From a virus: DNA of 64,000 nucleotides. How positions within the stretch are numbered: the first letter of the stretch is position 1; each line of letters starts with the position of its first letter. Below the pieces are notes generated by a model. That model had not been told where the DNA came from, did no database searches, and saw only the letters and a program-made list of their open reading frames with translations. This document shows positions 1 to 64,000 of this stretch, piece after piece. The DNA is taken from IMG/VR virus record IMGVR_UViG_3300037348_000049, positions 1 through 64,000 of that record, one strand, 5' to 3'. The position numbers were made by a program, and so were the translations under genes.

Positions 1-56
1 CTGAACCAACTGAACCAACTGAACCAACTGAACCAACTGAACCAACTGAACCAACC
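1..56 (+). repeat. 9-bp tandem repeat coding for (Glu-Pro-Thr)n
   Basis: The unit GAACCAACT is repeated five times from position 3 and a sixth copy ends in C instead of T. Read in the frame of the downstream gene it codes for Glu-Pro-Thr repeats. The array is cut by the window edge, so its full length is unknown. The repeat length is a multiple of three, so copy-number change would keep the reading frame. Confidence 0.9.
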
Positions 57-1673
57 GCGAAAGCTAAGCCCGCTAAGCCCGCTAAGCCCGCTAAGCCCGT
101 TCCAAAAACGGTAGATGATACCAGAGAGTTGCCTACTACTAAAGAAGAGCCACCTCTACTTCCGCCAACTAATACTACAGAAGGCCCGCCTAAAGATAGG
201 ATCGACGACGGCGGCGACATTGTGCACAGTCCTATAACTGATGAAGAGCGCACCGAGGCAATTAGAAAAAAGATACCTGCCTTCATAACTAAAATGGGAC
301 GCATACTAGAATACTTTGACAATAACGGAAAGAGGAAGCAAGCTTCCGACCCGTTTGAGCTACTGAACTCGCTAGCCGAAGCGTATCCAAACGCTAAATT
401 TACTCCCGAGGGCGACGCGCTAATTCTCGATCGCAGAATAGACAGCGACGGTAGGGTTTTTGAGCTCAGGGCATCTAATACTGGGTCTAAGGCCTTAGTC
501 TACTCCATGAATTGGACTGACCCCGAGACTGGCAAAGTTGAAACTCTAATTCACTACGACAAGCGTCACTCTATAACATCAGTCTTTAGGAAAGACAACT
601 CCTCGGATGGTCTGATGGCTAAACTACTCAGCGTTGAGCCATTGAAGCAGGGAAATGCTTCACCTATTCCTGGTTTCGGCGAGGCCTCTCTCAGAGAGCG
701 TGCTGAGTGGTACAAGATGAAGCAGAAAATGTTTACCCCAGAAGGTCTTGCAACTTTCTATGGCAATGGCCGTCCAAAGATTTTCCACAAAGACAAGGGC
801 ACATTCAAGCACCGAGACGTACTTAGTATTTGGGAAGCTTACCCTGAGTACAAGGACGATCCTAGCGACCCTGAGCTGAAAGACGCCATATATCACGGTC
901 TACTTGGAGTATTTGGAAGATTGCCTATTGACCCACGTGTCCACAGGGAAGCTAGAAGGCAATTAAGATTAGAGTTTAGAAAGCGTTTCCCTAAAGAAAA
1001 CGCTCGCAAGATGGGTGCACTAATTACTAATGCCTCTAGGATGTCTATGGGCAAAACATACGATCTAGACCCCGATACTAAAGCTAACCCTTATGCATCA
1101 AAGAACCGTGTCACCCCTATCGAGCCGGGTCAGATTGTGGAGTACACAAACAACAAGGAAGAGCTAATAAACCTTGTAGTTACTGGCTACGCACCAAACG
1201 TCAACGTTAGCCCGGGCAATGAAGGCTACGATTACAACGACTTTATATACCTAAAAGATGCCGATGGAAAAACTGTACGTCTTAACGCCATACAGTTGAG
1301 GATACTAAAAAACCAGGACACCCCCTTAACTAAATATAGTCCAAATATTGAAGGTAAAGAGCTACGGGATCATCGAGCAAAACTTGGATTCTATGACGAT
1401 TCATCCACCGACAGACCTAATAACCCAACAGGTGTTGACACGTTTGCTGGAGAGCCCGACGCCCCGTTACCAGGTGTTATAGATGATCTAGAGCCTGGAG
1501 ACGTGCTTCCTAACCTAAATGGTGAAGGCATTCTTGGGGAGATTATATCCTCTAGGTTTGTTAGAGGCAAAGATGACGAAGAAGGAATTGCGTTTACGGT
1601 AGTAACTGATAGCGGTGAGACTAAAATCGTAGTGTATGCTCTTGGTAAAGAGATACCACCAAAAAAAGACTAG
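3..1673 (+). CDS. head-associated polyprotein, N-terminus beyond left edge
   Basis: The reading frame is open from position 3 through both 9-bp repeats, so the TTG at 129 is not the real start and the gene is cut by the window edge (at least 556 residues). The visible part has a low-complexity N-terminal linker (EPT then AKP repeats), then a mixed alpha/beta region with no fold I can name, and an acidic C-terminal region ending in PPKKD. Its place just ahead of the capsid protease and capsid genes suggests a minor head protein or the C-terminal part of a portal or MuF-type protein; that is inference. The gene ends at an A7 run followed by a GC-rich hairpin, and a -1 slip there would join it to the next reading frame. 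No catalytic motif is apparent in the visible part. Confidence 0.8.
   Translation, partial: EPTEPTEPTEPTEPTEPTAKAKPAKPAKPAKPVPKTVDDTRELPTTKEEPPLLPPTNTTEGPPKDRIDDGGDIVHSPITDEERTEAIRKKIPAFITKMGRILEYFDNNGKRKQASDPFELLNSLAEAYPNAKFTPEGDALILDRRIDSDGRVFELRASNTGSKALVYSMNWTDPETGKVETLIHYDKRHSITSVFRKDNSSDGLMAKLLSVEPLKQGNASPIPGFGEASLRERAEWYKMKQKMFTPEGLATFYGNGRPKIFHKDKGTFKHRDVLSIWEAYPEYKDDPSDPELKDAIYHGLLGVFGRLPIDPRVHREARRQLRLEFRKRFPKENARKMGALITNASRMSMGKTYDLDPDTKANPYASKNRVTPIEPGQIVEYTNNKEELINLVVTGYAPNVNVSPGNEGYDYNDFIYLKDADGKTVRLNAIQLRILKNQDTPLTKYSPNIEGKELRDHRAKLGFYDDSSTDRPNNPTGVDTFAGEPDAPLPGVIDDLEPGDVLPNLNGEGILGEIISSRFVRGKDDEEGIAFTVVTDSGETKIVVYALGKEIPPKKD
63..98 (+). repeat. 9-bp tandem repeat coding for (Ala-Lys-Pro)n
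   Basis: Four exact copies of GCTAAGCCC follow the first repeat directly and are in the same reading frame, giving Ala-Lys-Pro repeats. Together with the acidic EPT array this makes an acidic-then-basic disordered linker ahead of the folded part of the protein. Confidence 0.88.
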
Positions 1674-1690
1674 CCCCCAATCAGGGGGGC
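1661..1690 (+). promoter_or_regulatory. candidate -1 programmed frameshift signal (A7 plus hairpin)
   Basis: The last sense codons of the upstream frame are CCA CCA AAA AAA GAC TAG, so 1661-1667 is an A AAA AAA heptamer in the correct X XXY YYZ phase. A spacer of 5 nt follows, then a 6-bp stem (1673-1678 with 1685-1690, GCCCCC/GGGGGC, loop about 6 nt). The -1 frame is open from 1649 to the end of the next gene at 4354. Heptamer phase, spacer and hairpin all match the standard layout of bacterial and phage -1 frameshift sites. The main alternative is one A missing from the assembly, which would make a single fused gene. Confidence 0.6.
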
Positions 1691-1789
1691 GGTAGCCCAG
1701 AAGGGACTAACGATGGATCAGGACCAGGAGCCGAAAGTGACCCAGGGGGATCGGGACCAGATGGCAAAAGTCTACCCTCAGGAGAGGGA

Positions 1790-4354
1790 GTGGACGGACG
1801 CGGAAATCGAGATGGCAAAAGCCCTTGGTCATCTCTAGATAGTCAACTACCCGAGGCAACTCGCGCTCAAGAGTTACGTGACTCTGGCTCATCTACTCCG
1901 GATTTATTTGAACTAGACCCTCAAAAAGACGCTGAGGCATTCCGAGACGCAATTCAGAAGCTAAAAGAGAGCAATAAATACTCAGCATCTGTCTATGTTT
2001 ACGATGTCGAAGAGTATCGTAACATGCGACTTTTCTCAACCGAAGATGGTACTGCTGGTATTGCACTGAAACCAGATGGCGACATTGTCTCCGGGTTTGT
2101 CTACGCTGACTCCCCACATAAAAGAGCCATCTCATCTATGCTGTCTCAAATGGTCGAGCTTGGCGGCGATCGTTTGGATGCTTTTGACACGGTACTACCA
2201 GGGATATACGCTAATTCTGGGTTCAAGCCAGTAGCCAGAGTTCGTTGGGACAATGAGTTCGCACCAGATGGCTGGGATAAAGAAACCTACAGTAAATTTA
2301 ATAATGGTGAACCAGATGTAGTAATTATGGCGTATGACTCAGATCGTGTCGGATCTGAGTACGACCCTACAGAAGGAGAAGTCTTTGATGACTATGATGC
2401 AGCCATGGAGGCCCGCAATACAGAGCTAGAGGAACTAAAAAAAGAAAAAGAGCCGGATCTTTCTCCTGACAATGAGTACGCTGATCCTGACCCCGGCCAC
2501 GCGGAGATCGAAGCAAATAAAGTTAAATTTGACAACAACCTATTCTATTCAGTTATGATTCCCCGAGTGCTGCTAGAAGATTTGAATGAGACAAGTGCTC
2601 TCGAAAATGATGAAGAAAATTTCATATACAAGCCGGGTAAATACATCCTAAAAGGTGATCGACTGAATGGGTTAATTTCTGCCATTGAGAACAGGATAGA
2701 ACTCTACCGTGACGACAGAGAAGGCTACTCTGATGTAGGACCTTCGGCCATCAGGGCCCTAAAAAACTTTAGAGTAGCTAGTAAAAACCCTGTAGACGCT
2801 ACGGCCGAAAAAGCACCTGCAAAAAATAAAAAGGATGAACGCCGCAAATTAGTCGACAAGCTTGTCGAAGCATCCTTCAATTTCTCGGAGACGGAAAATC
2901 TAGGACAGCTTTCGGAGGCAGAAGTCATAGAAAGTCGAACTGCTATGTGGCCGAATAGTAAAGCCTATTTAGAGAGAAAAATTGCGGAAGGTGGTGACTT
3001 CGACGGGTCACGTACTGCAAGATTAAAAAGAGGACTAGACGGCTTTATACAAGAAGGTCTAGACTCCCTGAGAGAGCTTAGGGAAGCAGAAAGAGCACTG
3101 GCCATATTTGACGGAGAATTAGCAGGGGAGCCAGAGAACGCTCCCGAAGCTCCCTCGATAGAGACAGGCTCGCCTGGCCCCGTCTCGAGAGAGCGTCCTT
3201 CTTTCGATGCAGGGATCTCTGACTTTGAGGTCGACGATAGCGAATTGGAGACCGGCGAAGAAGAGGACCTATCTTCCGCGGTGAAGCTTAAAAGGCTAAT
3301 AGCCAATAACCCTGGCCTCTCTAGATTTATAAATCGTATGGCTAAGGCTCCTGTGCGAAACCCAGTAAAAACGCTGCAGAGCGCAAGAGACCTGAAGAAA
3401 GCACTTGCGGACCTTGACGTGTCTGACTTTGAGGTAGAGGGGTTCACTCCAAGCGTAAGTCATTCAGGAATGAGTCGCTCTGACATAAACTTAATTAGGG
3501 ATAATCTTTCTGCTAATAATATAACCGTTTCCCCAGAAGAAGCAAGAGACCTGGCGGATATCCTCAACTACGTAATTAACTTTGAAGGTATGACCACCGA
3601 AGAAGCTGTTATAGCCGCACTAAAGAAAGACGGGATTAGATACTCTAACAAAAATAATATTGCCGTCAAATCTGTAGATCTCCCGATCACATTTGAAAAC
3701 GAAGATTCTAAAGAGTTACCGGATCCTAAGACGGCTATACTGGTTACCACTCCGAAAGAGACCAAAGATATTCTTGCTGCCATGGGCAAGATAAATGCTT
3801 TTTTTGAGAGTGAAGGATCGCTTCCGGGCACCTTAGATCCAAACGCTATCTCCATTAGAGTTGTGCCAAATCAAAATGCCTTCGACAACCTATACAACTT
3901 GTTAGACATAACAGAGACAGGTAGAATAAAATCTCGTGCTACCACTTTTGGTGCAAACATACCCAACCTTGTAGAGCTCCCAGTTGAAGAATACCTAGCC
4001 GGTAGAATTCCCCTAACCGACAACAGAGATCTGAGCAGCAACATCATACTAAACTTAAAGTTCCTCAGGGAATACGCAGATAAGACTAAATTTGAATCAG
4101 GTTCCAGAATTCAGGAAACATTAATCCACGAATTTGGCCACACTCTTCATCGATCCTTCGGCCTCAGTTGGGGTCGTAAAAAGACTGTCAGTAGTCTTGG
4201 CGAGTACTACAGCGTGTTCAAGCAATTTGTCTCGGATTACGGAACAACAAGCCCTAAAGAGCACTTTTCCGACTCGTTTTCGCAGTACCTCCTAACCGGT
4301 GATTCTCCCCAGGGGTGGAAAGCATTCATGAAATCTCAGGGTATACTTAAATGA
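1790..4354 (+). CDS. head-associated polyprotein with C-terminal zincin metalloprotease motif
   Basis: From the GTG at 1790 this is 854 residues. The frame is open back to 1649 without another start codon, and that upstream stretch codes for a Gly/Ser/Pro/Asp-rich linker that looks like real protein, so part or all of the product is probably made by -1 frameshifting from the upstream gene. GGAG at 1781-1784 could also support direct initiation. Residues about 40-180 resemble a GNAT-like fold (the GGDRLDAFD and YANSGFKPVAR pieces); the middle is charged and helical. The C-terminus has HEFGH (H780, E781, H784) and a downstream SPKEHFSDSF segment with E824 as a likely third zinc ligand, a pattern seen in lethal-factor-like metalloproteases appended to phage minor head proteins. 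A role in head maturation or as a protein injected with the DNA is inference. The end overlaps the next start by 4 nt. Confidence 0.75.
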   Translation: MDGRGNRDGKSPWSSLDSQLPEATRAQELRDSGSSTPDLFELDPQKDAEAFRDAIQKLKESNKYSASVYVYDVEEYRNMRLFSTEDGTAGIALKPDGDIVSGFVYADSPHKRAISSMLSQMVELGGDRLDAFDTVLPGIYANSGFKPVARVRWDNEFAPDGWDKETYSKFNNGEPDVVIMAYDSDRVGSEYDPTEGEVFDDYDAAMEARNTELEELKKEKEPDLSPDNEYADPDPGHAEIEANKVKFDNNLFYSVMIPRVLLEDLNETSALENDEENFIYKPGKYILKGDRLNGLISAIENRIELYRDDREGYSDVGPSAIRALKNFRVASKNPVDATAEKAPAKNKKDERRKLVDKLVEASFNFSETENLGQLSEAEVIESRTAMWPNSKAYLERKIAEGGDFDGSRTARLKRGLDGFIQEGLDSLRELREAERALAIFDGELAGEPENAPEAPSIETGSPGPVSRERPSFDAGISDFEVDDSELETGEEEDLSSAVKLKRLIANNPGLSRFINRMAKAPVRNPVKTLQSARDLKKALADLDVSDFEVEGFTPSVSHSGMSRSDINLIRDNLSANNITVSPEEARDLADILNYVINFEGMTTEEAVIAALKKDGIRYSNKNNIAVKSVDLPITFENEDSKELPDPKTAILVTTPKETKDILAAMGKINAFFESEGSLPGTLDPNAISIRVVPNQNAFDNLYNLLDITETGRIKSRATTFGANIPNLVELPVEEYLAGRIPLTDNRDLSSNIILNLKFLREYADKTKFESGSRIQETLIHEFGHTLHRSFGLSWGRKKTVSSLGEYYSVFKQFVSDYGTTSPKEHFSDSFSQYLLTGDSPQGWKAFMKSQGILK

Positions 4355-4533
4355 TGAAGAAAAAAGCGGTTACAGTGCTACCAATTACTATCGACACTGA
4401 AGACGGACCTGTCGAAGAGTTAGTAAACTTAGATGATCTGACCTTAGATCAGATAACAGAGCTTGCGAGAGCTGACAAATCTTATATCCCTTACGCACTA
4501 TCTAGGTACTTAGAAGAGCCACTAGACAAATAG
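4351..4533 (+). CDS. small acidic hypothetical protein
   Basis: A 60-residue acidic protein whose ATG overlaps the stop of the metalloprotease gene (ATGA), which indicates translational coupling. A second in-frame ATG follows at 4354. It has no cysteine motif, membrane segment or recognisable domain. Sitting among head genes, it may be a minor structural or assembly protein, but I do not recognise it. Confidence 0.65.
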   Translation: MMKKKAVTVLPITIDTEDGPVEELVNLDDLTLDQITELARADKSYIPYALSRYLEEPLDK

Positions 4534-4553
4534 TTGGTAATATATGATAAGAT

Positions 4554-4577
4554 TATAGCTAGATCCAACTAGCTATA
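4554..4577 (+). repeat. perfect 9-bp inverted repeat (hairpin) between head genes
   Basis: TATAGCTAG at 4554-4562 is matched by CTAGCTATA at 4569-4577 with a 6-nt loop. No T-tract follows on the plus strand, so it is not a typical intrinsic terminator. It may be an operator or an mRNA-processing or stability hairpin for the following gene. Confidence 0.6.
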
Positions 4578-4596
4578 GAAAAAGATTAGGATCAAA

Positions 4597-4989
4597 ATGG
4601 CTGAAGAGCAATTCGAACTTTCTGGCGACCCTACGATCTACTTCTACGTAGATAAGGAAACCGAGCAAGTAGATGGAATCTACATGTTTAGCATGTTTGG
4701 CATAATGGGCCGAATTAAGGGGGAAGACTGGGAGATAGCCTCTCGTGCAGAAGAGCCTCTGAACGGTTACATCACCTCTCCTGAAAAATATACGGTCTAC
4801 GCTTTTGACTGGGATACTGACATTCTTCTTGCAGAAGATTCTGACCCAGACGACGATGAAGAGTGGAACCCAGTAGTAATCCAAGCCTGGGGACGTGGCG
4901 AAGACCTCTCTGTAGACGACATCTCAGGGTTTAGCAGAGTAATTTCGGCCGGTGAATCGGTTGACCCCTCTGAAGTAACCCCATCTTAA
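4597..4989 (+). CDS. hypothetical protein in head region
   Basis: A 130-residue acidic protein, preceded by a weak AGGATC ribosome-site-like sequence. It is beta-rich in appearance with several Trp and Tyr residues and a run of Asp/Glu around residues 84-90. No known family is recognised. It lies 63 nt after the previous gene, behind a perfect inverted repeat, and 9 nt ahead of the capsid protease polyprotein, so a head-assembly or virion role is likely from context only. Confidence 0.7.
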   Translation: MAEEQFELSGDPTIYFYVDKETEQVDGIYMFSMFGIMGRIKGEDWEIASRAEEPLNGYITSPEKYTVYAFDWDTDILLAEDSDPDDDEEWNPVVIQAWGRGEDLSVDDISGFSRVISAGESVDPSEVTPS

Positions 4990-5001
4990 TAACGGAGTAT
5001 G

Positions 5002-8000
5002 ATGAGCACTAATCGTATGTACACTATCCCTGGCGGCGTTCAGAATGAAGCTAAAAAGGCTCTAAACTGGCGCAAGGAGGCCAAGCGAGGTGGCACACCG
5101 GTAGGAATTAATAGCGCGCGTACTCTTTCAAAGGGTGGTCAAATTGGTATCGAAAAAATTCGTCACATTGCTAAATACTTTCCTCGTCATGAGGTTGACA
5201 AGAAAGCAAAAGGCTATGAGCGCGGAGAAGATGGATTTCCATCTAACGGCCGCATTTCATGGGCTCTTTGGGGTGGGGACGCCGGGCAGAGATGGGCTTC
5301 TGCAATTGTAGAGCGTGAAAACAAAAGAGCCATCGCTGCAGGTGGATATGATCTATCTCATGGCGAATCCGATTACAGAGAAACGCCCCACTATGAGCCT
5401 GACCTCAGTGCGTTTAAGCAAGCCCACGAATTAGACCTATTCCTTGGGCCAGAATTCATGGTTCGTATACGTCTAGACAATTCTGGTATAGATCGTCTAT
5501 ATAAAATTGATGTTGATGGAATGGTATCCGTCTGGGACGACTGCGGCTGGGACGACATGGGCCACGTTGATGGTGATGTTTATTCATACGACCGAGCTTT
5601 AGATGCTGATATTGAAACTTCCGAGTTCGACCATGTAATAATAGACCCCTCTGCTGCGGTAATTATTTCAGCCTTTCTACAGGCTAGACCTAATCAGCCG
5701 GTTAGATTAGATGAGATAGACCCAGAAGAAACCAGGCTTGTAGCCGATGGTCTTATGGAAGAAGACTTTGTAATGATCGACAGGGTTATTACTGCTGCCG
5801 GGACCACAGATTCCCCTACAGATAAAGACGGTGACTTTACTCCTGAAGAAAGATCTAATCTAGCCAAAACTCAGCCGAGAGACGCTAGTGGGCTTTTTGT
5901 TAAGGTCGGCTCGCGAACTGTTGTTGGCGGAGACACAGAGCGAGGTTCTGGAGTAATTACCGGGATTGATTACGCGATGGGAAAAGTTAAGGTAAAACTT
6001 GACAGCGGAAAAGATATTTCCGTGGACTCTAAATTCACGCAAGGTGAAGACTCCGTTGAGGGGCCGATGCCAATTCCAAAAAACATCGCTCCCTTAGACC
6101 TCAGCGGTATCGTTGCCGAGCCCAGGACCCCAAGAAACTCTCCAATTGCTCGTCTACCCGGGACACTGCCAGTTTTGAGTGATAAAGATATTAATTCCAT
6201 TATTAATGATTTTCCATCATATGTAGCAAAAATGCGTAAGTCTTATAAAACTTATGATGACAAGCCTAAGGGTTTAAAGGCATATGACAAGAAATTAGTT
6301 AAAGAACGTCACGGTATAAACGCCGCCGCCACTGGTGACGTAGATCAGATTAACGACCCGTCGGAATCGGACGTCACTGCTAAATACTTAGCGATCGTGT
6401 CTCCTGACGACAAGGGTGCGGTAATGGATTTGATTGCAATTGTTCCTGCAGCAACAAGCTCTACGCAGCCGGAAATATACGAGCGCAAAGAGGGCAAGTG
6501 GCAGAGAAGTGAACAGCTTCTAATGGACTTAAAATCATCAACACCACCTCCCGTAGTCGAGCTTGATGATAAAAAAGTTCTAGACGATGTACTTAAGCAA
6601 GCTGACGAGGCTTCACCTATGCAGGCATCCGCATACGAATTCTCCATTTTCTGGGAAAGAGTAGTGGAGCCGTTGCTCTCAGCTGGTGGTGCTGACCGTA
6701 ACCGTGGTAATGCAGATGCACTTCGTCGCTACTGGACTAAGGGCAAGGGCGCAGCAAAAATCCGTTGGAACACTCCCGGTGATTGGACTCGCTGTGTTCG
6801 CCAGCTCTCTAAATACATGGGCCCACGCGCGAAGGGCTACTGCCAACTTCGCCACAAGGAAGTAACTGGTGTCTACACTGGAAGCGAAAAAAATGTTGGA
6901 AAGAGAAAGGGCTTAAAAGCTTCTACTTCTCTATTTGCAACTGAGAAAGAATTTGATTCAGCAGTCTTTGAAAAGTCTCGTCTAGCAGCAATAGCATCCG
7001 ATGCGCGTGAAAAGGTTGCTCTAATCGCTGATGCTTCCTATGGTAAGTCCGGGGCTGAATTCTACATACCTCTGATTGTGCCTGAAGAAGCCGAATCTGG
7101 TGATGGTAGAAAATTTAAAAAAGGCTCGATAAGCGTACGTGACTTACCGATCCCGCTTCTTTGGCAGATTAAAACTGGTGCAGGCCACGATGGATCCGTA
7201 GTTGTAGGTCGAATTGACTACGTTGAAAGGATTGAGGGAGGTGTTGGAAACGCTCGTGGTGTTTTTGATTCCGGCCCTTACGGTCGCGAGGCAGAGAGAT
7301 TAGTTAGATATGGTTTCTTGCGTGGAGTCTCCGTGGATTTAGATCAATTTGAGGCACAAGAAAACAAGAGCCCAAAGACTGAAAACTCTGAAGATGGCGA
7401 AGTTATGGGCAAGGATAAATTAACCATAAACAAGGCCCGTATTATGGCTGCTACAATTGTAGCTAAGCCTGCATTTCAGGAGTGCAGCATATCATTGCAA
7501 GAACAAGGGGAGCAGGAGTACGAAGTGACCCCTAAAGATGGCATATATGAAGAATGCATTGACGGTTTTTGCGACCTTGAACCAATCATGGCTTCTGGGT
7601 ACCTGGAATCCGAGATTCCAATGGCACCACCTGCCCAATGGTTTGCTGACCAGAAACTTCTCAAGCCAACGCCACTAACTATAGATAAAGACGGTCGTGT
7701 CTACGGACACATAGCCGCGTGGCACATTAGCCACATTGGACTGCCACGCTCAACTAAGCCTCCTCGATCTCGTAGCAAGTACGCATACTTCAACACTGGA
7801 GTAGTTAGTACTGCCGAGGGCACTGATGTCACTGTTGGTCAACTAACCCTTGCTGGTGGCCATGCTCCACTAAATGCGGACGCCTCATCTGCTGCCAGAC
7901 ATTACGACGACACCGCCTCAGCTATTGCAGATGTACATGCTGGCGAGGATCAGTTTGGTATTTGGGTATCTGGCTGCTTGCGTCCAGACGCTGATGAAAT

Positions 8001-9363
8001 GCAGATACGAGCACTTCGCGCCTCAGCACCTTCTGGGGACTGGCGTCCAATTAATGGGTCCTTAGAACTGGTTGCTGTTTGTCAAGTTAACGTTCCTGGA
8101 TTCCCTACTGCACGTGCAATGATTGCATCCGGCAAAATATTCGCGCTTGTTGCCGCTGGAGCTAGCCACATGGCAGTACTAAAAAGCCAAGCAGTTCAGA
8201 CGTTATCTCAGAAAGCAAACACTCTAGGTCAGCTCGCCGCTACTGCTCCAGACCTAAAGATGAGAGTAAGGGCTGCCAAGAAATCTCTTCGCGAGGCCAA
8301 TCTAGAGGCAATAACCGCTAGCGCTACCCTGATGAAGGAAAAATCACTAATTGCGGCTGCCGTATCAGAGCTGGCTAAGATCCCAAGTGATCTAAGGATG
8401 GAGTTAGCAGAAAAGGGCTACGCCATGAAAGATGGCTCTTACCCCATTCGTGACACTTCTGATTTACAAAACTCCATTAAAGCGTACGGAAGAGCAAAAG
8501 ACTCTGAGAAATCCGCAGTGCGTAAGCACATAACTAAGCGTGCTCGTCAATTAAAGGGATTTAGTATGATTCCTCAGGGATGGGCTTATGCAAACTCTAC
8601 GGAAGCAGCCGACAAGGTTGACTTAATGCGTAGATCAATCACTGCCGCAGCAAATTCTGATTGTGGTTGCGACTTACCTGTTGAAACAGTGGTGGCTGCT
8701 GTCCCGAAAGATGAAATCTCTGAAACTGAGCTAAAGAAGCTAAAAGACGCAAAGTCTGAAGCCGACAAGCAAACCGAAAAAGAGATTGAAGCAGCTAAAG
8801 CAGTCAAATCTGGTAAGGCGGACATTGAGGATCTAGATGAGGACGGTAAGCCTAAATACGTTTCTGGTGTAAACCAGCCACGTGACGCAAAAGGTAAGTA
8901 CCGCACAGTTCTAGCTCGCCTAAAACAGAACTTAGGTGTTGCAGGTCTGGCAAAAGCATTGAAAAAAGCTGAAGATGCTGAAAACCTAGACTTTGCTGGT
9001 GACTATCGGGCTTCTGCGGACGCAAGCGGCGAGCTGATCGGCATGATCGACCGAATTGACTCAAAAGCCTTAAATTCAGAAGCGTTGGAGAATGTTCGCG
9101 CAACTGCCGGAGAGTTGGGCAAGGTTATTTCGAATCTGCCCCTGCCTTTCGGTAAGGACGCAGAAAAACTAAAGTTTAGCGATCTACCGTTTGGACTAAA
9201 GGATTTAATCAAGAAAATGATTACCCGAGTCGAGGCAAAAATCGGTAAAGAGGATGCAAATATTGCTACGCAAAGTTTGAAATCCTACATGTCGGGTGCA
9301 GATCTGTACTCTCAGGGTGAAGTTCAATCTGAGATGAGCAAGTTGCTCCGACTCCTTACCTAA
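5002..9363 (+). CDS. capsid maturation protease polyprotein
   Basis: I place the start at the ATG at 5002 because GGAG at 4994-4997 is 4 nt away; the ATG at 4999 is too close. The product is 1453 residues, far longer than a usual prohead protease of 150-300. Segments in order: residues 1-110, an N-terminal domain found in actinophage head proteins (YFPRHEVDK, GRISWALWGGD); about 290-320, a KOW-like stretch after QPRDASG; about 575-620, the GAAKIRW...GDWTRCV domain; about 685-850, the protease, with H729 (GHDGS) and S777 (GVSVD) as likely catalytic residues; about 885-1050, a domain with GHIAAWH and SGDWRPI; about 1140-1200, the DGSYPIRD...AVRKHI domain; and about 1290-1453, a helical C-terminus starting QPRDAKGKY and ending LRLLT. 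It probably cleaves scaffold during head maturation while other segments act as internal head proteins. The downstream neighbour is the scaffold-capsid fusion it would process. Confidence 0.85.
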   Translation: MSTNRMYTIPGGVQNEAKKALNWRKEAKRGGTPVGINSARTLSKGGQIGIEKIRHIAKYFPRHEVDKKAKGYERGEDGFPSNGRISWALWGGDAGQRWASAIVERENKRAIAAGGYDLSHGESDYRETPHYEPDLSAFKQAHELDLFLGPEFMVRIRLDNSGIDRLYKIDVDGMVSVWDDCGWDDMGHVDGDVYSYDRALDADIETSEFDHVIIDPSAAVIISAFLQARPNQPVRLDEIDPEETRLVADGLMEEDFVMIDRVITAAGTTDSPTDKDGDFTPEERSNLAKTQPRDASGLFVKVGSRTVVGGDTERGSGVITGIDYAMGKVKVKLDSGKDISVDSKFTQGEDSVEGPMPIPKNIAPLDLSGIVAEPRTPRNSPIARLPGTLPVLSDKDINSIINDFPSYVAKMRKSYKTYDDKPKGLKAYDKKLVKERHGINAAATGDVDQINDPSESDVTAKYLAIVSPDDKGAVMDLIAIVPAATSSTQPEIYERKEGKWQRSEQLLMDLKSSTPPPVVELDDKKVLDDVLKQADEASPMQASAYEFSIFWERVVEPLLSAGGADRNRGNADALRRYWTKGKGAAKIRWNTPGDWTRCVRQLSKYMGPRAKGYCQLRHKEVTGVYTGSEKNVGKRKGLKASTSLFATEKEFDSAVFEKSRLAAIASDAREKVALIADASYGKSGAEFYIPLIVPEEAESGDGRKFKKGSISVRDLPIPLLWQIKTGAGHDGSVVVGRIDYVERIEGGVGNARGVFDSGPYGREAERLVRYGFLRGVSVDLDQFEAQENKSPKTENSEDGEVMGKDKLTINKARIMAATIVAKPAFQECSISLQEQGEQEYEVTPKDGIYEECIDGFCDLEPIMASGYLESEIPMAPPAQWFADQKLLKPTPLTIDKDGRVYGHIAAWHISHIGLPRSTKPPRSRSKYAYFNTGVVSTAEGTDVTVGQLTLAGGHAPLNADASSAARHYDDTASAIADVHAGEDQFGIWVSGCLRPDADEMQIRALRASAPSGDWRPINGSLELVAVCQVNVPGFPTARAMIASGKIFALVAAGASHMAVLKSQAVQTLSQKANTLGQLAATAPDLKMRVRAAKKSLREANLEAITASATLMKEKSLIAAAVSELAKIPSDLRMELAEKGYAMKDGSYPIRDTSDLQNSIKAYGRAKDSEKSAVRKHITKRARQLKGFSMIPQGWAYANSTEAADKVDLMRRSITAAANSDCGCDLPVETVVAAVPKDEISETELKKLKDAKSEADKQTEKEIEAAKAVKSGKADIEDLDEDGKPKYVSGVNQPRDAKGKYRTVLARLKQNLGVAGLAKALKKAEDAENLDFAGDYRASADASGELIGMIDRIDSKALNSEALENVRATAGELGKVISNLPLPFGKDAEKLKFSDLPFGLKDLIKKMITRVEAKIGKEDANIATQSLKSYMSGADLYSQGEVQSEMSKLLRLLT

Positions 9364-9470
9364 AAAGTAGGGTAAAATTATCCCTAGGTGGAGCGCCTCT
9401 CGTTTTTACGCAGAGTCCCTCGGCCTTGACTGTAATCAAGGATGCTAGACATCCAAAAATAACTGGCCTA

Positions 9471-9476
9471 GGAGGT
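9471..9476 (+). promoter_or_regulatory. ribosome binding site deciding the capsid gene start
   Basis: GGAGGT lies 3-4 nt before the in-frame GTG at 9480. The longer alternative, TTG at 9426, has no purine-rich sequence in front. I therefore prefer GTG 9480, although the short spacing keeps this uncertain. Confidence 0.5.
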
Positions 9477-9479
9477 ACA

Positions 9480-11627
9480 GTGTACGACCAGATAAAGACT
9501 CAGCTAGATGCAATTTCTGAGCTTGGTGACGAACAAGTCGCAGAGCTACAAGCAGACATCATCTCGCAGTTTGAAATGGTTGAGGGTGAAGACCCGACTC
9601 CTGAGACAGTTGATGCTATGACGTTACTAGCTGACTCTCTAGACATGGTACGCGGAGAACTATCAAACCGCGAAGCTCAGACTGCAGAACTTGCAGCCCG
9701 TGCTGCTGAAGCTACTGCCCGTGTCAAGGGTGGAGCAGAGGACGTCGGAGAGGAAATGGCCATGACCGAAGATGAGCCTATGGTAGAGGAAGCCCCTATG
9801 GAAGAAACTCCAGAAGAGGTAACCCCTGAGACCGAGGTAGAGGCAGAGGAAATGCCAGCCGAAGAAGAGGAAAAGGAAGAGGAAGAAGAAGAGATGTCAA
9901 TTAAGGCATCCGCTTCTGACGAGACCTCCCTCGAGGCTGCAGGAGACGCCGTTGTCGAAGAGACTACAACCGAAACTGAACTTTCTACCGAAGAGGTAGC
10001 AGAAGTTGTAGTTGAAGAAGCTGTCGCAGAGACTTCAGTCGAGACTGAGGCTGCCATCGAAGAAATCACTGAAGCTACAACCGATACCGAAGCAGAGTTC
10101 TCTGCTGAGGGAGAAGTTGTTACCGAAGAGGTTATCGAGGTTGTCGAGGACGCCACAATCGAAGCATCAACTAATCAGGTAGACGGTTCTGAACTATCAA
10201 CCCCAACCGAAGAATCCGCCGAACTATCTACAGAGGAGACTGCAGAAGCAGTTGCCGAAGTGGTAGAAGAAGCAGAGCTTTCGTCAGAAGAAATTATTGA
10301 AACATCAACAGCTCTCGTAGAAGAGCAGAAGGAGCAGGCAGTGACCGCTGCAGCTGAACAGCCTTTCGAGGCCCCAGCCGACCGTCAACCAGTAGTTCGG
10401 GTAACAGAGGCTCCAGTGGCAATCACTGCTGGCGCTGACATTCCTGGATACACCGCGGGAAGCACTATTAATAGCATGTCTGATGTTGCTCAGGCCATGG
10501 AAAAGAGACTTCACTCTCTTCGCCGTGTAAACGGTGGCGACGGAGAGCAGCACATTGTTGCATCTTTCACCACACAGTACGCAGAAGACCGCATATTGTC
10601 CTCAGACCCTCTAGAGAACGCTGCAAAGATTGAGGCTGTAACTTCCTCAGAAGCACTTATTGCTTCTGGTGGACACGCTGCCCCAGCCGAAGTCCGCTAT
10701 GAGGTCTACAGCATTGGTGGCACCACCGCACGTCCAGTTCGTGACGCACTTCCTGCGTTCCAGGCTGACCGTGGTGGCGTTCGCTTCGTAACTCCTCCAA
10801 TCCTGTCTGCTCACGCAGATGCTGTTGGTGTATGGACTGCTGCTACTGACGCTACCCCAGGTGGCGCAACAAAAGCTAGCCTTACCGTTGTTGCTGCTGG
10901 AGAAAACGTAGTATCAACTGACGCTGTAACTCTACAGATGCAGTTCGGTAACCTAATGACTCGCGCGTACCCAGAGTTGATCGCTCGTCACAACGAGCTT
11001 GGTCTAACTCAGCACGCACGCGAGGCAGAGGTTAACTTGCTGTCCGCTATTGGTGCAGCATCAACCTCTATCACTACCACCTCACTAATCGGCTTTGGTC
11101 GCGACTTCCTAGTCCAGATCCGCCGTGCAGCAGCTGGTTACCGTAGCCGTCACCGCCTATCGCCAGACGCTCGCCTAAAGGCAATCGTCCCAGCTTGGGT
11201 GTATGACGCAATGTCCGCTGACTTGACTCTGTCAATGCCAGGCGACGGAACCCTAGGTGTCGGCCAGTCCGAGATCAACGGTTACCTAGCCGGTGCAAAC
11301 GTCGACCTAATTGCATCTCTTGATGCAGGCGCTTTTGGCGCACAGGCTACGGGCGTTATGACCGAGTTCGCAGACAGCTTCGACTGGTACCTATTCGCCG
11401 AAGGAACATTCTTGTTCCTAGACGGAGGTACCCTGGACCTCGGAATCATCCGCGACTCCAGCCTGGTCGGCACCAACGACTACAAGATGTTCGTTGAGAC
11501 CTTCGAGAACGTTGCCAAGGTTGGCATCGAATCTCTAAAGGTAACTTCAACCATCTCGGTCAACGGTGTAGCCGCTGCCCTACGCGACACCACTGGTGGC
11601 GCTGCTGCAGCTGCAATCGAGCTCTAA
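9480..11627 (+). CDS. scaffold-major capsid protein fusion
   Basis: From GTG 9480 the product is 715 residues (733 from TTG 9426). Residues 1-70 are helical. Residues about 90-290 form a very acidic, Glu/Val/Thr/Ala-rich low-complexity region that resembles a scaffolding delta-domain. From about residue 325 to the end is an HK97-fold-like major capsid domain, with the PVRDALPAFQADRGG...VRFVTPP stretch and a C-terminal fold typical of actinophage capsid proteins. Fusing scaffold to capsid is known in HK97-type phages, and the upstream protease would remove the N-terminal part during maturation. The C-terminal half has codon use biased to C/G-ending codons compared with neighbours, as expected for a highly expressed protein. 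A strong hairpin follows the stop. Confidence 0.88.
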   Translation: MYDQIKTQLDAISELGDEQVAELQADIISQFEMVEGEDPTPETVDAMTLLADSLDMVRGELSNREAQTAELAARAAEATARVKGGAEDVGEEMAMTEDEPMVEEAPMEETPEEVTPETEVEAEEMPAEEEEKEEEEEEMSIKASASDETSLEAAGDAVVEETTTETELSTEEVAEVVVEEAVAETSVETEAAIEEITEATTDTEAEFSAEGEVVTEEVIEVVEDATIEASTNQVDGSELSTPTEESAELSTEETAEAVAEVVEEAELSSEEIIETSTALVEEQKEQAVTAAAEQPFEAPADRQPVVRVTEAPVAITAGADIPGYTAGSTINSMSDVAQAMEKRLHSLRRVNGGDGEQHIVASFTTQYAEDRILSSDPLENAAKIEAVTSSEALIASGGHAAPAEVRYEVYSIGGTTARPVRDALPAFQADRGGVRFVTPPILSAHADAVGVWTAATDATPGGATKASLTVVAAGENVVSTDAVTLQMQFGNLMTRAYPELIARHNELGLTQHAREAEVNLLSAIGAASTSITTTSLIGFGRDFLVQIRRAAAGYRSRHRLSPDARLKAIVPAWVYDAMSADLTLSMPGDGTLGVGQSEINGYLAGANVDLIASLDAGAFGAQATGVMTEFADSFDWYLFAEGTFLFLDGGTLDLGIIRDSSLVGTNDYKMFVETFENVAKVGIESLKVTSTISVNGVAAALRDTTGGAAAAAIEL

Positions 11628-11641
11628 AAAGTAATTGAATA

Positions 11642-11690
11642 GGGTGGCTCCCCGGGCTTAGGCTCGGGGGGCTCCCACCCCCTAAATTTT
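11642..11690 (+). terminator. GC-rich hairpin after capsid gene, terminator-like
   Basis: GGGTGG at 11642-11647 pairs with CCACCC at 11675-11680, and the interior adds CCCCG/CGGGG pairing with a small internal loop. The stem is followed by CCTAAATTTTAAG, a short A/T-rich run. It could terminate or attenuate transcription after the capsid gene, giving more capsid mRNA than downstream message. Confidence 0.6.
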
Positions 11691-11712
11691 AAGTTCTTAA
11701 GTAAGGAATGAA

Positions 11713-12576
11713 ATGGCTTTCACTAAGACAGGCGTAGTATCGGCACCCGCAATCGTGCCATCCGCCTTTGGTCTACTTGCTGTTGTTGAGCCAGAGAACG
11801 CTCCAGGAGAGGACCAGTGGGTCCGAGGTTTTGCCCAAGAATGGGAAACCACCGTACAGGAGCTCAAAAACTGGGATGACACAGACAGCACCAGCGGATC
11901 TGTAGTTGCCGGCGGAGTTATCAACTACTACGATGACATCAAGCCGTTTTTTATCGAATTGACCGAGACGCGCTCGGGACTAAGTTTCAACGCTATTGAC
12001 AGAATTGCTAGACTGTCTCGTCAGATCGAAGGCATGAGCCAGAAGTCCATAGAGGCAGAACTTTGGGACGGTGCTATCCGTAAAGGAGAGTCGCACGACA
12101 ATAAAGCCCTATCTGATGCCGGAACTGCTTTAGTTAACAGTGGAACTGCACTTGGTGCTATTTTAGCCCTTGCTGAACTAGAGCGCTCAATGGCGGTTGC
12201 TTCAAATGCCGGTGAGCTTGGAGTAATCCACATGACCAGCGATGTAGCTTCGCTTCTAAATAATAGATTAGAGACGTCAAAAGACGGAACTCTTGTCACT
12301 AGGCTTGGCACCCCTGTAGTTGTGGGTGCAGGCTATTCAGGTAATGGCCCAACAGGTGCAACTGGTGCTGCTGCATCAGGCATCAACAAATGGATTTATG
12401 GCACAGGCGCTGTCAAGGTATACCTTGGTGACGTCGACGTCGTAAACGACAATCTAGCGCAAGCTTATGACGTGTCGGGTAATGCAAATGACATGCGTAT
12501 CAAGGCAATCCGCCCAGCGGCAGTTTACTTTGACACATCCATCCACCTAGCTGTCAGAGTTGATCTAACAGCTTAA
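11713..12576 (+). CDS. second capsid-like protein
   Basis: A 287-residue protein with start ATG behind AAGGAATGAA. The middle (residues about 100-200) has the helical spine followed by a beta-rich C-terminal half ending in HLAVRVDLTA, which reads like an HK97-fold or encapsulin-like shell protein. Some actinophages encode separate hexamer and pentamer capsid subunits, and this gene directly after the main capsid gene fits that or a decoration role. A short Gly/Thr/Ala loop lies near residue 210. Assignment is by general resemblance and position, not by a diagnostic motif. Confidence 0.6.
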   Translation: MAFTKTGVVSAPAIVPSAFGLLAVVEPENAPGEDQWVRGFAQEWETTVQELKNWDDTDSTSGSVVAGGVINYYDDIKPFFIELTETRSGLSFNAIDRIARLSRQIEGMSQKSIEAELWDGAIRKGESHDNKALSDAGTALVNSGTALGAILALAELERSMAVASNAGELGVIHMTSDVASLLNNRLETSKDGTLVTRLGTPVVVGAGYSGNGPTGATGAAASGINKWIYGTGAVKVYLGDVDVVNDNLAQAYDVSGNANDMRIKAIRPAAVYFDTSIHLAVRVDLTA

Positions 12577-12600
12577 TCAAGAAATAAGGAGAATAGCTAA

Positions 12601-13635
12601 ATGGCTACTCAAGAATATGCAGCCAGCATTCAAGGTGTGTCAGTCCGTGTCACTCGCCTAGATTCAGCTGGCAACCTGCTAAACGGCCCTGGAGACAGCT
12701 ATGTAACTAGCGGCTTCATGCGTGCCTCGTTCACCCCAGAGTATGAAGAAGGCGACGAGATCACCGAAAAGAACGCTAATGGCGTTGTTTGCGTGACCTA
12801 CAAGGCTCCGGACACTCTAAAGCGAATCACTATGGAACTTGCTATCTGCGAGCCAGACTCTGAGCTATCTGCTCTTATCTCTGGTGGACTGTTGCTACGT
12901 AAGAACGTGAACGGAGCCAATAAGTCAATTGGTTACGCATCACCTGGTGTCGGCGACGACCCAGCTGGTAACGGTGTTGCAATTGAAGCCTGGTCTCATG
13001 CTGTAAAGGAAGGCAAGAAGGCTAATGTTCTTCCCTACTTCCACTGGGTATTCCCATATGCAAAACTACGTCTATCAGGTGACCGTGTTATTGAAAACGG
13101 CATGCTTGCCACTACTTTCGAAGGCTACGGGCTAGGAAATGCCACCTTTATGTCTGGACCCGACGGCCGCTGGGAGTTCCCAGTTGCTGCAGAGCGTCCA
13201 TACAGCTACTCGCGTGCTGACTGGGCCCCAACTGGCCTGTCCGGGTTCTTTACCTGGGACAGCGTGTCTGGTGGCTACACTGAGATCACTAACCTAGATA
13301 CAAGTGCCAAGTTCAATGTAACTAAGAAAGAGATCCTCTCTAACAAGGCAATCCTTACACTTGAGGACACTCATGGATTTACGGTTGGCGAAACTGTCAA
13401 TGTTGAGGGAATTGATTTGACCTACAACGGTACATACACACTGACTAACGTAACTGCCAAGACAATCTCTTACGCTAAGGTTGCTGCAGATGCTGGCGTA
13501 ACCACCGTAACTGCACCTACTGCTTTGGTGTTCTCACCAACATCAACTTCCGAAGGTCAGTACAACGTCCCAGGTAACATCAACTTCAATGCTGATGTAA
13601 CTGTAGACAACGTAATTCGTTCAAACGAGGACTAA
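12601..13635 (+). CDS. major tail protein
   Basis: A 344-residue protein with a good ribosome site (AAGGAGAATAGCTAAATG). The first 230 residues match the pattern of actinophage major tail tube proteins: a beta-rich start with GVSVRVTRLD, then ASFTPEYEEGDEI and a KRITMELAICEPD segment, and a GVAIEAWSHA stretch before the C-terminal half. The last about 90 residues are Thr/Val-rich and look like an added Ig-like or beta-sandwich surface domain. A strong terminator follows, as is common after an abundant structural gene. Its position ahead of the neck genes is usual for this phage type. Confidence 0.75.
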   Translation: MATQEYAASIQGVSVRVTRLDSAGNLLNGPGDSYVTSGFMRASFTPEYEEGDEITEKNANGVVCVTYKAPDTLKRITMELAICEPDSELSALISGGLLLRKNVNGANKSIGYASPGVGDDPAGNGVAIEAWSHAVKEGKKANVLPYFHWVFPYAKLRLSGDRVIENGMLATTFEGYGLGNATFMSGPDGRWEFPVAAERPYSYSRADWAPTGLSGFFTWDSVSGGYTEITNLDTSAKFNVTKKEILSNKAILTLEDTHGFTVGETVNVEGIDLTYNGTYTLTNVTAKTISYAKVAADAGVTTVTAPTALVFSPTSTSEGQYNVPGNINFNADVTVDNVIRSNED

Positions 13636-13652
13636 GCGAAAGTTAAGTAGCT

Positions 13653-13706
13653 AAACGGGCGATGCGTCTCTTGGTATCCTAGATACTGGATGCATTGCCC
13701 GTTTTA
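13653..13706 (+). terminator. intrinsic terminator after major tail gene
   Basis: AAACGGGCGATGC at 13653-13665 pairs with GCATTGCCCGTTT at 13692-13704 (13 bp with one G-U), with an inner GTATC/GATAC hairpin in the loop, and the 3' arm runs into TTTTA. This is a clear rho-independent terminator shape. Confidence 0.8.
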
Positions 13707-13720
13707 CTTAGAAGGACATC

Positions 13721-14806
13721 ATGGCTAGTAATTTATGGATAACGACCGAAGAGCTGGGTAACTACGGCTTCACTGAATATGCTGACGAGGCAGTTCAGGT
13801 TGCGTCTAACCTACTCTGGGCCATGTCGGGCAGAAAGTATACTGGTGTCACAATTGTTACGGAGAGGTATACCTGCACTCTTAGAAACAACCGCATGGGG
13901 CCTTCTAAAAACACTAATAGTGCAGTGCTTTTTGGTGGAAGTGTCTATAACATTCCCTCTAGTGACTACGATGAGTACTCGGAGCTGACTGCAGATGGCA
14001 CGTCTGCGGACTCTAGAATAAAACTTCGCGGTCGTCCAGTTACGAAGATACATTCGATGCGAAACAGCCAGGGAACCATTATTGATCCTAGTAACTATTA
14101 CCTAGTAGATCACTCAACTATTCACGTCAGTGCGGGAACTCCTTGGACTCCTTGTAATACTGAAATCACTTATTCTTATGGAATTCCCGTCCCCGTAGCA
14201 GGCAAAATGGCAGCTCGTAAATTGGCCATTGAGTTTGCTCGCTTGTGGTCTGGTGATGAAGATTGTGAACTGCCTCAGCGCGTTACGTCTGTGTCACGTC
14301 AGGGAGTGTCTTACACAATCCTAGATAACCAAGAGTTTATTGATGAGCTGCGTACCGGAGTATATGAGATTGATTTATTCCTAAAAGTAGTAAACCCGGA
14401 TAATGCTCGCCGAAAAGCAAAAGTATTTTCTGTAGATGCTCCAAGAGCTCGCAGGTACACACCAAAGACAGTAGAACTTCCCAAGAACTCAGATTATGAT
14501 CTTGTATCCAGTATCGGGTCCACTGTTACTTGGGATTCATCGCCTATCCTTGATCTATCTCCTCTGTTCCCCAACCCCTCACTAGAAGTGAGGTTGAGAA
14601 ATTACGGAGGCTCCAAATCCGTTATATTGGATTCTTCCGATATCAGTGCAGACGAGTCCTTGCTGACAGTTTCGTTCACCATCCCGTATGCGAAAGCCAA
14701 TGCCGCTCTTGGCATGGTTGACCCGGGGACCTGGGAACTCTGGTCAACTGCCGAAGGCTCGGTAGAAGAACTTGCATCTGGAAACCTCCAGATCAAGATG
14801 TATTAA
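13721..14806 (+). CDS. head-tail connector (adaptor) protein
   Basis: A 361-residue protein with start ATG after AGAAGGACATC. Residues 1-210 follow the head-tail adaptor pattern: an N-terminal helical part (ITTEELGNYGF, ASNLLWAMSGRKY), a beta part with RGRPVTKIHSM, and a helical segment GKMAARKLAIEFARLWSGD before a C-terminal helix. The last about 110 residues are a separate beta-rich extension that most connectors of this kind lack. It likely joins the portal ring at the bottom of the head to the neck. It is the first gene after the terminator, so it probably starts a new transcription unit or depends on read-through. Confidence 0.78.
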   Translation: MASNLWITTEELGNYGFTEYADEAVQVASNLLWAMSGRKYTGVTIVTERYTCTLRNNRMGPSKNTNSAVLFGGSVYNIPSSDYDEYSELTADGTSADSRIKLRGRPVTKIHSMRNSQGTIIDPSNYYLVDHSTIHVSAGTPWTPCNTEITYSYGIPVPVAGKMAARKLAIEFARLWSGDEDCELPQRVTSVSRQGVSYTILDNQEFIDELRTGVYEIDLFLKVVNPDNARRKAKVFSVDAPRARRYTPKTVELPKNSDYDLVSSIGSTVTWDSSPILDLSPLFPNPSLEVRLRNYGGSKSVILDSSDISADESLLTVSFTIPYAKANAALGMVDPGTWELWSTAEGSVEELASGNLQIKMY

Positions 14807-14819
14807 GAAAGAAGATATT

Positions 14820-15017
14820 ATGTCAGCTCAAACTAACTTCCGTGCCCAAGACATGCTAGGTGCTCCGCAGCCAAAAACCGCCCCTAAGGCTGTTAAAAAA
14901 ACTGCCGCGCCAAAGCCACCGGTTGAAAAAGCTCCGGAAGTAGAAGTAGAAGTAGAAGTAGAAGTAGAAGTAGAATTAGAAGAGTCCCCTGTACAGGAGA
15001 CCTCAACTGAGGAGTAA
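14820..15017 (+). CDS. small Ala/Pro/Glu-Val-rich protein
   Basis: A 65-residue protein from ATG 14820, which follows the connector gene by 13 nt. The centre is rich in Ala, Lys and Pro, and the C-terminal half is an EV dipeptide run coded by a GAAGTA repeat. It is predicted to be disordered. No function is recognised; position suggests a neck or assembly cofactor. An in-frame start at 14772 exists but would overlap the connector gene. Confidence 0.6.
   Translation: MSAQTNFRAQDMLGAPQPKTAPKAVKKTAAPKPPVEKAPEVEVEVEVEVEVELEESPVQETSTEE
14937..14972 (+). repeat. GAAGTA hexamer tandem repeat (6 copies)
   Basis: Six exact copies of GAAGTA code for Glu-Val repeats in the small protein. Such a perfect 6-bp repeat is open to slippage, and each unit change adds or removes two residues without breaking the frame. 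Confidence 0.9.
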
Positions 15018-15020
15018 CAC

Positions 15021-15524
15021 ATGATAATTGACCAATCAGGAGTTGCCGAAGGTGCTCTCAATCTGAAAAACATGCTGGACGGAATAGTCCCTCGGATTGA
15101 GGCAGCTTTTGCGGAGTACAATGTTGAGCTACCTAGTCGTCGCTACTGGACCATGGGTCAGCCGGCTATTGATTGTGATCAACTTGTTGTCTACTTTATA
15201 GAGGCATTCCTAGGAACTCCCGGTGAAGAGGTTGGGCAACCTCAGCGTTGCTACGTACCAAGGAGTGCCACTGTTGGCATCTCTATTGCGCGCGAGGTCC
15301 CGACTGTCGGTGTCAATGGTAGGCCCCCATCTGCTGAAAAAATTCAAGAGTACTCGGGTAAGTCTGCAATCGATTCTTGGGTACTCCTTGAGTCAGCCAG
15401 GAAGTTTGACATGTGGGATGAAACAGGCGGCTATGGACCGGGCATAGTAGTCAGTCTAGACGTTAGTCCACCAGAAGGTGGCTTTCAACTTGTCAACATG
15501 ACGTTGACAATGACAATACCGTAA
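15021..15524 (+). CDS. neck or tail-completion protein
   Basis: A 167-residue protein that begins 3 nt after the previous stop, with TGAGGAG as ribosome site. The order connector, this gene, HK97 gp10-like protein, tail chaperones places it among head-tail joining or tail-terminator proteins. A helical N-terminus is followed by a beta-rich part including RYWTMGQPAIDC and a C-terminal FQLVNMTLTMTIP strand pair. No catalytic motif is seen. Assignment rests mainly on gene order. Confidence 0.62.
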   Translation: MIIDQSGVAEGALNLKNMLDGIVPRIEAAFAEYNVELPSRRYWTMGQPAIDCDQLVVYFIEAFLGTPGEEVGQPQRCYVPRSATVGISIAREVPTVGVNGRPPSAEKIQEYSGKSAIDSWVLLESARKFDMWDETGGYGPGIVVSLDVSPPEGGFQLVNMTLTMTIP

Positions 15525-15534
15525 GGGGAACCAT

Positions 15535-16053
15535 ATGCCAAGAGGCTTACCAGACTCCTGGGGAACTTATGCTATAGGTAAAGCTGCTAGATCTTTTAAA
15601 AATGCAGGTCGAGGTCGCGGCGTAACCGGTGGCATAACTACAACTTATACCATTACTAAAGTCAACGTTTATAAGAGCGCCCTCAAAACTTTCCTGAATA
15701 CTCCAGCAGGCCCTCTGTGGCGCGAAGTGGAGAAGCGAGCGGTACTGGCGCAGATGCAGGCAAGAAAAAGTGTGGGAGTAAAAACGGGCGCATTAAGGTC
15801 CTCTATATACAAAAGACACCTAGGTAACTCCACTGGTCAGTATGTGGTAATTGGCTCAGATAAAAGCTACGCTTACGCGCATCACGAAGGTACAAAGCCT
15901 CACATAATTACTGCATCTTCCGGAAAGAACTTAAAGTTCTCTAAAAATGGAAGAATGATATATACAAGCAGTGTTTTTCACCCCGGGAATAGGCCAAATA
16001 GGTACCTCACGCGGCAGCTCAAATACTTCGTCAAGCCAAAAATAGTTATCTAG
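15535..16053 (+). CDS. HK97 gp10-like neck protein
   Basis: A 172-residue protein with a strong ribosome site AAGGGGAACCAT. Residues about 60-165 show the gp10-like pattern: a helix before VGVKTGALRSSIYKRH, then a beta region with YAYAHHEGTKPH and FHPGNRPNRYLTRQL near the C-terminus. Proteins of this family form a ring between the connector and the tail tube or act in tail completion. It fits immediately before the chaperone genes. Confidence 0.78.
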   Translation: MPRGLPDSWGTYAIGKAARSFKNAGRGRGVTGGITTTYTITKVNVYKSALKTFLNTPAGPLWREVEKRAVLAQMQARKSVGVKTGALRSSIYKRHLGNSTGQYVVIGSDKSYAYAHHEGTKPHIITASSGKNLKFSKNGRMIYTSSVFHPGNRPNRYLTRQLKYFVKPKIVI

Positions 16054-16125
16054 CACTTACGGTAGAATAGATACAGGTATTAACGTACCTTTATCAATAA
16101 ATGACTATAGAAAAGAGATGCAGAG

Positions 16126-16461
16126 ATGGCTGAAATGAAAGATTTTGGTAGCAATTTTGTAGGAGAAAAAGAATCCCCCAAGTTTAAGTTGCATGGGGAA
16201 GAGTTTGAGTGCGTTAAAGCTATTCAAGGAAAAGTTCTTCTAAACCTAACAGCTAAAGTAGCAAGCGAAGATCCCGCAGAGCAAGCAGCGATGATTACTG
16301 GATTCTTTAAAGATGTTCTTATCTCAGAGAGCTATGAACGCTTTGATGCCTTGCTCGATAGCAAAGATAAAATTGTAACCGTAGAGGCTCTTGGAGAGAT
16401 TGTTGGCTGGATAACTGGTCAGTTGACGGCACGCCCGGAAGAGCAGCCAAAGGTCTCCTAA
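16126..16461 (+). CDS. tail assembly chaperone, short form (G-like)
   Basis: A 111-residue acidic, helical protein just before an out-of-frame ORF and the tape measure gene, the standard place and size of the lambda G-type chaperone. The -1 frame is open from 16371, overlapping its last 30 codons, so a fraction of ribosomes can shift to make the longer form. The protein coats the tape measure during tail assembly and is absent from the finished virion in known systems. Confidence 0.82.
   Translation: MAEMKDFGSNFVGEKESPKFKLHGEEFECVKAIQGKVLLNLTAKVASEDPAEQAAMITGFFKDVLISESYERFDALLDSKDKIVTVEALGEIVGWITGQLTARPEEQPKVS
16447..16453 (+). promoter_or_regulatory. candidate -1 frameshift site of tail chaperones
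   Basis: Near the end of the short form the zero-frame codons are CAG CCA AAG GTC TCC TAA. AAG can re-pair as AAA in the -1 frame, giving a GCCAAAG-type site 9 nt before the stop. It is not a perfect X XXY YYZ heptamer, because CCA would re-pair on GCC. A CCCGGAA alternative lies at 16434-16440. The shift itself is well supported by frame overlap; the exact site is not. Confidence 0.5.
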
Positions 16462-16856
16462 CCTGGGCAGTCGATCTTTGGCACTACGTGAATGGAAAAG
16501 CCCTAACAATGAAAATAGACCTCAAGGAAATGAACGGAGAAGACATGTGCGACGTTTTGCACTACTTCTTTGAAGAGGACACCCACTACCAAAGTGGGGA
16601 GGAAGCCGAATCTGTGTCTAAGATGCGCACTGGGCTTTATGAATTGTATGGAATGCCATACAACTATGCAGTAGATAGCTCTGGTTCTAGTGCCGGCTCT
16701 GGTGGTCGTCAGTATATTAATGATCACGAAGATCTAGGCTTCCAGGATCCAGCTACAACAAAGTACATAAGCAAAGGTTTCACCCCTGCAACTGATGTTA
16801 AGGGTGAATCACTAGCACCATTTGGTGCACTACTAGACCCCCCTATCGGTGGATAA
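16449..16856 (+). CDS. tail assembly chaperone extension (T part, frameshift product)
   Basis: This is the -1 frame part of the long chaperone. The only late start, GTG 16488, has no ribosome site, and the residues before it (LLTWAVDLWHYVNGKALTM) read as genuine protein, so expression by frameshift from the short form is much more likely. The part beyond the slip includes an acidic helix pair (CDVLHYFFEEDTHY) and a Gly/Ser-rich C-terminus. Predicted fusion runs from 16126 to 16856, followed 16 nt later by the tape measure gene. Confidence 0.78.
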   Translation, partial: KGLLTWAVDLWHYVNGKALTMKIDLKEMNGEDMCDVLHYFFEEDTHYQSGEEAESVSKMRTGLYELYGMPYNYAVDSSGSSAGSGGRQYINDHEDLGFQDPATTKYISKGFTPATDVKGESLAPFGALLDPPIGG

Positions 16857-16872
16857 GGCATAAAGGCAGATC

Positions 16873-19638
16873 ATGGCAGTTGTAGGTAGCGCATCAGTCT
16901 TAGTGCGGTTTATTACTGCTGGCGCTGCGCAACAGTTAAAGAAGGACCTTACCGGCGTTTCGACAAGTGCTCGAAGCGCCGGAGGTTCTGTTGGTAAGTC
17001 TTTTGTAAGTGCTTTCAACGCTGAGCAAGGCGGAGTATTCAAAAAGCTTGGATCTGGATTTAAATCCATCGAGGGCCCTGCTCGTGCAGCCAGGGAGAGG
17101 TTGCAGAGTTTAGTACGAATAAGCAACTTCCTCTCCCCTGCCATTATAGGAGTTATAGGCGCTGTTGGTGCGCTTGGCGGAGTACTAGTTACATTGGTTG
17201 GAGTTCTCGCCGCAGCGGGCCCAGCTCTTGGGGTGGTTGCTGGAGGGTTTGTAACACTCGGTATTGCGGCTATTGGTGCCAAAATTGGCCTAAGTGGTAT
17301 TGGTGCTGCAGTATCTAAAGCTACGAAACAAAACGGGGCTCTTGGTAAGTCAATTGCTGTAATACGCGAAGAGCTTCAACAACTAGGCTTCGACGCTGAG
17401 GCGGCAGCTAACGCAGAGTCTCGAGCTGCGCTCAATCTGGAAGTTGCCCGGGAGAATTTAATACGAGTTCAGGACCTTCCGCCAAATTCTCGCGCTCGCC
17501 GCGAAGCCCAGCTAGGGTATGAAGAAGCAGAGCTAGCTTTCCGTAGGGCGAAAGACAATGCTGCTGACCTACAGAAGCAGCAAAAAGATGGGGTAGTACC
17601 CTCCAGCGTAGGCGGAGACGATCCTTTCGCCGGCCTGAATGCAAGTCAAAAGGCTTTTGCTCAGTACTTAATTTCTTTAAAGCCGCTATTTGATGAATTA
17701 GAAAATAGAATTTCTAAAGGGTTTATCCCATCCCTGATTTCTGGCTTTAAGAGAGTAGAGACGGAACTCCTTCGTACTGAAGACTTTGAAACTGCTATTG
17801 ATAACTTTGGTTTAGCCCTAGGGCGTGCTGGCCAGAGTTTCTTCAATGGAATTTTAGACAACGGTGGTGGACAAGCGGTAATAGACATCCTAGAAATGAT
17901 GTCAGCCGAAGGTGGGAGCATCGAGACACTAGGAGCAGTGCTTGGTAACGTCTTTGGGATATTCTTACAACTTCTAGTTGCGGCTCAGCCTGTGATAACT
18001 GCGCTATTCGGGGACCTAGAGAAGGGGACTTCTGGTTCTCTGGCTAATCTAAAGGGTCTAAACGAGAACGGGGACTTAACGAAAACATTTGGTGACTCGT
18101 ATGCAATACTCAAGCAACTAGTAGGCATTCTTGGTTTATTTCTTTCTGGATTTGGTGCTCTTGGTACTGCTGCCACGTCTAGCGGAGCTGCTGGAGCTCT
18201 ACTAACCTGGCTAGAGACTGTTGGTACGGGTTTTGCTGGACTTGGCGAGAATGAAGAGTTTAAGAAGACACTTGCTGGTGCTACTGATAATGGAATTATT
18301 CTTCTTCAAATAATTGGGGATATCCTAGGCTTCATACTTGAGCTTGGTGCTAGGCCTGAGATTGGTGCCTTCTTACAAGGACTACGTGATTTAGGCCCTC
18401 AGTTTGAAACATTGTTTAACAGCTTCTTAGAAGGCCTCCCTGGGCTCCTGGAGCTAATTGAGAACCTTGTTGGTATAGGAAATGCATTAACTGCTGACGG
18501 GGCACTGACGTCCTTTTTTGACACTCTTAACCTAATTGCTGGGACTATTAAAGATGTCCTAGAAACTAAACAAGCTCAGGACTTTATTGGAGCATTGTTC
18601 CCTGTTCTCCAGATTTTTAACGCTATCTCTCTCGCTGGTACATTACTGTTGAACTTCGTATTATTGCCGATTATTGGTGTACTCTTCACTCTTGCCACAC
18701 CAATTCTCTTACTAAGAAAAGGTCTTAGCCTAATTGGAGTAGACGGTATAAAACTAGGTAAATTCTTTGGTGGAATTGGTACATTTATAAAAGGGGTCTT
18801 TATGGGCCTTTTTACACTTATCAAAACCATACTTATAGCTATCGGTACAGCAATTAGGGTTGCATTCGCTACTAACCCTCTTGGCGCAATTATTACTGTA
18901 ATCGCTTTAGTAATAGCTGCCCTGGTTTATTTCTTTAGTCAGACAGAAATTGGCAAAAAAATCTGGCAAGGTTTTGTCGACTTCATCTCCGGTCTCATAG
19001 GGAACATTGGTGCCTTCTTTACTGGACTCGGCGAAAGTATTTCCGAGAGCTTTGGGAGAACGGTAGAGAATCTAAAGCTCTTTTGGGATGGCTTCGTGGG
19101 CTTCTTCCAAGATGCAATTGGCAATATAGGTGGCTTCTTTGAGACCGTATTCAATAATATTAAAACTTTTTTCAAAGACGTAATTAACAATCTAATCGGT
19201 TTTGCAGAAGGATTCGTGAATTTCTGGATTAAGGGGCTCAACTTTATTATCTCTAAGATAAACGAGATACAATTTGAGGTTCCAGATTGGGTTCCACTAA
19301 TTGGTGGTAACAAGCTAGGCTTCAACTTGCCGTTGCTTTCCGAAATTCAACTCCCTCGCTTGGCTAAGGGTGGTGTTGTGCTACCTCAATCCGGTGGTCA
19401 GATAGTAACTGTGGCTGAGGCGGGGCGACCAGAGCGCATTGAGCCACTAGATCCTAGTGGGCTCTCTCGTCGTGATAGAGCTCTTATCCAAGTGTTGTCA
19501 GGTGCTGAAAATAGTAGCAATAAACCAAGTGTAGTTAACACAATTAATGTATACGCCACTCCAGGCATGGACGCTAAAGAACTGGCTGAAGAAGTTTCCC
19601 GTAGAATTGCTTTCAAAGTTAGAAAGGGTGCCTTCTGA
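16873..19638 (+). CDS. tail tape measure protein
   Basis: A 921-residue protein directly after the chaperone pair, by far the longest gene in the tail block. It has a helical N-terminal half rich in Ala, Lys and Gln with a coiled-coil-like region near residues 160-240, and several long hydrophobic segments (about 95-150, 400-450, 560-680) typical of tape measures that insert in the host membrane. The region near 690-800 has repeated amphipathic stretches with Phe-rich pieces such as FWDGFVGFFQDAIGNIGGFF. It sets tail length and probably passes to the cell during DNA entry. No lysozyme or peptidase domain is recognised. Its stop overlaps the next ATG. Confidence 0.9.
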   Translation: MAVVGSASVLVRFITAGAAQQLKKDLTGVSTSARSAGGSVGKSFVSAFNAEQGGVFKKLGSGFKSIEGPARAARERLQSLVRISNFLSPAIIGVIGAVGALGGVLVTLVGVLAAAGPALGVVAGGFVTLGIAAIGAKIGLSGIGAAVSKATKQNGALGKSIAVIREELQQLGFDAEAAANAESRAALNLEVARENLIRVQDLPPNSRARREAQLGYEEAELAFRRAKDNAADLQKQQKDGVVPSSVGGDDPFAGLNASQKAFAQYLISLKPLFDELENRISKGFIPSLISGFKRVETELLRTEDFETAIDNFGLALGRAGQSFFNGILDNGGGQAVIDILEMMSAEGGSIETLGAVLGNVFGIFLQLLVAAQPVITALFGDLEKGTSGSLANLKGLNENGDLTKTFGDSYAILKQLVGILGLFLSGFGALGTAATSSGAAGALLTWLETVGTGFAGLGENEEFKKTLAGATDNGIILLQIIGDILGFILELGARPEIGAFLQGLRDLGPQFETLFNSFLEGLPGLLELIENLVGIGNALTADGALTSFFDTLNLIAGTIKDVLETKQAQDFIGALFPVLQIFNAISLAGTLLLNFVLLPIIGVLFTLATPILLLRKGLSLIGVDGIKLGKFFGGIGTFIKGVFMGLFTLIKTILIAIGTAIRVAFATNPLGAIITVIALVIAALVYFFSQTEIGKKIWQGFVDFISGLIGNIGAFFTGLGESISESFGRTVENLKLFWDGFVGFFQDAIGNIGGFFETVFNNIKTFFKDVINNLIGFAEGFVNFWIKGLNFIISKINEIQFEVPDWVPLIGGNKLGFNLPLLSEIQLPRLAKGGVVLPQSGGQIVTVAEAGRPERIEPLDPSGLSRRDRALIQVLSGAENSSNKPSVVNTINVYATPGMDAKELAEEVSRRIAFKVRKGAF

Positions 19639-20552
19639 TGTATGAATATTATGATTCAACAACAAATGCTGCTGCGCAAGAAAACGAAAATAAAAAAGTA
19701 AACTTAGGGCTTAGTCCTCTACCAACACCACACATAACTGGGCTCAAGTTAGCTGCTGACGTAGCTATAGGATCCTTAACGCTAAACACTATCGATGAGA
19801 ACGGCGTAGTTTGGGTTATGACAGATTTAGAGGGCTGGTGGCAGCAGGCCGAGCCTGAACTCCCATCCCTAAGACGTGGTTGGGGGGACGGAGACTACGA
19901 TGCTGTAGGACGCTATGGAGCTAGGAATATAACACTGACCGGATCTTTCTTGACCCAGGACCCATCACAAGTGGCAGCAGCTCGCGACAAGCTCATTAGA
20001 GCAACTAATCTAGTGCGAACCGCTGATTGGCTTATTGTTAACGAATCTCCAGTCGCAAAAGCTGCATATGTCAGATTGAGTGGTGCTCCGCAAATTGAAA
20101 CCATCTCTGCGCGTGGCCGAACTAACTTTTCAGTGGGATTTAAAGCAGCGGACCCCATAAAATACGAGTGGGTGGAGGGAGCTGCAAACAACTTCCGAAC
20201 CGCGGGTCTAAACTCTGGTGGGATCACCGTAAATAACCTTGGCAACACTCCGGTTCCTGTAGTCTTTGAGCTTTTTGGCCCAGTTAGTGCCTCTGCAGCA
20301 TCCCCCGTGCGCATATCTAGAGTAGGCGGAGGTTCCATAGCTATTGTAGATTCTATTGTGTCCGGTCAAACTCTAGAAATTGATTCTATGAATCGAGAAG
20401 TCCTCTTAATTGAGGGTGAATCGGTTCTTAGTGGTAGGTATAAGACGGCTACCCTATTAGATTGGATATATCTACAACCAGGACCCAATACTCTCTCATA
20501 CAACGGTTCGGGAAGCTGTAGAATATTGTATAGGTCAGGCTGGATAGGCTAA
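19638..20552 (+). CDS. distal tail protein (Dit-like minor tail protein)
   Basis: A 304-residue protein with ATG overlapping the tape measure stop (TGATG). The N-terminal 190 residues match siphovirus tail-protein/Dit families: a beta core with WVMTDLEGWWQ, the GARNITLTGSFL segment, a helix AAARDKLIRATNL, and FSVGFKAADPIKYEW. The C-terminal 100 residues form a beta-sandwich-like domain. It should form the ring at the tube tip that carries the hub proteins coded next. Confidence 0.8.
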   Translation: MYEYYDSTTNAAAQENENKKVNLGLSPLPTPHITGLKLAADVAIGSLTLNTIDENGVVWVMTDLEGWWQQAEPELPSLRRGWGDGDYDAVGRYGARNITLTGSFLTQDPSQVAAARDKLIRATNLVRTADWLIVNESPVAKAAYVRLSGAPQIETISARGRTNFSVGFKAADPIKYEWVEGAANNFRTAGLNSGGITVNNLGNTPVPVVFELFGPVSASAASPVRISRVGGGSIAIVDSIVSGQTLEIDSMNREVLLIEGESVLSGRYKTATLLDWIYLQPGPNTLSYNGSGSCRILYRSGWIG

Positions 20553-20574
20553 CTCTAAGGACTAAACGACAATT

Positions 20575-22617
20575 ATGACAAAAACGAGACAAGTTGCGCA
20601 AGTAGACTACCGATATTTTGTGGTGGACCTAGTCAGCAATACCTTGCTTGCCGAGGTGCCCTTTGTTGGCGTCTCTTATAGTCGATCCTTACGGGAGTCT
20701 GGGACTTTTTCTGGATCCATACCCATCACAGAGGATACTTACAATCTAAGTCTCTATGAAAACACTCTGCCCGGTACAAGAGCACTTTTTGTTACCAGAA
20801 ACGGTGTCACGGTTTGGGGCGGAATTATATGGTCGAGAACATATGACATCGTATCAAAAAACCTAGAGGTTTCGGCATCTGAATTTACCAGCTATCTATA
20901 CAACAGGGTGCTTTGGCAAACCTTTTCAAATTCATTCAGTGGCAACGCAGAGGTAGTTGCCGGTGTTGCTACTATAAATCTAGATTTTACGGAATACGCT
21001 TTCATTGTGGGCGAGCCAGTGTATTTAGACTGGGGTACAGATAGGCGTCAATATAACGGATATTACAGCGTCCTCACTACCAACGGTACTGATAGCTTCA
21101 CTACCACAGCTGAGTACGTAACCGGTCAAGGCGTCACTAAGACAATTCCGGATCAAATCGTAGAACCTGCTATAATGACTGTAGAAATTAGACAGGACAC
21201 TTACGAATATGCGCGCTACATTCTTGGAGAGCTAGAGAATGATTTTTTTGATCTTAGCTTTGCTAATGACGCAATTGAGCCAGGCATCGATCTTTTCAAT
21301 GAGATTGAGCTATACAGTCGGTCAGGAAACGTTGCTTCCATAATCTTAAAACAGCCGCATCAATTAGTAGTGGGTCAAAAAATTGAAGTCACAGACTCCG
21401 GAAATGGTTTTAATACTTTAGAGGCAAAAGTTAAAGAAGTTTTAAATGACAGTACTTTTAGTTATGACAATCAGGGACCTGACCTAACGGTAGCATCAGC
21501 ACTAACTTCATCTTCTGGACTTGCTTTCTGGCAGAGGCTCAATTCTGTAGTTACGGTCACGACAGAAGCAGCTCATAACTTTAACCTCGGTGCAATTGTA
21601 TATATTGAGAATCTAAACCCTACAGTAGATGGCTTCCATACAATCAGTTCGGTTGGTACTCCCGGAGCAAATAACTTTCAGTTTGTATCTGCTGGCAACA
21701 TCATAGCCTTTAGCCCAGCCGCAGCGGATGCCGAAGCTACCGTGTCCCCTGCAGTAACCTACTCTACCTACGGATCCTATGCAAACAATTCTACGCTAGG
21801 GATACAATTCGAAGGGACTCCTTCTAGCGACAAAAAGCAGAGGAACAGCACTATACGCGGTTATGAGTTAAAACCAATTGGAGACATACTAGACGAATAC
21901 TCCAACGTACCTAATGGCTTTGAGTACCGTATCGATTGCGAGTTTGACGAAGTTACTAATAAGTTTAAAAAAATATTTAAGTTTCTACCACTAATACCAC
22001 CAAGCCTCGCGACATACCTATCAACGCTGCCCGAGGGCAAGCTGCCTGTTGGAGAGCTCGCACCCGTTAGTGCGTTTGGTGCCGATATTAATGTGTTTGA
22101 GTACCCAGGGAACGTCAGTTCTGCATCTCTAGAAGAGAGTGCGGAAGATTCGGCAACTCGCTTTTGGGTACAAGGTAATGACCCAGATCTCAGTGGTGAT
22201 GCTAGTCAGCCATATGCAGCAGCGGCGGACGTTGACTTACTGAGCAGAGGATGGCCAATTATAGACCAGACTGAAACTGTAGAATCAGCAGATGAAGCGT
22301 TACTGCAGATCTACGCAAGTAGATACTTAGATGAAGCTAGACCACCTGTTAGCAATTTCACTATCTCAGTAAACGGATCACTGACTCCCGAGGTGGGGAG
22401 CTATAAACCGGGGGATTGGTGCTCAGTTATTATTAATGATGATTTTGTCAACTTGCGTCTACAAAGCTATATAGAACTGAGAGATGGCACAAATAGGCAG
22501 GTACTGCTTAGGAAGATAGATGCGTTTGAGGTAACTATCCCGGACAACCCATCGTTTCCTGAAGAAGTTTCTCTTGAACTAGTTACAGAACCAGAGGTGG
22601 ATAAAATTGGCAATTAG
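20575..22617 (+). CDS. tail hub (minor tail) protein, Gp37-like
   Basis: A 680-residue protein with AAGGA-type ribosome site. The N-terminal pattern (a beta start ending in VSYSRSLRESGTFSG, then VTRNGVTVWGGIIWSR and NLEVSASEFTSYLYNR) is that of the actinophage minor tail proteins described as ReqiPepy6 Gp37-like, which act as the tail-tip hub. Residues about 250-400 hold two Ig-like or beta repeat units with VTTEAAHNFNLGAIVYIEN, similar in style to repeats in the giant fibre at 53-59 kb. The C-terminus returns to the hub fold (LDEARPPVSNFTISVNG). It overlaps the next gene by 11 nt. Confidence 0.78.
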   Translation: MTKTRQVAQVDYRYFVVDLVSNTLLAEVPFVGVSYSRSLRESGTFSGSIPITEDTYNLSLYENTLPGTRALFVTRNGVTVWGGIIWSRTYDIVSKNLEVSASEFTSYLYNRVLWQTFSNSFSGNAEVVAGVATINLDFTEYAFIVGEPVYLDWGTDRRQYNGYYSVLTTNGTDSFTTTAEYVTGQGVTKTIPDQIVEPAIMTVEIRQDTYEYARYILGELENDFFDLSFANDAIEPGIDLFNEIELYSRSGNVASIILKQPHQLVVGQKIEVTDSGNGFNTLEAKVKEVLNDSTFSYDNQGPDLTVASALTSSSGLAFWQRLNSVVTVTTEAAHNFNLGAIVYIENLNPTVDGFHTISSVGTPGANNFQFVSAGNIIAFSPAAADAEATVSPAVTYSTYGSYANNSTLGIQFEGTPSSDKKQRNSTIRGYELKPIGDILDEYSNVPNGFEYRIDCEFDEVTNKFKKIFKFLPLIPPSLATYLSTLPEGKLPVGELAPVSAFGADINVFEYPGNVSSASLEESAEDSATRFWVQGNDPDLSGDASQPYAAAADVDLLSRGWPIIDQTETVESADEALLQIYASRYLDEARPPVSNFTISVNGSLTPEVGSYKPGDWCSVIINDDFVNLRLQSYIELRDGTNRQVLLRKIDAFEVTIPDNPSFPEEVSLELVTEPEVDKIGN

Positions 22618-25369
22618 GCGTCGTAGAAAAAAACTAACTAACTTATTAAGCACACTCGATAGGAGAGTGAAAGGCCTGGAACTTAGGCCTATTGACCTTC
22701 TTAGTGCAAATCAAGCCGCCTTTATTCAAGAAACAGCTGCGGATGCGATTGACGTCATTGTCTCTGACAGTGCACCATTCCAATATAAGCCAATTTATAA
22801 AGCATACTTTTATGGGAACAAGGTAACGGGGTCGGGCTCTCAGGTTGAGTTGTTTTTTGAGTCCGACACTGGAGCGGGTGTAGGAGATAGACTCCAGGTC
22901 AGTGGACTAAATGGCACGAGCTCGGTTAGTTTAGAGATTTCGGGAGATAGCTTTATAGCTATCAGGGAAGGATCTCCCGACTGGGATCAAGAGGGTAGAA
23001 AAACTTGGCAGTACACTCCTAGTGCACAAGAAAGCAACTTAAGTCATTCGTTGGTGTACAAAACCAATGTCGCGGCTCCCGGTTCCTTTTCTGGTGCTAA
23101 ATCTCTTTCGGTTAGGGCTAGGATAGCTAGCTACCAAGCAACAGGTAGTACTGTGCGGATAAATCTCACAGATGCCCATAAGTTTAAAGTCGATGACATA
23201 CTATATGTTGAGCTCGGGGTTGAAAACCCTATTATTTTTGGCATAGACGGTCTATTTAGGCTCACGGCCGTAGAGCCTACGTATGTTGAGTACGAGATTT
23301 CCAGCCCGCTAGCAGAACCCATTGGTGTAACTCCTGTTGTCACAATTATTAGATACATATACGCAGTAGCTCATGAGTATGTCCGAGAAGGTGCCACCTG
23401 GATTGATAGTAGCGGAGATTCCGATGTTGTCTATATTTGGAAAGATTTTCGCTGGGTGAGCTTTAGCTCATATGTTGGCGACGACGGGATAGCACCAGCA
23501 CCCGTTACTAACTTATCTGCTGAAACTAGCACTCGTGGTGTCAATGGTGTACAAGCAGGTGTTGCTACGGTCACTCTGACATGGACTAATCCAACCAAAA
23601 ACGCTACTGGTGGTCCTCTCGATGACTTATTTGGCTTTGACGTTTGGTATAGATATTCCGCTTCCGACAAGTGGAATAAATCTGGAGTAGTTCCCGGCGA
23701 TGACAGTGAGTGGACTCAAGACGGCTTCGAAGTACCTAAGAACGTTACTTTTAGGGTTTATGCTATAGATAGCGGTGGGCTACCATCTGCTCCAGCTGAC
23801 ATTACAGTAGCCACCGTGCCTGGTGCAAAAGAGATTAAGGCTCCTACCCCTCCACAGATCACCCAGTATTTAGGAACACCCAGATTTGAATGGAATGGTC
23901 TACAACAAGACTTTACTACTCCTCCATCAGATGCCTACGAAGTTGAAGTCCATCTATCCACTATTAATGGTTTTTCAATAACAGACGGGGCTTTTCCTGC
24001 AGGGTCTTTTTACGGTAAGTTTTCCGCTATTCCTGGCGGGTACTTGCTGGTCAATGCTAATGACCTAACTGATGGTGCTGCTTACTATGTTCGGTTTGTT
24101 TTGACGGACATTTACGGAAATAAAGAGGCCTCTCAGCAGGGAACCTTTACGGCTAAAGTTAGCAAAGTTGTAACGTTCGATCTACTAGACGTAGGGACAC
24201 TAAATGGTCAACTAATTACAGGATTGGGGATTCAGACAGGCCAGAACGTTGCTGGCGGCTTTGGAGATCAGAGTGGTCTTATCCTTGATACAAATGGACT
24301 AAGAGCATACAACAATGGTGGTGCTCAAACCGTAAACATTGATGCAAACACAGGAGCTGTTAGCTTAACTGGCAGTATTAACATTAGTGGTTACGCAAAA
24401 ACCTCAGATTTGACAACTGCCATTAACAATCTCCCAGACAATGGCCTAAGCACACAGGACATTATCAACGCAATTAATAGTTCTGGTGCTGGTTCAATTA
24501 ACGAAACCGTTGTTAGCCCAAATGGGATAGTAACCCCAATAGTTGCAGCAAACACATTTATTGCGCTTGGCAGTAGCAGAGACATCCTTGCGGCTGGTAC
24601 CACAATTAATGGTAGCAAGATAACGACAGGGACAATTGACGCCAGCAAGGTGACGGTGTCAAACATAAACGCAGATAACATAAAAGCTGGAACTATTACT
24701 GGAACGAGTCTGCAAACTGCTGCGTCAGGAAAGCGAATTCTGATCAGTCAGGTTAGCAATTCTATCGTGGTTTATGGTAATAACGGGTCTGAGGTTGGTC
24801 GTATACAGGCCGCTATTAACGCTGGCACGTTTACCCTTAGTGGAACCGGGTCTGCAGGTATTTCTATAGGGCTGGTCTCTACGCAAATACGTGGAGGCCT
24901 GGGAACAGTTGGAACTAGCTCTAACATAACCGCTGGGGGGAGATGCGGGCAAGTGGTCTTCTCATCGCTAGGTACTACTTCCTCTGTAGGCAGGTCCACT
25001 ACTTTTGAGACCCAAGGGCTTTTTGGTCCAGCGGCATCTGACGCACGGCTAAAGGAAAACGTTATAGAGCTGGAAAACAGCTTGGATCTTATAAACCAAC
25101 TGCGCCCAGTTAAGTTTCAATTTATTACTGAAGAAAACGGTCCGGTTAGCTATGGCCTAATTGCGCAGGAAGTGCAGCCTCTATTTGACGACAACGACAA
25201 CGTCGTTAACGAAATGATTGTCGGTGACCCCGAAGAGGGCGAAGACAACACAACTTACCTAAGTATCGAGTATGACGCCTTTATAGCTCCACTCATTAAG
25301 GCAGTTCAAGAACTGTCCGAAAAGAACGACGCACTCGAGGCTAGGCTGGAAGCACTAGAAGGAAACTAA
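22607..25369 (+). CDS. tail fibre protein with FN3 domain and S74 self-cleaving chaperone
   Basis: A 920-residue protein starting at TTG 22607, with GAGGTG 8 nt upstream, inside the hub gene. It opens with RRRRKKLTNLLSTL, then a beta-rich shaft, a fibronectin-III-like domain at about 295-400 (TLTWTNPTKNATGG, NVTFRVYAIDSGGLPSAPA) and another sandwich domain to about 520. A fibre part follows with repeated beta motifs. The C-terminal 110 residues are a peptidase S74 intramolecular chaperone: SDARLKENV with S811 and K816 as the cleavage residues, then LRPVKFQF and YGLIAQEVQPLF, and a final coiled coil. S74 domains drive trimer folding and then cut themselves off, so the mature fibre should end near residue 810. 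It probably binds the host surface. Confidence 0.85.
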   Translation: MAIRRRRKKLTNLLSTLDRRVKGLELRPIDLLSANQAAFIQETAADAIDVIVSDSAPFQYKPIYKAYFYGNKVTGSGSQVELFFESDTGAGVGDRLQVSGLNGTSSVSLEISGDSFIAIREGSPDWDQEGRKTWQYTPSAQESNLSHSLVYKTNVAAPGSFSGAKSLSVRARIASYQATGSTVRINLTDAHKFKVDDILYVELGVENPIIFGIDGLFRLTAVEPTYVEYEISSPLAEPIGVTPVVTIIRYIYAVAHEYVREGATWIDSSGDSDVVYIWKDFRWVSFSSYVGDDGIAPAPVTNLSAETSTRGVNGVQAGVATVTLTWTNPTKNATGGPLDDLFGFDVWYRYSASDKWNKSGVVPGDDSEWTQDGFEVPKNVTFRVYAIDSGGLPSAPADITVATVPGAKEIKAPTPPQITQYLGTPRFEWNGLQQDFTTPPSDAYEVEVHLSTINGFSITDGAFPAGSFYGKFSAIPGGYLLVNANDLTDGAAYYVRFVLTDIYGNKEASQQGTFTAKVSKVVTFDLLDVGTLNGQLITGLGIQTGQNVAGGFGDQSGLILDTNGLRAYNNGGAQTVNIDANTGAVSLTGSINISGYAKTSDLTTAINNLPDNGLSTQDIINAINSSGAGSINETVVSPNGIVTPIVAANTFIALGSSRDILAAGTTINGSKITTGTIDASKVTVSNINADNIKAGTITGTSLQTAASGKRILISQVSNSIVVYGNNGSEVGRIQAAINAGTFTLSGTGSAGISIGLVSTQIRGGLGTVGTSSNITAGGRCGQVVFSSLGTTSSVGRSTTFETQGLFGPAASDARLKENVIELENSLDLINQLRPVKFQFITEENGPVSYGLIAQEVQPLFDDNDNVVNEMIVGDPEEGEDNTTYLSIEYDAFIAPLIKAVQELSEKNDALEARLEALEGN

Positions 25370-25375
25370 AGACAT

Positions 25376-25846
25376 ATGCATGAAGTGAGAGATGGATCCA
25401 GGACTTTGCAGTTTAATGGCACCTTGGTAGCGGAGTCTAGTTCGGAGAGGTACAACTCTCTGAGATGGATCGAGTTCAAGCTCTATAAGACAGAGAACGG
25501 CTCTTATGTTTTATCTAGGGTTGGCGTTTCTCTAATGTTCCATGGAGCCGCTTGTCATTTAGTGAAGAAATATAACCTCCAAGAAGGGCCAGCGGTTGAG
25601 CTGCACGAAGAGGCCGTTGCCTGCGAAGAGTGTAACCCTGATGAGAGTGCGGTCCTGGTTTTTCCTGAAAAAAATCGCACTTGGGCTCAAGTTAGCGATA
25701 AACCCGATGCTGTATTGAAAGCTCTATACAAGTATGACCAAAATGGGGCAAAGTATCTAACTGGAGTCGCACAAAGATTATTAGAATCTGCATCTAAGGT
25801 TGACATAGAGATTAATTCTGTATATAATTTTGAGGTAATCCCGTAA
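25376..25846 (+). CDS. hypothetical protein, EXLDI-like features
   Basis: A 156-residue protein with AAGGAAA ahead of the ATG, 6 nt after the fibre gene and 22 nt before the polymerase. The N-terminal 90 residues have the order WIEFKLYKTENGSYVL, a His in FHGAACH, and a CEEC pair near residue 85. This recalls the small EXLDI-type family of actinobacteria, but the match is weak and I treat the function as unknown. It sits at the switch from virion genes to DNA metabolism genes. Confidence 0.6.
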   Translation: MHEVRDGSRTLQFNGTLVAESSSERYNSLRWIEFKLYKTENGSYVLSRVGVSLMFHGAACHLVKKYNLQEGPAVELHEEAVACEECNPDESAVLVFPEKNRTWAQVSDKPDAVLKALYKYDQNGAKYLTGVAQRLLESASKVDIEINSVYNFEVIP

Positions 25847-25868
25847 TCAACTAAAATGAAAAGACAAA

Positions 25869-27686
25869 ATGACAGGACTCAGAGGGGTCCAATTTGAGCT
25901 AGTGGACAGTTTAGATCAAGCTAATCGCTTTCTATCCTGGCTAGGTCAAAAACGACCTTACGACGCTATTTCAATAGATACCGAAACTGGTGAACTACCA
26001 GGTAGGGATCGAAACGATGCACTATCTCCCTGGAAGGGTAGATTACGGCTTGTTCAGGTGGGCGATTCAGATATTGGTTGGTCAATACCCTGGGATGAGT
26101 GGCGTGGCGCTTTCTATCAGGGAATGGCCAGATACGAAGGCCTAATAGTCTGTCACAATGTTGCTTTTGAAGCAAAATTCTTTGAACTTCACTCTAAGTG
26201 GAAGATTCCATGGCATCGGGCCCACGACACCATGATTATGGCTCAATTGTTGGACCCTCTGGGCTCCGGTGCACTAAAAACCTTAACCGCTCGATACATT
26301 GATCCTTTTGCCGCTTACTTGCAAGATGAGCTTGCTGCCGGATTAGCCAAAAACGGCTGGACCTGGGGAACTGTTCCTATAGAATACGAGCCATATTGGG
26401 CTTATGGAGCAATGGACCCTATCCTGACTATGAGATTGTTCGCAGAGTTCTGGCCGCAGGTGAAGCCTGGAACTGCTTTTCACTATGCCTACGAATTAGA
26501 GATGAATACAAGACGAATAGTTACCACTATGGAGCTCAACGGCGCCAGGGTTGATCTTGACTATTCTCAGAAGAAATATGATGAACTTGTCACGTATACG
26601 GAAACAGTGAAGGACTGGGTTAAGGACACTTATGGCTCCTCTGTCACTAGCAATGCTCAGATGGCACGGCTGTTTCAGGATCGAATGGGTGCAGAGATTA
26701 ATGAAAGAACCCCTAGCGGTCAAGCTTCTTTATCTAAAGATCAACTTAAGTATTTTACTATAAATGGAACTGATGAAGTTAAGAACCTTGCTGATGTTAT
26801 GTTAAAACAGCGAAAAGCTGACAAAATTGCTGGTACCTACTTCTTAAACTTTATAAACGACAATGTAGACGGCTTTGTTCACCCGTCTATTAAGACAATG
26901 GGCGCCCGTACTGGTCGAATGTCTATCAATAATCCGGCCCTGCAGACTTTGCCCAAGGGCGATGACGTTGTTCGGCGTGCATTCTTACCCAAAGATGACG
27001 ACCACGTAATTATCACTTCGGACCTTGACCAAGTCGAGTTTCGTATGTTTGCATCTCTTTCCGAGGATGAAAATCTTATTAGCCTCTTCAGAAACGCTGA
27101 TGCTACGGGGTCTGATCCGTTTACTGAGATTGGTCGAGAGATTTACCAAGACCCGTCTATGCAAAAATCTGACAAGCGACGCAATCTAATCAAGGGTGTT
27201 ATTTATGGACGTCTATACGGTGCCGGAATATCTAAACAAGCTCTCACCGCAGGCGTGCCAGAAGAACAAATGCGAACTGTCTCTAACGCTTTTGATAGAC
27301 GCTTTCCGGGCATGACCCTATTTCAGAAAAAAGTTGAAGCTGTCGGACTGCGGCGACTACATTCCGAAGGTCAGGGTTACGCAAAAACTTGGACTGGTAG
27401 ACGACTACCCTGCGACGAGGACCGAGTGTATACGCTTGTGAATTACATGATACAAGGCGGCGCAGCAGAAGTCTTTAAGTCTAACCTTGTAAAGTTGGAC
27501 GCAGCGGATCTAACTCATCTACTTATTGTTCCCGTACACGATGAAATAGTGCTGAACGCGCCTCGCGCTGACGCAGAAGAAATTAAAAGAATAGTTAAAG
27601 AATGCATGACTACAACAGAAGGATGGGAAGTGCAGCTCACGGCTGATGCTGACGGTCCACTAGAGCACTGGGGAGCAAAATACTAA
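25869..27686 (+). CDS. DNA polymerase, family A (Pol I-like)
   Basis: A 605-residue replicative polymerase with a 3'-5' exonuclease domain and a polymerase domain, and without a 5'-3' exonuclease. Exonuclease motif I is SIDTETGEL (D37, E39), and FEAKFFELH with the H-D pair of HDTMIMAQLLDP follow. The polymerase domain shows TGRMSINNPALQTLPKG, motif A DLDQVEFRMF (D385), motif B RRNLIKGVIYGRLYGAG and motif C VPVHDEI (H557, D558, E559). This is the usual phage replicative layout. Its stop overlaps the next start by 1 nt, so it is coupled to the nuclease gene. Confidence 0.96.
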   Translation: MTGLRGVQFELVDSLDQANRFLSWLGQKRPYDAISIDTETGELPGRDRNDALSPWKGRLRLVQVGDSDIGWSIPWDEWRGAFYQGMARYEGLIVCHNVAFEAKFFELHSKWKIPWHRAHDTMIMAQLLDPLGSGALKTLTARYIDPFAAYLQDELAAGLAKNGWTWGTVPIEYEPYWAYGAMDPILTMRLFAEFWPQVKPGTAFHYAYELEMNTRRIVTTMELNGARVDLDYSQKKYDELVTYTETVKDWVKDTYGSSVTSNAQMARLFQDRMGAEINERTPSGQASLSKDQLKYFTINGTDEVKNLADVMLKQRKADKIAGTYFLNFINDNVDGFVHPSIKTMGARTGRMSINNPALQTLPKGDDVVRRAFLPKDDDHVIITSDLDQVEFRMFASLSEDENLISLFRNADATGSDPFTEIGREIYQDPSMQKSDKRRNLIKGVIYGRLYGAGISKQALTAGVPEEQMRTVSNAFDRRFPGMTLFQKKVEAVGLRRLHSEGQGYAKTWTGRRLPCDEDRVYTLVNYMIQGGAAEVFKSNLVKLDAADLTHLLIVPVHDEIVLNAPRADAEEIKRIVKECMTTTEGWEVQLTADADGPLEHWGAKY

Positions 27687-28144
27687 TGATTAGACACGTT
27701 CTAGCAGTTGATCCAGGTAAAGCTACTGGTATAGCCCTATTTAGCCACCAGACGGGCGGTGAGCCGGTTTTAGAGTGGTCTATTGAAGTACAACAGGAAG
27801 ACTACGCCAAGCCGCTACGTGACGCTTTACTTGATCACCCTGCTGCAGAGGTTGTTTGCGAGAGATTTACTATAAATGCTCAAACTGTCAGAAACTCTCA
27901 AGCGCCCTACTCCCTAGAGCAAATAGGCATACTCAGACAATGCCTACTTGACTCTGGTAGGGCTGCTGATGACATCTACTTTCAATCGCCTGCGGATGCA
28001 AAAGCAATGTTTGACAATAAAAACCTTAAAAAGTTAGAATACTGGCATAGGGGTGGTGAAGGTCACGCACTTGATGCAATTAGACATGGCCTACTAAGAT
28101 TGGTCAAAACTGGATGGAAACCAATAAGATTATTAGAAGAATAA
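27686..28144 (+). CDS. RuvC-like Holliday junction nuclease
   Basis: A 152-residue RNase H-fold nuclease. The signature is AVDPGKATGIALF with D9, then VVCERF with a catalytic Glu, and a C-terminal EGHALDAIRHGLL carrying the last acidic residue. RuvC-like enzymes of phages cut branched DNA before packaging or during recombination. It is translationally coupled to the polymerase gene. Confidence 0.85.
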   Translation: MIRHVLAVDPGKATGIALFSHQTGGEPVLEWSIEVQQEDYAKPLRDALLDHPAAEVVCERFTINAQTVRNSQAPYSLEQIGILRQCLLDSGRAADDIYFQSPADAKAMFDNKNLKKLEYWHRGGEGHALDAIRHGLLRLVKTGWKPIRLLEE

Positions 28145-28229
28145 TTTGTTTATCAAGAAAATAAGTTACAAAGTTGTTTTTTTCTGATAATATAAGTAGT
28201 ATATACACACAAGAAGGAACGGAAATAAG
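28145..28229 (+). promoter_or_regulatory. AT-rich leader with possible promoter before helicase gene
   Basis: This 85-nt gap is very A/T-rich and breaks an otherwise tightly packed gene run. TTGTTT at 28174-28179 and TAGTAT at 28197-28202 with a 17-nt spacer form a weak sigma-70-like pair; GATAAT and TATAAG also occur at 28186-28196. A ribosome site, AAGGAACGGAAATAAG, precedes the helicase ATG. The promoter call is a guess from composition and spacing. Confidence 0.3.
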
Positions 28230-30056
28230 ATGACTATAAGTGTAGAGCTGAACACAGAGCTAACGCACATCAACATCTTTGCTGAATATCGATATAAAGA
28301 GATTTGCAAAGCCCTGCCCGGTGCCAGCTGGGATGTCAAGCTAAAGATTTGGAGAATCCCCGTGTCCTGGGGTGGGTGTCTTGCTCTTAGGTCTACTTTT
28401 AAGCATGACCTCGAGATAGGGCCTCTTTTAGGAGGCTGGGCTAAGAATGAGCTTGAGCAGAGGATTGCACCAACAAATAGTCTTAGAGAACTTGAGTCTT
28501 ACGACGACTCAGATAACGAAGACCTGTTCCCACATCAGAAGGCTGGAGTAGCATTTCTTGCAAGTGCGAGACAAGCGCTTCTGGCCGACGAGCCGGGTCT
28601 TGGTAAGACTGCTCAAGCAATTAGAGCTCTAAAGAAACTAAGTGAGCAAGGCGAAGAAGTTTTTCCAATATTAATAGTGTGCCCAAATACACTAAAGAGT
28701 AACTGGAAGCGAGAGTTTGAGCGTTGGTGGCCTGAGATGGCTGTAACGATAATAAAAGGACCTGCTAGCAAGCGTAGAGGATTATTTGACGAGCCCAGTC
28801 AAGTTTTTGTTATAAACTGGGAGTCTTTGCGCTCCCACTCACGGCTTCTGGGTTACGGATCGATTGCGTTGGCACGATGCCAAGACTGCGGTGGGCACGA
28901 TTCGAAAATCTCTGAGGCACGTTGCGAAGTACACAAACGTGAATTAAATGGTATGAATTTTAAGGCAATAGTTGCCGACGAGATTCACCGCTCTAAAGAT
29001 CCTAAGTCAAAGCAGACTAGAGCTCTTTGGGCTGCCAGTGGTGACGCGGAAATACGTTTTGCACTAACTGGAACACCAATTGCAAAAGATGTAGTAGACC
29101 TCTGGCCAATCTTGCACTGGTTAAAGCCCAGTGAGTGGCCTAGTAAGACTAAGTGGATTGATCGCTTTGTAAACACGATGCTAAATGCTTTCGGCGGGAT
29201 GATGGTCTTGGGGCTTAAGCCAGAGAAAGAAGAGGAGTTTTATGCAAGCATAAACCCTCGAATGAGAAGAATGCTGAAAACTATAGTTCTTCCCTGGCTC
29301 CCGGCTGTGCTTAGAGATCGCCGTGATGTCGAGATGAATGCTAAACAGCTGAAGGCTTATAGGCAAATGTCCGAAAACATGATTGCAATGATTGATAAAG
29401 ATGGTTCTATTGACTCTAGTACTGGCGACGTTATTGTCGCGCCTGATCCGCTCGTACAGACAATAAGATTACTGCAGTTTGCAAGCGCGTATGCAAGTGT
29501 CACAGTCGATGAGTCTGGCAAGGAGAAGGTTCTGCTCTCCGACCCATCCTGCAAGGTAGACGCATTAATGGATGATATTAGCAATAAGGACTTTGGCGAA
29601 GATTCTGTTGCTGTATGTGCAGTTTCTAGGCAACTTATCGAAATCCTTAGTGCGCGTATGCAGAAGGAAGGGATAAGGCACGGATTAATTACTGGTGCTC
29701 AGTCACAAGAGGAGCGCCAGCAAGCTGTTGACGATTTTCAGGCTGGTAAGACAAAATGGATCCTGTTCACTGCGCAAGCTGGTGGTGTTGGAATTACCTT
29801 GACAGCAGCAAGAAGACTTGTTATGCTTCAGAGACCGTGGTCACTTGTTGACTATAAACAAGCGCTAGATCGTGTTCACAGGATTGGGTCAGAAATCCAT
29901 GACTCTGTTTTGATAACAGATTATGTCACAGAAGGCTCTATTGAAGAGAGAGTTATAGATGCTCTTGACGTAAAGGCCGAGAACTTTGAAGAAATTGTAA
30001 AGGATAAGGAGCAACTGAAGAGAATGCTACTTGAAGGAATTGAGAACACTAAATGA
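28230..30056 (+). CDS. SNF2-family DNA helicase/translocase
   Basis: A 608-residue superfamily 2 ATPase. The N-terminal 80 residues resemble a HARP-like domain (GASWDVKLKIWRIPVS). Motif I is DEPGLGKTAQA (K126), motif II is DEIH (residues 250-253), motif III lies in ALTGTPIAKD, and the C-terminal domain has QAGGVGITL and motif VI QALDRVHRIGS. An insert before motif II holds CQDCGGHDS...RCEVHKREL, four possible zinc ligands. SNF2 proteins of this size in phages act in replication fork remodelling or recombination. The stop overlaps the nuclease gene by 4 nt. Confidence 0.93.
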   Translation: MTISVELNTELTHINIFAEYRYKEICKALPGASWDVKLKIWRIPVSWGGCLALRSTFKHDLEIGPLLGGWAKNELEQRIAPTNSLRELESYDDSDNEDLFPHQKAGVAFLASARQALLADEPGLGKTAQAIRALKKLSEQGEEVFPILIVCPNTLKSNWKREFERWWPEMAVTIIKGPASKRRGLFDEPSQVFVINWESLRSHSRLLGYGSIALARCQDCGGHDSKISEARCEVHKRELNGMNFKAIVADEIHRSKDPKSKQTRALWAASGDAEIRFALTGTPIAKDVVDLWPILHWLKPSEWPSKTKWIDRFVNTMLNAFGGMMVLGLKPEKEEEFYASINPRMRRMLKTIVLPWLPAVLRDRRDVEMNAKQLKAYRQMSENMIAMIDKDGSIDSSTGDVIVAPDPLVQTIRLLQFASAYASVTVDESGKEKVLLSDPSCKVDALMDDISNKDFGEDSVAVCAVSRQLIEILSARMQKEGIRHGLITGAQSQEERQQAVDDFQAGKTKWILFTAQAGGVGITLTAARRLVMLQRPWSLVDYKQALDRVHRIGSEIHDSVLITDYVTEGSIEERVIDALDVKAENFEEIVKDKEQLKRMLLEGIENTK

Positions 30057-30982
30057 CAAATGAGCCAATTAGAATATCTAACTCAGAGATTCAAACATTT
30101 AAGGATTGCCGCAGACGTTGGTGGTTGACTTATTACCGTCGCCTAAAACCAAAGATGCAAGATTTTACTGGAGCTCTGGCTCTTGGGTCTCGTATCCACG
30201 AGGCTCTAGATCGACACTACTCAACTGGACAAGACCTTTTAGAGGCGCACAGTGATTTGGTGCGTGTTGACATGGAAACTCTCACAAAAGACTATAGGGA
30301 TACCTCGAAATTAGAAAGCGAAGCTGAATTAGGTCGCATCATGCTTGAGGGGTACCTCGAGTGGGTTGAGCAAGAAGGTATTGACGCAGAACTCGAAATG
30401 ATTTCCACAGAAGAGATCCTCGAGCGTCCGATGCTTGACGGTAAAGTCATCCTTCAGGGCAAGATTGACATGCGTGTACGTCGAAAGCTTGACGGTGCTC
30501 GCATGATTCGTGACTTTAAGACCGTAGGTGGCTCTTTTGCTGATTTCGGTTCCATGGCACACATGAACGAACAAGTCAAGACTTACATGCTTTTAGATGA
30601 AGCTCAGGAAGTAGAGGGCGAGCGTACAGATGGAGCAATCTTTACGATGCTACGTAAAGTTAAGCGTGGCGCATATGCCAAGGCCCCTTTCTACGATCAA
30701 ATTGAGGTTCGACACAATAGGTTTACACTCCGTGCTTTTCTAGATCAACTAGAAGGCACACTAACCGACATGCTGGACGTGCGTGAAGCACTGGATGCTG
30801 GCGGTAGTCACTATAGAAATGCATATCCTACACCCACTAAGGATTGCAAGTGGAAGTGTCAATTCTTCGCTACTTGTCCGCTCTTTGATGACGGCTCTGC
30901 CGCAGAGGCGGCACTTAGCGATGCGTTTGCGGTCTCCGACCCTTACGGTTACTACAACAACGAGAAAAAAGGAAATGAGTAA
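30053..30982 (+). CDS. PD-(D/E)XK nuclease with iron-sulfur cysteines (Cas4/RecB-like)
   Basis: A 309-residue nuclease of the RecB/Cas4 type. The N-terminal SNSEIQTFKDCRRRWWL carries the first Cys, the core motif is GKIDMRVRR followed by RDFKTVGG (D and K of the PD-DXK site), and the C-terminus has CKWKCQFFATCPLF with three more Cys, which together form a typical 4Fe-4S site. Exonucleases of this group make single-stranded ends for recombination. Next to a Sak4-like ATPase and an SSB-like gene it makes a plausible phage recombination module. Overlaps both neighbours. Confidence 0.92.
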   Translation: MTNEPIRISNSEIQTFKDCRRRWWLTYYRRLKPKMQDFTGALALGSRIHEALDRHYSTGQDLLEAHSDLVRVDMETLTKDYRDTSKLESEAELGRIMLEGYLEWVEQEGIDAELEMISTEEILERPMLDGKVILQGKIDMRVRRKLDGARMIRDFKTVGGSFADFGSMAHMNEQVKTYMLLDEAQEVEGERTDGAIFTMLRKVKRGAYAKAPFYDQIEVRHNRFTLRAFLDQLEGTLTDMLDVREALDAGGSHYRNAYPTPTKDCKWKCQFFATCPLFDDGSAAEAALSDAFAVSDPYGYYNNEKKGNE

Positions 30983-31761
30983 TGTCTAACGACGTACAGC
31001 GCTCCCTGACTTTAATGGTCTATGGAGAATCAAAGGTTGGTAAATCAACCTTTGCGGTAACGTCCCCCTATCCTCGGCTCATGTTGGACGTTGAGGGTGG
31101 ACATCGATTCCTCCCAATTACTGCCAAATACTGGGATCCGATGAAGGAGGAGCCGCCAATAGCCGACGGCACTTGGGACACTGTAGTGGTCCAAGTCCGC
31201 GAATACGAAACTGTCATGAAGGCATTTCAATGGCTTCAGAGCGGTAAGCACCAGTTCAAGTCCCTAATCATTGACTCCATCTCGGAGTTGCAGGTTAAGT
31301 GCATGGACAACATCGCTGGCACAGAGCAAATGAAAATGCAACAGTGGGGCGAGCTACTTCGTCACATGGGTGCACTACTTCGTGACCTTCGTGACCTCAC
31401 GATGCACCCGACACAACCTCTCGAGGCCGTGATACTAACAGCTATGGCACGAAAAGGTCAGGATGGTGTATATCGTCCCTACCTCCAAGGTCAGCTTGCA
31501 GTTCAGGCTCCATACTTCTATGATGTACTTGGAGCCATAACAGTTGAAGAGATCCCTAATCCGGACCCTCTACAGCTACCATATAAAGTCCGCAGGATGT
31601 ATGTTGAGCGAACAAGTCAGTACGAAGCTGGCGAGCGAGTTCAGGGTCGCCTGGGAAAAATAGTTGAGCAAGGCGATCTCGGTGTAGAGCGTCTTCTCGA
31701 CATGGTCTTCGGAGAAAAGAAGACCGAATCCACTAGTAAAAATAAGTCAGGAGATAAGTAA
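30982..31761 (+). CDS. RecA-like ATPase (Sak4-type)
   Basis: A 259-residue P-loop protein with Walker A YGESKVGKSTFA near the N-terminus and a Walker B-like SLIIDSIS about 80 residues later. The length, the absence of extra domains and the neighbourhood (PD-DXK nuclease, SSB-like protein) fit the Sak4 group of phage single-strand annealing or recombinase proteins. Start ATG overlaps the upstream stop (TAATG). Confidence 0.85.
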   Translation: MSNDVQRSLTLMVYGESKVGKSTFAVTSPYPRLMLDVEGGHRFLPITAKYWDPMKEEPPIADGTWDTVVVQVREYETVMKAFQWLQSGKHQFKSLIIDSISELQVKCMDNIAGTEQMKMQQWGELLRHMGALLRDLRDLTMHPTQPLEAVILTAMARKGQDGVYRPYLQGQLAVQAPYFYDVLGAITVEEIPNPDPLQLPYKVRRMYVERTSQYEAGERVQGRLGKIVEQGDLGVERLLDMVFGEKKTESTSKNKSGDK

Positions 31762-32309
31762 TGAGTTCACTAAATTGGGACAGCATAATTGCCGAAGCAG
31801 GAGAAACTACTAATTCTTACGAGCCCCTACCAAAAGGTGAGTACGAACTGAAGGTAATTGATGCCAAGGCAACAATGGCTCAGACTGGTAAGACCATGTT
31901 TAAGCTAACCACAGAGGTACAGGGTGGTCCGCACGCTAATCGTCGCGTATGGGACAATCTTGTAATCTCACCTGAAAACCCTAAGGCGCTCAACATGTTC
32001 TTCATGAAGATCGGTATCCTTGGGCTAAATCGGGAGTACTTTAAGTCAAATCCTAGTAATGCTCAGATTGAGGCAGCACTGATGAACCGCACTTTCCGTG
32101 GCTCCATCGGTACCCGCACCTATCAGGGTAACATCAGTAATGAAATCTCCCAGTACCACAAGGGTGATAGCTCTACTGCAACTGAAGCCCCCCAGGCAGT
32201 GGCAGTTTCAGCCGCGCCTGCTCCAGCTCCAGCTCCGGCTCCGGCTCCGGCCTTTGCTCCACCAGCAGCACCGGTGTCCCCAGTAAGCGGAGAAGACACT
32301 CCGTTCTAG
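31761..32309 (+). CDS. single-stranded DNA-binding-like protein (DUF669-type)
   Basis: A 182-residue protein with a beta-rich N-terminal domain of about 120 residues (LPKGEYELKVIDAKATM, MFKLTTEVQGGPHANRRVWD) in the style of phage DUF669 SSB-like proteins. A (Ala-Pro)n linker follows, and the C-terminus is GEDTPF, close to the acidic DIPF tail by which bacterial SSB recruits partners. It is the last gene of a coupled set (TAATG overlap) and is followed by a terminator hairpin. Confidence 0.8.
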   Translation: MSSLNWDSIIAEAGETTNSYEPLPKGEYELKVIDAKATMAQTGKTMFKLTTEVQGGPHANRRVWDNLVISPENPKALNMFFMKIGILGLNREYFKSNPSNAQIEAALMNRTFRGSIGTRTYQGNISNEISQYHKGDSSTATEAPQAVAVSAAPAPAPAPAPAPAFAPPAAPVSPVSGEDTPF

Positions 32310-32317
32310 AACATTGA

Positions 32318-32358
32318 TTTAGAGGGGCTTCCCGTAAGAGGCCCCTCTAAACATTCTT
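32318..32358 (+). terminator. hairpin terminator after recombination genes
   Basis: TTTAGAGGGGC at 32318-32328 pairs perfectly with GCCCCTCTAAA at 32341-32351, with a 12-nt loop, and CATTCTT follows. The 11-bp GC-rich stem supports termination; the weak T-run may make it partial. It closes the nuclease-ATPase-SSB block. Confidence 0.7.
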
Positions 32359-32369
32359 AAGGCGACAAA

Positions 32370-33356
32370 ATGAAAATACTATTTACAGGAATGTCCTCGT
32401 ACCACTGTAAGCCCCCTAAAACTACTAGATATTTTGGCACCTTGGCCAAAGCTGTAGCTAGGGTTGCAGAAGTCTCTTGGGCGATCCCTAGTGTTAAGTG
32501 GTCTCTGGAAGACCTTGCTGAGTATGACTATGTCGTAGTTGGGGTATCCCCGCCGACGTCTCTCAGTGCTAACAAGGCCTACGGAGGCCTTCATGTTATG
32601 AACTTACTTTGGGATGATCCCAGACTAAAATTAGTTGTTGACTCTCCTCAGATTTGGCAGTATAAAAACAGTATCAATAGGTCAAGCAAGAATTTAATTA
32701 GTGGACTGTTCCCTGCCTTCTATGCTAACAGGTGGGAGTACTCGGAAGCTTTGACGTCTACCTCAATACCAGATGTCATAGATAAACTTAATAACAATGC
32801 CTGGCCTGTCACTATTTTTCCAGGACTTCCCTGGAAGTCAGATGAGTCAATTGTGAAGTCTTTTGGTTTAGATGTAGGTAGCTCTATTATTAGCTTAAAT
32901 CTTGACGCTATTAATTTAACGGACCCTGTGGAATCAGACGTACGTCAGCCGTTTTGGTCGATAGATGATGCTAATTTAGGCTGGTCACAGTCTCTAGCTA
33001 AAACCATTAAGTACGAGACAGTGGACGTTAGGTCCAAAAGGGGATACCCTGATCAAGAAGCAACCGAAACAATTCTGGACTCTGTGGGGCTAATAATTCC
33101 ACCGCAGGAAAGAAAGGTTGGAACTTGGTGGACATATAGATATGTTCAAGGAATGAATACTCTCACACCAATTGCAACCGACTGGTTAGAGACAGTTAAC
33201 TTTAGCCCTTCGTGGTCAAAACTTGCCTATCAAATAGAAGACATGAGCTCAGAAGATAGGAGATCCCTTGCACAAACGCAACGAGAAGACTATGTGAGAG
33301 CCATCCCTTCGGTAGAACAATTAGACCAATTAATAACTAGTAGAATATTTAATTAG
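32370..33356 (+). CDS. glycosyltransferase-like protein (GT-B style)
   Basis: A 328-residue protein that starts MKILFTGMSSYHC, a Rossmann-type first strand and loop, and has a second half with IFPGLPWKSDE and GLIIPPQERKVGTWWTYRYVQG, the part where a GT-B enzyme binds the sugar nucleotide. A second glycosyltransferase is coded at 38.45 kb on the other strand. The target could be phage DNA or a virion protein; the sequence does not say. Other Rossmann proteins remain possible. Confidence 0.55.
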   Translation: MKILFTGMSSYHCKPPKTTRYFGTLAKAVARVAEVSWAIPSVKWSLEDLAEYDYVVVGVSPPTSLSANKAYGGLHVMNLLWDDPRLKLVVDSPQIWQYKNSINRSSKNLISGLFPAFYANRWEYSEALTSTSIPDVIDKLNNNAWPVTIFPGLPWKSDESIVKSFGLDVGSSIISLNLDAINLTDPVESDVRQPFWSIDDANLGWSQSLAKTIKYETVDVRSKRGYPDQEATETILDSVGLIIPPQERKVGTWWTYRYVQGMNTLTPIATDWLETVNFSPSWSKLAYQIEDMSSEDRRSLAQTQREDYVRAIPSVEQLDQLITSRIFN

Positions 33357-33374
33357 AGTACAAGAGAGGTACAA

Positions 33375-33797
33375 ATGCCTGAAGTAAATCACGAGTGGGT
33401 TAAGAAGCAGTTAGAGGCAGCAAAAGTGAAAATTGGCAGTGGAAAAGCTGTCTTACAGCTCCTCTCAGTTTGGGAAAACTTTAATTTAAGTGGACCCATG
33501 TCCAGAGAAACAATAGAGGTATTCTCGAAGCTGGCATTGAATCAGGCGATTGACCTTGAGGAGGCTACAGAAGAGGTTTGGATAGCCCTACAACCTGGAA
33601 ATATACTTGTTGGAGACGAAGTTAGAGTCTTTCCTGACGCTTTCGAGGGAAACCTCGGCCCCACTCACAACGGGAGACGCGGAACTGTAGTGGCTGTTAG
33701 ATATGGAGATGTTATTTTTAACGCAACGGACGGAAAGCTACCTGAGCTTAAAGGTGTCCACTATTCTCCGTACAAGCTAGAGAAAAGAATTAAATAA
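33375..33797 (+). CDS. hypothetical protein with SH3/KOW-like C-terminus
   Basis: A 140-residue protein with GAGAGG before the ATG. The N-terminal half is helical; the C-terminal part (VGDEVRVFPDAF, RRGTVVAVRYGDVIF) looks like a small SH3 or KOW-type barrel, as in some nucleic-acid-binding adaptors. Function unknown. The next gene starts directly after its stop codon. Confidence 0.6.
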   Translation: MPEVNHEWVKKQLEAAKVKIGSGKAVLQLLSVWENFNLSGPMSRETIEVFSKLALNQAIDLEEATEEVWIALQPGNILVGDEVRVFPDAFEGNLGPTHNGRRGTVVAVRYGDVIFNATDGKLPELKGVHYSPYKLEKRIK

Positions 33798-34052
33798 ATG
33801 AGGACAAGTTTTGAACTAAAACTAGTTGCAGCTACTATAAACGAAGCTAAGTCTTTAGCTGCTTATCAAGTTGCTAATTTTCTTGATATCTCTGAAAAAG
33901 AGGTAGAAAGTAGAGTGGACTTCGAGTTTAAAATATCCTACCCCAAGGCCGAGACCATAGCTGAGATAGAGAGTTCTATAAAAGCTGGAATCTATCAGGT
34001 GACAGTGTATGGATCGGTTAAAAAGAGTGTAACTAGCTCATTTAATAGCTAA
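33798..34052 (+). CDS. small hypothetical protein
   Basis: An 84-residue protein that starts at the base after the previous stop, so it is probably co-translated with it. It is beta-strand and helix mixed with many Lys, Glu and Ser residues. I see no conserved motif. Confidence 0.55.
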   Translation: MRTSFELKLVAATINEAKSLAAYQVANFLDISEKEVESRVDFEFKISYPKAETIAEIESSIKAGIYQVTVYGSVKKSVTSSFNS

Positions 34053-34090
34053 TTTTGTAATCTACGGTAGTATTTAATTTTTAGAAGCTT

Positions 34091-34456
34091 GTGAGTAGTA
34101 AGATTCTACTTATGAAGGATATAAGAATCGGCGAATCTCTTTGGTTCACCTGGGAGGGCAATGAGTATGAGCCTAATAGCACGAGTTCTTATATATATTA
34201 TACCAATGGCCATATTGATCTAAACGAAGATGTCGTCAGAGGTGCACTCGCCTCTTTATTACAAAGAGATGGGATTTCTTACTCTTTGGGGCAAGGGTTT
34301 TCTTTAGTCGAGCGTGCCGTAATAAACTACCTTCAGGCTGGTTTTGAGGATGGTGAGTATCACCCAACTATTTCAGACAGTGACGGGAACTCTATAAAAA
34401 ACGAGATAGAACTAATCGGTCTATTCGATCTGACGCTAGTTGAGATAGAGAATTGA
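34091..34456 (+). CDS. hypothetical protein
   Basis: A 121-residue protein read from GTG 34091; an in-frame ATG at 34112 is also possible. It is acidic, with a Tyr-rich SSYIYYTNGH stretch and a helix AVINYLQAGFEDGEY. No family recognised. The stop overlaps the WhiB start (TGATG). Confidence 0.55.
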   Translation: MSSKILLMKDIRIGESLWFTWEGNEYEPNSTSSYIYYTNGHIDLNEDVVRGALASLLQRDGISYSLGQGFSLVERAVINYLQAGFEDGEYHPTISDSDGNSIKNEIELIGLFDLTLVEIEN

Positions 34457-34923
34457 TGTTTGAAGACTTGCCCGATTGGTATGATGATGCAGAGTGTGCT
34501 AAACCTGAAAATCAAGAACAGACTCCTAACTTTTTTGCCAACAAGCCCTCTAAGCAATATCAAGCTAAAAAGCTATGTGGTGCTTGTCCTGTAAGGAAAG
34601 ATTGCACTCAGTGGGCATTGAATAATAAACAAATTTGGGGAATCTGGGGGGGTCTTGGTCCGGAGCAAATACGTAGAACCCTGTCAGTTAATTGGGAGGG
34701 TCAAGAGATGCGTCACAAGAGGTTCCCAATCTGTCCTTACTGTAAAGCTAAGACTGAAAGTCTTGGTACTAAAACTGTCGACCGGCCTGATGCTGGGCGG
34801 TGGTCAACTATGAAAGTTGTCTACTGCAAGGAGTGTAGCTTTTCTTGGCAGAGTCGAACTAGCGCTAATGCTGTAGAGGCGTATTACAACCAAGAGGACA
34901 GGAAGAAGAAAAAACTTCCTTAG
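34456..34923 (+). CDS. WhiB-family regulator fused to a zinc ribbon
   Basis: Start taken as ATG 34456, overlapping the previous stop; a TTG just upstream adds one residue. The first 80 residues are a WhiB domain: four cluster cysteines (C14, C41, C44, C50) and GIWGG, with basic residues after it. WhiB proteins bind a 4Fe-4S cluster and act with the principal sigma factor of actinobacteria. The C-terminal half adds CPYC (C93, C96) and CKEC (C124, C127), a zinc-ribbon pattern normal WhiB proteins lack. Phage WhiB proteins such as mycobacteriophage TM4 WhiB can interfere with host WhiB control and cause superinfection exclusion. Its role here is inferred. The gene meets the leftward membrane-protein gene tail to tail with a 4-nt overlap. 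Confidence 0.9.
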   Translation: MFEDLPDWYDDAECAKPENQEQTPNFFANKPSKQYQAKKLCGACPVRKDCTQWALNNKQIWGIWGGLGPEQIRRTLSVNWEGQEMRHKRFPICPYCKAKTESLGTKTVDRPDAGRWSTMKVVYCKECSFSWQSRTSANAVEAYYNQEDRKKKKLP

Positions 34924-35342
34924 GATTTTTTATCTCGCTCAATAAGCTTTTCTATTGGCGTGGAATCGTTCGCGGGGCGGCTATCCATCTCTAGCTTTTT
35001 TTCTATCCTGTATATACGCCTGTCAAGCTTGTAGATGTTTTTGTTTCCTTCATCTAGTCTCTGATGAACCTTATCTACTGAATCCTTTAAAGAGTTTCCG
35101 CCATTATTTTTTAGATTTCCGTCGATGTCACTCAACCGCTCCATCACCCCTAATGTTGCACCCCTGCCTGGTCTAGCTTTCTCTCCCGACCAGTCGGCCA
35201 TGAAATTCTCCCAGGTTAAAATGCGGCGCCTTATACCAAGATACATGGGACGAATTAACCTAACTACCGCAAACCAGGCTGCTAGTATTGTTGTTATTGC
35301 TACAGCTATAGCGGTTAACAGCATCATTTGATCTTCAGTCAT
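34920..35342 (-). CDS. small membrane protein with coiled-coil tail
   Basis: A 140-residue leftward protein. Residues about 7-28 form one strong membrane helix (LLTAIAVAITTILAAWFAVV), then a basic stretch, and the C-terminal half is a charged coiled coil with heptad-like spacing (VDKVHQRLDEGNKNIYKL). One membrane segment, basic juxtamembrane residues and a long coiled tail make a holin-like or other lysis role possible, but there is no endolysin nearby. A membrane anchor for another phage function is equally possible. It is the only leftward gene between two rightward blocks. Confidence 0.65.
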   Translation of the reverse strand: MTEDQMMLLTAIAVAITTILAAWFAVVRLIRPMYLGIRRRILTWENFMADWSGEKARPGRGATLGVMERLSDIDGNLKNNGGNSLKDSVDKVHQRLDEGNKNIYKLDRRIYRIEKKLEMDSRPANDSTPIEKLIERDKKS

Positions 35343-35348
35343 AAAATA

Positions 35349-35379
35349 TAAACCTAAACCTAAACCTAAACTTAAACCT
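35349..35379. repeat. TAAACC hexamer array (telomere-like)
   Basis: Between TATA and CTTGAG the sequence reads AACC TAAACC TAAACC TAAACT TAAACC: three exact TAAACC units, one with a final T (TAAACT), and a truncated AACC at the start. On the leftward strand it reads as repeated TTTAGG just ahead of the start of the membrane protein gene, so each AGG could also act as a poor ribosome site. Confidence 0.75.
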
Positions 35380-35515
35380 TGAGTTTGCGCGAATGTCGTA
35401 TACCCAACTGAACCTGCTGGATTCCTCTAGATAATTGTACCTCAATAAAAAACATTCTATTGGGTGCTCTTAACGTGGTAAATTTTTAAAATTTATATTA
35501 TTTCTATTTAATGAC

Positions 35516-35557
35516 TTGCATTTCTCATAGTGACGTGTAGAATGCTATTAGTCACTA
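35516..35557 (+). promoter_or_regulatory. primase promoter with flanking operator-like inverted repeat
   Basis: TTGCAT at 35516-35521 and TAGAAT at 35538-35543 with a 16-nt spacer make a fair sigma-70-like promoter, with TG just before the -10. TAGTGAC at 35528-35534 and GTCACTA at 35551-35557 form a 7-bp inverted repeat that straddles the -10 element. A dimeric repressor bound there would block polymerase. The predicted start falls about 55 nt before the primase ATG. Confidence 0.45.
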
Positions 35558-35609
35558 AGCACAAAGAAAGATCCATGCATTTTTATAGAATAACTAGGAT
35601 TTCAATATA

Positions 35610-38252
35610 ATGGCAAGTCAATGGGAAGAGTCCTCTGGACGCCTCGGGCCTGCTGCGGCTTATTATGCCAGCAAGTACGGTTGGAAAATACTACCAGTAC
35701 ACGGTCTTGGCAGGGACGGTAAATGTACCTGTGGTAAGACCCATATAGATTCCAAGGAAATTGGAAAGCACCCGGCTATTAACAACTGGAATACCCAAGC
35801 GACGGACGACTTAGAGCAGCTTGCTACTTGGTGGGGGATCAATCCGGACTACAATGTTGGAGTTTTTGCTAAAGAATCCGGCTTCTTGGTTATTGATGTA
35901 GACCCTCGCTCTGGCGGCGATGAGTCGTTCATAACACTAGAAAATCGCGCAGAAGGGGCCCTACCTCCTACTGTAGAGGCAATAACTGGCGTTTGGGACG
36001 ACCGTCAAGGGAGGCCTACTCGTGGTCGTCACCTTATATATAAATGTGACCCTAACGAAAAGTTCATAGGAAACTTTAAAAGCGAAGGTCTTGGCGGAAT
36101 TGACGTTAAGCACAACGGATACATACTACTTACGCCATCTAGACATTTCTCTGGCGTTAACTACGTATGGAAACCTGGACATGCCCCCTGGGAGATGGAC
36201 ATAGCGCAGGCTCCAGAGGAATTGTTGAATGTTATCCGACCTAAGAAGAAGGCCCGTGGCACTGGAGTCTACGGAACCGCTGACTGGTCCTGGATTGGTG
36301 AGCTTGAATTTGCCGGTGAAAAAGTTGATGTTGATAAAATTATGGAAGAGGGCATTAGTGAAGGCTCTCGTGCTGTGGACATCTATCGCTTAGCCTGTGC
36401 GCTGGCAAACAAATACGGTACCGATAACGCAAACCGAACTTACATCGAAACATTGATGATTAGATTCAACGCAGAGATGGTAAAACCTCCAATGGAGCTC
36501 GAGGGGCAAAACTCCCTGCTTATGCACGTTCATAGAGCAATTGATTTCGTGGCCAATAATCCCAAGATTGATTTAGGCTGGGGCGGTCTAAGCGAGTGGG
36601 TAAAAGGTGAAGGAACCGAGTGGGCAGCTAAGAACCAAGAGGAAAAGATTCCTAGCAGGGACATAATTGTTCCGATTGTCCTGGGAGGCACGGATGACTC
36701 AGGGGGGCCAACTCCTACTTATAATCTTGGTCAGCAAATCAAAGATTTAGCATCTAGAGGTATGTCTGTAACTCAGGCTTCAAGCGGTGGTAATCTAAAT
36801 ATTCCCAACGACGTTGATGCCGTAAGTGAGTCTGACGGTGGTCGAGAAGGTTATCGCACACTAACTGATACTGGCAATGGGCGTCGCATGATTGACGCGT
36901 TCTCTTCAGTAGTAAGATATACAGAAAGTTTAGGATGGTTTTATTGGGACGGGGCCCATTGGAAGCATGACGTAGAACAGCTAAAGATTAAAGAACTTGC
37001 GAAAAGAGTCTCCCCAATGATTGCCGGTGAAGTCATAAACTACGGCCCTGGAGACGATTCAAAGAAGCAGGAGCTTGTTTCCTGGGCCAAGCAAGGTAAG
37101 TCTAATACTAGAATCTCCAACATGATAGCCAGCTCGCACACTGACGAGAGAATAACATCTCACGTTGATCAGTGGGACGATAAGCCACATCTTTTAGGCG
37201 CGTCTAATGGAATTATTGACCTAAAGACTGGAGAACTTCTCAAGGGGCGTCCAGATTTATATATGACAAAAAACACACCTGTCTCTTACACACCCGGACT
37301 AAAAAATATTCGTTGGACTGAGTTCTTAAACTTTGTAACAGACGGAGACGAAGAGTATCAGAGATGGCTTCAAAAGGCCGTAGGATACACCCTGACGGGA
37401 CTAGTAGAGCAGGACGTTATGTTCTTGGTATATGGCCCTCCAGGGTCTGGTAAGAACACTTTTGTGGAAACTATTGTAAACGCATTGGGCACAAAAGAGT
37501 ATGCTTTTTCTTTAGATAGTCAGGTCCTAGCGTCTAATGACGGTATGTCCAGTAGGACTGACGAGTACTACATGGCAGAGGTTAGGGGGCGACGTATGAT
37601 TTGGCTAGATGAGTTGCCTGATGGCGGTCGAATGAAAGAGAATCAAGTCAAAAAGATGACTGGTTCTCAGGAGTTGCAGGGCAGATCTCCTGGAGAGAGA
37701 CCTTTTACTTTTAAATCTCAAGGTAAGCTCTGGGTGACTACGAACCACAAGCCGATTATTACCGATGATGCAATGTGGCGCAGGTTGAGGCCCATTCCTC
37801 TCCTTAACATTCCTGACAAGCCTGACAGTAGCCTAAAGCCATACCTTTCTGATCTAGACGGAGGACTACCAGCCGTGCTTTCCTGGGCGGTAGAGGGTGC
37901 CATTAGGTACCTCAACTCTTCAGAGTCGGACCCGCTTGGCTGGTGTACGGTTGTGAAGGAAGCTGCAGAAGTCTATCGAAAGAATGAAGACAGAATTGGG
38001 ATCTTCCTAGATGAAGAGACAAAAGATATGCCTGGAGCCTCTTTGCGTGTAAAAGACTTGTTTATGACTTATAAATTCTGGAGTGAAGATCGCGGCGAAC
38101 GCCCAATGACGCAGATAGCCTTCCACAGGAAGATAACTGACAGAGGGCTAAAAGTTGTTGGTACTGGATCAAAAGCCGAAATTAAAGATATGTCCAAGAA
38201 TCTCTCAATTGTGAGCAATTCTTCTGAAGTTTCATGGAGCAACTTAATCTAA
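35610..38252 (+). CDS. primase-polymerase / D5-like helicase
   Basis: An 880-residue replication protein. The N-terminal third is a prim-pol (archaeo-eukaryotic primase type) domain: CTCGKTH near the start, then VIDVDPRSGGDES with D96 and D98 as metal ligands, and a GRHLIYKCD segment. The C-terminal half is a superfamily 3 helicase of the phage P4/D5 type, with MASSHTDERITSHVDQWD, GPPGSGKNTFVETI as Walker A (K615), and DELPDGGRM as Walker B, then TGSQELQGRSPGERPF and TTNHKPII. Such fusions prime and unwind at phage origins. It stands alone at the end of the rightward transcription block, behind its own promoter region. Confidence 0.95.
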   Translation: MASQWEESSGRLGPAAAYYASKYGWKILPVHGLGRDGKCTCGKTHIDSKEIGKHPAINNWNTQATDDLEQLATWWGINPDYNVGVFAKESGFLVIDVDPRSGGDESFITLENRAEGALPPTVEAITGVWDDRQGRPTRGRHLIYKCDPNEKFIGNFKSEGLGGIDVKHNGYILLTPSRHFSGVNYVWKPGHAPWEMDIAQAPEELLNVIRPKKKARGTGVYGTADWSWIGELEFAGEKVDVDKIMEEGISEGSRAVDIYRLACALANKYGTDNANRTYIETLMIRFNAEMVKPPMELEGQNSLLMHVHRAIDFVANNPKIDLGWGGLSEWVKGEGTEWAAKNQEEKIPSRDIIVPIVLGGTDDSGGPTPTYNLGQQIKDLASRGMSVTQASSGGNLNIPNDVDAVSESDGGREGYRTLTDTGNGRRMIDAFSSVVRYTESLGWFYWDGAHWKHDVEQLKIKELAKRVSPMIAGEVINYGPGDDSKKQELVSWAKQGKSNTRISNMIASSHTDERITSHVDQWDDKPHLLGASNGIIDLKTGELLKGRPDLYMTKNTPVSYTPGLKNIRWTEFLNFVTDGDEEYQRWLQKAVGYTLTGLVEQDVMFLVYGPPGSGKNTFVETIVNALGTKEYAFSLDSQVLASNDGMSSRTDEYYMAEVRGRRMIWLDELPDGGRMKENQVKKMTGSQELQGRSPGERPFTFKSQGKLWVTTNHKPIITDDAMWRRLRPIPLLNIPDKPDSSLKPYLSDLDGGLPAVLSWAVEGAIRYLNSSESDPLGWCTVVKEAAEVYRKNEDRIGIFLDEETKDMPGASLRVKDLFMTYKFWSEDRGERPMTQIAFHRKITDRGLKVVGTGSKAEIKDMSKNLSIVSNSSEVSWSNLI

Positions 38253-38276
38253 CTTTGAAAGTTATTAAATAAAAGA

Positions 38277-38326
38277 ACCTTATCAGTAGTGACATAATTG
38301 AACTAAGTGATCAACTACTGATAGGT
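38277..38326. repeat. long inverted repeat after primase, covers a ribosome site
   Basis: ACCTTATCAGTAGT at 38277-38290 is matched by ACTACTGATAGGT at 38314-38326 with one bulged base. The 3' arm contains AGGT, the only ribosome-site-like sequence of the small zinc-finger ORF that starts at 38336, so the hairpin could mask it. The TAGTGAC sequence in the 5' part also occurs in the primase operator. Confidence 0.65.
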
Positions 38327-38335
38327 AACCCTATA

Positions 38336-38434
38336 TTGAGTAAAAAAGACTACGTCTGTAGCAAATGTCAAAAAAATTGGCCCGTACCGTCCTTGGCAAA
38401 AGCTTGTCAAGAAAAACACGGGCCAACTGTATAA
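38336..38434 (+). CDS. tiny zinc-finger protein
   Basis: A 32-codon ORF from TTG 38336 to TAA 38434. The peptide has the ordered set CSKC...KACQEKH, that is C-x2-C-x12-C-x4-H, a plausible single zinc site in a protein this short. AGGT lies 9 nt ahead of the start. The 3' half overlaps the leftward terminator hairpin, so the ORF could be chance; the cysteine-histidine spacing argues for a real gene. It may bind nucleic acid or a protein partner. Confidence 0.5.
   Translation: MSKKDYVCSKCQKNWPVPSLAKACQEKHGPTV
38370..38426 (-). terminator. intrinsic terminator of the leftward operon
   Basis: TTGGCCCGT at 38377-38385 and ACGGGCCAA at 38418-38426 make a perfect 9-bp stem. The loop holds a second hairpin (CTTGGCA/TGTCAAG with one G-U). 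Read leftward the stem is followed by seven T (plus-strand A7 at 38370-38376), the classic rho-independent design. It lies just beyond the stop of the leftward glycosyltransferase. Confidence 0.8.
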
Positions 38435-38450
38435 GTAACGTATCTAGTAA

Positions 38451-39539
38451 CTACTCATTACTCGAGGATAGTCTCTGCTGCTCTAAAGCATGATCATAGT
38501 GAAGCTGATTTACAGCAAGCCTACTATCGTTACTTAGAGATAGAGCAGTAGTATTGTAGCTCACTGCCTCCGAGTACAGCCCAAGGTTGTAGCTCGAAAC
38601 CGCGGCTAAGTCCCAGGGTAGGTCACCCCATGCAAAATCCTCGCAAAGATACTCTAATGGTCTTTCGGGTATAGCGCATGCATTCGTTGCGTAAGTCCTG
38701 CAGCTATCCCAAGAACCTTGTTCGTAGTAGTACTGAGCCAACTCAACTAGTGGCTCTCGTCTACCAGGGGCCTGAGCGACAGCCTGTATTAGCCAGTCAA
38801 CTCTGTTATCCGGCTCTACTTTGGATAGATATCGCATAGATGCAGCACGTTCCGGGGCCCATGTAGCAGTTGGTAGATTTAGGTGTCGCTTGAATTCGAC
38901 AGCAGCCTCTTCATATCGGCCGTAAAAATAAAGCTCTCTGGCGTAATAAAAAGCATTTCTGTCATCGTACAAATCTTCCTTCACAGCTTGCGCCAACAAT
39001 GGCAAGTACTGCGACCTGGGCTTTGTATTATCTGGATGGTGATGTATTTTTAGCCCTGTCCAGCTCTGTGTCTCTGCTTCATCACCATATCTAGTCAAAA
39101 CTTCGTGTACTGGATGCTTCCAGCGATAGCCAAAACGTGAGTGAATCTTATCCCCTCCGTAAACAAGCCCTGGGGAGGTCTCAGCTGAGTTCTTCCAACT
39201 CCAAGTGTACTCATAGCGAGGCCTGGTGGTGCCCTTTTCGAGGGCTTGTTCTAACTCTTCGCGCCAACCAGGGAGCAACACTTCGTCCATATCTAAGGCG
39301 ATGCAATAGTCTAGATCCTGAGGCATTGCTGCTAGGGTCGCGTTTCTGGCCATGTCAAATCTCCATGGCTTTACCGACACATCGATTACGTGTATGCCAA
39401 GCTCACCAGCTTTTTGAACAGTTAGATCGCTAGACCCAGTGTCCCCAATCATAATAAAATCAGCTTCTTTTGCTGATTCATACCAACGTTCTACGAATTG
39501 CTCTTCATTTAAAGAGATTGTGTAGACTCCTACTTTCAT
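38451..39539 (-). CDS. glycosyltransferase family 2
   Basis: A 362-residue leftward enzyme. The N-terminal 110 residues are a GT-A fold with YTISLNEEQFV, DTGSSD and DMDEV (the metal-binding DxD-type motif). The C-terminal 180 residues are helical, with TPR-like repeats (FYYARELYFYGRYEEAAVEFKR). Together with the GT-B-like gene at 32.4 kb this gives the phage two sugar-transfer enzymes, perhaps to modify virion proteins or DNA. The start overlaps the phosphoesterase stop by 4 nt. It ends the leftward operon. Confidence 0.85.
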   Translation of the reverse strand: MKVGVYTISLNEEQFVERWYESAKEADFIMIGDTGSSDLTVQKAGELGIHVIDVSVKPWRFDMARNATLAAMPQDLDYCIALDMDEVLLPGWREELEQALEKGTTRPRYEYTWSWKNSAETSPGLVYGGDKIHSRFGYRWKHPVHEVLTRYGDEAETQSWTGLKIHHHPDNTKPRSQYLPLLAQAVKEDLYDDRNAFYYARELYFYGRYEEAAVEFKRHLNLPTATWAPERAASMRYLSKVEPDNRVDWLIQAVAQAPGRREPLVELAQYYYEQGSWDSCRTYATNACAIPERPLEYLCEDFAWGDLPWDLAAVSSYNLGLYSEAVSYNTTALSLSNDSRLAVNQLHYDHALEQQRLSSSNE

Positions 39540-40738
39540 TTTTGCACTCCTAATACGCTGATGTTTTCTCGGGGATCAAAGCTTCCGCCAATGACCATTG
39601 TTAGCATTCCTGGATTGGATTCCATGCCGCTACGGTCTCTGTACCATTCGCTTCCCGGATCTGTCGTAGGGGCCTGTACCCACAATCGGTTTCCTATGTC
39701 CATAGTCCTAAAATTATGATAGTGACCTGACACCCAGACATCAGCACTACCTAGAGGCGTCTGCCCCGCTGCGTGCCCTGATAGAAACTTCATGACATTG
39801 TTCTGTGAAGCTTGGTGGCCATGGAATATACCCAGCATACAACCATCAACATCTACCGTTAAAGTTTGGTGGCCCGAACTAGGGTATCTGAACTCAACGT
39901 GAGAAAGTTCTGGATTCTCCGCACAAATATCCTGCACTGCAGACGCAATCTCTACGTTCCACCCATCAGCTGGATCGGCAGCAACTTGACGAGTCACCTC
40001 ATCGTGGTTACCGTTAACTACAGGCACCACTAATCGATCAACCAAAGGGGCTAGAGCTTTTATTTGAGCTAATAGTAATCTACGGGCAACTCTAACTTGC
40101 TCTGTGAGTCCGAGATCTGAAGCAGCAAGACCTTGAAGTCGTCCGTTTTGGGAGGTGTTACCTTCAACGTGGTCTCCGGGAAGAGCTAGAACAATAGTAC
40201 CAGGAGCTACACCACCTTTTTTTAGTGAGTTAAATTTTTGGATTGATCTATCAGTGAGGTGTAGAATTCTATCGACAGATTGGGCACTTCCTTGTCCATT
40301 TGCTTTTTTACCAAGTTGCTGGTCGCTGGGCACTACAAGAAATGCACCACCACCAGTAGATTTTTTGACGCCCTTGGATGGTCGCCACTTTTTTATGTCT
40401 TTAATGAGTTGCTCAGAGTCAAATTCCCCGGAGAGAGCCGCGTTAGTCGGGATCACGTTCACTCGGATTGACTCGAGGTACTCTCCATCAAATTTCTGCC
40501 ACTTGCCTTGGCGCAACGAGGTGACTATCCAATTGTTCGGGTTTAATCCAAATTCTTCTAAGACCCCGGCAGCATCGGCTTCGTTTCCGGCCGGCCTGGG
40601 CTTGCCTATAAGGAAGCCACCTTTTTCGCTGTCAACGTCCATTCGAGGACGCCAATCTTCAGGTATGCCTAGCTTCTTAATATCCGACCCCGTTTGCCCT
40701 GGCTCACGCAGTTCGTCTAACTTGCTAGACAATCCCAC
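39536..40738 (-). CDS. metallophosphoesterase
   Basis: A 400-residue protein from GTG 40738. Residues about 1-140 are an extra N-terminal domain; the rest is a calcineurin-like phosphoesterase with the GDHVEG, NGNHDE and GHYHNF signatures that hold two metal ions. This is the family of SbcD/Mre11-type nucleases and other phosphoesterases; no partner SbcC ATPase is present here. A DNA-processing or nucleotide-handling role is likely but not certain. Confidence 0.85.
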   Translation of the reverse strand: MGLSSKLDELREPGQTGSDIKKLGIPEDWRPRMDVDSEKGGFLIGKPRPAGNEADAAGVLEEFGLNPNNWIVTSLRQGKWQKFDGEYLESIRVNVIPTNAALSGEFDSEQLIKDIKKWRPSKGVKKSTGGGAFLVVPSDQQLGKKANGQGSAQSVDRILHLTDRSIQKFNSLKKGGVAPGTIVLALPGDHVEGNTSQNGRLQGLAASDLGLTEQVRVARRLLLAQIKALAPLVDRLVVPVVNGNHDEVTRQVAADPADGWNVEIASAVQDICAENPELSHVEFRYPSSGHQTLTVDVDGCMLGIFHGHQASQNNVMKFLSGHAAGQTPLGSADVWVSGHYHNFRTMDIGNRLWVQAPTTDPGSEWYRDRSGMESNPGMLTMVIGGSFDPRENISVLGVQK

Positions 40739-40740
40739 GG

Positions 40741-41016
40741 TCAGACCCCACTACTAAAGCAAGCACACTCTTGACGTCTATGACGCTCTATGCTGGAGTT
40801 GCTCATCTGAAAACCCTCGGCTTTCAGTGCTCCTACAAGACGAGTGGCTGGTAGATACTCTGGGTGTAGAGTATCTATGTTTTGGAGCGTCTCTAGGTAA
40901 GCAGTTACATCACTCTCAGTAAGCCTACTTGACGTTGTTATGCGGATAGCTGCGCATTGTTTTGTTCTGTTCCTATGTAGCTTAGAAACCCTATCTATGC
41001 TTTCGGCCAATGCCAT
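40741..41016 (-). CDS. small helix-turn-helix-like protein
   Basis: A 91-residue protein with a strong ribosome site (AAGGAGAACTT before ATG). The C-terminal 40 residues (LVGALKAEGFQMSNSSIERHRRQECAC) look like a helix-turn-helix followed by a Cys-rich end, a pattern common in small actinophage DNA-binding proteins and in some small terminase subunits. It lies 2 nt ahead of the phosphoesterase, so it is in that operon. DNA binding is likely; a terminase role is only possible. Confidence 0.65.
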   Translation of the reverse strand: MALAESIDRVSKLHRNRTKQCAAIRITTSSRLTESDVTAYLETLQNIDTLHPEYLPATRLVGALKAEGFQMSNSSIERHRRQECACFSSGV

Positions 41017-41096
41017 AAGTTCTCCTTGGGTCGGTTATGCTGCCAAGCCTACCACAAGATGACGCGTTTATGAAGTATATTAGAAGTTTATTTTGA

Positions 41097-42503
41097 CTAA
41101 GCCCAGAACTTCCAAGAGCTCCCAGTCCAGACATATGTCTCTGTAGATGCCCAAGTCGAGCCATTCCAGACACTCACATCCGGTAGTGCCCAGTCGGCAC
41201 CGTTCCAAACCCCTCCAATAATATTTGGAAGTTGGATTCGATTAGAGGTTGTATTGATGCTAAAGTCAGCGTTGCTTGCAGTACCTGCCCAGCTGTAGAT
41301 CCCTCCGGGGGTTAAGCCTGTTATTATTTCGTTTCCACTCTGACTGGATGAATTTAAGCCAGTACCCGAGACCGAGACTGATGTTGCAAAACTGCTATTC
41401 CAGACAACACGAGCACTAGTTGAGTCAATAGCTGTTGCGGAAATATTTAATGTTGGGGTATTACTAAGAGTCTTTACTGAGGTCTCTACTGTCTCACCGC
41501 CCTGAGCGTTCGATACTTGTATTGAGTATGAATAAGTGGTGTTGGCAGACAATCCGCTAATGCTAGTTGATCCACTGCTGGAGTTGCTAATAACTGAGTT
41601 ATTATCCAATCGCCTAACAGTCACGCTGGTTGGTGCGGCGTTGCCTTCAGAAGAGCTCCAACTGATATCTACTTGACTCTGGGAGTTGCTAGACGCTCCA
41701 ATTTGACCAGTTGCCGGCTGTGCATCACTCGGGGTCTGTACCGTGCTACTGGTTGCGTTTGTCCCTGTGTGATATGAGGTACTAGTAACACCACCACCAT
41801 GTGCTGCAGAAACATTGCTATGCGCAGCAACTTTAAACGCGTAAGATGTGTTTGGACTTAACCCCGATATGGTGGCTTGGGTAGTGCCACTACCTACATT
41901 AGTGGCATAAGACCAGCTTCCGTTATTTGCTTGAGAAAGCACGCGGTATCCGCTGATTGGGATTCCTCCATTGTCACTTGGTGCTGACCAGGACAAGAAA
42001 ACACTACTGGAACTTTGTACACCTGCACTAAGATTGCGGGGGGCACTCGGAACAGTGTCTACCACGAATTCCCCGCTAAGAGTTCTACCAGATGCGTCTC
42101 CTCCTCGGCGGGCATAGATAATACCTCCAGAGCCAGCAAAAAACTCGGTACTAGTACTATCACCCTTAGAAAACCCGTAATATACAGTATTGCCTGCAAA
42201 TTTAGCTAGGTTAGGATAATCTCGTCGCTGACCGGTACCAGTTGTGGTAACTGAATCAGCGTAACCGTCTGTACCACCACTGCTGTTAGCAATGCGTAGA
42301 CGCACGACTCCACCAGCTGATGAATTTGTAAAATTTATGGCAAATTGAGTGACCCTAATTGGCATCGAGCTCTCTTGACCAATTGCACCACTAGTATTAG
42401 TATCACCGGTTCCAAAGGTATATGGACTTGTTAAATACTCAGCGCTAAATCCATTGTTTCTAACAAAAGAGTTAGAGCCTAATGGAAATGTTTTCCTAGG
42501 CAT
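41097..42503 (-). CDS. tail fibre/adhesin with fibronectin-III domains
   Basis: A 468-residue leftward protein that overlaps the upstream stop by 1 nt (TAATG). Residues about 1-145 are a beta-rich attachment domain; about 150-240 is a clear FN3 domain (APRNLSAGVQ, FLSWSAPSDNGG, SGLSPNTSYAFKV); about 260-345 is another (GLSANTTYSYSIQVSNAQGG). A third weaker sandwich follows. The C-terminus has three W-rich repeats of the form VWNGSTW. FN3 modules in phage tails often bind surface sugars. It is the last gene of the fibre block. Confidence 0.75.
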   Translation of the reverse strand: MPRKTFPLGSNSFVRNNGFSAEYLTSPYTFGTGDTNTSGAIGQESSMPIRVTQFAINFTNSSAGGVVRLRIANSSGGTDGYADSVTTTGTGQRRDYPNLAKFAGNTVYYGFSKGDSTSTEFFAGSGGIIYARRGGDASGRTLSGEFVVDTVPSAPRNLSAGVQSSSSVFLSWSAPSDNGGIPISGYRVLSQANNGSWSYATNVGSGTTQATISGLSPNTSYAFKVAAHSNVSAAHGGGVTSTSYHTGTNATSSTVQTPSDAQPATGQIGASSNSQSQVDISWSSSEGNAAPTSVTVRRLDNNSVISNSSSGSTSISGLSANTTYSYSIQVSNAQGGETVETSVKTLSNTPTLNISATAIDSTSARVVWNSSFATSVSVSGTGLNSSSQSGNEIITGLTPGGIYSWAGTASNADFSINTTSNRIQLPNIIGGVWNGADWALPDVSVWNGSTWASTETYVWTGSSWKFWA

Positions 42504-44320
42504 TAGTAACTAATCCAGACATCCCCCAGTTGGGCACTAGAGGGCCCAACGGTTCCTGATTTAACGTAAACTTTTCTATAAGCTGCTCCATCTACGTAGT
42601 ATACATAACCACTGGTTATAGACACCTCTCCAGCACCACTAATCGATAAAGGCGTCTGTGCGGTAGAAACTATTCCAGTAGGCCCTGTGGATCCAGTTGG
42701 TCCTTGAACGCCCTGAGCACCTGTTGGTCCTAACTCTCCTTGAACACCCTGTGGCCCCTGCGGACCTGTTGCGCCTACGCTACCTGTTGGTCCTGTAACA
42801 CCCTGCTCACCCTGATCACCTTTAGGTCCAACAATAGGTCCAATATTTTGGAATATTGACCCGTTCCATACAAAGGCATTCTTAGTGTCTAGGGTTATGT
42901 ACGCATCGTTTAGCGTATTTCCACTTGAGGGCAAGTCTGACTGAGTTGCAACAGTTCCGCGGAAATTTATTGACAACCCCTGCGGACCAGTTGGGCCGAC
43001 AATTCCCTGAAGACCTCTAACACCCTGCGGTCCAGTTGGCCCAGTTGCGCCTTTTTCAATAATTAAGGACCAGTTTGCGCCAGCTGCGCCAGGGAAATAT
43101 TGAACACCACTCACGTTTAGTGAGCTCGTTGCGTAGTATGCTCCTCCATTGAAGCTTACCGCGTCTCCTTTTACGTATGCCGATAGTTCTTGCCAAGCAG
43201 TACGCCAGGTTAATCCAACTGGACCTATTGCACCAGTTGCACCGGTTAGTCCAGTTGCACCTGTTGGTCCAGTTGGCCCAACTACTCCGGCTAATGCAAG
43301 GATCTGCCAATTGGATGTAGATGAACCAGGAAAATTTCCAACTCCACTAACGTTTTCAAAAGTTGGCGTATACCAGGTCGTACCAAGATAGGTAACTACG
43401 TTACTCTCTACGTAGTTAGAACTGGACAGCCAAGCTCCTCTGTAGGTAAATCCAACAGGACCCGACGGCCCCGTTGGGCCCAACTCCCCCTGAGTTCCCT
43501 GGATACCACGAAGCCCCTGTGCACCCGTTGGCCCAGTCGGACCTATAGGGCCAGTCGGCCCACCAGATGGTCCTGTTGGTCCCGTTGGGCCATCCTGACC
43601 CGAAGAACCATTATCCCCCTTGACTCCAGCCGGTCCAGTAGCACCAACAATTGGACCGGAATTTATCCAGGTAACATTCTCGGGGTCCCAAATATACAGA
43701 TCTCCCTGTACAATATACCCATCACCAGTGAGTCCAGCAACCTGATCCTCTAATAACTCTTCTTCTGTGTTATATTGACCCTTAATAAATACACCAGCAC
43801 CAGTGTCGCCTTTTTCGCCAGTTGCACCCTGACTGCCGACAGCACCCGTTGGCCCAGTGGGCCCTGCATCAGCAATTGTGACAATTTCTCTCCACTGATT
43901 TAAAATTCTAAAATATACAGAGTTGTTATTGCTATCCACCCAAATGTCTCCAACCTGCGGAGAATCTGGTTCTTGGGGGCCATATGTGACATTGGCGCGG
44001 CCATCTGTCTCATAGGCTGAGTTCATTGAAAAACTGACGCCAGTCCTACTGGCAGCAACTCTAACTTTGTCACCTACGTTTACAGCAAATCTAAAAGTTT
44101 CATAGCTCTGGCCGGCCCCTACTGAGATATTAGAAGCTAGATATATTCTTGAAGACTCTGCGCCACCACTTTCGGCTGGGTCAATGTAGATTGTTGATGT
44201 GACCTCTAGAGCATTTTTGTTGGTAACAACAACTGCGGCAACGGCAAAATAATCTGATGTCGCCAATAGGGTTGTTGTCTCTGCGTCGGGGGTTGTATAC
44301 CCAACTCTTCTAATTGGCAT
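42503..44320 (-). CDS. collagen-like tail fibre protein
   Basis: A 605-residue protein with G-P/T/A-x collagen-like runs ([16 protein letters not shown] style) between folded modules. The first 110 residues are a beta domain shared with the fibre at 50.6-53.2 kb (a PIRRVGYTTPDAE and IYLASNISVGAGQSYETFRFAV start). Two copies of the about 55-residue fibre module (FRGTVATQSDLPSSGNTLND type, then WNG...GPIVGPKG) are present, and two carbohydrate-module-like pieces with TYLGTTWYTP and FNGGAYYAT. The C-terminus is a small domain with YVYYVDGAAYRKVYVKSG. Ribosome site AGGAT. It should form a trimeric fibre. Confidence 0.8.
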   Translation of the reverse strand: MPIRRVGYTTPDAETTTLLATSDYFAVAAVVVTNKNALEVTSTIYIDPAESGGAESSRIYLASNISVGAGQSYETFRFAVNVGDKVRVAASRTGVSFSMNSAYETDGRANVTYGPQEPDSPQVGDIWVDSNNNSVYFRILNQWREIVTIADAGPTGPTGAVGSQGATGEKGDTGAGVFIKGQYNTEEELLEDQVAGLTGDGYIVQGDLYIWDPENVTWINSGPIVGATGPAGVKGDNGSSGQDGPTGPTGPSGGPTGPIGPTGPTGAQGLRGIQGTQGELGPTGPSGPVGFTYRGAWLSSSNYVESNVVTYLGTTWYTPTFENVSGVGNFPGSSTSNWQILALAGVVGPTGPTGATGLTGATGAIGPVGLTWRTAWQELSAYVKGDAVSFNGGAYYATSSLNVSGVQYFPGAAGANWSLIIEKGATGPTGPQGVRGLQGIVGPTGPQGLSINFRGTVATQSDLPSSGNTLNDAYITLDTKNAFVWNGSIFQNIGPIVGPKGDQGEQGVTGPTGSVGATGPQGPQGVQGELGPTGAQGVQGPTGSTGPTGIVSTAQTPLSISGAGEVSITSGYVYYVDGAAYRKVYVKSGTVGPSSAQLGDVWISY

Positions 44321-44343
44321 CTGTTATCCTGTCTTTCCTGTAA

Positions 44344-47300
44344 TTATAACTCTGCGTTAGCAATGTAAGTAGAGGCAAAGAAAGCCCCTGATGTGGTGCT
44401 ATTTGCGTTTCTGGTCTCTACAAATCCATCGATAGCCTGTTGAGAAGGGTTACCTGAAGTATTTACAAACCCAACAGCAGCAACACTGGTTAAAGCTATT
44501 GTTGGAACAGTCCTCATTGCGAGCGGTAGGCTGTACTTAGCATAATATGCGGTTCCAGAAGTAACATTTCCACTAAAGATTGATCCATACACCCCTGCAC
44601 TACTGGCATAGTAGTATCGATAGCAGTTCTGGAACTCCACCAAGCTAGTGTAACCACTCCTTCTGAATGGAGCTGCGGCATCTGCCGCCTCGATCTGTAT
44701 GCCAGTAACTTCTATGTAGTCAGCTGGTCCAGCTGTTCCTACTGGTGTGTAAGAGATTCTTATGCCAAGTTGACCTGTAAAAATACTGAGATTTGGTACA
44801 GTTATTGAGTATCTCTGATTAACTCCTGGTGTCAGAATAAATGTACTTTGTGCTTCTGCGCTCTGTGTCTGAAAGCCGTCCCAGAGATTTCCGTCCGTAC
44901 CATCTCCTGTTATTATTTGCGCCAATATTTGACTGTTCGCAGAAGAAAAATTATTTCCAGCACTGGCGTAGAACGAGAAGGTTACTGGACCTCCGGTCAG
45001 GGATGAAACATCACTTGCAACTAAAGAAGTTGCGAGGTTTAAGTTTGACTCACTAGTATTTGAGGGAGTTCTTCCCATTCTTAGTGCATATTGCAGTCCT
45101 GGTACAGCGCTTAGCTCCTGAGACCACGTACCTCCAGAGGCTCCGCCAGTTCTATATACTTGAAACCTGTCTGGACCATAATATGGGCTAGAGTTCATGT
45201 TTCCCGTGAGCCCACGCTGCCAGACATCAAAACCACCATTTACTGCAAGATTTATGGCTTGAGTTTCGCCTGTCGAGCCGGTTGGACCCAGTAGATTTCC
45301 AGTAGATCTCCAGTCACTTAGTCCTAGATCCCACACATACAGTACTCCAAGAACAAAGTAGGCATCTCCTGGACTGCCAGTAGGCTCAGCTATCCTAAGT
45401 TCATCTAGCGTTTCATATGTAGTACTGCTTATGTCTGTGTACCCTGTAGGTCCAGTTGGGCCACGAGCACCTGTTGGTCCAGAGGGACCCGCGACTCCAG
45501 CAGGGCCAGCCGGGCCTAATACGGAGACTGTAATTGCACCTGACAAAGTTGCATCATTTTGAGCAACATAATAAAGAGTGTCAGGAGCATTAAATGGAAT
45601 TTCCCAAATAATCTCTCCGCTGTCTGCTCCAGGGTTTGTAATTCCCGTGCTGTACTCAAAGCTTGCACCGTACGGCCCTGCAATTGTCATAAACCGCAGC
45701 GGGTAGCCTCCAACGGACTCCCCCAGTGAGAATACGTAACGATGGCCTCTAATAACTGATAGTTGAGGGTCGTCAGAGCCGTTTATTGTATAAGAATTAA
45801 AAGCTGCATTAACTGAGACGTTGAAAGTTATGCCACCGCTCGAACCTGTTGGGCCTGTCGACCCAGTACTACCCTGAGGCCCCAATCCACCGGTCTGACC
45901 AATAGCCCCCTGAGGTCCAACAATCTGACCTGCGTTTGTAAAGCTTGTGCCACCCCAGACGTAAAGATCGCCGTTGTCCTGATTTACATATGCGTCATTG
46001 ACAGAGTTAGATGTTATGACCAATGAACCGCCTGAGCCATATCCCGCTGCTGAACCATTAACACTTACAAAGTATAGAGTTGGAGCACCTTCTGGAACAA
46101 CGATGGTCAAAAGACCGTTGGTTCCAGAAGTGCCCGTATATGTTACGCCGCTTGAGTACGCAAAATCAACTACAAATCCGCCAGTAGAGTGGTGGCCATT
46201 AGGCGTAGCTGATAAGTACATCTGGTTGTTTAGATTAGATCCATTGAATTGATTGAAGACATATTTTCCCCCCTCGTGTAAAAATAGGGTCGGCACAGCC
46301 ACACCATCAAATAGGTACCTAACACCATCTGGCGTGCTATCGATTGTCACGACACGGGTTATGTCGTCGGCAGAGTCCGGAAGTGCTGCTTCGTTTTTAA
46401 CTGATGCAATAAGGTTTATGGCAGTACCTTGAGGCCCTGTTGGTCCAGTCGACCCTATCTCGCCGGTCGGTCCTACAATCCCTTGAGGGCCAGTTGGTCC
46501 GACAATCTGGCCGACAGAGTTCCACTCAGTACCGTCCCAAACATACAAGTTACCATCTGCAGTAACTACATAAGCATCATTTACACTGTTACCTGAAGCT
46601 GGAAGGTCTGCGGACGTCGCTACGGATCCCAGTAGAACTATCGAAGCACCCTGAGGCCCGATATCGCCCTCTGGTCCAGTCGGGCCGTCAACACCTACAT
46701 CACCCTGCGGTCCTGTTGGTCCTGGCGTGGTGGAAACTGCACCTGTCGGTCCTGTTGGTCCAACATTACCTTGCAATCCGGTCGAACCTGTTGGTCCTGT
46801 TGCGCCTACGCTACCTGTTGGTCCCGTTGGACCAGCAATCTTACCAACGTTAAACCACCCACCAATAGCATCGGCTACGTATAAGTTGTTATCGTCATTA
46901 ACTACTATAACTGCGTCACCCTGAGACGGGTCAACTATACTATCTAGATCTGAAATATCAGGAACACTACCCACTAAGGTTACTGACACACCTTGAGAGC
47001 CAGTCGGACCAGTCGATCCCTGCAATCCCGTCGAACCAGTTGCCCCAACTGGACCTAATGCACCGGTTGAGCCAGTTAGACCAGTCGATCCTACGTCACC
47101 CTGAGGTCCAACAATTTGACCTACGTTCGACCAAGTTCCGCCATCCCAGACGTAAAGATCACCGGTGTCTGTTGTTATGTATGCATCCGCTACAGTGTTA
47201 CTACTTAAAGGTAGATTTGCCGCCGCTGCCACGGAACCTTTTAGTACTATATTTGTACCTTGAGGCCCTGTTGCTCCAGTAGCACCCAGTGCACCATCAA

Positions 47301-47448
47301 TACCAGTAGAGCCTGTTGGCCCAGTTGGACCTACGGCTATGATTGTCTCTAATGAGTCCCATGTGGTACCTGACCAGACCCATTGCCTGCTATCGGGTGC
47401 AGTGAAAACCTGGTCCGCTATCGGAGAGTCTGGGAAGTTTAAAGGCAT
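44344..47448 (-). CDS. large collagen-like tail fibre protein
   Basis: A 1034-residue protein with the most modules in the cluster: about five copies of the 55-residue LPxSGNxVNDAY...YVWDG...VGQIVGPQG unit joined by GPTG linkers. Two inserted beta-sandwich domains with [15 protein letters not shown] and [15 protein letters not shown] resemble cupredoxin-like folds, without copper ligands that I can confirm. The C-terminal about 260 residues are a different adhesin-like domain ([27 protein letters not shown]). N-terminal [13 protein letters not shown]-type start is shared with the fibre at 49.2-50.6 kb. Ribosome site AAAAAGG. Confidence 0.8.
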
Positions 47449-47563
47449 ACCTTTTTCTCTTTCGTCCTTATGGACTAATTATGTCCAGATTTTATCATAG
47501 TGAGATGTCAAAAAATAAACTCAAAACAATTATACACCCCTAAGGCGTTGGCCAGTGCGGGTA
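47449..47563 (-). promoter_or_regulatory. gap upstream of the large fibre gene, possible promoter
   Basis: A 115-nt gap inside the leftward cluster. Leftward it has TTGAGT (47524-47519) and TATGAT (47499-47494) 19 nt apart, plus a separate TTGACA (47511-47506) with no good -10 at normal spacing. A small hairpin (TGGAC/GTCCA near 47471-47487) lies in the leader just ahead of the start. Promoter activity is possible but weakly supported. Confidence 0.3.
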
Positions 47564-49147
47564 CTACTCAATACCGATGGAAAAAGTTTTTTTAGCACCA
47601 AAAGGTATATATGCAAGACTATTTGTTCCTCCCCAGAGGCTATTTAGTACGGTGTAGTCATTATTTTCACCACTATCGTACATAGTAGCCTGCGCCTCTC
47701 TAACTAGCCAGTTCTCTACCTGAGCAGGAGACCACTTTGGATGCACCTGCAATAGCAGAGCTATAATTCCACCTATTTGCGGTGCAGAAAACGAGGTGCC
47801 TGATAGAGTCTCCTGCAAGTAAGCACTATTGCCTGAGTATGTCGAGGACGAGGAATAGACATTGTTGTCACTCATTGCGCCAGTAATATTAGTACCTGCG
47901 GCATATATATTGACCCCTGGACCGGCGTTACTGTACGCTGCTTTGAATTCAGTAGCGTTTGACGGCCCAACCGTGGTATTACCTAATGCTCCTACTTGAA
48001 ATCCAGGCAAATTATTTACGTTTGGGGAGCCACCTCTGTGGTAGTAGTAGTTTTGTAGACCTTCTAGGGTTATAAAGTTATTGTAGTCAGCCCCTCCTAG
48101 GCTGTCTGCTTTGACTGATTCGTTGCCAGAGGCGTTCACTACATGAATCCCTGCGGCAGTCAGTATCCCGATGTCAGTGTCTAGTGATGGCGAGGTGTAC
48201 GGAAACTGAAAAACGTTCTCCGCATACTGTTGACCCGTGTGACCTTTTGTTGGGTCTTTTGTGGCGCCTGGCCAGGGCGTACCTCTATACTCACCGCCAT
48301 TTACCGAATAATACGCTCCGTCCCCAGTAGGATTGAAAGTCAATGCGTCCTGTACAGTGTCCCAGAAGATTCCGAGACCCCAGGCGTTAATAACTACTGA
48401 TGGTCTGTCATTGGTTTTATTTGTATGCCATCCAACCAGAACGTCCATAGCTTGAGTCACTGACAGTCCTGGAAATGGGTCTGACGGCCCCCTGAGTGAG
48501 TTCAACTTTATGGCAAATATTTGAGCCTTTTTTGCCCACCCAAAAGTGTTACCAGCCACTATGCTTGCGACGTGGGTTCCGTGTCCATCATAATCTGCAT
48601 AAAATCCGTTTGGTTGAGTTCCGAACACACCAGACTGAGAGAACCAATTAATTTGTTGAACCCTAGTGTTGCCCGCTTCGTCTAGAAATTCTGGGTGATC
48701 TACTTGGATTCCGCTATCTAAGACCACAATATCTACGCCACTACCGTCTAATACGTAGTCATACGTCCTACCAGGGTCTGCCGAGAATGAACCAAAGACG
48801 TTTGTTTTATATATGTGACGTACAAGTCCCCAATTTTGCCTAGAACCGGTACTGGCGGAGGTCTTTGGAAAACTGCCTGCTTGAAAAGCTCTCTTTATTG
48901 GCTTTATCTCTTCGGGATCTAAAACCTCCGCGACTCGAGGATCTTTCCTCAGCTGGTTGGCTTCTTTTGGGGTTAGCATATAATGAGTGCTTGTAGGATT
49001 TGTAGTTCTAGCATCTGCAACAGCTACGGACCTCTTGGGTATTGCGCCCGCCTGATTAGGGCTTTCTTTAGTTAAATCCTCTAGAACTGACTCTGCCTCA
49101 CCTGTGTTTGGAGTGTATACAACATACTCTCGTCTTTTATTAGACAT
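47564..49147 (-). CDS. subtilisin-like serine protease (S8)
   Basis: A 527-residue protein with the full subtilase triad: VVLDSGIQ (D144), DGHGTHVAS (H189) and SGTSFSAPQ (S452), and the oxyanion Asn in VNASGNES (N342). Residues 1-100 resemble an inhibitor I9-like propeptide and no signal peptide is seen. It is intact and in the middle of the tail-fibre operon, 8 nt after the previous fibre gene. Subtilases are unusual in phages. It could process fibres, degrade a surface protein layer of the host, or be carried on the tail. All of these are inference. Confidence 0.93.
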   Translation of the reverse strand: MSNKRREYVVYTPNTGEAESVLEDLTKESPNQAGAIPKRSVAVADARTTNPTSTHYMLTPKEANQLRKDPRVAEVLDPEEIKPIKRAFQAGSFPKTSASTGSRQNWGLVRHIYKTNVFGSFSADPGRTYDYVLDGSGVDIVVLDSGIQVDHPEFLDEAGNTRVQQINWFSQSGVFGTQPNGFYADYDGHGTHVASIVAGNTFGWAKKAQIFAIKLNSLRGPSDPFPGLSVTQAMDVLVGWHTNKTNDRPSVVINAWGLGIFWDTVQDALTFNPTGDGAYYSVNGGEYRGTPWPGATKDPTKGHTGQQYAENVFQFPYTSPSLDTDIGILTAAGIHVVNASGNESVKADSLGGADYNNFITLEGLQNYYYHRGGSPNVNNLPGFQVGALGNTTVGPSNATEFKAAYSNAGPGVNIYAAGTNITGAMSDNNVYSSSSTYSGNSAYLQETLSGTSFSAPQIGGIIALLLQVHPKWSPAQVENWLVREAQATMYDSGENNDYTVLNSLWGGTNSLAYIPFGAKKTFSIGIE

Positions 49148-49155
49148 TAACTAAC

Positions 49156-50619
49156 CTACGATCCCTGTAGAGGTGTGATGCTGTTAACCATAGAGGCGTG
49201 GATTGAACAAATATACCTATATAAAGTGGCATCTGTATTTGAAATATCGTAGGGTAGCGTGAAATATAGCGTTCCTGTTGTCTTACCCTGAGCACCGGAA
49301 CCTGTCGACACGGTGCCGTTAGTTGCTACGTGAGTCAAGCCAACGGTAATATCGGAATACGAGCTACCTCCTGCGGGATCTGCTTGAATTTTAAAGGGAT
49401 GACCAGCAACAGAAAGCTTAAATGCAAGGGTGAGTCCTCTATAACTGTATATAGCTGGATTTAATCCGGTATATGGAAATGAGAAGACGTATTGAGTTCC
49501 AGCATTGGTTACAGACACAATTGAAGCAGCAGGATACGCGACCGTGTCTATAGTAACTGCAGCTAAAGTTGGCTCGGACAAAGTGTTAAATGATGCACCT
49601 GGACCAGTGTCACCTGTGGCGCCTGTTGGGCCAGTGCTTCCGCTAGAGCCTGCCGGGCCTGCCGAGCCTGCTGCCCCAGTCGGACCAGTTGGACCTGTTG
49701 CCCCGGATCCGGAACCGCTACCTATTGCAGCCCAAGCAGTACCGTTCCAGACATATACGGCGGCATTAGTAGTGTCATATACAATTGCACCAGTACTAGG
49801 AGTAAGTGTTAAACGCTGTGTCTGAGTGTTGTTCGATAGGATAAATGGTGCAGAATTTAAGGTTTCCGTAGTCGGATTTAAAGTTATTGAAGTGGGAGAT
49901 GATATAGAATATGTCCCCACTAACGTATCGGGTGGTTGGATGGCGGACGTCTCGATATTGCTGACAGCTAGAGTCTCGGAAGTCGCGTCATAAGTGATTC
50001 CTTCATTGGTTTTCCCACCAATTGATCCCGTGGCATCGTCATACAATCCAACAAAAGTCGTAGCTTGTGTGGTGTTAGCGACATCAACAGACCCGCCTCC
50101 ACCCCCGCCTACACCTGCACCCGCAAAAAGCTCCCATGAACCTAATAGATCTGATGGGTCCTCATTCAGGCTTGGAGAGACTGCAATATAGCTGTTACTG
50201 CTGCGCTCTACCGCATCATTTAGCACATATGATGTCAGATCGGACCACGTCCCGAGCCAATTGATTCCAAGAGGACCAGTCGGACCAGTTGGTCCAGCGA
50301 CTCCTATTGGTCCGGTAGGTCCTTCAATATTTCCCGCACTGACCCACTGAGCGCCGTCCCAAACGTATAACTCCTCAGTATCAACTAAGACGTATGCATC
50401 ATTTTCTGAATTATCAGCAGTAGGCAAGTCAGCCTCGGTTGGTACGGATCCTTTGAAAATAAACCCGATCCCTTGAGGCCCAGTTGGTCCAACTGGACCT
50501 GTCGGACCCTCGAGCTCAACTGCCACAACCTGCCAGGCAGTGCCGTTCCACTTCCAGGAGCGATCTGCTACTGAGAATATCTCGTCTGCTGCGGGGGAGT
50601 CTGGAAAATTAATGGGCAT
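49156..50619 (-). CDS. collagen-like tail fibre protein
   Basis: A 487-residue protein. It starts with the NFPDSPAADEIFSVADRSWKW domain shared with the fibre at 44.3-47.4 kb, followed by one 55-residue module (FKGSVPTEADLPTADNSEND). A beta-rich middle with WAAIGSGSGSG leads to a second GPTGPTG segment. The C-terminal 130 residues (LAFKLSVAGHPFKIQ, LYFTLPYDISN, YRYICSIHASMVNSI) resemble a cupredoxin-like sandwich with a C-x2-H-like pair, as in some marine phage fibres. The start is preceded by a good ribosome site. Confidence 0.78.
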   Translation of the reverse strand: MPINFPDSPAADEIFSVADRSWKWNGTAWQVVAVELEGPTGPVGPTGPQGIGFIFKGSVPTEADLPTADNSENDAYVLVDTEELYVWDGAQWVSAGNIEGPTGPIGVAGPTGPTGPLGINWLGTWSDLTSYVLNDAVERSSNSYIAVSPSLNEDPSDLLGSWELFAGAGVGGGGGGSVDVANTTQATTFVGLYDDATGSIGGKTNEGITYDATSETLAVSNIETSAIQPPDTLVGTYSISSPTSITLNPTTETLNSAPFILSNNTQTQRLTLTPSTGAIVYDTTNAAVYVWNGTAWAAIGSGSGSGATGPTGPTGAAGSAGPAGSSGSTGPTGATGDTGPGASFNTLSEPTLAAVTIDTVAYPAASIVSVTNAGTQYVFSFPYTGLNPAIYSYRGLTLAFKLSVAGHPFKIQADPAGGSSYSDITVGLTHVATNGTVSTGSGAQGKTTGTLYFTLPYDISNTDATLYRYICSIHASMVNSITPLQGS

Positions 50620-50640
50620 GATCTAATTATACCTAACTTG

Positions 50641-53220
50641 TTAAGCTGTTAAATCGCCATACAGGGTGTATGAACCAGATGCTGTACAGATGAGTGTGAC
50701 CTTAGACCACTGACCCGAAGTCAGACGGTCAGCATTCTTAGAGTTTAGGGTGACACCAATTCCAGGAGCGAAAGTCAGCGCGCCAGTACCGCTCTGTATG
50801 AAGTCAACGGATTGCCCAGGGGATAGCACATTATTTACAGTACCAGTCGCTGCTACAGGAGATAGAATTAGCTTGCCCGAGTCACTAGATATGACGGAAA
50901 AATCACCAGTCTTGCTATTAACGGTTCTTGCGACCTCAAACCCTCCAGTTGCACCTGTTGGTCCGGTTAGGCCAGTTGCACCTGTTGGTCCAGTTGGACC
51001 TGCTACACCTACGCCACCAGTCGAACCAGTTGGACCTAGAGGCCCCTGAAACCCCTGGGGCCCAACAACTGAGCCGACTGAGCTATACTGAGTGCCGTCA
51101 TACACATACAAGAAATCATCAGCATCTACGATGTAAGCATCTGAGGTTGTGGCACCTTCGGGCAGATCTGCTACTGTAGCGACCGAACCTAATAAGTTTA
51201 TTGAAGTGCCTTGAGGCCCTGTTGGTCCAGTCGGGCCTGTTGGCCCCAAGGAGCCTGTAGGTCCAGTTGCACCAATTAATCTTCCAACATTATTCCACTG
51301 AAACGAATCCCAAGAGTATGCAGAGTTTTCTGTAGTTACGTTAAACGTATCGTTAACAACGTTACCAGATAGAGGTAGATCAGCTAAGACACCTACACTA
51401 CCTTTAATAAACAACGTGGCGCTTTGAGCACCAGTTGCACCTGTTGGGCCAAAAACCCCTTGTGGTCCTTCGGGTCCAGTAGGACCAGTTGGTCCCTCAA
51501 CTGTTGAGTCCGCGCCCTGTGGACCAGTTGGACCTACAGGTCCACCAGATGGTCCTGTTGGTCCCGTTGGCCCCTGTGCTCCTGCTGCGTTTTGAGCTGA
51601 TTCCACCCAGTAATTATCGAAGTATACGTAGAAACGCCCGCTGGTCCCGTCAAACCAAACATCACCCTCACTTGGGTTTAGTGGAGCTGAGTCTGAGGTT
51701 AAGAATGTGCCGTCAGGTCCAGTCGGACCAGTCGGACCAGTCGGACCAGTTACACCCTGAATTCCCTGTGGGCCAGTTGGGCCTGTAAGTCCTCGAGGCC
51801 CTATGGAACCGGTTGCACCAACAGCACCAGTTGCACCGGTTAGGCCAATTGCACCTGTTGGACCAACCACTGCCCCGGCATTGAACCAGTTGTTGCCACT
51901 CCAGATATACGATTCTTTGCTAGATTGAATAAAGTAGGTATCACGAAGAACGTTCCCAGATGTTGGCAAGTCCTCTGGAGTCTGTAGGCTGCCTTTGACG
52001 TTGATGTTTGTGCCCTGAGGCCCTGTTGCTCCTAGCAACCCGGTAGGTCCAGTAGGACCAGTTGGTCCAGCAGTATTTGGTAGTAGCTCTACCCAGAAAA
52101 GATCATAATATATGTACGCTTTACCGCTTAAGGTGTTGTACCATACGTCGCCGGCGGTTGGATTTTCTGGAGCGGAGTCCCCTGGCCCAAATGCCCCCTG
52201 TGGGCCTGCACTACCTGTTGGACCTGTTGCACCCAAGATTCCAGAAGCTATCACCCACTCTGTACCATCCCAGAAAAATATGGTTGCACCACTCTGCTGA
52301 GTAGGCCCAATGTATGCATCTAGTACGTTAACTCCCGCGGCTGGGAGTGATAAGAACCCTGGGACTGTTCCCAAAATGTTAAATACAACTGCGGGAGATC
52401 CTTCTGGGCCTTGTGCCCCTGTCGGACCTACAGTTCCTTGGGGTCCCGTTATAGGTCCAATATTTACCCATGAAGAAGAATCCCAAAAGAAGATATCCCC
52501 AGTGTCTAATGCAACGTATGCATCGCCAACATTTGCACTTGAAGGAGGTAAGTTTAAAAAGCTTGCTACGCTGCCTCGCAGATCTACTGGCAATCCTTGA
52601 GCACCTGTTGGTCCAGTTGACCCGATTATGCCTTGAGGTCCAGCTGGGCCCGTCGGACCAGTCAAGCCTTGATCACCCTGCGGTCCGAGTAATTCTGCTA
52701 CTGATCCTGCCTGCTCCCACCCGGTGTCGGTTAGTATTTCTAGTTTTTGATAGTCCGTATTAAACCTGACGTATCCAACCTCTACGTTAGTCGGGCGTTG
52801 AGCGACGGTGCCTCTGGCAAAGTAAATAGTGTTTGTATCACCACTAATTATTTTATTTTTAAAGGTTTGCTGTATGTTCTGAGGTAAAACTGCATCATTT
52901 TGTGGTATTCCATTACAGGAAAATGAAATATTAGGACTAGTAGAAGAAACGTATAGCGTGTCTCCCGGATTTACGGCAAACCTAAAAGTTTCAAACGATT
53001 GACCTACTGATATCACAAGATTTTTTGCTATGTACACAGCATCGGCCTCTGTGGTGTAATTCACCGGCCTAATGTACACGTCGACTTTTGCAGAGCTAGT
53101 TGCAGACACGTTTAGGTTTGATACGATTACAGCAACTAAGTGCTCTCCCGTAAACGAAGCTAGCGGGTACGCTGAATCTGCTGCGCTAGCATTTACTGAA
53201 CCTAATCTAATGATTGGCAT
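50641..53220 (-). CDS. collagen-like tail fibre protein
   Basis: An 859-residue protein with a strong ribosome site (AAGGAAGAAG). Residues 1-110 are the beta attachment domain also present at 42.5-44.3 kb. Then come at least five 55-residue modules ([57 protein letters not shown] and others), and two short [21 protein letters not shown]-type modules, all joined by GPTG collagen runs. The C-terminal 90 residues are a small compact domain ([34 protein letters not shown]) that may cap the trimer. Confidence 0.8.
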
Positions 53221-53232
53221 TTTACTTCTTCC

Positions 53233-56200
53233 TTACGCCTGAGCCTCAGTCCAGGTCAGTTTAGCACCTGTAGTAGTGTCAGCAGCGGTCAAACGAGAAA
53301 CTGCAATGGTCAAAATATCTGGACCGTCAGGGAAGGTGGAGTCTCCGCCCAAAATTGAGTTTGATAGCTCGAATAGATCATTAACATCTACCGTTGTTGA
53401 CTCTTCCTGACCACCCTGCCCACCAGCTGCACGGAAGTTGTAGACCTGAACTCCACCAGAAATGGTGTCTGCAGGAGTGTGCTCAACAATTTGAACCAAA
53501 GACGGAGCATTTACTGATTGGAAGTTCAAGTTGTTCAACCTACCGTTCAATAGAAGCTTCACGTCAATGAGTCTGGTCGATGAGATACCAACTTCTTGTA
53601 GACGTAGCTGCATGCGGTTGATAATGTCTCGGTCACCGAGCTTACCCGTCAAACCTTCAGACACCGATGGGCTCAATCGGATTGAGATAAGTGGCTGGTA
53701 GTTTGGACCAGAAGTGTTGTTTAGCGAACCATTTGGGTATAAGAAATAAGTGTACTGAGAGTTACCTTGGGAAGTAAAGTCTACTCCCTGATAAATTTTA
53801 GCAGCCGAATCAGCACCAACTGCTACAGTAGCAGTCTCAGTAGTAGGTACGTCATATGTGAAAGTCGTAGCATTTGATGATGCTTTCACTTTATACACTC
53901 CGTTTGGAACTCGGGTAGACCCTACAATTTTTACCGCCATTTGATCAGTCAACAAGTGAGCCACTGACGTGACAACAGTGACGGTCACACCTGCCTGCTG
54001 AGTTGTTGATATAGCGTTACCAAAAACATTGTCTGGAACCAGCATGACTGTGTTGTCGTCAATAATCAAAGAATCATACACCCTGGAATTCTGTAGATTA
54101 TCAAATGCATTGGCATTCTCCACATTTGTAGTTCCTGGCATCTGAACATTTAATCCAGGGAGTCCGTCAGTTGCAACACCCTCGAATTGTAGCTGGTCAC
54201 CATTTCTGAATCCGTGGTTAGCTATGGTGATAGTATTTTCAGCTGCGTCTATGCCCTGAGAGCTAAAGGACTTTGCTGTAGTCCCAAGAACTGGCAGTGA
54301 CTGGCTCGATGCGGTAAATAGATATGCACGATCGTCATCAAACTTACCATCCATGATTACTGAAGTACCCCAGTGGAATAGTGATGGAATGTAAGTTGGA
54401 TCGTTGTATGTAATTACCTCATAGCGGGCTGGCATGTTTCCAGAACGGAAGTACGACTCATAAAGTTGGTTGTTGTGAACAAACTCATGGATGTATTCAA
54501 CTTGACCACCAGTAGTTTTGAATCCGAAACGGATCTTACCAGCACCATACCATGAGTAATCTATGTAGACCATCTGAATTCTCGATACGTCTAGGTTGTA
54601 TCCAGTTTTTCCCGTACCATCACAGGGGTCAATTGACCAATCTGTCTGAGGTACTCTAACGTCCACAGTCTTTGTAACGATAATGCCTGATTTTGCAGGC
54701 GTTAGTGCGTGAATAGCTGTGGTCCCTACTGAGGAAAGGTCTACGTTTGACTCTGCGTCAGGCGCGGCTTTCAGCTTAAAGGAGTTGTTGTCGATTAAGT
54801 CAACGTAATAAGTATTACCGTTGATTAGGCCACCAATTTGCTCTCCGTCAATTGAGTCGTAGATTACTGGTATGCCTTGAGAGAATCCATGCCCAACTAG
54901 TTGGAACGTGTCTGAAGCCAATCTTACTGCTCCTGCAGTTCCATTACCTGGGTCAAACTCCTTCTGAACTCCAGAGGCACCCTTGTATTCGGGCCTAATA
55001 GTCAAGCGTGTGTCGCTCTCAATGTCGGCGACACGATAAGTTTGGCCACGCAATACAATGTAATCTCCCACTACTAGTTGTGCAGTGAATGCAGTATTCG
55101 TGCCGAAGACAAGCTCAGAGCCTTGTAGGCAAGATACGCTACCGGCCAACTGCTGAGTAGAGGACCTCCGTACAGCATACATTTGCTGACCGTCAAATTC
55201 ATAGAACATTCCGTTTTGGAAGTCAAACATCCCTGATCGAATTGCGCCGTTAGTCCACTCTCTTACGTTAAACTGAGGGAATCCGTAAGCTCGAGACTCC
55301 ACGCCTGCTGGTACTTCACCAACGGCATTAATACGGAAAGTTGTCAGATCATCAACTGTTACTTGAAACTCTCCATTATATAGAGCGCTTAGGTTGCCAT
55401 CAGAGGACTCTGACTGATCTACAACAATAAAAAGACCTGATATCAACCCGTGAGGGCGGCGAGTCTTGCATATAATTTGAGTAGTAGAGAATCTATTCAT
55501 TGATTCTAGATCAATAGAAGGCTTAAAGTTTAGACCAGCGGAAGTCTGGATTCCCTTACCTGACTGATAACGGAAGTACTTACGAGTCTGACGGACAATC
55601 TGACCCAACGAGGTTCCAGCACCGACCGACATCTCAACACCACCATCAAATGGGCGGTGTAGCGCATACCCCTGAGGGCGTACATATAGAAATGTTGGGT
55701 AAGTATAGCTAGCCTCGGAGAACTCGTTAGCGTATGGACGATCTACTGTAATCTGAGTGTCAGAGCCAATGGCGGTAATCTTTCGGATAATTGCGCCAAT
55801 TGGTGCTGTAAAGGTTAGGTGGAAATCTGTTCCAGATCCAACAGAGCTTATATTTACGGTGTTCAGGTTGTTGTCTGCATCGTTTTTCGTGTTATGAAGC
55901 GTTATCTGTGTGGCAGATATTGCACGAACAAAGTAGTAGTATCCATCAACCAAAGGAGCTGGAGGCTGTCCTCCTACCGCCTCAAACTTAACGGTCTCGC
56001 CAGTCGTAAACGTGTTATCTTTTGTAATGATGTCCGTAACTTCACTCACGTCTGCACTACTAAAAACAATCTGCTTAATTATGTTCGGAGGGAATAACCG
56101 GAATCGGTCTCCCACTTTAAGGATCTTGGAGAAAGATGTACCAACCCCAGTAACTAGCACAGAACCAGCGTTCACTGAGGCTGATCCACCACCAGTTATG

Positions 56201-59067
56201 TTTCCATTAATCTGCGTAGTGGCTAACTGGTGCGCAATTCCGGTGCTAAAACTAGTTAATGGAATAGTTATACCAGCGGCTGCATTTTCTGCCGAACTTG
56301 AGAGTTTTATGTAATCCTTATTAATAGATACTACGTAGTAACTTACGCCATCAACCATACCGCCGATGTCTGTGGCAGAATCTCCCTGGGTATATATGAC
56401 TTCAGTGCCAGTAATGAATCCGTGTGACTCTAAGAAAATTTCATCTAGATTCAGATCCAGTGATGAGCGAGGGTTGAATACTTTCTCAATTCTAGGAACT
56501 GTTCCACTTGCTAGTACAGTAAACTTCTTCTTGTTGCCGTCTACCTCAGAGTCCTTGATCTCATAAATGCCGTCAGGAGTCTTGCTCAATGAGCGCAGTG
56601 AGTGGGTGCCTACTGCTGCAGGGGTGTCTGTAAGATCTACCGCGGTTCCTTCGACTGCATCTGCAGGTGTTACAGCAAGCTTGATGTTATCGCCATTAAC
56701 AAATATCACGTAGTAAGGAGTAGCTGTAGTCAGCCCATCTACTACTTGCTGTCCTTTAGAATCGTACTCCACTAGCTCTCCGGCAAGGAATCCATGGCCC
56801 GGTAGCGTGATGGTGTCTAATTCAAAGTTAAGAGAGGTAATTGTTAGCGAGTGCACGCCAGTAGATGTTGCAGTCAAGTTTATTACCGTACTAATTTCAA
56901 GATTTTGATTCTGTGTCAGCTTAATTAAGCTGGAATCTACCTTTATTATGTAGTATGTTTCGCCATCTACAAGTCCACCAATCACTGGATTTGCTCCAGG
57001 GGAATAGACAACACTTTGTCCAGACACAAGTCCGTGGTTAGGAATGTACAAAGTATCTTCTGGAAGGTTTACAGTCAAGAATATGAATGAGTGACCTGTC
57101 CCTGTTCCTGCGCTAACAAAATTGATGTTGGTTGGTGCATCTAAGGATGCCTTTAGCTTAATCTGGTCAATACTGACCACCTCTGCAACATAGTACGTAC
57201 TGGCTTCTTGCAGTGGGATAATAGGAGTCCCCCCGTTTGTGCTATATGTAAGAGGCTGATCTACCAAGAATCCGTGGCTAGGAATTGTTAGGGTTTCGGT
57301 AATAGTGTTAACTACCACCCTACTCAGAGTGTCACTACCTAAAGTTGTGTAACTAGATGGAATCGTAAAATCTAGTAATGAATAATTTGGTGCAGGTGTT
57401 GTACTCAATTGGAAAGAGTAAGCGTTAACTGTTTTTACGTAATATATGGTATCGTCGTTAATGCCCTCTGGTGATGTGCCCTGAAACCCATAAATAATAG
57501 CCTCGCCGTCACTTAAAGTGTGTGGTGTAGAGCTGTGTATGACGTCAGCTTCTATATCTAACGAAATTGGTACAACTGAGTGGTATGAGGTTCCTCGAGG
57601 GGCTATTTCAATAATATTAGTATTATTTGCAGCGTCTGTTGCAGTAGGGTGGACTGTGTTACCGGTAGTAAATGAAGTTTCTAGTGTTACTGAAACCTGC
57701 CCATCTGCTGTTGACTTGTACGAACTCAAATTTGTTATTGGCACACCGTTAAATGTGTTTTGGGTGTCATAAGTACCGTTAGATGTACCAACAAGAGTTG
57801 CAGTCGGGGTAATGAATATACCGCCACCACCACCAGTAGAGTTTGCTGCAGTGTTCCTTGAACCAGCTCCACCGGAGTATCCTCCAGCCCCGCCTGATTG
57901 CCCACGGAAAACACCATCAGCCTGAGCACCTCCGCCAAACCCGCCGTACCCGCCGCTTCGCGCGTTTGTGTCCATGGTCAATCCGCTGTTGAAGCCGCCT
58001 CCACCGTTGGCGATAACTTGACCATTATTGAATGATGCAGTTCCTCCATTAGTCAAGAAGCCACCGCCACCACCGGAGTAGCCACCACCGGACAGTCCGC
58101 CCTGCCCAGGATTTGTTCCAGCACTACCATTAGTAGAGGAAGACCCTCCAATTCTTCCCATCGAAGCATCAGCTCCATTAGTCGTATTTGAATCAGCCGA
58201 ACCGCCGCCTGCGACGAATAGTGGCTCGTTACCAGCTTTACGGACCACAAAGGTTCCGCCTCCTGAGCCTCCGTATAGATCTGCTGATGTAGGACCGCTA
58301 CCTGTTTGGCCTACAGCAATAGTTATTACCTCACCTTTAGTTAGGGCTACCCTGCCCGTAACAACTGCTCCTCGACCGGCTGTTCCTGAACCCGAGCCGT
58401 TGTATCCGGGGGCACCGGAGAGATTGAAGGTATAATTACCTGATACCGGTACAGTCCAGTCCTGGTAGCCCTGGAAAGCGCCTTGGCTCAAGTACAAATC
58501 ATCCCAAGGGGTGTTGTACGCTGTGCGCATTTGCTGCTGGTCCGGCCCAGTCCTACCTGTCACTCCACAGCTAGTAAAAGTGTGATTTGTGAAACTGTAC
58601 AAAGATTGAGACCCAGAAAATTCTGAGATGGATACGTTTCTTAGGAAGTACGTTTCCCCGCTAGTCATTCCATCTATGGGGTCACCGTTTGTAATGTACT
58701 TTACTGCTTGATTGTCTGGAGTAGATCCATCAATGTTCAACTTATTAGCGTAAACAACTGGGGAGTTAAACGTCACTCCTCCAGGGGTGCTGTCAGTTAT
58801 TGGTATGGGAGCCCCTCCAGCAGTTGCGCTAAAAGTAAGTTTCTTTGGTTGTTCAGTTGTTACGTAGAACAAATCGCCATCAGTAACTCCTAAGATCGAA
58901 CCAACAGCAGAGTTGTATATAAAGGTTGTACCAACCGTGAAGGTGTCGGGTATTTGATTCTCTGGGTCTTGGTTCTTGAAGTATATGTAGTCATCGTCAA
59001 AGTTAACGTTAGTCTTGGAAAAGGAGTGTTCGCCTGCAAGACCAATAGTTGTGATGTCAACTGCCAT
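53233..59067 (-). CDS. giant tail fibre/adhesin with glycine-rich and HGF-type repeats
   Basis: A 1944-residue protein, the largest in the window, with AGAAGGAT ahead of the ATG. Residues 1-170 are beta repeats. Residues about 175-480 form a glycine-rich adhesin domain with WTVPVSGNYTFNLSGA, RVALTKGEVITIAVGQTG and GGSGGGTFVV, the pattern of the ALK/LTK-type glycine-rich domain. About eight copies of a 70-90-residue repeat follow (LPGHGFLAGELVEYDSKG, then a YYV strand and an IKL strand). The C-terminal about 600 residues look like a conserved tail-structure protein (WSIDPCDGTGKTGYNLDVS, YIDYSWYGAGKIRFGFKTTG). It probably is the main fibre or a central tail-tip spike. Confidence 0.78.
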   Translation of the reverse strand: MAVDITTIGLAGEHSFSKTNVNFDDDYIYFKNQDPENQIPDTFTVGTTFIYNSAVGSILGVTDGDLFYVTTEQPKKLTFSATAGGAPIPITDSTPGGVTFNSPVVYANKLNIDGSTPDNQAVKYITNGDPIDGMTSGETYFLRNVSISEFSGSQSLYSFTNHTFTSCGVTGRTGPDQQQMRTAYNTPWDDLYLSQGAFQGYQDWTVPVSGNYTFNLSGAPGYNGSGSGTAGRGAVVTGRVALTKGEVITIAVGQTGSGPTSADLYGGSGGGTFVVRKAGNEPLFVAGGGSADSNTTNGADASMGRIGGSSSTNGSAGTNPGQGGLSGGGYSGGGGGFLTNGGTASFNNGQVIANGGGGFNSGLTMDTNARSGGYGGFGGGAQADGVFRGQSGGAGGYSGGAGSRNTAANSTGGGGGIFITPTATLVGTSNGTYDTQNTFNGVPITNLSSYKSTADGQVSVTLETSFTTGNTVHPTATDAANNTNIIEIAPRGTSYHSVVPISLDIEADVIHSSTPHTLSDGEAIIYGFQGTSPEGINDDTIYYVKTVNAYSFQLSTTPAPNYSLLDFTIPSSYTTLGSDTLSRVVVNTITETLTIPSHGFLVDQPLTYSTNGGTPIIPLQEASTYYVAEVVSIDQIKLKASLDAPTNINFVSAGTGTGHSFIFLTVNLPEDTLYIPNHGLVSGQSVVYSPGANPVIGGLVDGETYYIIKVDSSLIKLTQNQNLEISTVINLTATSTGVHSLTITSLNFELDTITLPGHGFLAGELVEYDSKGQQVVDGLTTATPYYVIFVNGDNIKLAVTPADAVEGTAVDLTDTPAAVGTHSLRSLSKTPDGIYEIKDSEVDGNKKKFTVLASGTVPRIEKVFNPRSSLDLNLDEIFLESHGFITGTEVIYTQGDSATDIGGMVDGVSYYVVSINKDYIKLSSSAENAAAGITIPLTSFSTGIAHQLATTQINGNITGGGSASVNAGSVLVTGVGTSFSKILKVGDRFRLFPPNIIKQIVFSSADVSEVTDIITKDNTFTTGETVKFEAVGGQPPAPLVDGYYYFVRAISATQITLHNTKNDADNNLNTVNISSVGSGTDFHLTFTAPIGAIIRKITAIGSDTQITVDRPYANEFSEASYTYPTFLYVRPQGYALHRPFDGGVEMSVGAGTSLGQIVRQTRKYFRYQSGKGIQTSAGLNFKPSIDLESMNRFSTTQIICKTRRPHGLISGLFIVVDQSESSDGNLSALYNGEFQVTVDDLTTFRINAVGEVPAGVESRAYGFPQFNVREWTNGAIRSGMFDFQNGMFYEFDGQQMYAVRRSSTQQLAGSVSCLQGSELVFGTNTAFTAQLVVGDYIVLRGQTYRVADIESDTRLTIRPEYKGASGVQKEFDPGNGTAGAVRLASDTFQLVGHGFSQGIPVIYDSIDGEQIGGLINGNTYYVDLIDNNSFKLKAAPDAESNVDLSSVGTTAIHALTPAKSGIIVTKTVDVRVPQTDWSIDPCDGTGKTGYNLDVSRIQMVYIDYSWYGAGKIRFGFKTTGGQVEYIHEFVHNNQLYESYFRSGNMPARYEVITYNDPTYIPSLFHWGTSVIMDGKFDDDRAYLFTASSQSLPVLGTTAKSFSSQGIDAAENTITIANHGFRNGDQLQFEGVATDGLPGLNVQMPGTTNVENANAFDNLQNSRVYDSLIIDDNTVMLVPDNVFGNAISTTQQAGVTVTVVTSVAHLLTDQMAVKIVGSTRVPNGVYKVKASSNATTFTYDVPTTETATVAVGADSAAKIYQGVDFTSQGNSQYTYFLYPNGSLNNTSGPNYQPLISIRLSPSVSEGLTGKLGDRDIINRMQLRLQEVGISSTRLIDVKLLLNGRLNNLNFQSVNAPSLVQIVEHTPADTISGGVQVYNFRAAGGQGGQEESTTVDVNDLFELSNSILGGDSTFPDGPDILTIAVSRLTAADTTTGAKLTWTEAQA

Positions 59068-59092
59068 TTTTTATCCTTCTAGTTGCGTTGTG

Positions 59093-61825
59093 TTAAAGTC
59101 TTGTGATGTTTACTCGACCATTGCCATAAGAGGCTTGGTTTGAGTTAGATTGGTTGTTACCACCATTGTATGAGCCGCCGCCGCCTGCTGAGGAAGACCA
59201 GTATGATCCACTACCACCGGAGTACCCGCCGCCGCCGCCAGCGCCATAGTAGGTGCTGTAATAGCCTGCGCCTCCTCCAAAGCCTCCTCCGTTGTTCCCT
59301 CCAGTACCATTTGAGTTAGCAAACGCATAACCTTGACTAGGAGAACCGCCACCATCGCCATAGAATCCGCCGCCACCGCATCGTCCCCAAGTGCCACCGC
59401 CACCATTACCATTGCTACCGCCACCAAAGTTATAACCTTGGCCATTCGTGCCGGTAGTAGCATGTCGTTGGTTATAGTTGCTTGGAGCACCACCACCACC
59501 ACCACCTGAAACGATCATAGGGCTAGTGTTGGATGTTGCAACGAAAGTCCCACCACCACCAGCAGTCGAGGCATATTGGCTTTGACCAACTTGACCACAG
59601 ACAATTTGGATTACGTCACCCTGAGTTAGATTGAAGTCACCGCGCATCCGAGTTCCTGCGCCGCCTTGTGAGCCCCAACCGTATGCATAACCTCCCACAG
59701 CACCATACGTCTCTATTCTGTATGTAGCGTTTTGAGGAACTGTCCATCGCTGATATCCAGCTTTAGTCATGTTCAAGAACGAATTAGCCCATGAAGGATT
59801 TCCTACACCGCTGCGAGCTTGGGCGATGCTTGGACCGTTGGTATCACTCCTGCCGCCGTTGTTGAAAGTTGCAGAGTTGAAGGAATAAAGGAATGGTGGC
59901 TGATTGAACTGATACAAGTGGGTCTGAAATCCAGTATTTCCTTGTGAGTCTGTAATAGTAATGACAACTTCTCTACCAGGCTCTGGGATAATTTCCTGAG
60001 AAGTTCCAGACACCACTCCAGTTGAAGTATTTAGGGTTAAGCCAGTAGGAAGAGATCCAGAAGTAACCGCGAAAGTGTAAGGTGCGGTGAAGCCAATTAC
60101 CGTCATCTCGGTAGGCGTAATTGGGTTAGTCTGAGCATCAGTTCCTGTGCGGTTTATGTTGCGCGGCACTAATTCGCCGATGCTAGAAAGGACGTCAAAG
60201 TTATGCTGATCGTATCTAGTATCTACGAAATAAAAATTAACTTCATCTAGGGCAGCGTCAGCAACATCAAACCTACCGGAGACTGGAAAAGAGTAGCGAA
60301 TCATATCGCCCTCTTCGTAGCCGTGATCCTTTATGTGGAAAATGTTTTTATCTACCGATATTCCTGCTTCGGTGAATTTTTCAATTCCGCTCCCGCCGCT
60401 AATCGTGGGAACTGGGTCGGAAGTTGGTAAGCTTCGTATAGTAAAACTGTAACGATTGGTGCTACCCTGCTGGAAGAAGCTGTCGATAAAGTAAGTAGTG
60501 TTCGCTGTCAAGCCGCTTGCGGCAACACCTGCCTGAGTAACAGTCGTGCCATCCTCCGCAAGTTCATCCTCAACCGTATAAAGCACCATGGTGCCCGAAT
60601 ACCATTGCCTATCGACATCCATAGGAGCGCCACCCTCGATGTCAACCGTAATGAGCGATCCGCTGTATGAAGACTGGATCCCAACATAACCATTTTCGTT
60701 AGCACCATCAAACACTTTGGGGGTGTCTTTCAAGATCGAGACAGTAGTTTCGGTTTCCAAGTTAATGTTATTTCCAGCAAATGTACGAGCTTGATTTGCA
60801 AGCTGGAATGTACCGCTAATTGTTGCTGGTAACTCAATAATGTCCCCGTTAGGCTTATCGCTAACGGTAAATGTGGTAGAACTCGTTGTTGAATCATCCG
60901 ATATGACTGATATAAAGACGACTCCACGGGGCCTGGTTGCAAAGAACCCACTTCCTGTAGTTATGCTGTAATAAAGTGGATCGCCTTTTTTAGAGAGTGA
61001 AAAGTTTTCAGTAGTGTGCGTCACTACGATTTGATTAGTGTCTGTTAATGTTTCTACCACAGTACTGATTGTGCCACCTACAACAGAGCTGTTGCTGTAG
61101 TCAATGTTAATAGTTGATAGGGTGTTTGATCCATCAAATGTCTGCGCTGTGGCAGAGTTTGAAGAATCAAAAGATCTAGAGGATGTGTTAGACGAATCAA
61201 ATTGCTGACTAATTGTAGAGTTTATGTTTAGAAAATAGAACGGTGTCTTTCTTCCAAATCCATGCGTAGAGTCAGTTGTCACAGTTAGGGTAGAAATTGG
61301 CTCAAAGTCAGTAACTAAACCAGCGGAATCGGATATTCTAATCTGAGAACCCTGGAAAAATTCACCTGTAACTATCGAGGAGTAAAGATCCTCGATGGAC
61401 AGTGTCTCTGCCTGGTCGTCTTTGCAGAGGTAAGTAAAAGTACTGGTATCTGGTATCGAGTTAATGATGTAAGCACCATCAGCAGTAATAGACTTGGTAC
61501 CCTGAACGTTAATGGGAATACCTGCGGCAAGTCCGTGATCAAGCTTTGTTTTTACTGTGATCTCTCGAGTACCAGCATTGGTAGTGATTGAGTTGATGCC
61601 ATCAATGGTAGTGTCGCCAGACTTAGAGAAGAATGACGGAGTATTGTTAATTAGCTCAACGGTCTCCCACTTGGTTGGCTGTAGTCCGTACTCAAAGTCG
61701 GTGTCAATCATTGTCTCAGGTTGAGACACACGTAGTTTTGTTACTGGGTCAATAAGTTCTTTTGGAAAACTGATTTCCCCGCCAGCGCCGCCGCCGCTAG
61801 TACTTCCACCAAGATATCCAGGCAT
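59093..61825 (-). CDS. tail adhesin with glycine-rich C-terminal domain
   Basis: A 910-residue protein with AAAGGACG before the start. The N-terminal 600 residues are beta-rich, with a Ser/Asn/Thr run carrying FDSSN/FDGSN repeats near residues 210-245 and a YTFAVTSGSLPTGLTLNTST segment at about 605-640 typical of a putative Ig domain. The C-terminal about 220 residues are a second ALK/LTK-type glycine-rich domain (WTVPQNATYRIETYGAVGG, FNLTQGDVIQIVCGQVGQS, GGGGGGAPS) ending in NGRVNITRL. Such Gly-rich folds are used as receptor-binding tips in other phages. It is the neighbour of the giant fibre and shares its tip-type domain. Confidence 0.75.
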   Translation of the reverse strand: MPGYLGGSTSGGGAGGEISFPKELIDPVTKLRVSQPETMIDTDFEYGLQPTKWETVELINNTPSFFSKSGDTTIDGINSITTNAGTREITVKTKLDHGLAAGIPINVQGTKSITADGAYIINSIPDTSTFTYLCKDDQAETLSIEDLYSSIVTGEFFQGSQIRISDSAGLVTDFEPISTLTVTTDSTHGFGRKTPFYFLNINSTISQQFDSSNTSSRSFDSSNSATAQTFDGSNTLSTINIDYSNSSVVGGTISTVVETLTDTNQIVVTHTTENFSLSKKGDPLYYSITTGSGFFATRPRGVVFISVISDDSTTSSTTFTVSDKPNGDIIELPATISGTFQLANQARTFAGNNINLETETTVSILKDTPKVFDGANENGYVGIQSSYSGSLITVDIEGGAPMDVDRQWYSGTMVLYTVEDELAEDGTTVTQAGVAASGLTANTTYFIDSFFQQGSTNRYSFTIRSLPTSDPVPTISGGSGIEKFTEAGISVDKNIFHIKDHGYEEGDMIRYSFPVSGRFDVADAALDEVNFYFVDTRYDQHNFDVLSSIGELVPRNINRTGTDAQTNPITPTEMTVIGFTAPYTFAVTSGSLPTGLTLNTSTGVVSGTSQEIIPEPGREVVITITDSQGNTGFQTHLYQFNQPPFLYSFNSATFNNGGRSDTNGPSIAQARSGVGNPSWANSFLNMTKAGYQRWTVPQNATYRIETYGAVGGYAYGWGSQGGAGTRMRGDFNLTQGDVIQIVCGQVGQSQYASTAGGGGTFVATSNTSPMIVSGGGGGGAPSNYNQRHATTGTNGQGYNFGGGSNGNGGGGTWGRCGGGGFYGDGGGSPSQGYAFANSNGTGGNNGGGFGGGAGYYSTYYGAGGGGGYSGGSGSYWSSSAGGGGSYNGGNNQSNSNQASYGNGRVNITRL

Positions 61826-61871
61826 TTAAAAACGTCCTTTTCCTACAATTGCTACGAGAGGTCTGATTAAA

Positions 61872-64000
61872 TTATACACCGAACCACCAAGCTTGAGACA
61901 GAGCGTATTGTCCCGAAATACCTTGCGGTCCAGTTGGTCCAATGTTACCTGATGCAACTTCAACAAATACACCGTTAAATAGTACATAAGTTTTAGCATC
62001 TTGAGTATTGAACCAAGCAACACCGTCTGTTATGCTGTTTATATCTGGTTGAATACTAGTTGTGAGAAACTTTCCAACACTTCCTTCTGGCCCTGTTGGT
62101 CCAGTCGGGCCATCCACACCAGCCACCCCTCCTGGCCCTGTGGCACCAATTGGGCCTAAGTAGTTTCCGGTAAATATCCAGGTAGCACCATTCCACACAT
62201 AAATTGAGCCCTCGGCTTGGACGTAATACGCGTCACTAGGTGCTGCGGTTCCTGGTAATTGATTTGTTGTTAAAACTGTACCGAGAACATTTAGGGAGAC
62301 ACCTTGCGGCCCAGAAGGACCCGTAGAACCAGTAGGTCCAGTCGGACCAGTAGGGCCTAAATCACCCTGAGGTCCAAGAAGCCCTTGAGGACCTACTAGC
62401 CCCTGAGGACCCGTTGGGCCTTGATCACCAGTAGAGCCTGTAGGGCCAGTTGGTCCAAGATCACCCTGAGATCCCACGTCACCCTGAGGTCCAACAATTT
62501 GACCTACGTTCGACCAAGAACTCCCACCCCACACAAAGAGGTCACCAATATCTTGAACAACATACGCGTCATTTATGTCGTTAGTTATAATCGAAGCTGC
62601 ACTACTCCCGCCAAGAGCTGGTGTTGATTCCGAAACATAGTATAAAACTTCAGGAGCATCTTCAGGGACGACAAATATTAACGAGCCATTAGTGCCTGCG
62701 GTTCCAGAATAAACAACTCCGCTGGTATACGCGAAGTCAATCACTCCACCCACTGCTGAGTGGTGGCCGTCTTGACTTTCAGATAGGTATATTTTATTTC
62801 CCGCATTGGATGCAGCCGACTGCGAGAAAACATAAGTTCCACCGCGGTGCATAAACAGGTTGGAAGTTAGCTCTCCTCCAATATAAAACTTATTTCCTTC
62901 TTCTGTAGATTCAACTGTTACTACAAATGTAACTGAAGAAGTAGATGATGGCAAAAAGTTAGAGGAGGGTACTGATCCCAATAAACTTATAGCGGTACCC
63001 TGAGGACCAGTTGGACCAGTAGGGCCTAAATCACCCTGAGGTCCAACATCACCTGTAAATTGAGCAACGGAATTCCATGCAGTGCCGTCCCAAATATATA
63101 CAAAGCTATCTTCTAGAACAACATACGCGTCATTGTCCTGATTACCAGTAAGTGGGAGGTTACTCACTGTAGAGATAGGCCCGATTAGATTTACTGGCAA
63201 CCCACGAGGACCAGTAGGGCCTAAATCACCCTGAGGTCCAACAATTTGACCTGAATCGGTCCAAGACGTGCCGCCCCAGAAATATAAATTACCGTCTTGA
63301 TCTACAATTCTTGTGTCGTTTAAGGAGTTTCCACTAGAAGGCAGATCTCCAAATGTGGCAACAGAGCCTTTAAGTGTCAGGTCAACGCCACGAGAACCTG
63401 TTGGGCCAAGGTCACCCTGAACACCCTGTGGGCCAGTGGCACCTACGTTACCAGTAAGACCTATAGAGCCAGTGGCACCCGTTGCACCCGTCTGACCTGT
63501 AGCACCAATTGGACCTTGTACGCCAGTTGAGCCAGTTGGACCCATTGGTCCAGCAACACCGGTTAGGCCAGTTGCACCTGTTGGGCCCCTGTCTCCAATA
63601 AACTGACCTGCGGAGACCCAGTTGGTTCCGTCCCAAATATATAAATTACTTGTTGCTGCTACAGCAAGAGCATCGTTAGTATTGTTGCCGAGCAGGGGTA
63701 GGTCTTCTTCAGTATTTACAGAGCCTCTAATGTTTATAGAAGACCCTGTTGCACCTGTTGGTCCAGCTAGACCAATGTCTCCATCATTACCCGTTGGCCC
63801 CTGAGGACCAGTCGGTCCTACGTCACCCTGAGGTCCTGTTGAGCCAATCGCTCCTACGTCACCCTGAGTACCTGTTGGACCTATGGGGCCTCCAACTCCT
63901 TGTGCACCTGTTAATCCAGTATCACCCTGAGACCCCTTAAGGGCCAAAATCTGCCATTGGACACTGCCCTGGGGCACCTCTCCAGTAGTTGTATCAAGAG
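61872..64000 (-). CDS. collagen-like tail fibre protein, 5' end beyond right edge
   Basis: The frame stays open to the last base in the window, so the GTG at 63977 is not the start; the upstream residues [11 protein letters not shown] continue a module that ends NWQILALAG in the fibre at 42.5 kb (here [10 protein letters not shown]). Visible length is at least 708 residues. About five 55-residue modules ([38 protein letters not shown] and others), one inserted cupredoxin-like sandwich ([13 protein letters not shown]) and dense GPTGPTGS linkers are present. The C-terminal part has one DVWFN-type module ([18 protein letters not shown]) ending in [10 protein letters not shown]. Confidence 0.8.

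What the first reader, a model, noticed from the sequence alone, without database searches (positions are those of the whole stretch)
1661..1790. Candidate -1 programmed frameshift fusing two head polyproteins
An A AAA AAA heptamer in correct phase, a 5-nt spacer and a 6-bp GC-only stem lie at the end of one gene, and the -1 frame stays open for 895 codons into the metalloprotease gene. The region between the slip and the GTG at 1790 codes for a Gly/Ser/Asp-rich linker that looks like real protein. The fusion would be at least 1450 residues. Frameshifting is well known for tail chaperones and a few capsid genes, but I know of no description of it joining a minor head protein to a lethal-factor-like protease. 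If real, it would set a low fixed ratio of protease-carrying to plain protein in each head.
Basis: partly seen in the sequence, partly recalled or inferred. Interest (0 to 1): 0.78.

Follow-up and report, generated by a model that had tools for sequence, protein, structure and literature searches.

The report
Frameshift arming a phage head protein
Sequence evidence from some 38 related virus contigs shows that these mostly uncultured, probably actinobacteria-infecting phages use a conserved ribosomal slip to add an enzyme-bearing tail (here a metalloprotease, in relatives an anti-restriction module) to some copies of a large protein encoded among the head genes, which would make them a phage counterpart of the retroviral Gag-Pol trick.

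Summary
A AAA AAA (1661-1667) is in phase, followed by a 5-nt spacer and a 6-bp GC stem (1673-1690), and the -1 frame is open for 895 codons to 4354. It is not an assembly error: a 99.5%-identical contig has the same A7, and an unbiased set of head-gene relatives has the same split at the homologous place. In that set 21 of 23 two-ORF loci carry an in-phase heptamer (A AAA AAA or C CCA AAA) just before the stop, always with a -1 shift; the other two are ordinary adjacent genes. Codons right after the stop are under purifying selection only in the -1 frame (pN/pS 0.35 against 0.90 and 0.96). Relatives with one uninterrupted ORF exist, with non-slippery codons at the site. The 0-frame product (962 aa complete, not about 550) sits between portal and capsid-maturation protease by synteny; the -1 extension carries HExxH zincin domains, tandem ArdC modules, a GNAT-like domain or an ART-like match. 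I read it as a polyvalent, probably head-packaged protein whose effector half is rationed by frameshifting. The frameshift is near certain; packaging, injection and ratio are inferred. I found no description of this in the papers searched.

The parts
3..1673 (+). 3' part of the upstream (0-frame) gene; the complete protein is 962 aa, its first 447 residues lying at the other end of the circular contig (L089 4229-5569)
1661..1667 (+). slippery heptamer A AAA AAA, in phase
   Evidence: conserved as A7 or CCCAAAA in relatives
1671..1673 (+). 0-frame stop TAG, 3 nt after the heptamer
1673..1690 (+). stem-loop GCCCCC-AATCAG-GGGGGC, 5 nt after the heptamer, probable frameshift stimulator
   Evidence: an L002 substitution falls in the loop
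1667..1789 (+). trans-frame linker read in -1 (RLAPNQGGGSPEGTNDGSG...), before any start codon of the -1 ORF
   Evidence: weak own purifying signal (L002/L019 dS 0.59, dN 0.29), stronger in relatives
1667..4354 (+). -1 ORF, 895 aa: C-terminal extension added by frameshifting
1790..2416 (+). GNAT-like domain, 45-49% identical to the C-terminus of the VG15-type minor capsid protein gp4 of Microbacterium phages Caron and UtzChips and to a domain of the 3125-aa polyvalent protein of Limnohabitans phage DC33
3398..4354 (+). zincin-like metalloprotease domain; HEFGH 4127-4141, presumed third ligand Glu 4259-4261 (KEHFSDS)
4597..4989 (+). small gene (130 aa) that follows the cassette, in the place of small genes in cultured relatives
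4999..9363 (+). 1454-aa head protein, homologous to annotated capsid maturation proteases (Microbacterium phage Cece gp70)
9426..11627 (+). major capsid protein, used to collect unbiased relatives

Best explanation
A conserved programmed -1 ribosomal frameshift splits one large polyvalent (multi-effector) phage protein into two products. Most ribosomes stop at TAG and make the 962-aa short form, a modular protein of small beta-barrels and one alpha/beta region. Some slip back one base on A AAA AAA, helped by the stem-loop, and add 895 aa: linker, GNAT-like domain, LF/MPTase-type zincin protease. By synteny and shared N-terminus the short part is probably the carrier that takes the protein into the head; the extension is probably an effector, or a self-processing enzyme, delivered with the DNA. 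The shift sets how many copies carry it, as Gag carries Pol. Shown by sequence: signal, phase, conservation, -1-frame coding selection, domain content. Inferred: efficiency, packaging, injection, targets. My confidence is about 0.97 for the frameshift, 0.7 for head packaging, and 0.55 for rationed effector delivery; the number given is for the frameshift plus polyvalent-protein identity.
For: (1) Unbiased relatives: 80 loci fetched by capsid protein. 23 have two large overlapping ORFs upstream of the maturation protease, all -1. 21 of these have an in-phase A AAA AAA or C CCA AAA ending 3-6 nt before the end of the stop codon; the two without (L061, L074) have a start codon of their own at the junction. 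(2) Pattern scans with internal controls: in genomes encoding the upstream homologue the -1 frame stays open for 260-1000 codons where not cut by the contig end; in unrelated genomes nearly all matches give under 110 codons, with 134 the longest in the first two scans. A third scan adds 7 contigs and also picks out apparent Ig-like-domain extensions, a published class of phage frameshift. (3) Hairpin about 5-6 nt after the heptamer at nearly all of 26 distinct junctions; more stable than 95% of local windows in 24 of 26. (4) First 38-58 codons after the stop: pN/pS 0.35 in -1, 0.90 in 0, 0.96 in +1; L126/L056 show 20 synonymous against 1 non-synonymous change. (5) No ATG with a ribosome site near the junction; first -1 starts lie 27-528 nt downstream in the slip loci, mostly over 100. 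(6) Relatives L014, L023 and L043 make the same protein as one ORF, with CCT AAG or CCT AAT in place of the slippery codons. (7) Extensions carry HExxH in nearly all families, ArdcN + MPTase-PolyVal tandems in five, PARP-like in one.
Against: No translation or virion proteomics data exist for these uncultured phages. The window's own linker shows only mild -1-frame selection. A GTG at 1790 with a GGAGAGGGA upstream could allow some independent initiation in this phage; a GTG at that place is conserved only in L002, L007 and L019. Compared pairs are related to each other, so the pooled pN/pS is not a set of independent tests. The upstream protein has no database family and no confident fold match, so 'head protein' rests on synteny. 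The protease match to lethal factor is weak (E 0.0034 by profile, 0.06 by fold).
Confidence: 0.88

Rival explanations
1. Sequencing or assembly error in the A-run breaks what is really one ORF.
For: Homopolymer of 7; some relatives are a single ORF.
Against: Identical A7 in an independent contig; the same split at the homologous position in about 38 contigs, including C CCA AAA sites with no long homopolymer.
Confidence: 0.01
2. Two ordinary genes: the downstream ORF starts independently, at GTG 1790 here.
For: GTG 1790 with a purine-rich GGAGAGGGA upstream.
Against: The region before 1790 is coding in -1; in relatives the first start codons are often hundreds of nt inside a conserved -1 coding region; the heptamer and hairpin would have no reason to be conserved; fused relatives exist.
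Confidence: 0.04
3. Transcriptional (RNA polymerase) slippage on A7 rather than ribosomal slippage.
For: A7 runs can slip at low level (general knowledge).
Against: About half of the homologous sites are C CCA AAA, which fits tandem tRNA slippage and offers polymerase only A4; a downstream stem is conserved at canonical spacing in both classes.
Confidence: 0.03
4. The frameshift is real, but its role is not to ration an injected effector: the extension is an assembly or processing factor (the MPTase cleaves the head protein during maturation) and is not delivered.
For: MPTase domains are proposed to autoprocess polyvalent proteins such as P1 DdrB (PMC5512222); a separate prohead protease lies next door.
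Against: Tandem ArdC modules, a GNAT-like domain and a PARP-like match are counter-defence or effector types; cassettes turn over quickly relative to the capsid gene.
Confidence: 0.3

Closest known systems
Frameshift-derived Ig-like extensions of phage coat and tail proteins (phages T3, A2, PSA; reviewed in PMC5009743)
   Same: a slip at the end of a virion gene adds a C-terminal domain to a fraction of copies; in-frame and frameshift versions coexist among relatives; the very same CCCAAAAGCGTAACCCCC context occurs in phages with apparent Ig-like extensions
   Different: there a small immunoglobulin-like domain; here 260-1000 or more aa of enzymatic modules on a very large, probably internal protein
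Retroviral Gag-Pol frameshifting (PMC5009743)
   Same: structural part carries an enzymatic part, protease included, that is limited by a -1 shift
   Different: unrelated proteins, DNA phage; packaging and ratio not shown here
Polyvalent proteins (Iyer et al. 2017, PMC5512222)
   Same: large multidomain proteins, often beside virion genes, with MPTase, ArdC-N, GNAT and ART domains, thought to be delivered with DNA
   Different: no frameshift is mentioned in that paper (0 occurrences); the window extension itself reaches no Pfam PolyVal model
Phage lambda G/GT tail assembly chaperone frameshift (PMC5009743)
   Same: -1 shift giving short and long forms in a set ratio
   Different: those are not in the mature virion; different gene position and proteins
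P1 DarB/DdrB head-packaged anti-restriction proteins (PMC9024508)
   Same: very large head proteins; DarB has an N-terminal capsid-targeting signal and is believed to enter the cell to counter restriction
   Different: no frameshift described for them in that paper; sequence relation not tested here

Membership tests
Programmed -1 ribosomal frameshift (X XXY YYZ class) | heptamer in the right phase just before the 0-frame stop | tested here: met
Programmed -1 ribosomal frameshift (X XXY YYZ class) | downstream RNA structure at about 5-9 nt | tested here: met
Programmed -1 ribosomal frameshift (X XXY YYZ class) | evolutionary conservation of site and trans-frame coding | tested here: met
Programmed -1 ribosomal frameshift (X XXY YYZ class) | long product detected experimentally | not testable with these tools
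   no expression data for these uncultured phages
Polyvalent proteins | very large protein beside virion genes with several effector or enzyme domains | tested here: met
   fusion about 1,856 aa with GNAT-like and zincin domains upstream of the maturation protease and capsid genes; relatives carry ArdcN + MPTase-PolyVal above the Pfam cut-off
Polyvalent proteins | window protein hits a curated PolyVal model above its cut-off | tested here: not met
   only ATLF 14.3 bits against a cut-off of 27.4; homology of its GNAT-like domain to a domain of the DC33 polyvalent protein
Polyvalent proteins | delivered into the host with the genome | not testable with these tools
   no virion or infection data
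Lethal-factor-type (M34-like) protease | HExxH plus a downstream Glu ligand | tested here: met
Lethal-factor-type (M34-like) protease | significant family-level match | tested here: not met
   Pfam ATLF below its cut-off; best profile match E 0.0034 over about 50 residues; Foldseek E 0.06
MuF minor head protein | MuF/VG15 domain in the upstream protein | tested here: not met
   no Pfam or PHROG family for the upstream protein; a VG15 domain occurs in Caron gp4, which carries the same GNAT-like domain in frame

The most novel reading that the evidence does not exclude
A phage Gag-Pol: across a large group of environmental phages related to actinobacteriophages, ribosomal frameshifting sets the number of effector-bearing copies of a head-packaged carrier protein, with interchangeable effector cassettes (metalloprotease, GNAT-like, ART-like, tandem ArdC) plugged in behind the same slip signal, so that counter-defence cargo is dosed per virion by translation.
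Probability: 0.5. Interest if true: 0.87.

Novelty: new variant of a known kind. Interest (0 to 1): 0.76.

Why it matters
Phage frameshifts are known mainly for tail chaperones and for adding immunoglobulin-like domains to coat or tail proteins. Here the same device controls a very large enzyme-bearing protein encoded among the head genes, in some 38 contigs with three sequence-unrelated cassette families. It predicts that phages ration pre-packaged counter-defence enzymes by recoding, shows that such proteins would be split or half-missed by gene callers, and gives a sequence tag (heptamer + stop + GC hairpin upstream of the maturation protease) for finding more.

Tried and rejected
Near-DNA search of the phage collection: no match. 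Rfam was not searched; the hairpin is short and not expected there. Genome-contig scans with the upstream alignment and the capsid protein found no relative, so no host name came from them. PHROGs and Pfam gave nothing for the complete upstream protein. Its AlphaFold model (pLDDT 62.7) shows SH3/EF-P-like small beta-barrels but no informative fold. MAFFT alignment of the second hairpin class (alignment A7) was too gappy for a fair covariation count, so per-sequence folds and local-rank tests were used instead. I looked for literature on frameshifting in polyvalent, DarB-like, ejection or internal head proteins and found none in the held library; this does not exclude subscription papers.
Full report
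What the sequence shows. Reading frame 3 of the window ends ...CCA CCA AAA AAA GAC TAG at 1673. The heptamer A AAA AAA occupies 1661-1667 in the phase needed for tandem -1 slippage; after the slip the next codon is AGA at 1667 and the frame is open for 895 residues. A GC-only 6-bp stem follows after 5 nt. The window is base 1-64000 of an IMG/VR virus record of 129,571 bp whose ends overlap by 127 bp. The upstream gene therefore runs over the contig ends: 447 residues are at the far end (L089), and the complete protein is 962 aa, as in the near-identical contig L002.

Not an error. L002, from another assembly, is 99.5% identical here, has the same A7, and its only change in the signal is in the hairpin loop.

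Relatives. I collected 80 loci by the major capsid protein, which does not depend on the finding. Of the loci that reach far enough upstream, 23 have two long stop-to-stop ORFs overlapping in a -1 relation and none in a +1 relation. 21 of the 23 carry an in-phase A AAA AAA or C CCA AAA within the last codons before the stop, nearly all followed at once by a GC hairpin; the remaining two, L061 and L074, have no heptamer and a start codon of their own at the junction, and behave as ordinary gene pairs. Three pattern scans of IMG/VR then gave further members with built-in controls: wherever the genome encodes the upstream homologue, the -1 frame stays open for hundreds of codons (or to the contig end); matches in unrelated genomes mostly close within 110 codons, the longest being 134 in the first two scans. 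In the third scan many unrelated hits have the -1 frame open for about 84-88 codons of a sequence that I read by eye as an Ig-like domain, the class of known phage frameshift described in PMC5009743, which serves as an unplanned positive control; L144 (262 codons) was not followed. In all about 38 contigs besides the window's own record carry the site.

The signal. At 26 distinct junctions each upstream ORF has exactly one in-phase heptamer of the two kinds, the terminal one, and in 24 of 26 the region just downstream is more stable than 95% of local windows. In the C CCA AAA class the outer stem GGGCTG/CAGCCC is kept while the inner stem has quite different paired sequences in L011, L138, L130, L132 and L139. 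The proline-lysine at the slip is invariant in the upstream alignment. Relatives L014, L023 and L043, in which the whole protein is one ORF, keep the proline (and in L014 and L023 the lysine) but use CCT AAG or CCT AAT, which is not slippery. So the same gene alternates between programmed frameshift and plain fusion.

Coding evidence for the trans-frame part. For 20 pairs, over 38-58 codons directly after the stop, pN/pS is 0.35 in the -1 frame and 0.90 and 0.96 in the others. The clearest pair, L126/L056, has 20 synonymous and 1 non-synonymous differences, in a stretch whose first possible -1 start codon lies 303 nt downstream in L126 (listed for L013, the same contig). Pairs share ancestry, so the pooled ratio is illustrative; for the window's own linker the signal is mild.

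What the proteins are. In cultured Microbacterium phages and Arthrobacter phage Racecar, and in the lake-assembled phage DSL-LC01, the place upstream of the small gene and capsid-maturation protease holds a single giant ORF of about 1,650-3,290 codons, next to an annotated portal gene in the cultured phages; in the Microbacterium phages and DSL-LC01 it shares a short N-terminal part with the upstream protein here. The upstream protein itself has no family; its model shows small SH3-like barrels. The window's extension has a GNAT-like domain that also ends the VG15-type minor capsid protein of Microbacterium phages Caron and UtzChips, and lies in the 3125-aa protein of Limnohabitans phage DC33 that bears ART-PolyVal and LPD22 domains. 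Then comes an HExxH...E zincin whose nearest solved structures are lethal factor and PPEP-2, below or near significance; lethal factor is also the structure used to recognise the MPTase of polyvalent proteins in PMC5512222. A second, sequence-unrelated cassette family (L020, L026, L069, L077, L084) carries two ArdcN + MPTase-PolyVal modules well above the Pfam cut-offs, a third (L050) is different again, and L132 has a PARP-like match. Most full-length extensions have at least one HExxH; L007, L019 and L050 do not. Relative to the capsid tree the cassette types are scattered, so cassettes seem to be exchanged while the slip arrangement persists.

Mechanism. Shown by sequence: site, phase, structure, conservation, coding of the -1 product, domain types. 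Inferred: that the shift is partial, that the short form goes to the head, that the extension rides with it and enters the cell, and that the ratio matters. The nearest functional analogy is Gag-Pol; the nearest phage precedent is the Ig-like extension. P1 DarB shows that a short N-terminal signal suffices to carry a protein into a head (PMC9024508), which fits the conserved N-terminus here, but that is analogy, not a test.

Verdict. It is a new variant of a known kind, found widely, with the biological role still to be tested.

Noticed in passing
L002 6697-6706 against window 2496-3172: The close relative lacks an in-frame block of 687 nt (229 codons) between the GNAT-like and protease domains, with about 10 shared bases at the junction; L007 and L019 lack the whole protease part (extension 261 aa).
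   Followed up: partly
window 16126-16461 and 16371-16856: A 111-aa ORF followed by a -1 frame ORF open across its stop, just before a 921-aa ORF: probably the usual tail assembly chaperone frameshift, but no X XXY YYZ heptamer lies just before its stop.
   Followed up: partly
window 1-127 and G000:C1 128229-129571 (L089): Contig ends overlap by 127 bp inside a tandem repeat coding (EPT)n; the circular genome was opened inside the upstream gene, and repeat number differs from L002.
   Followed up: yes
L147, L148, L149, L151, L154, L159, L160, L161, L164: Unrelated phage contigs use the same CCCAAAAGCGTA(A/G)CCCCC context after ORFs of about 280-330 codons, with -1 extensions of 84-88 codons that look Ig-like.
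   Followed up: partly
L144: A pattern hit in a genome without the cassette has the -1 frame open for 262 codons after a 533-codon ORF; not identified.
   Followed up: no
L003 3765-5342 (Microbacterium phage Caron gp4): VG15-type minor capsid protein with the same GNAT-like C-terminal domain in frame: the domain is carried by two unrelated head-gene partners.
   Followed up: partly
L004 (PQ492659.1, Limnohabitans phage DC33): Record is filed under Inoviridae although it is 39 kb and encodes a 3125-aa protein with ART-PolyVal and LPD22 domains; the classification looks wrong.
   Followed up: no
window 4999-9363: QPRDxxGxx motifs occur twice in the maturation-protease protein and once near the N-terminus of the upstream protein (QPRDKKGRW); possibly a shared head-related motif.
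   Followed up: no
L090 11804-16723 (phage DSL-LC01): The maturation-protease region is annotated as three genes, so the record may hold frame breaks or real splits.
   Followed up: no
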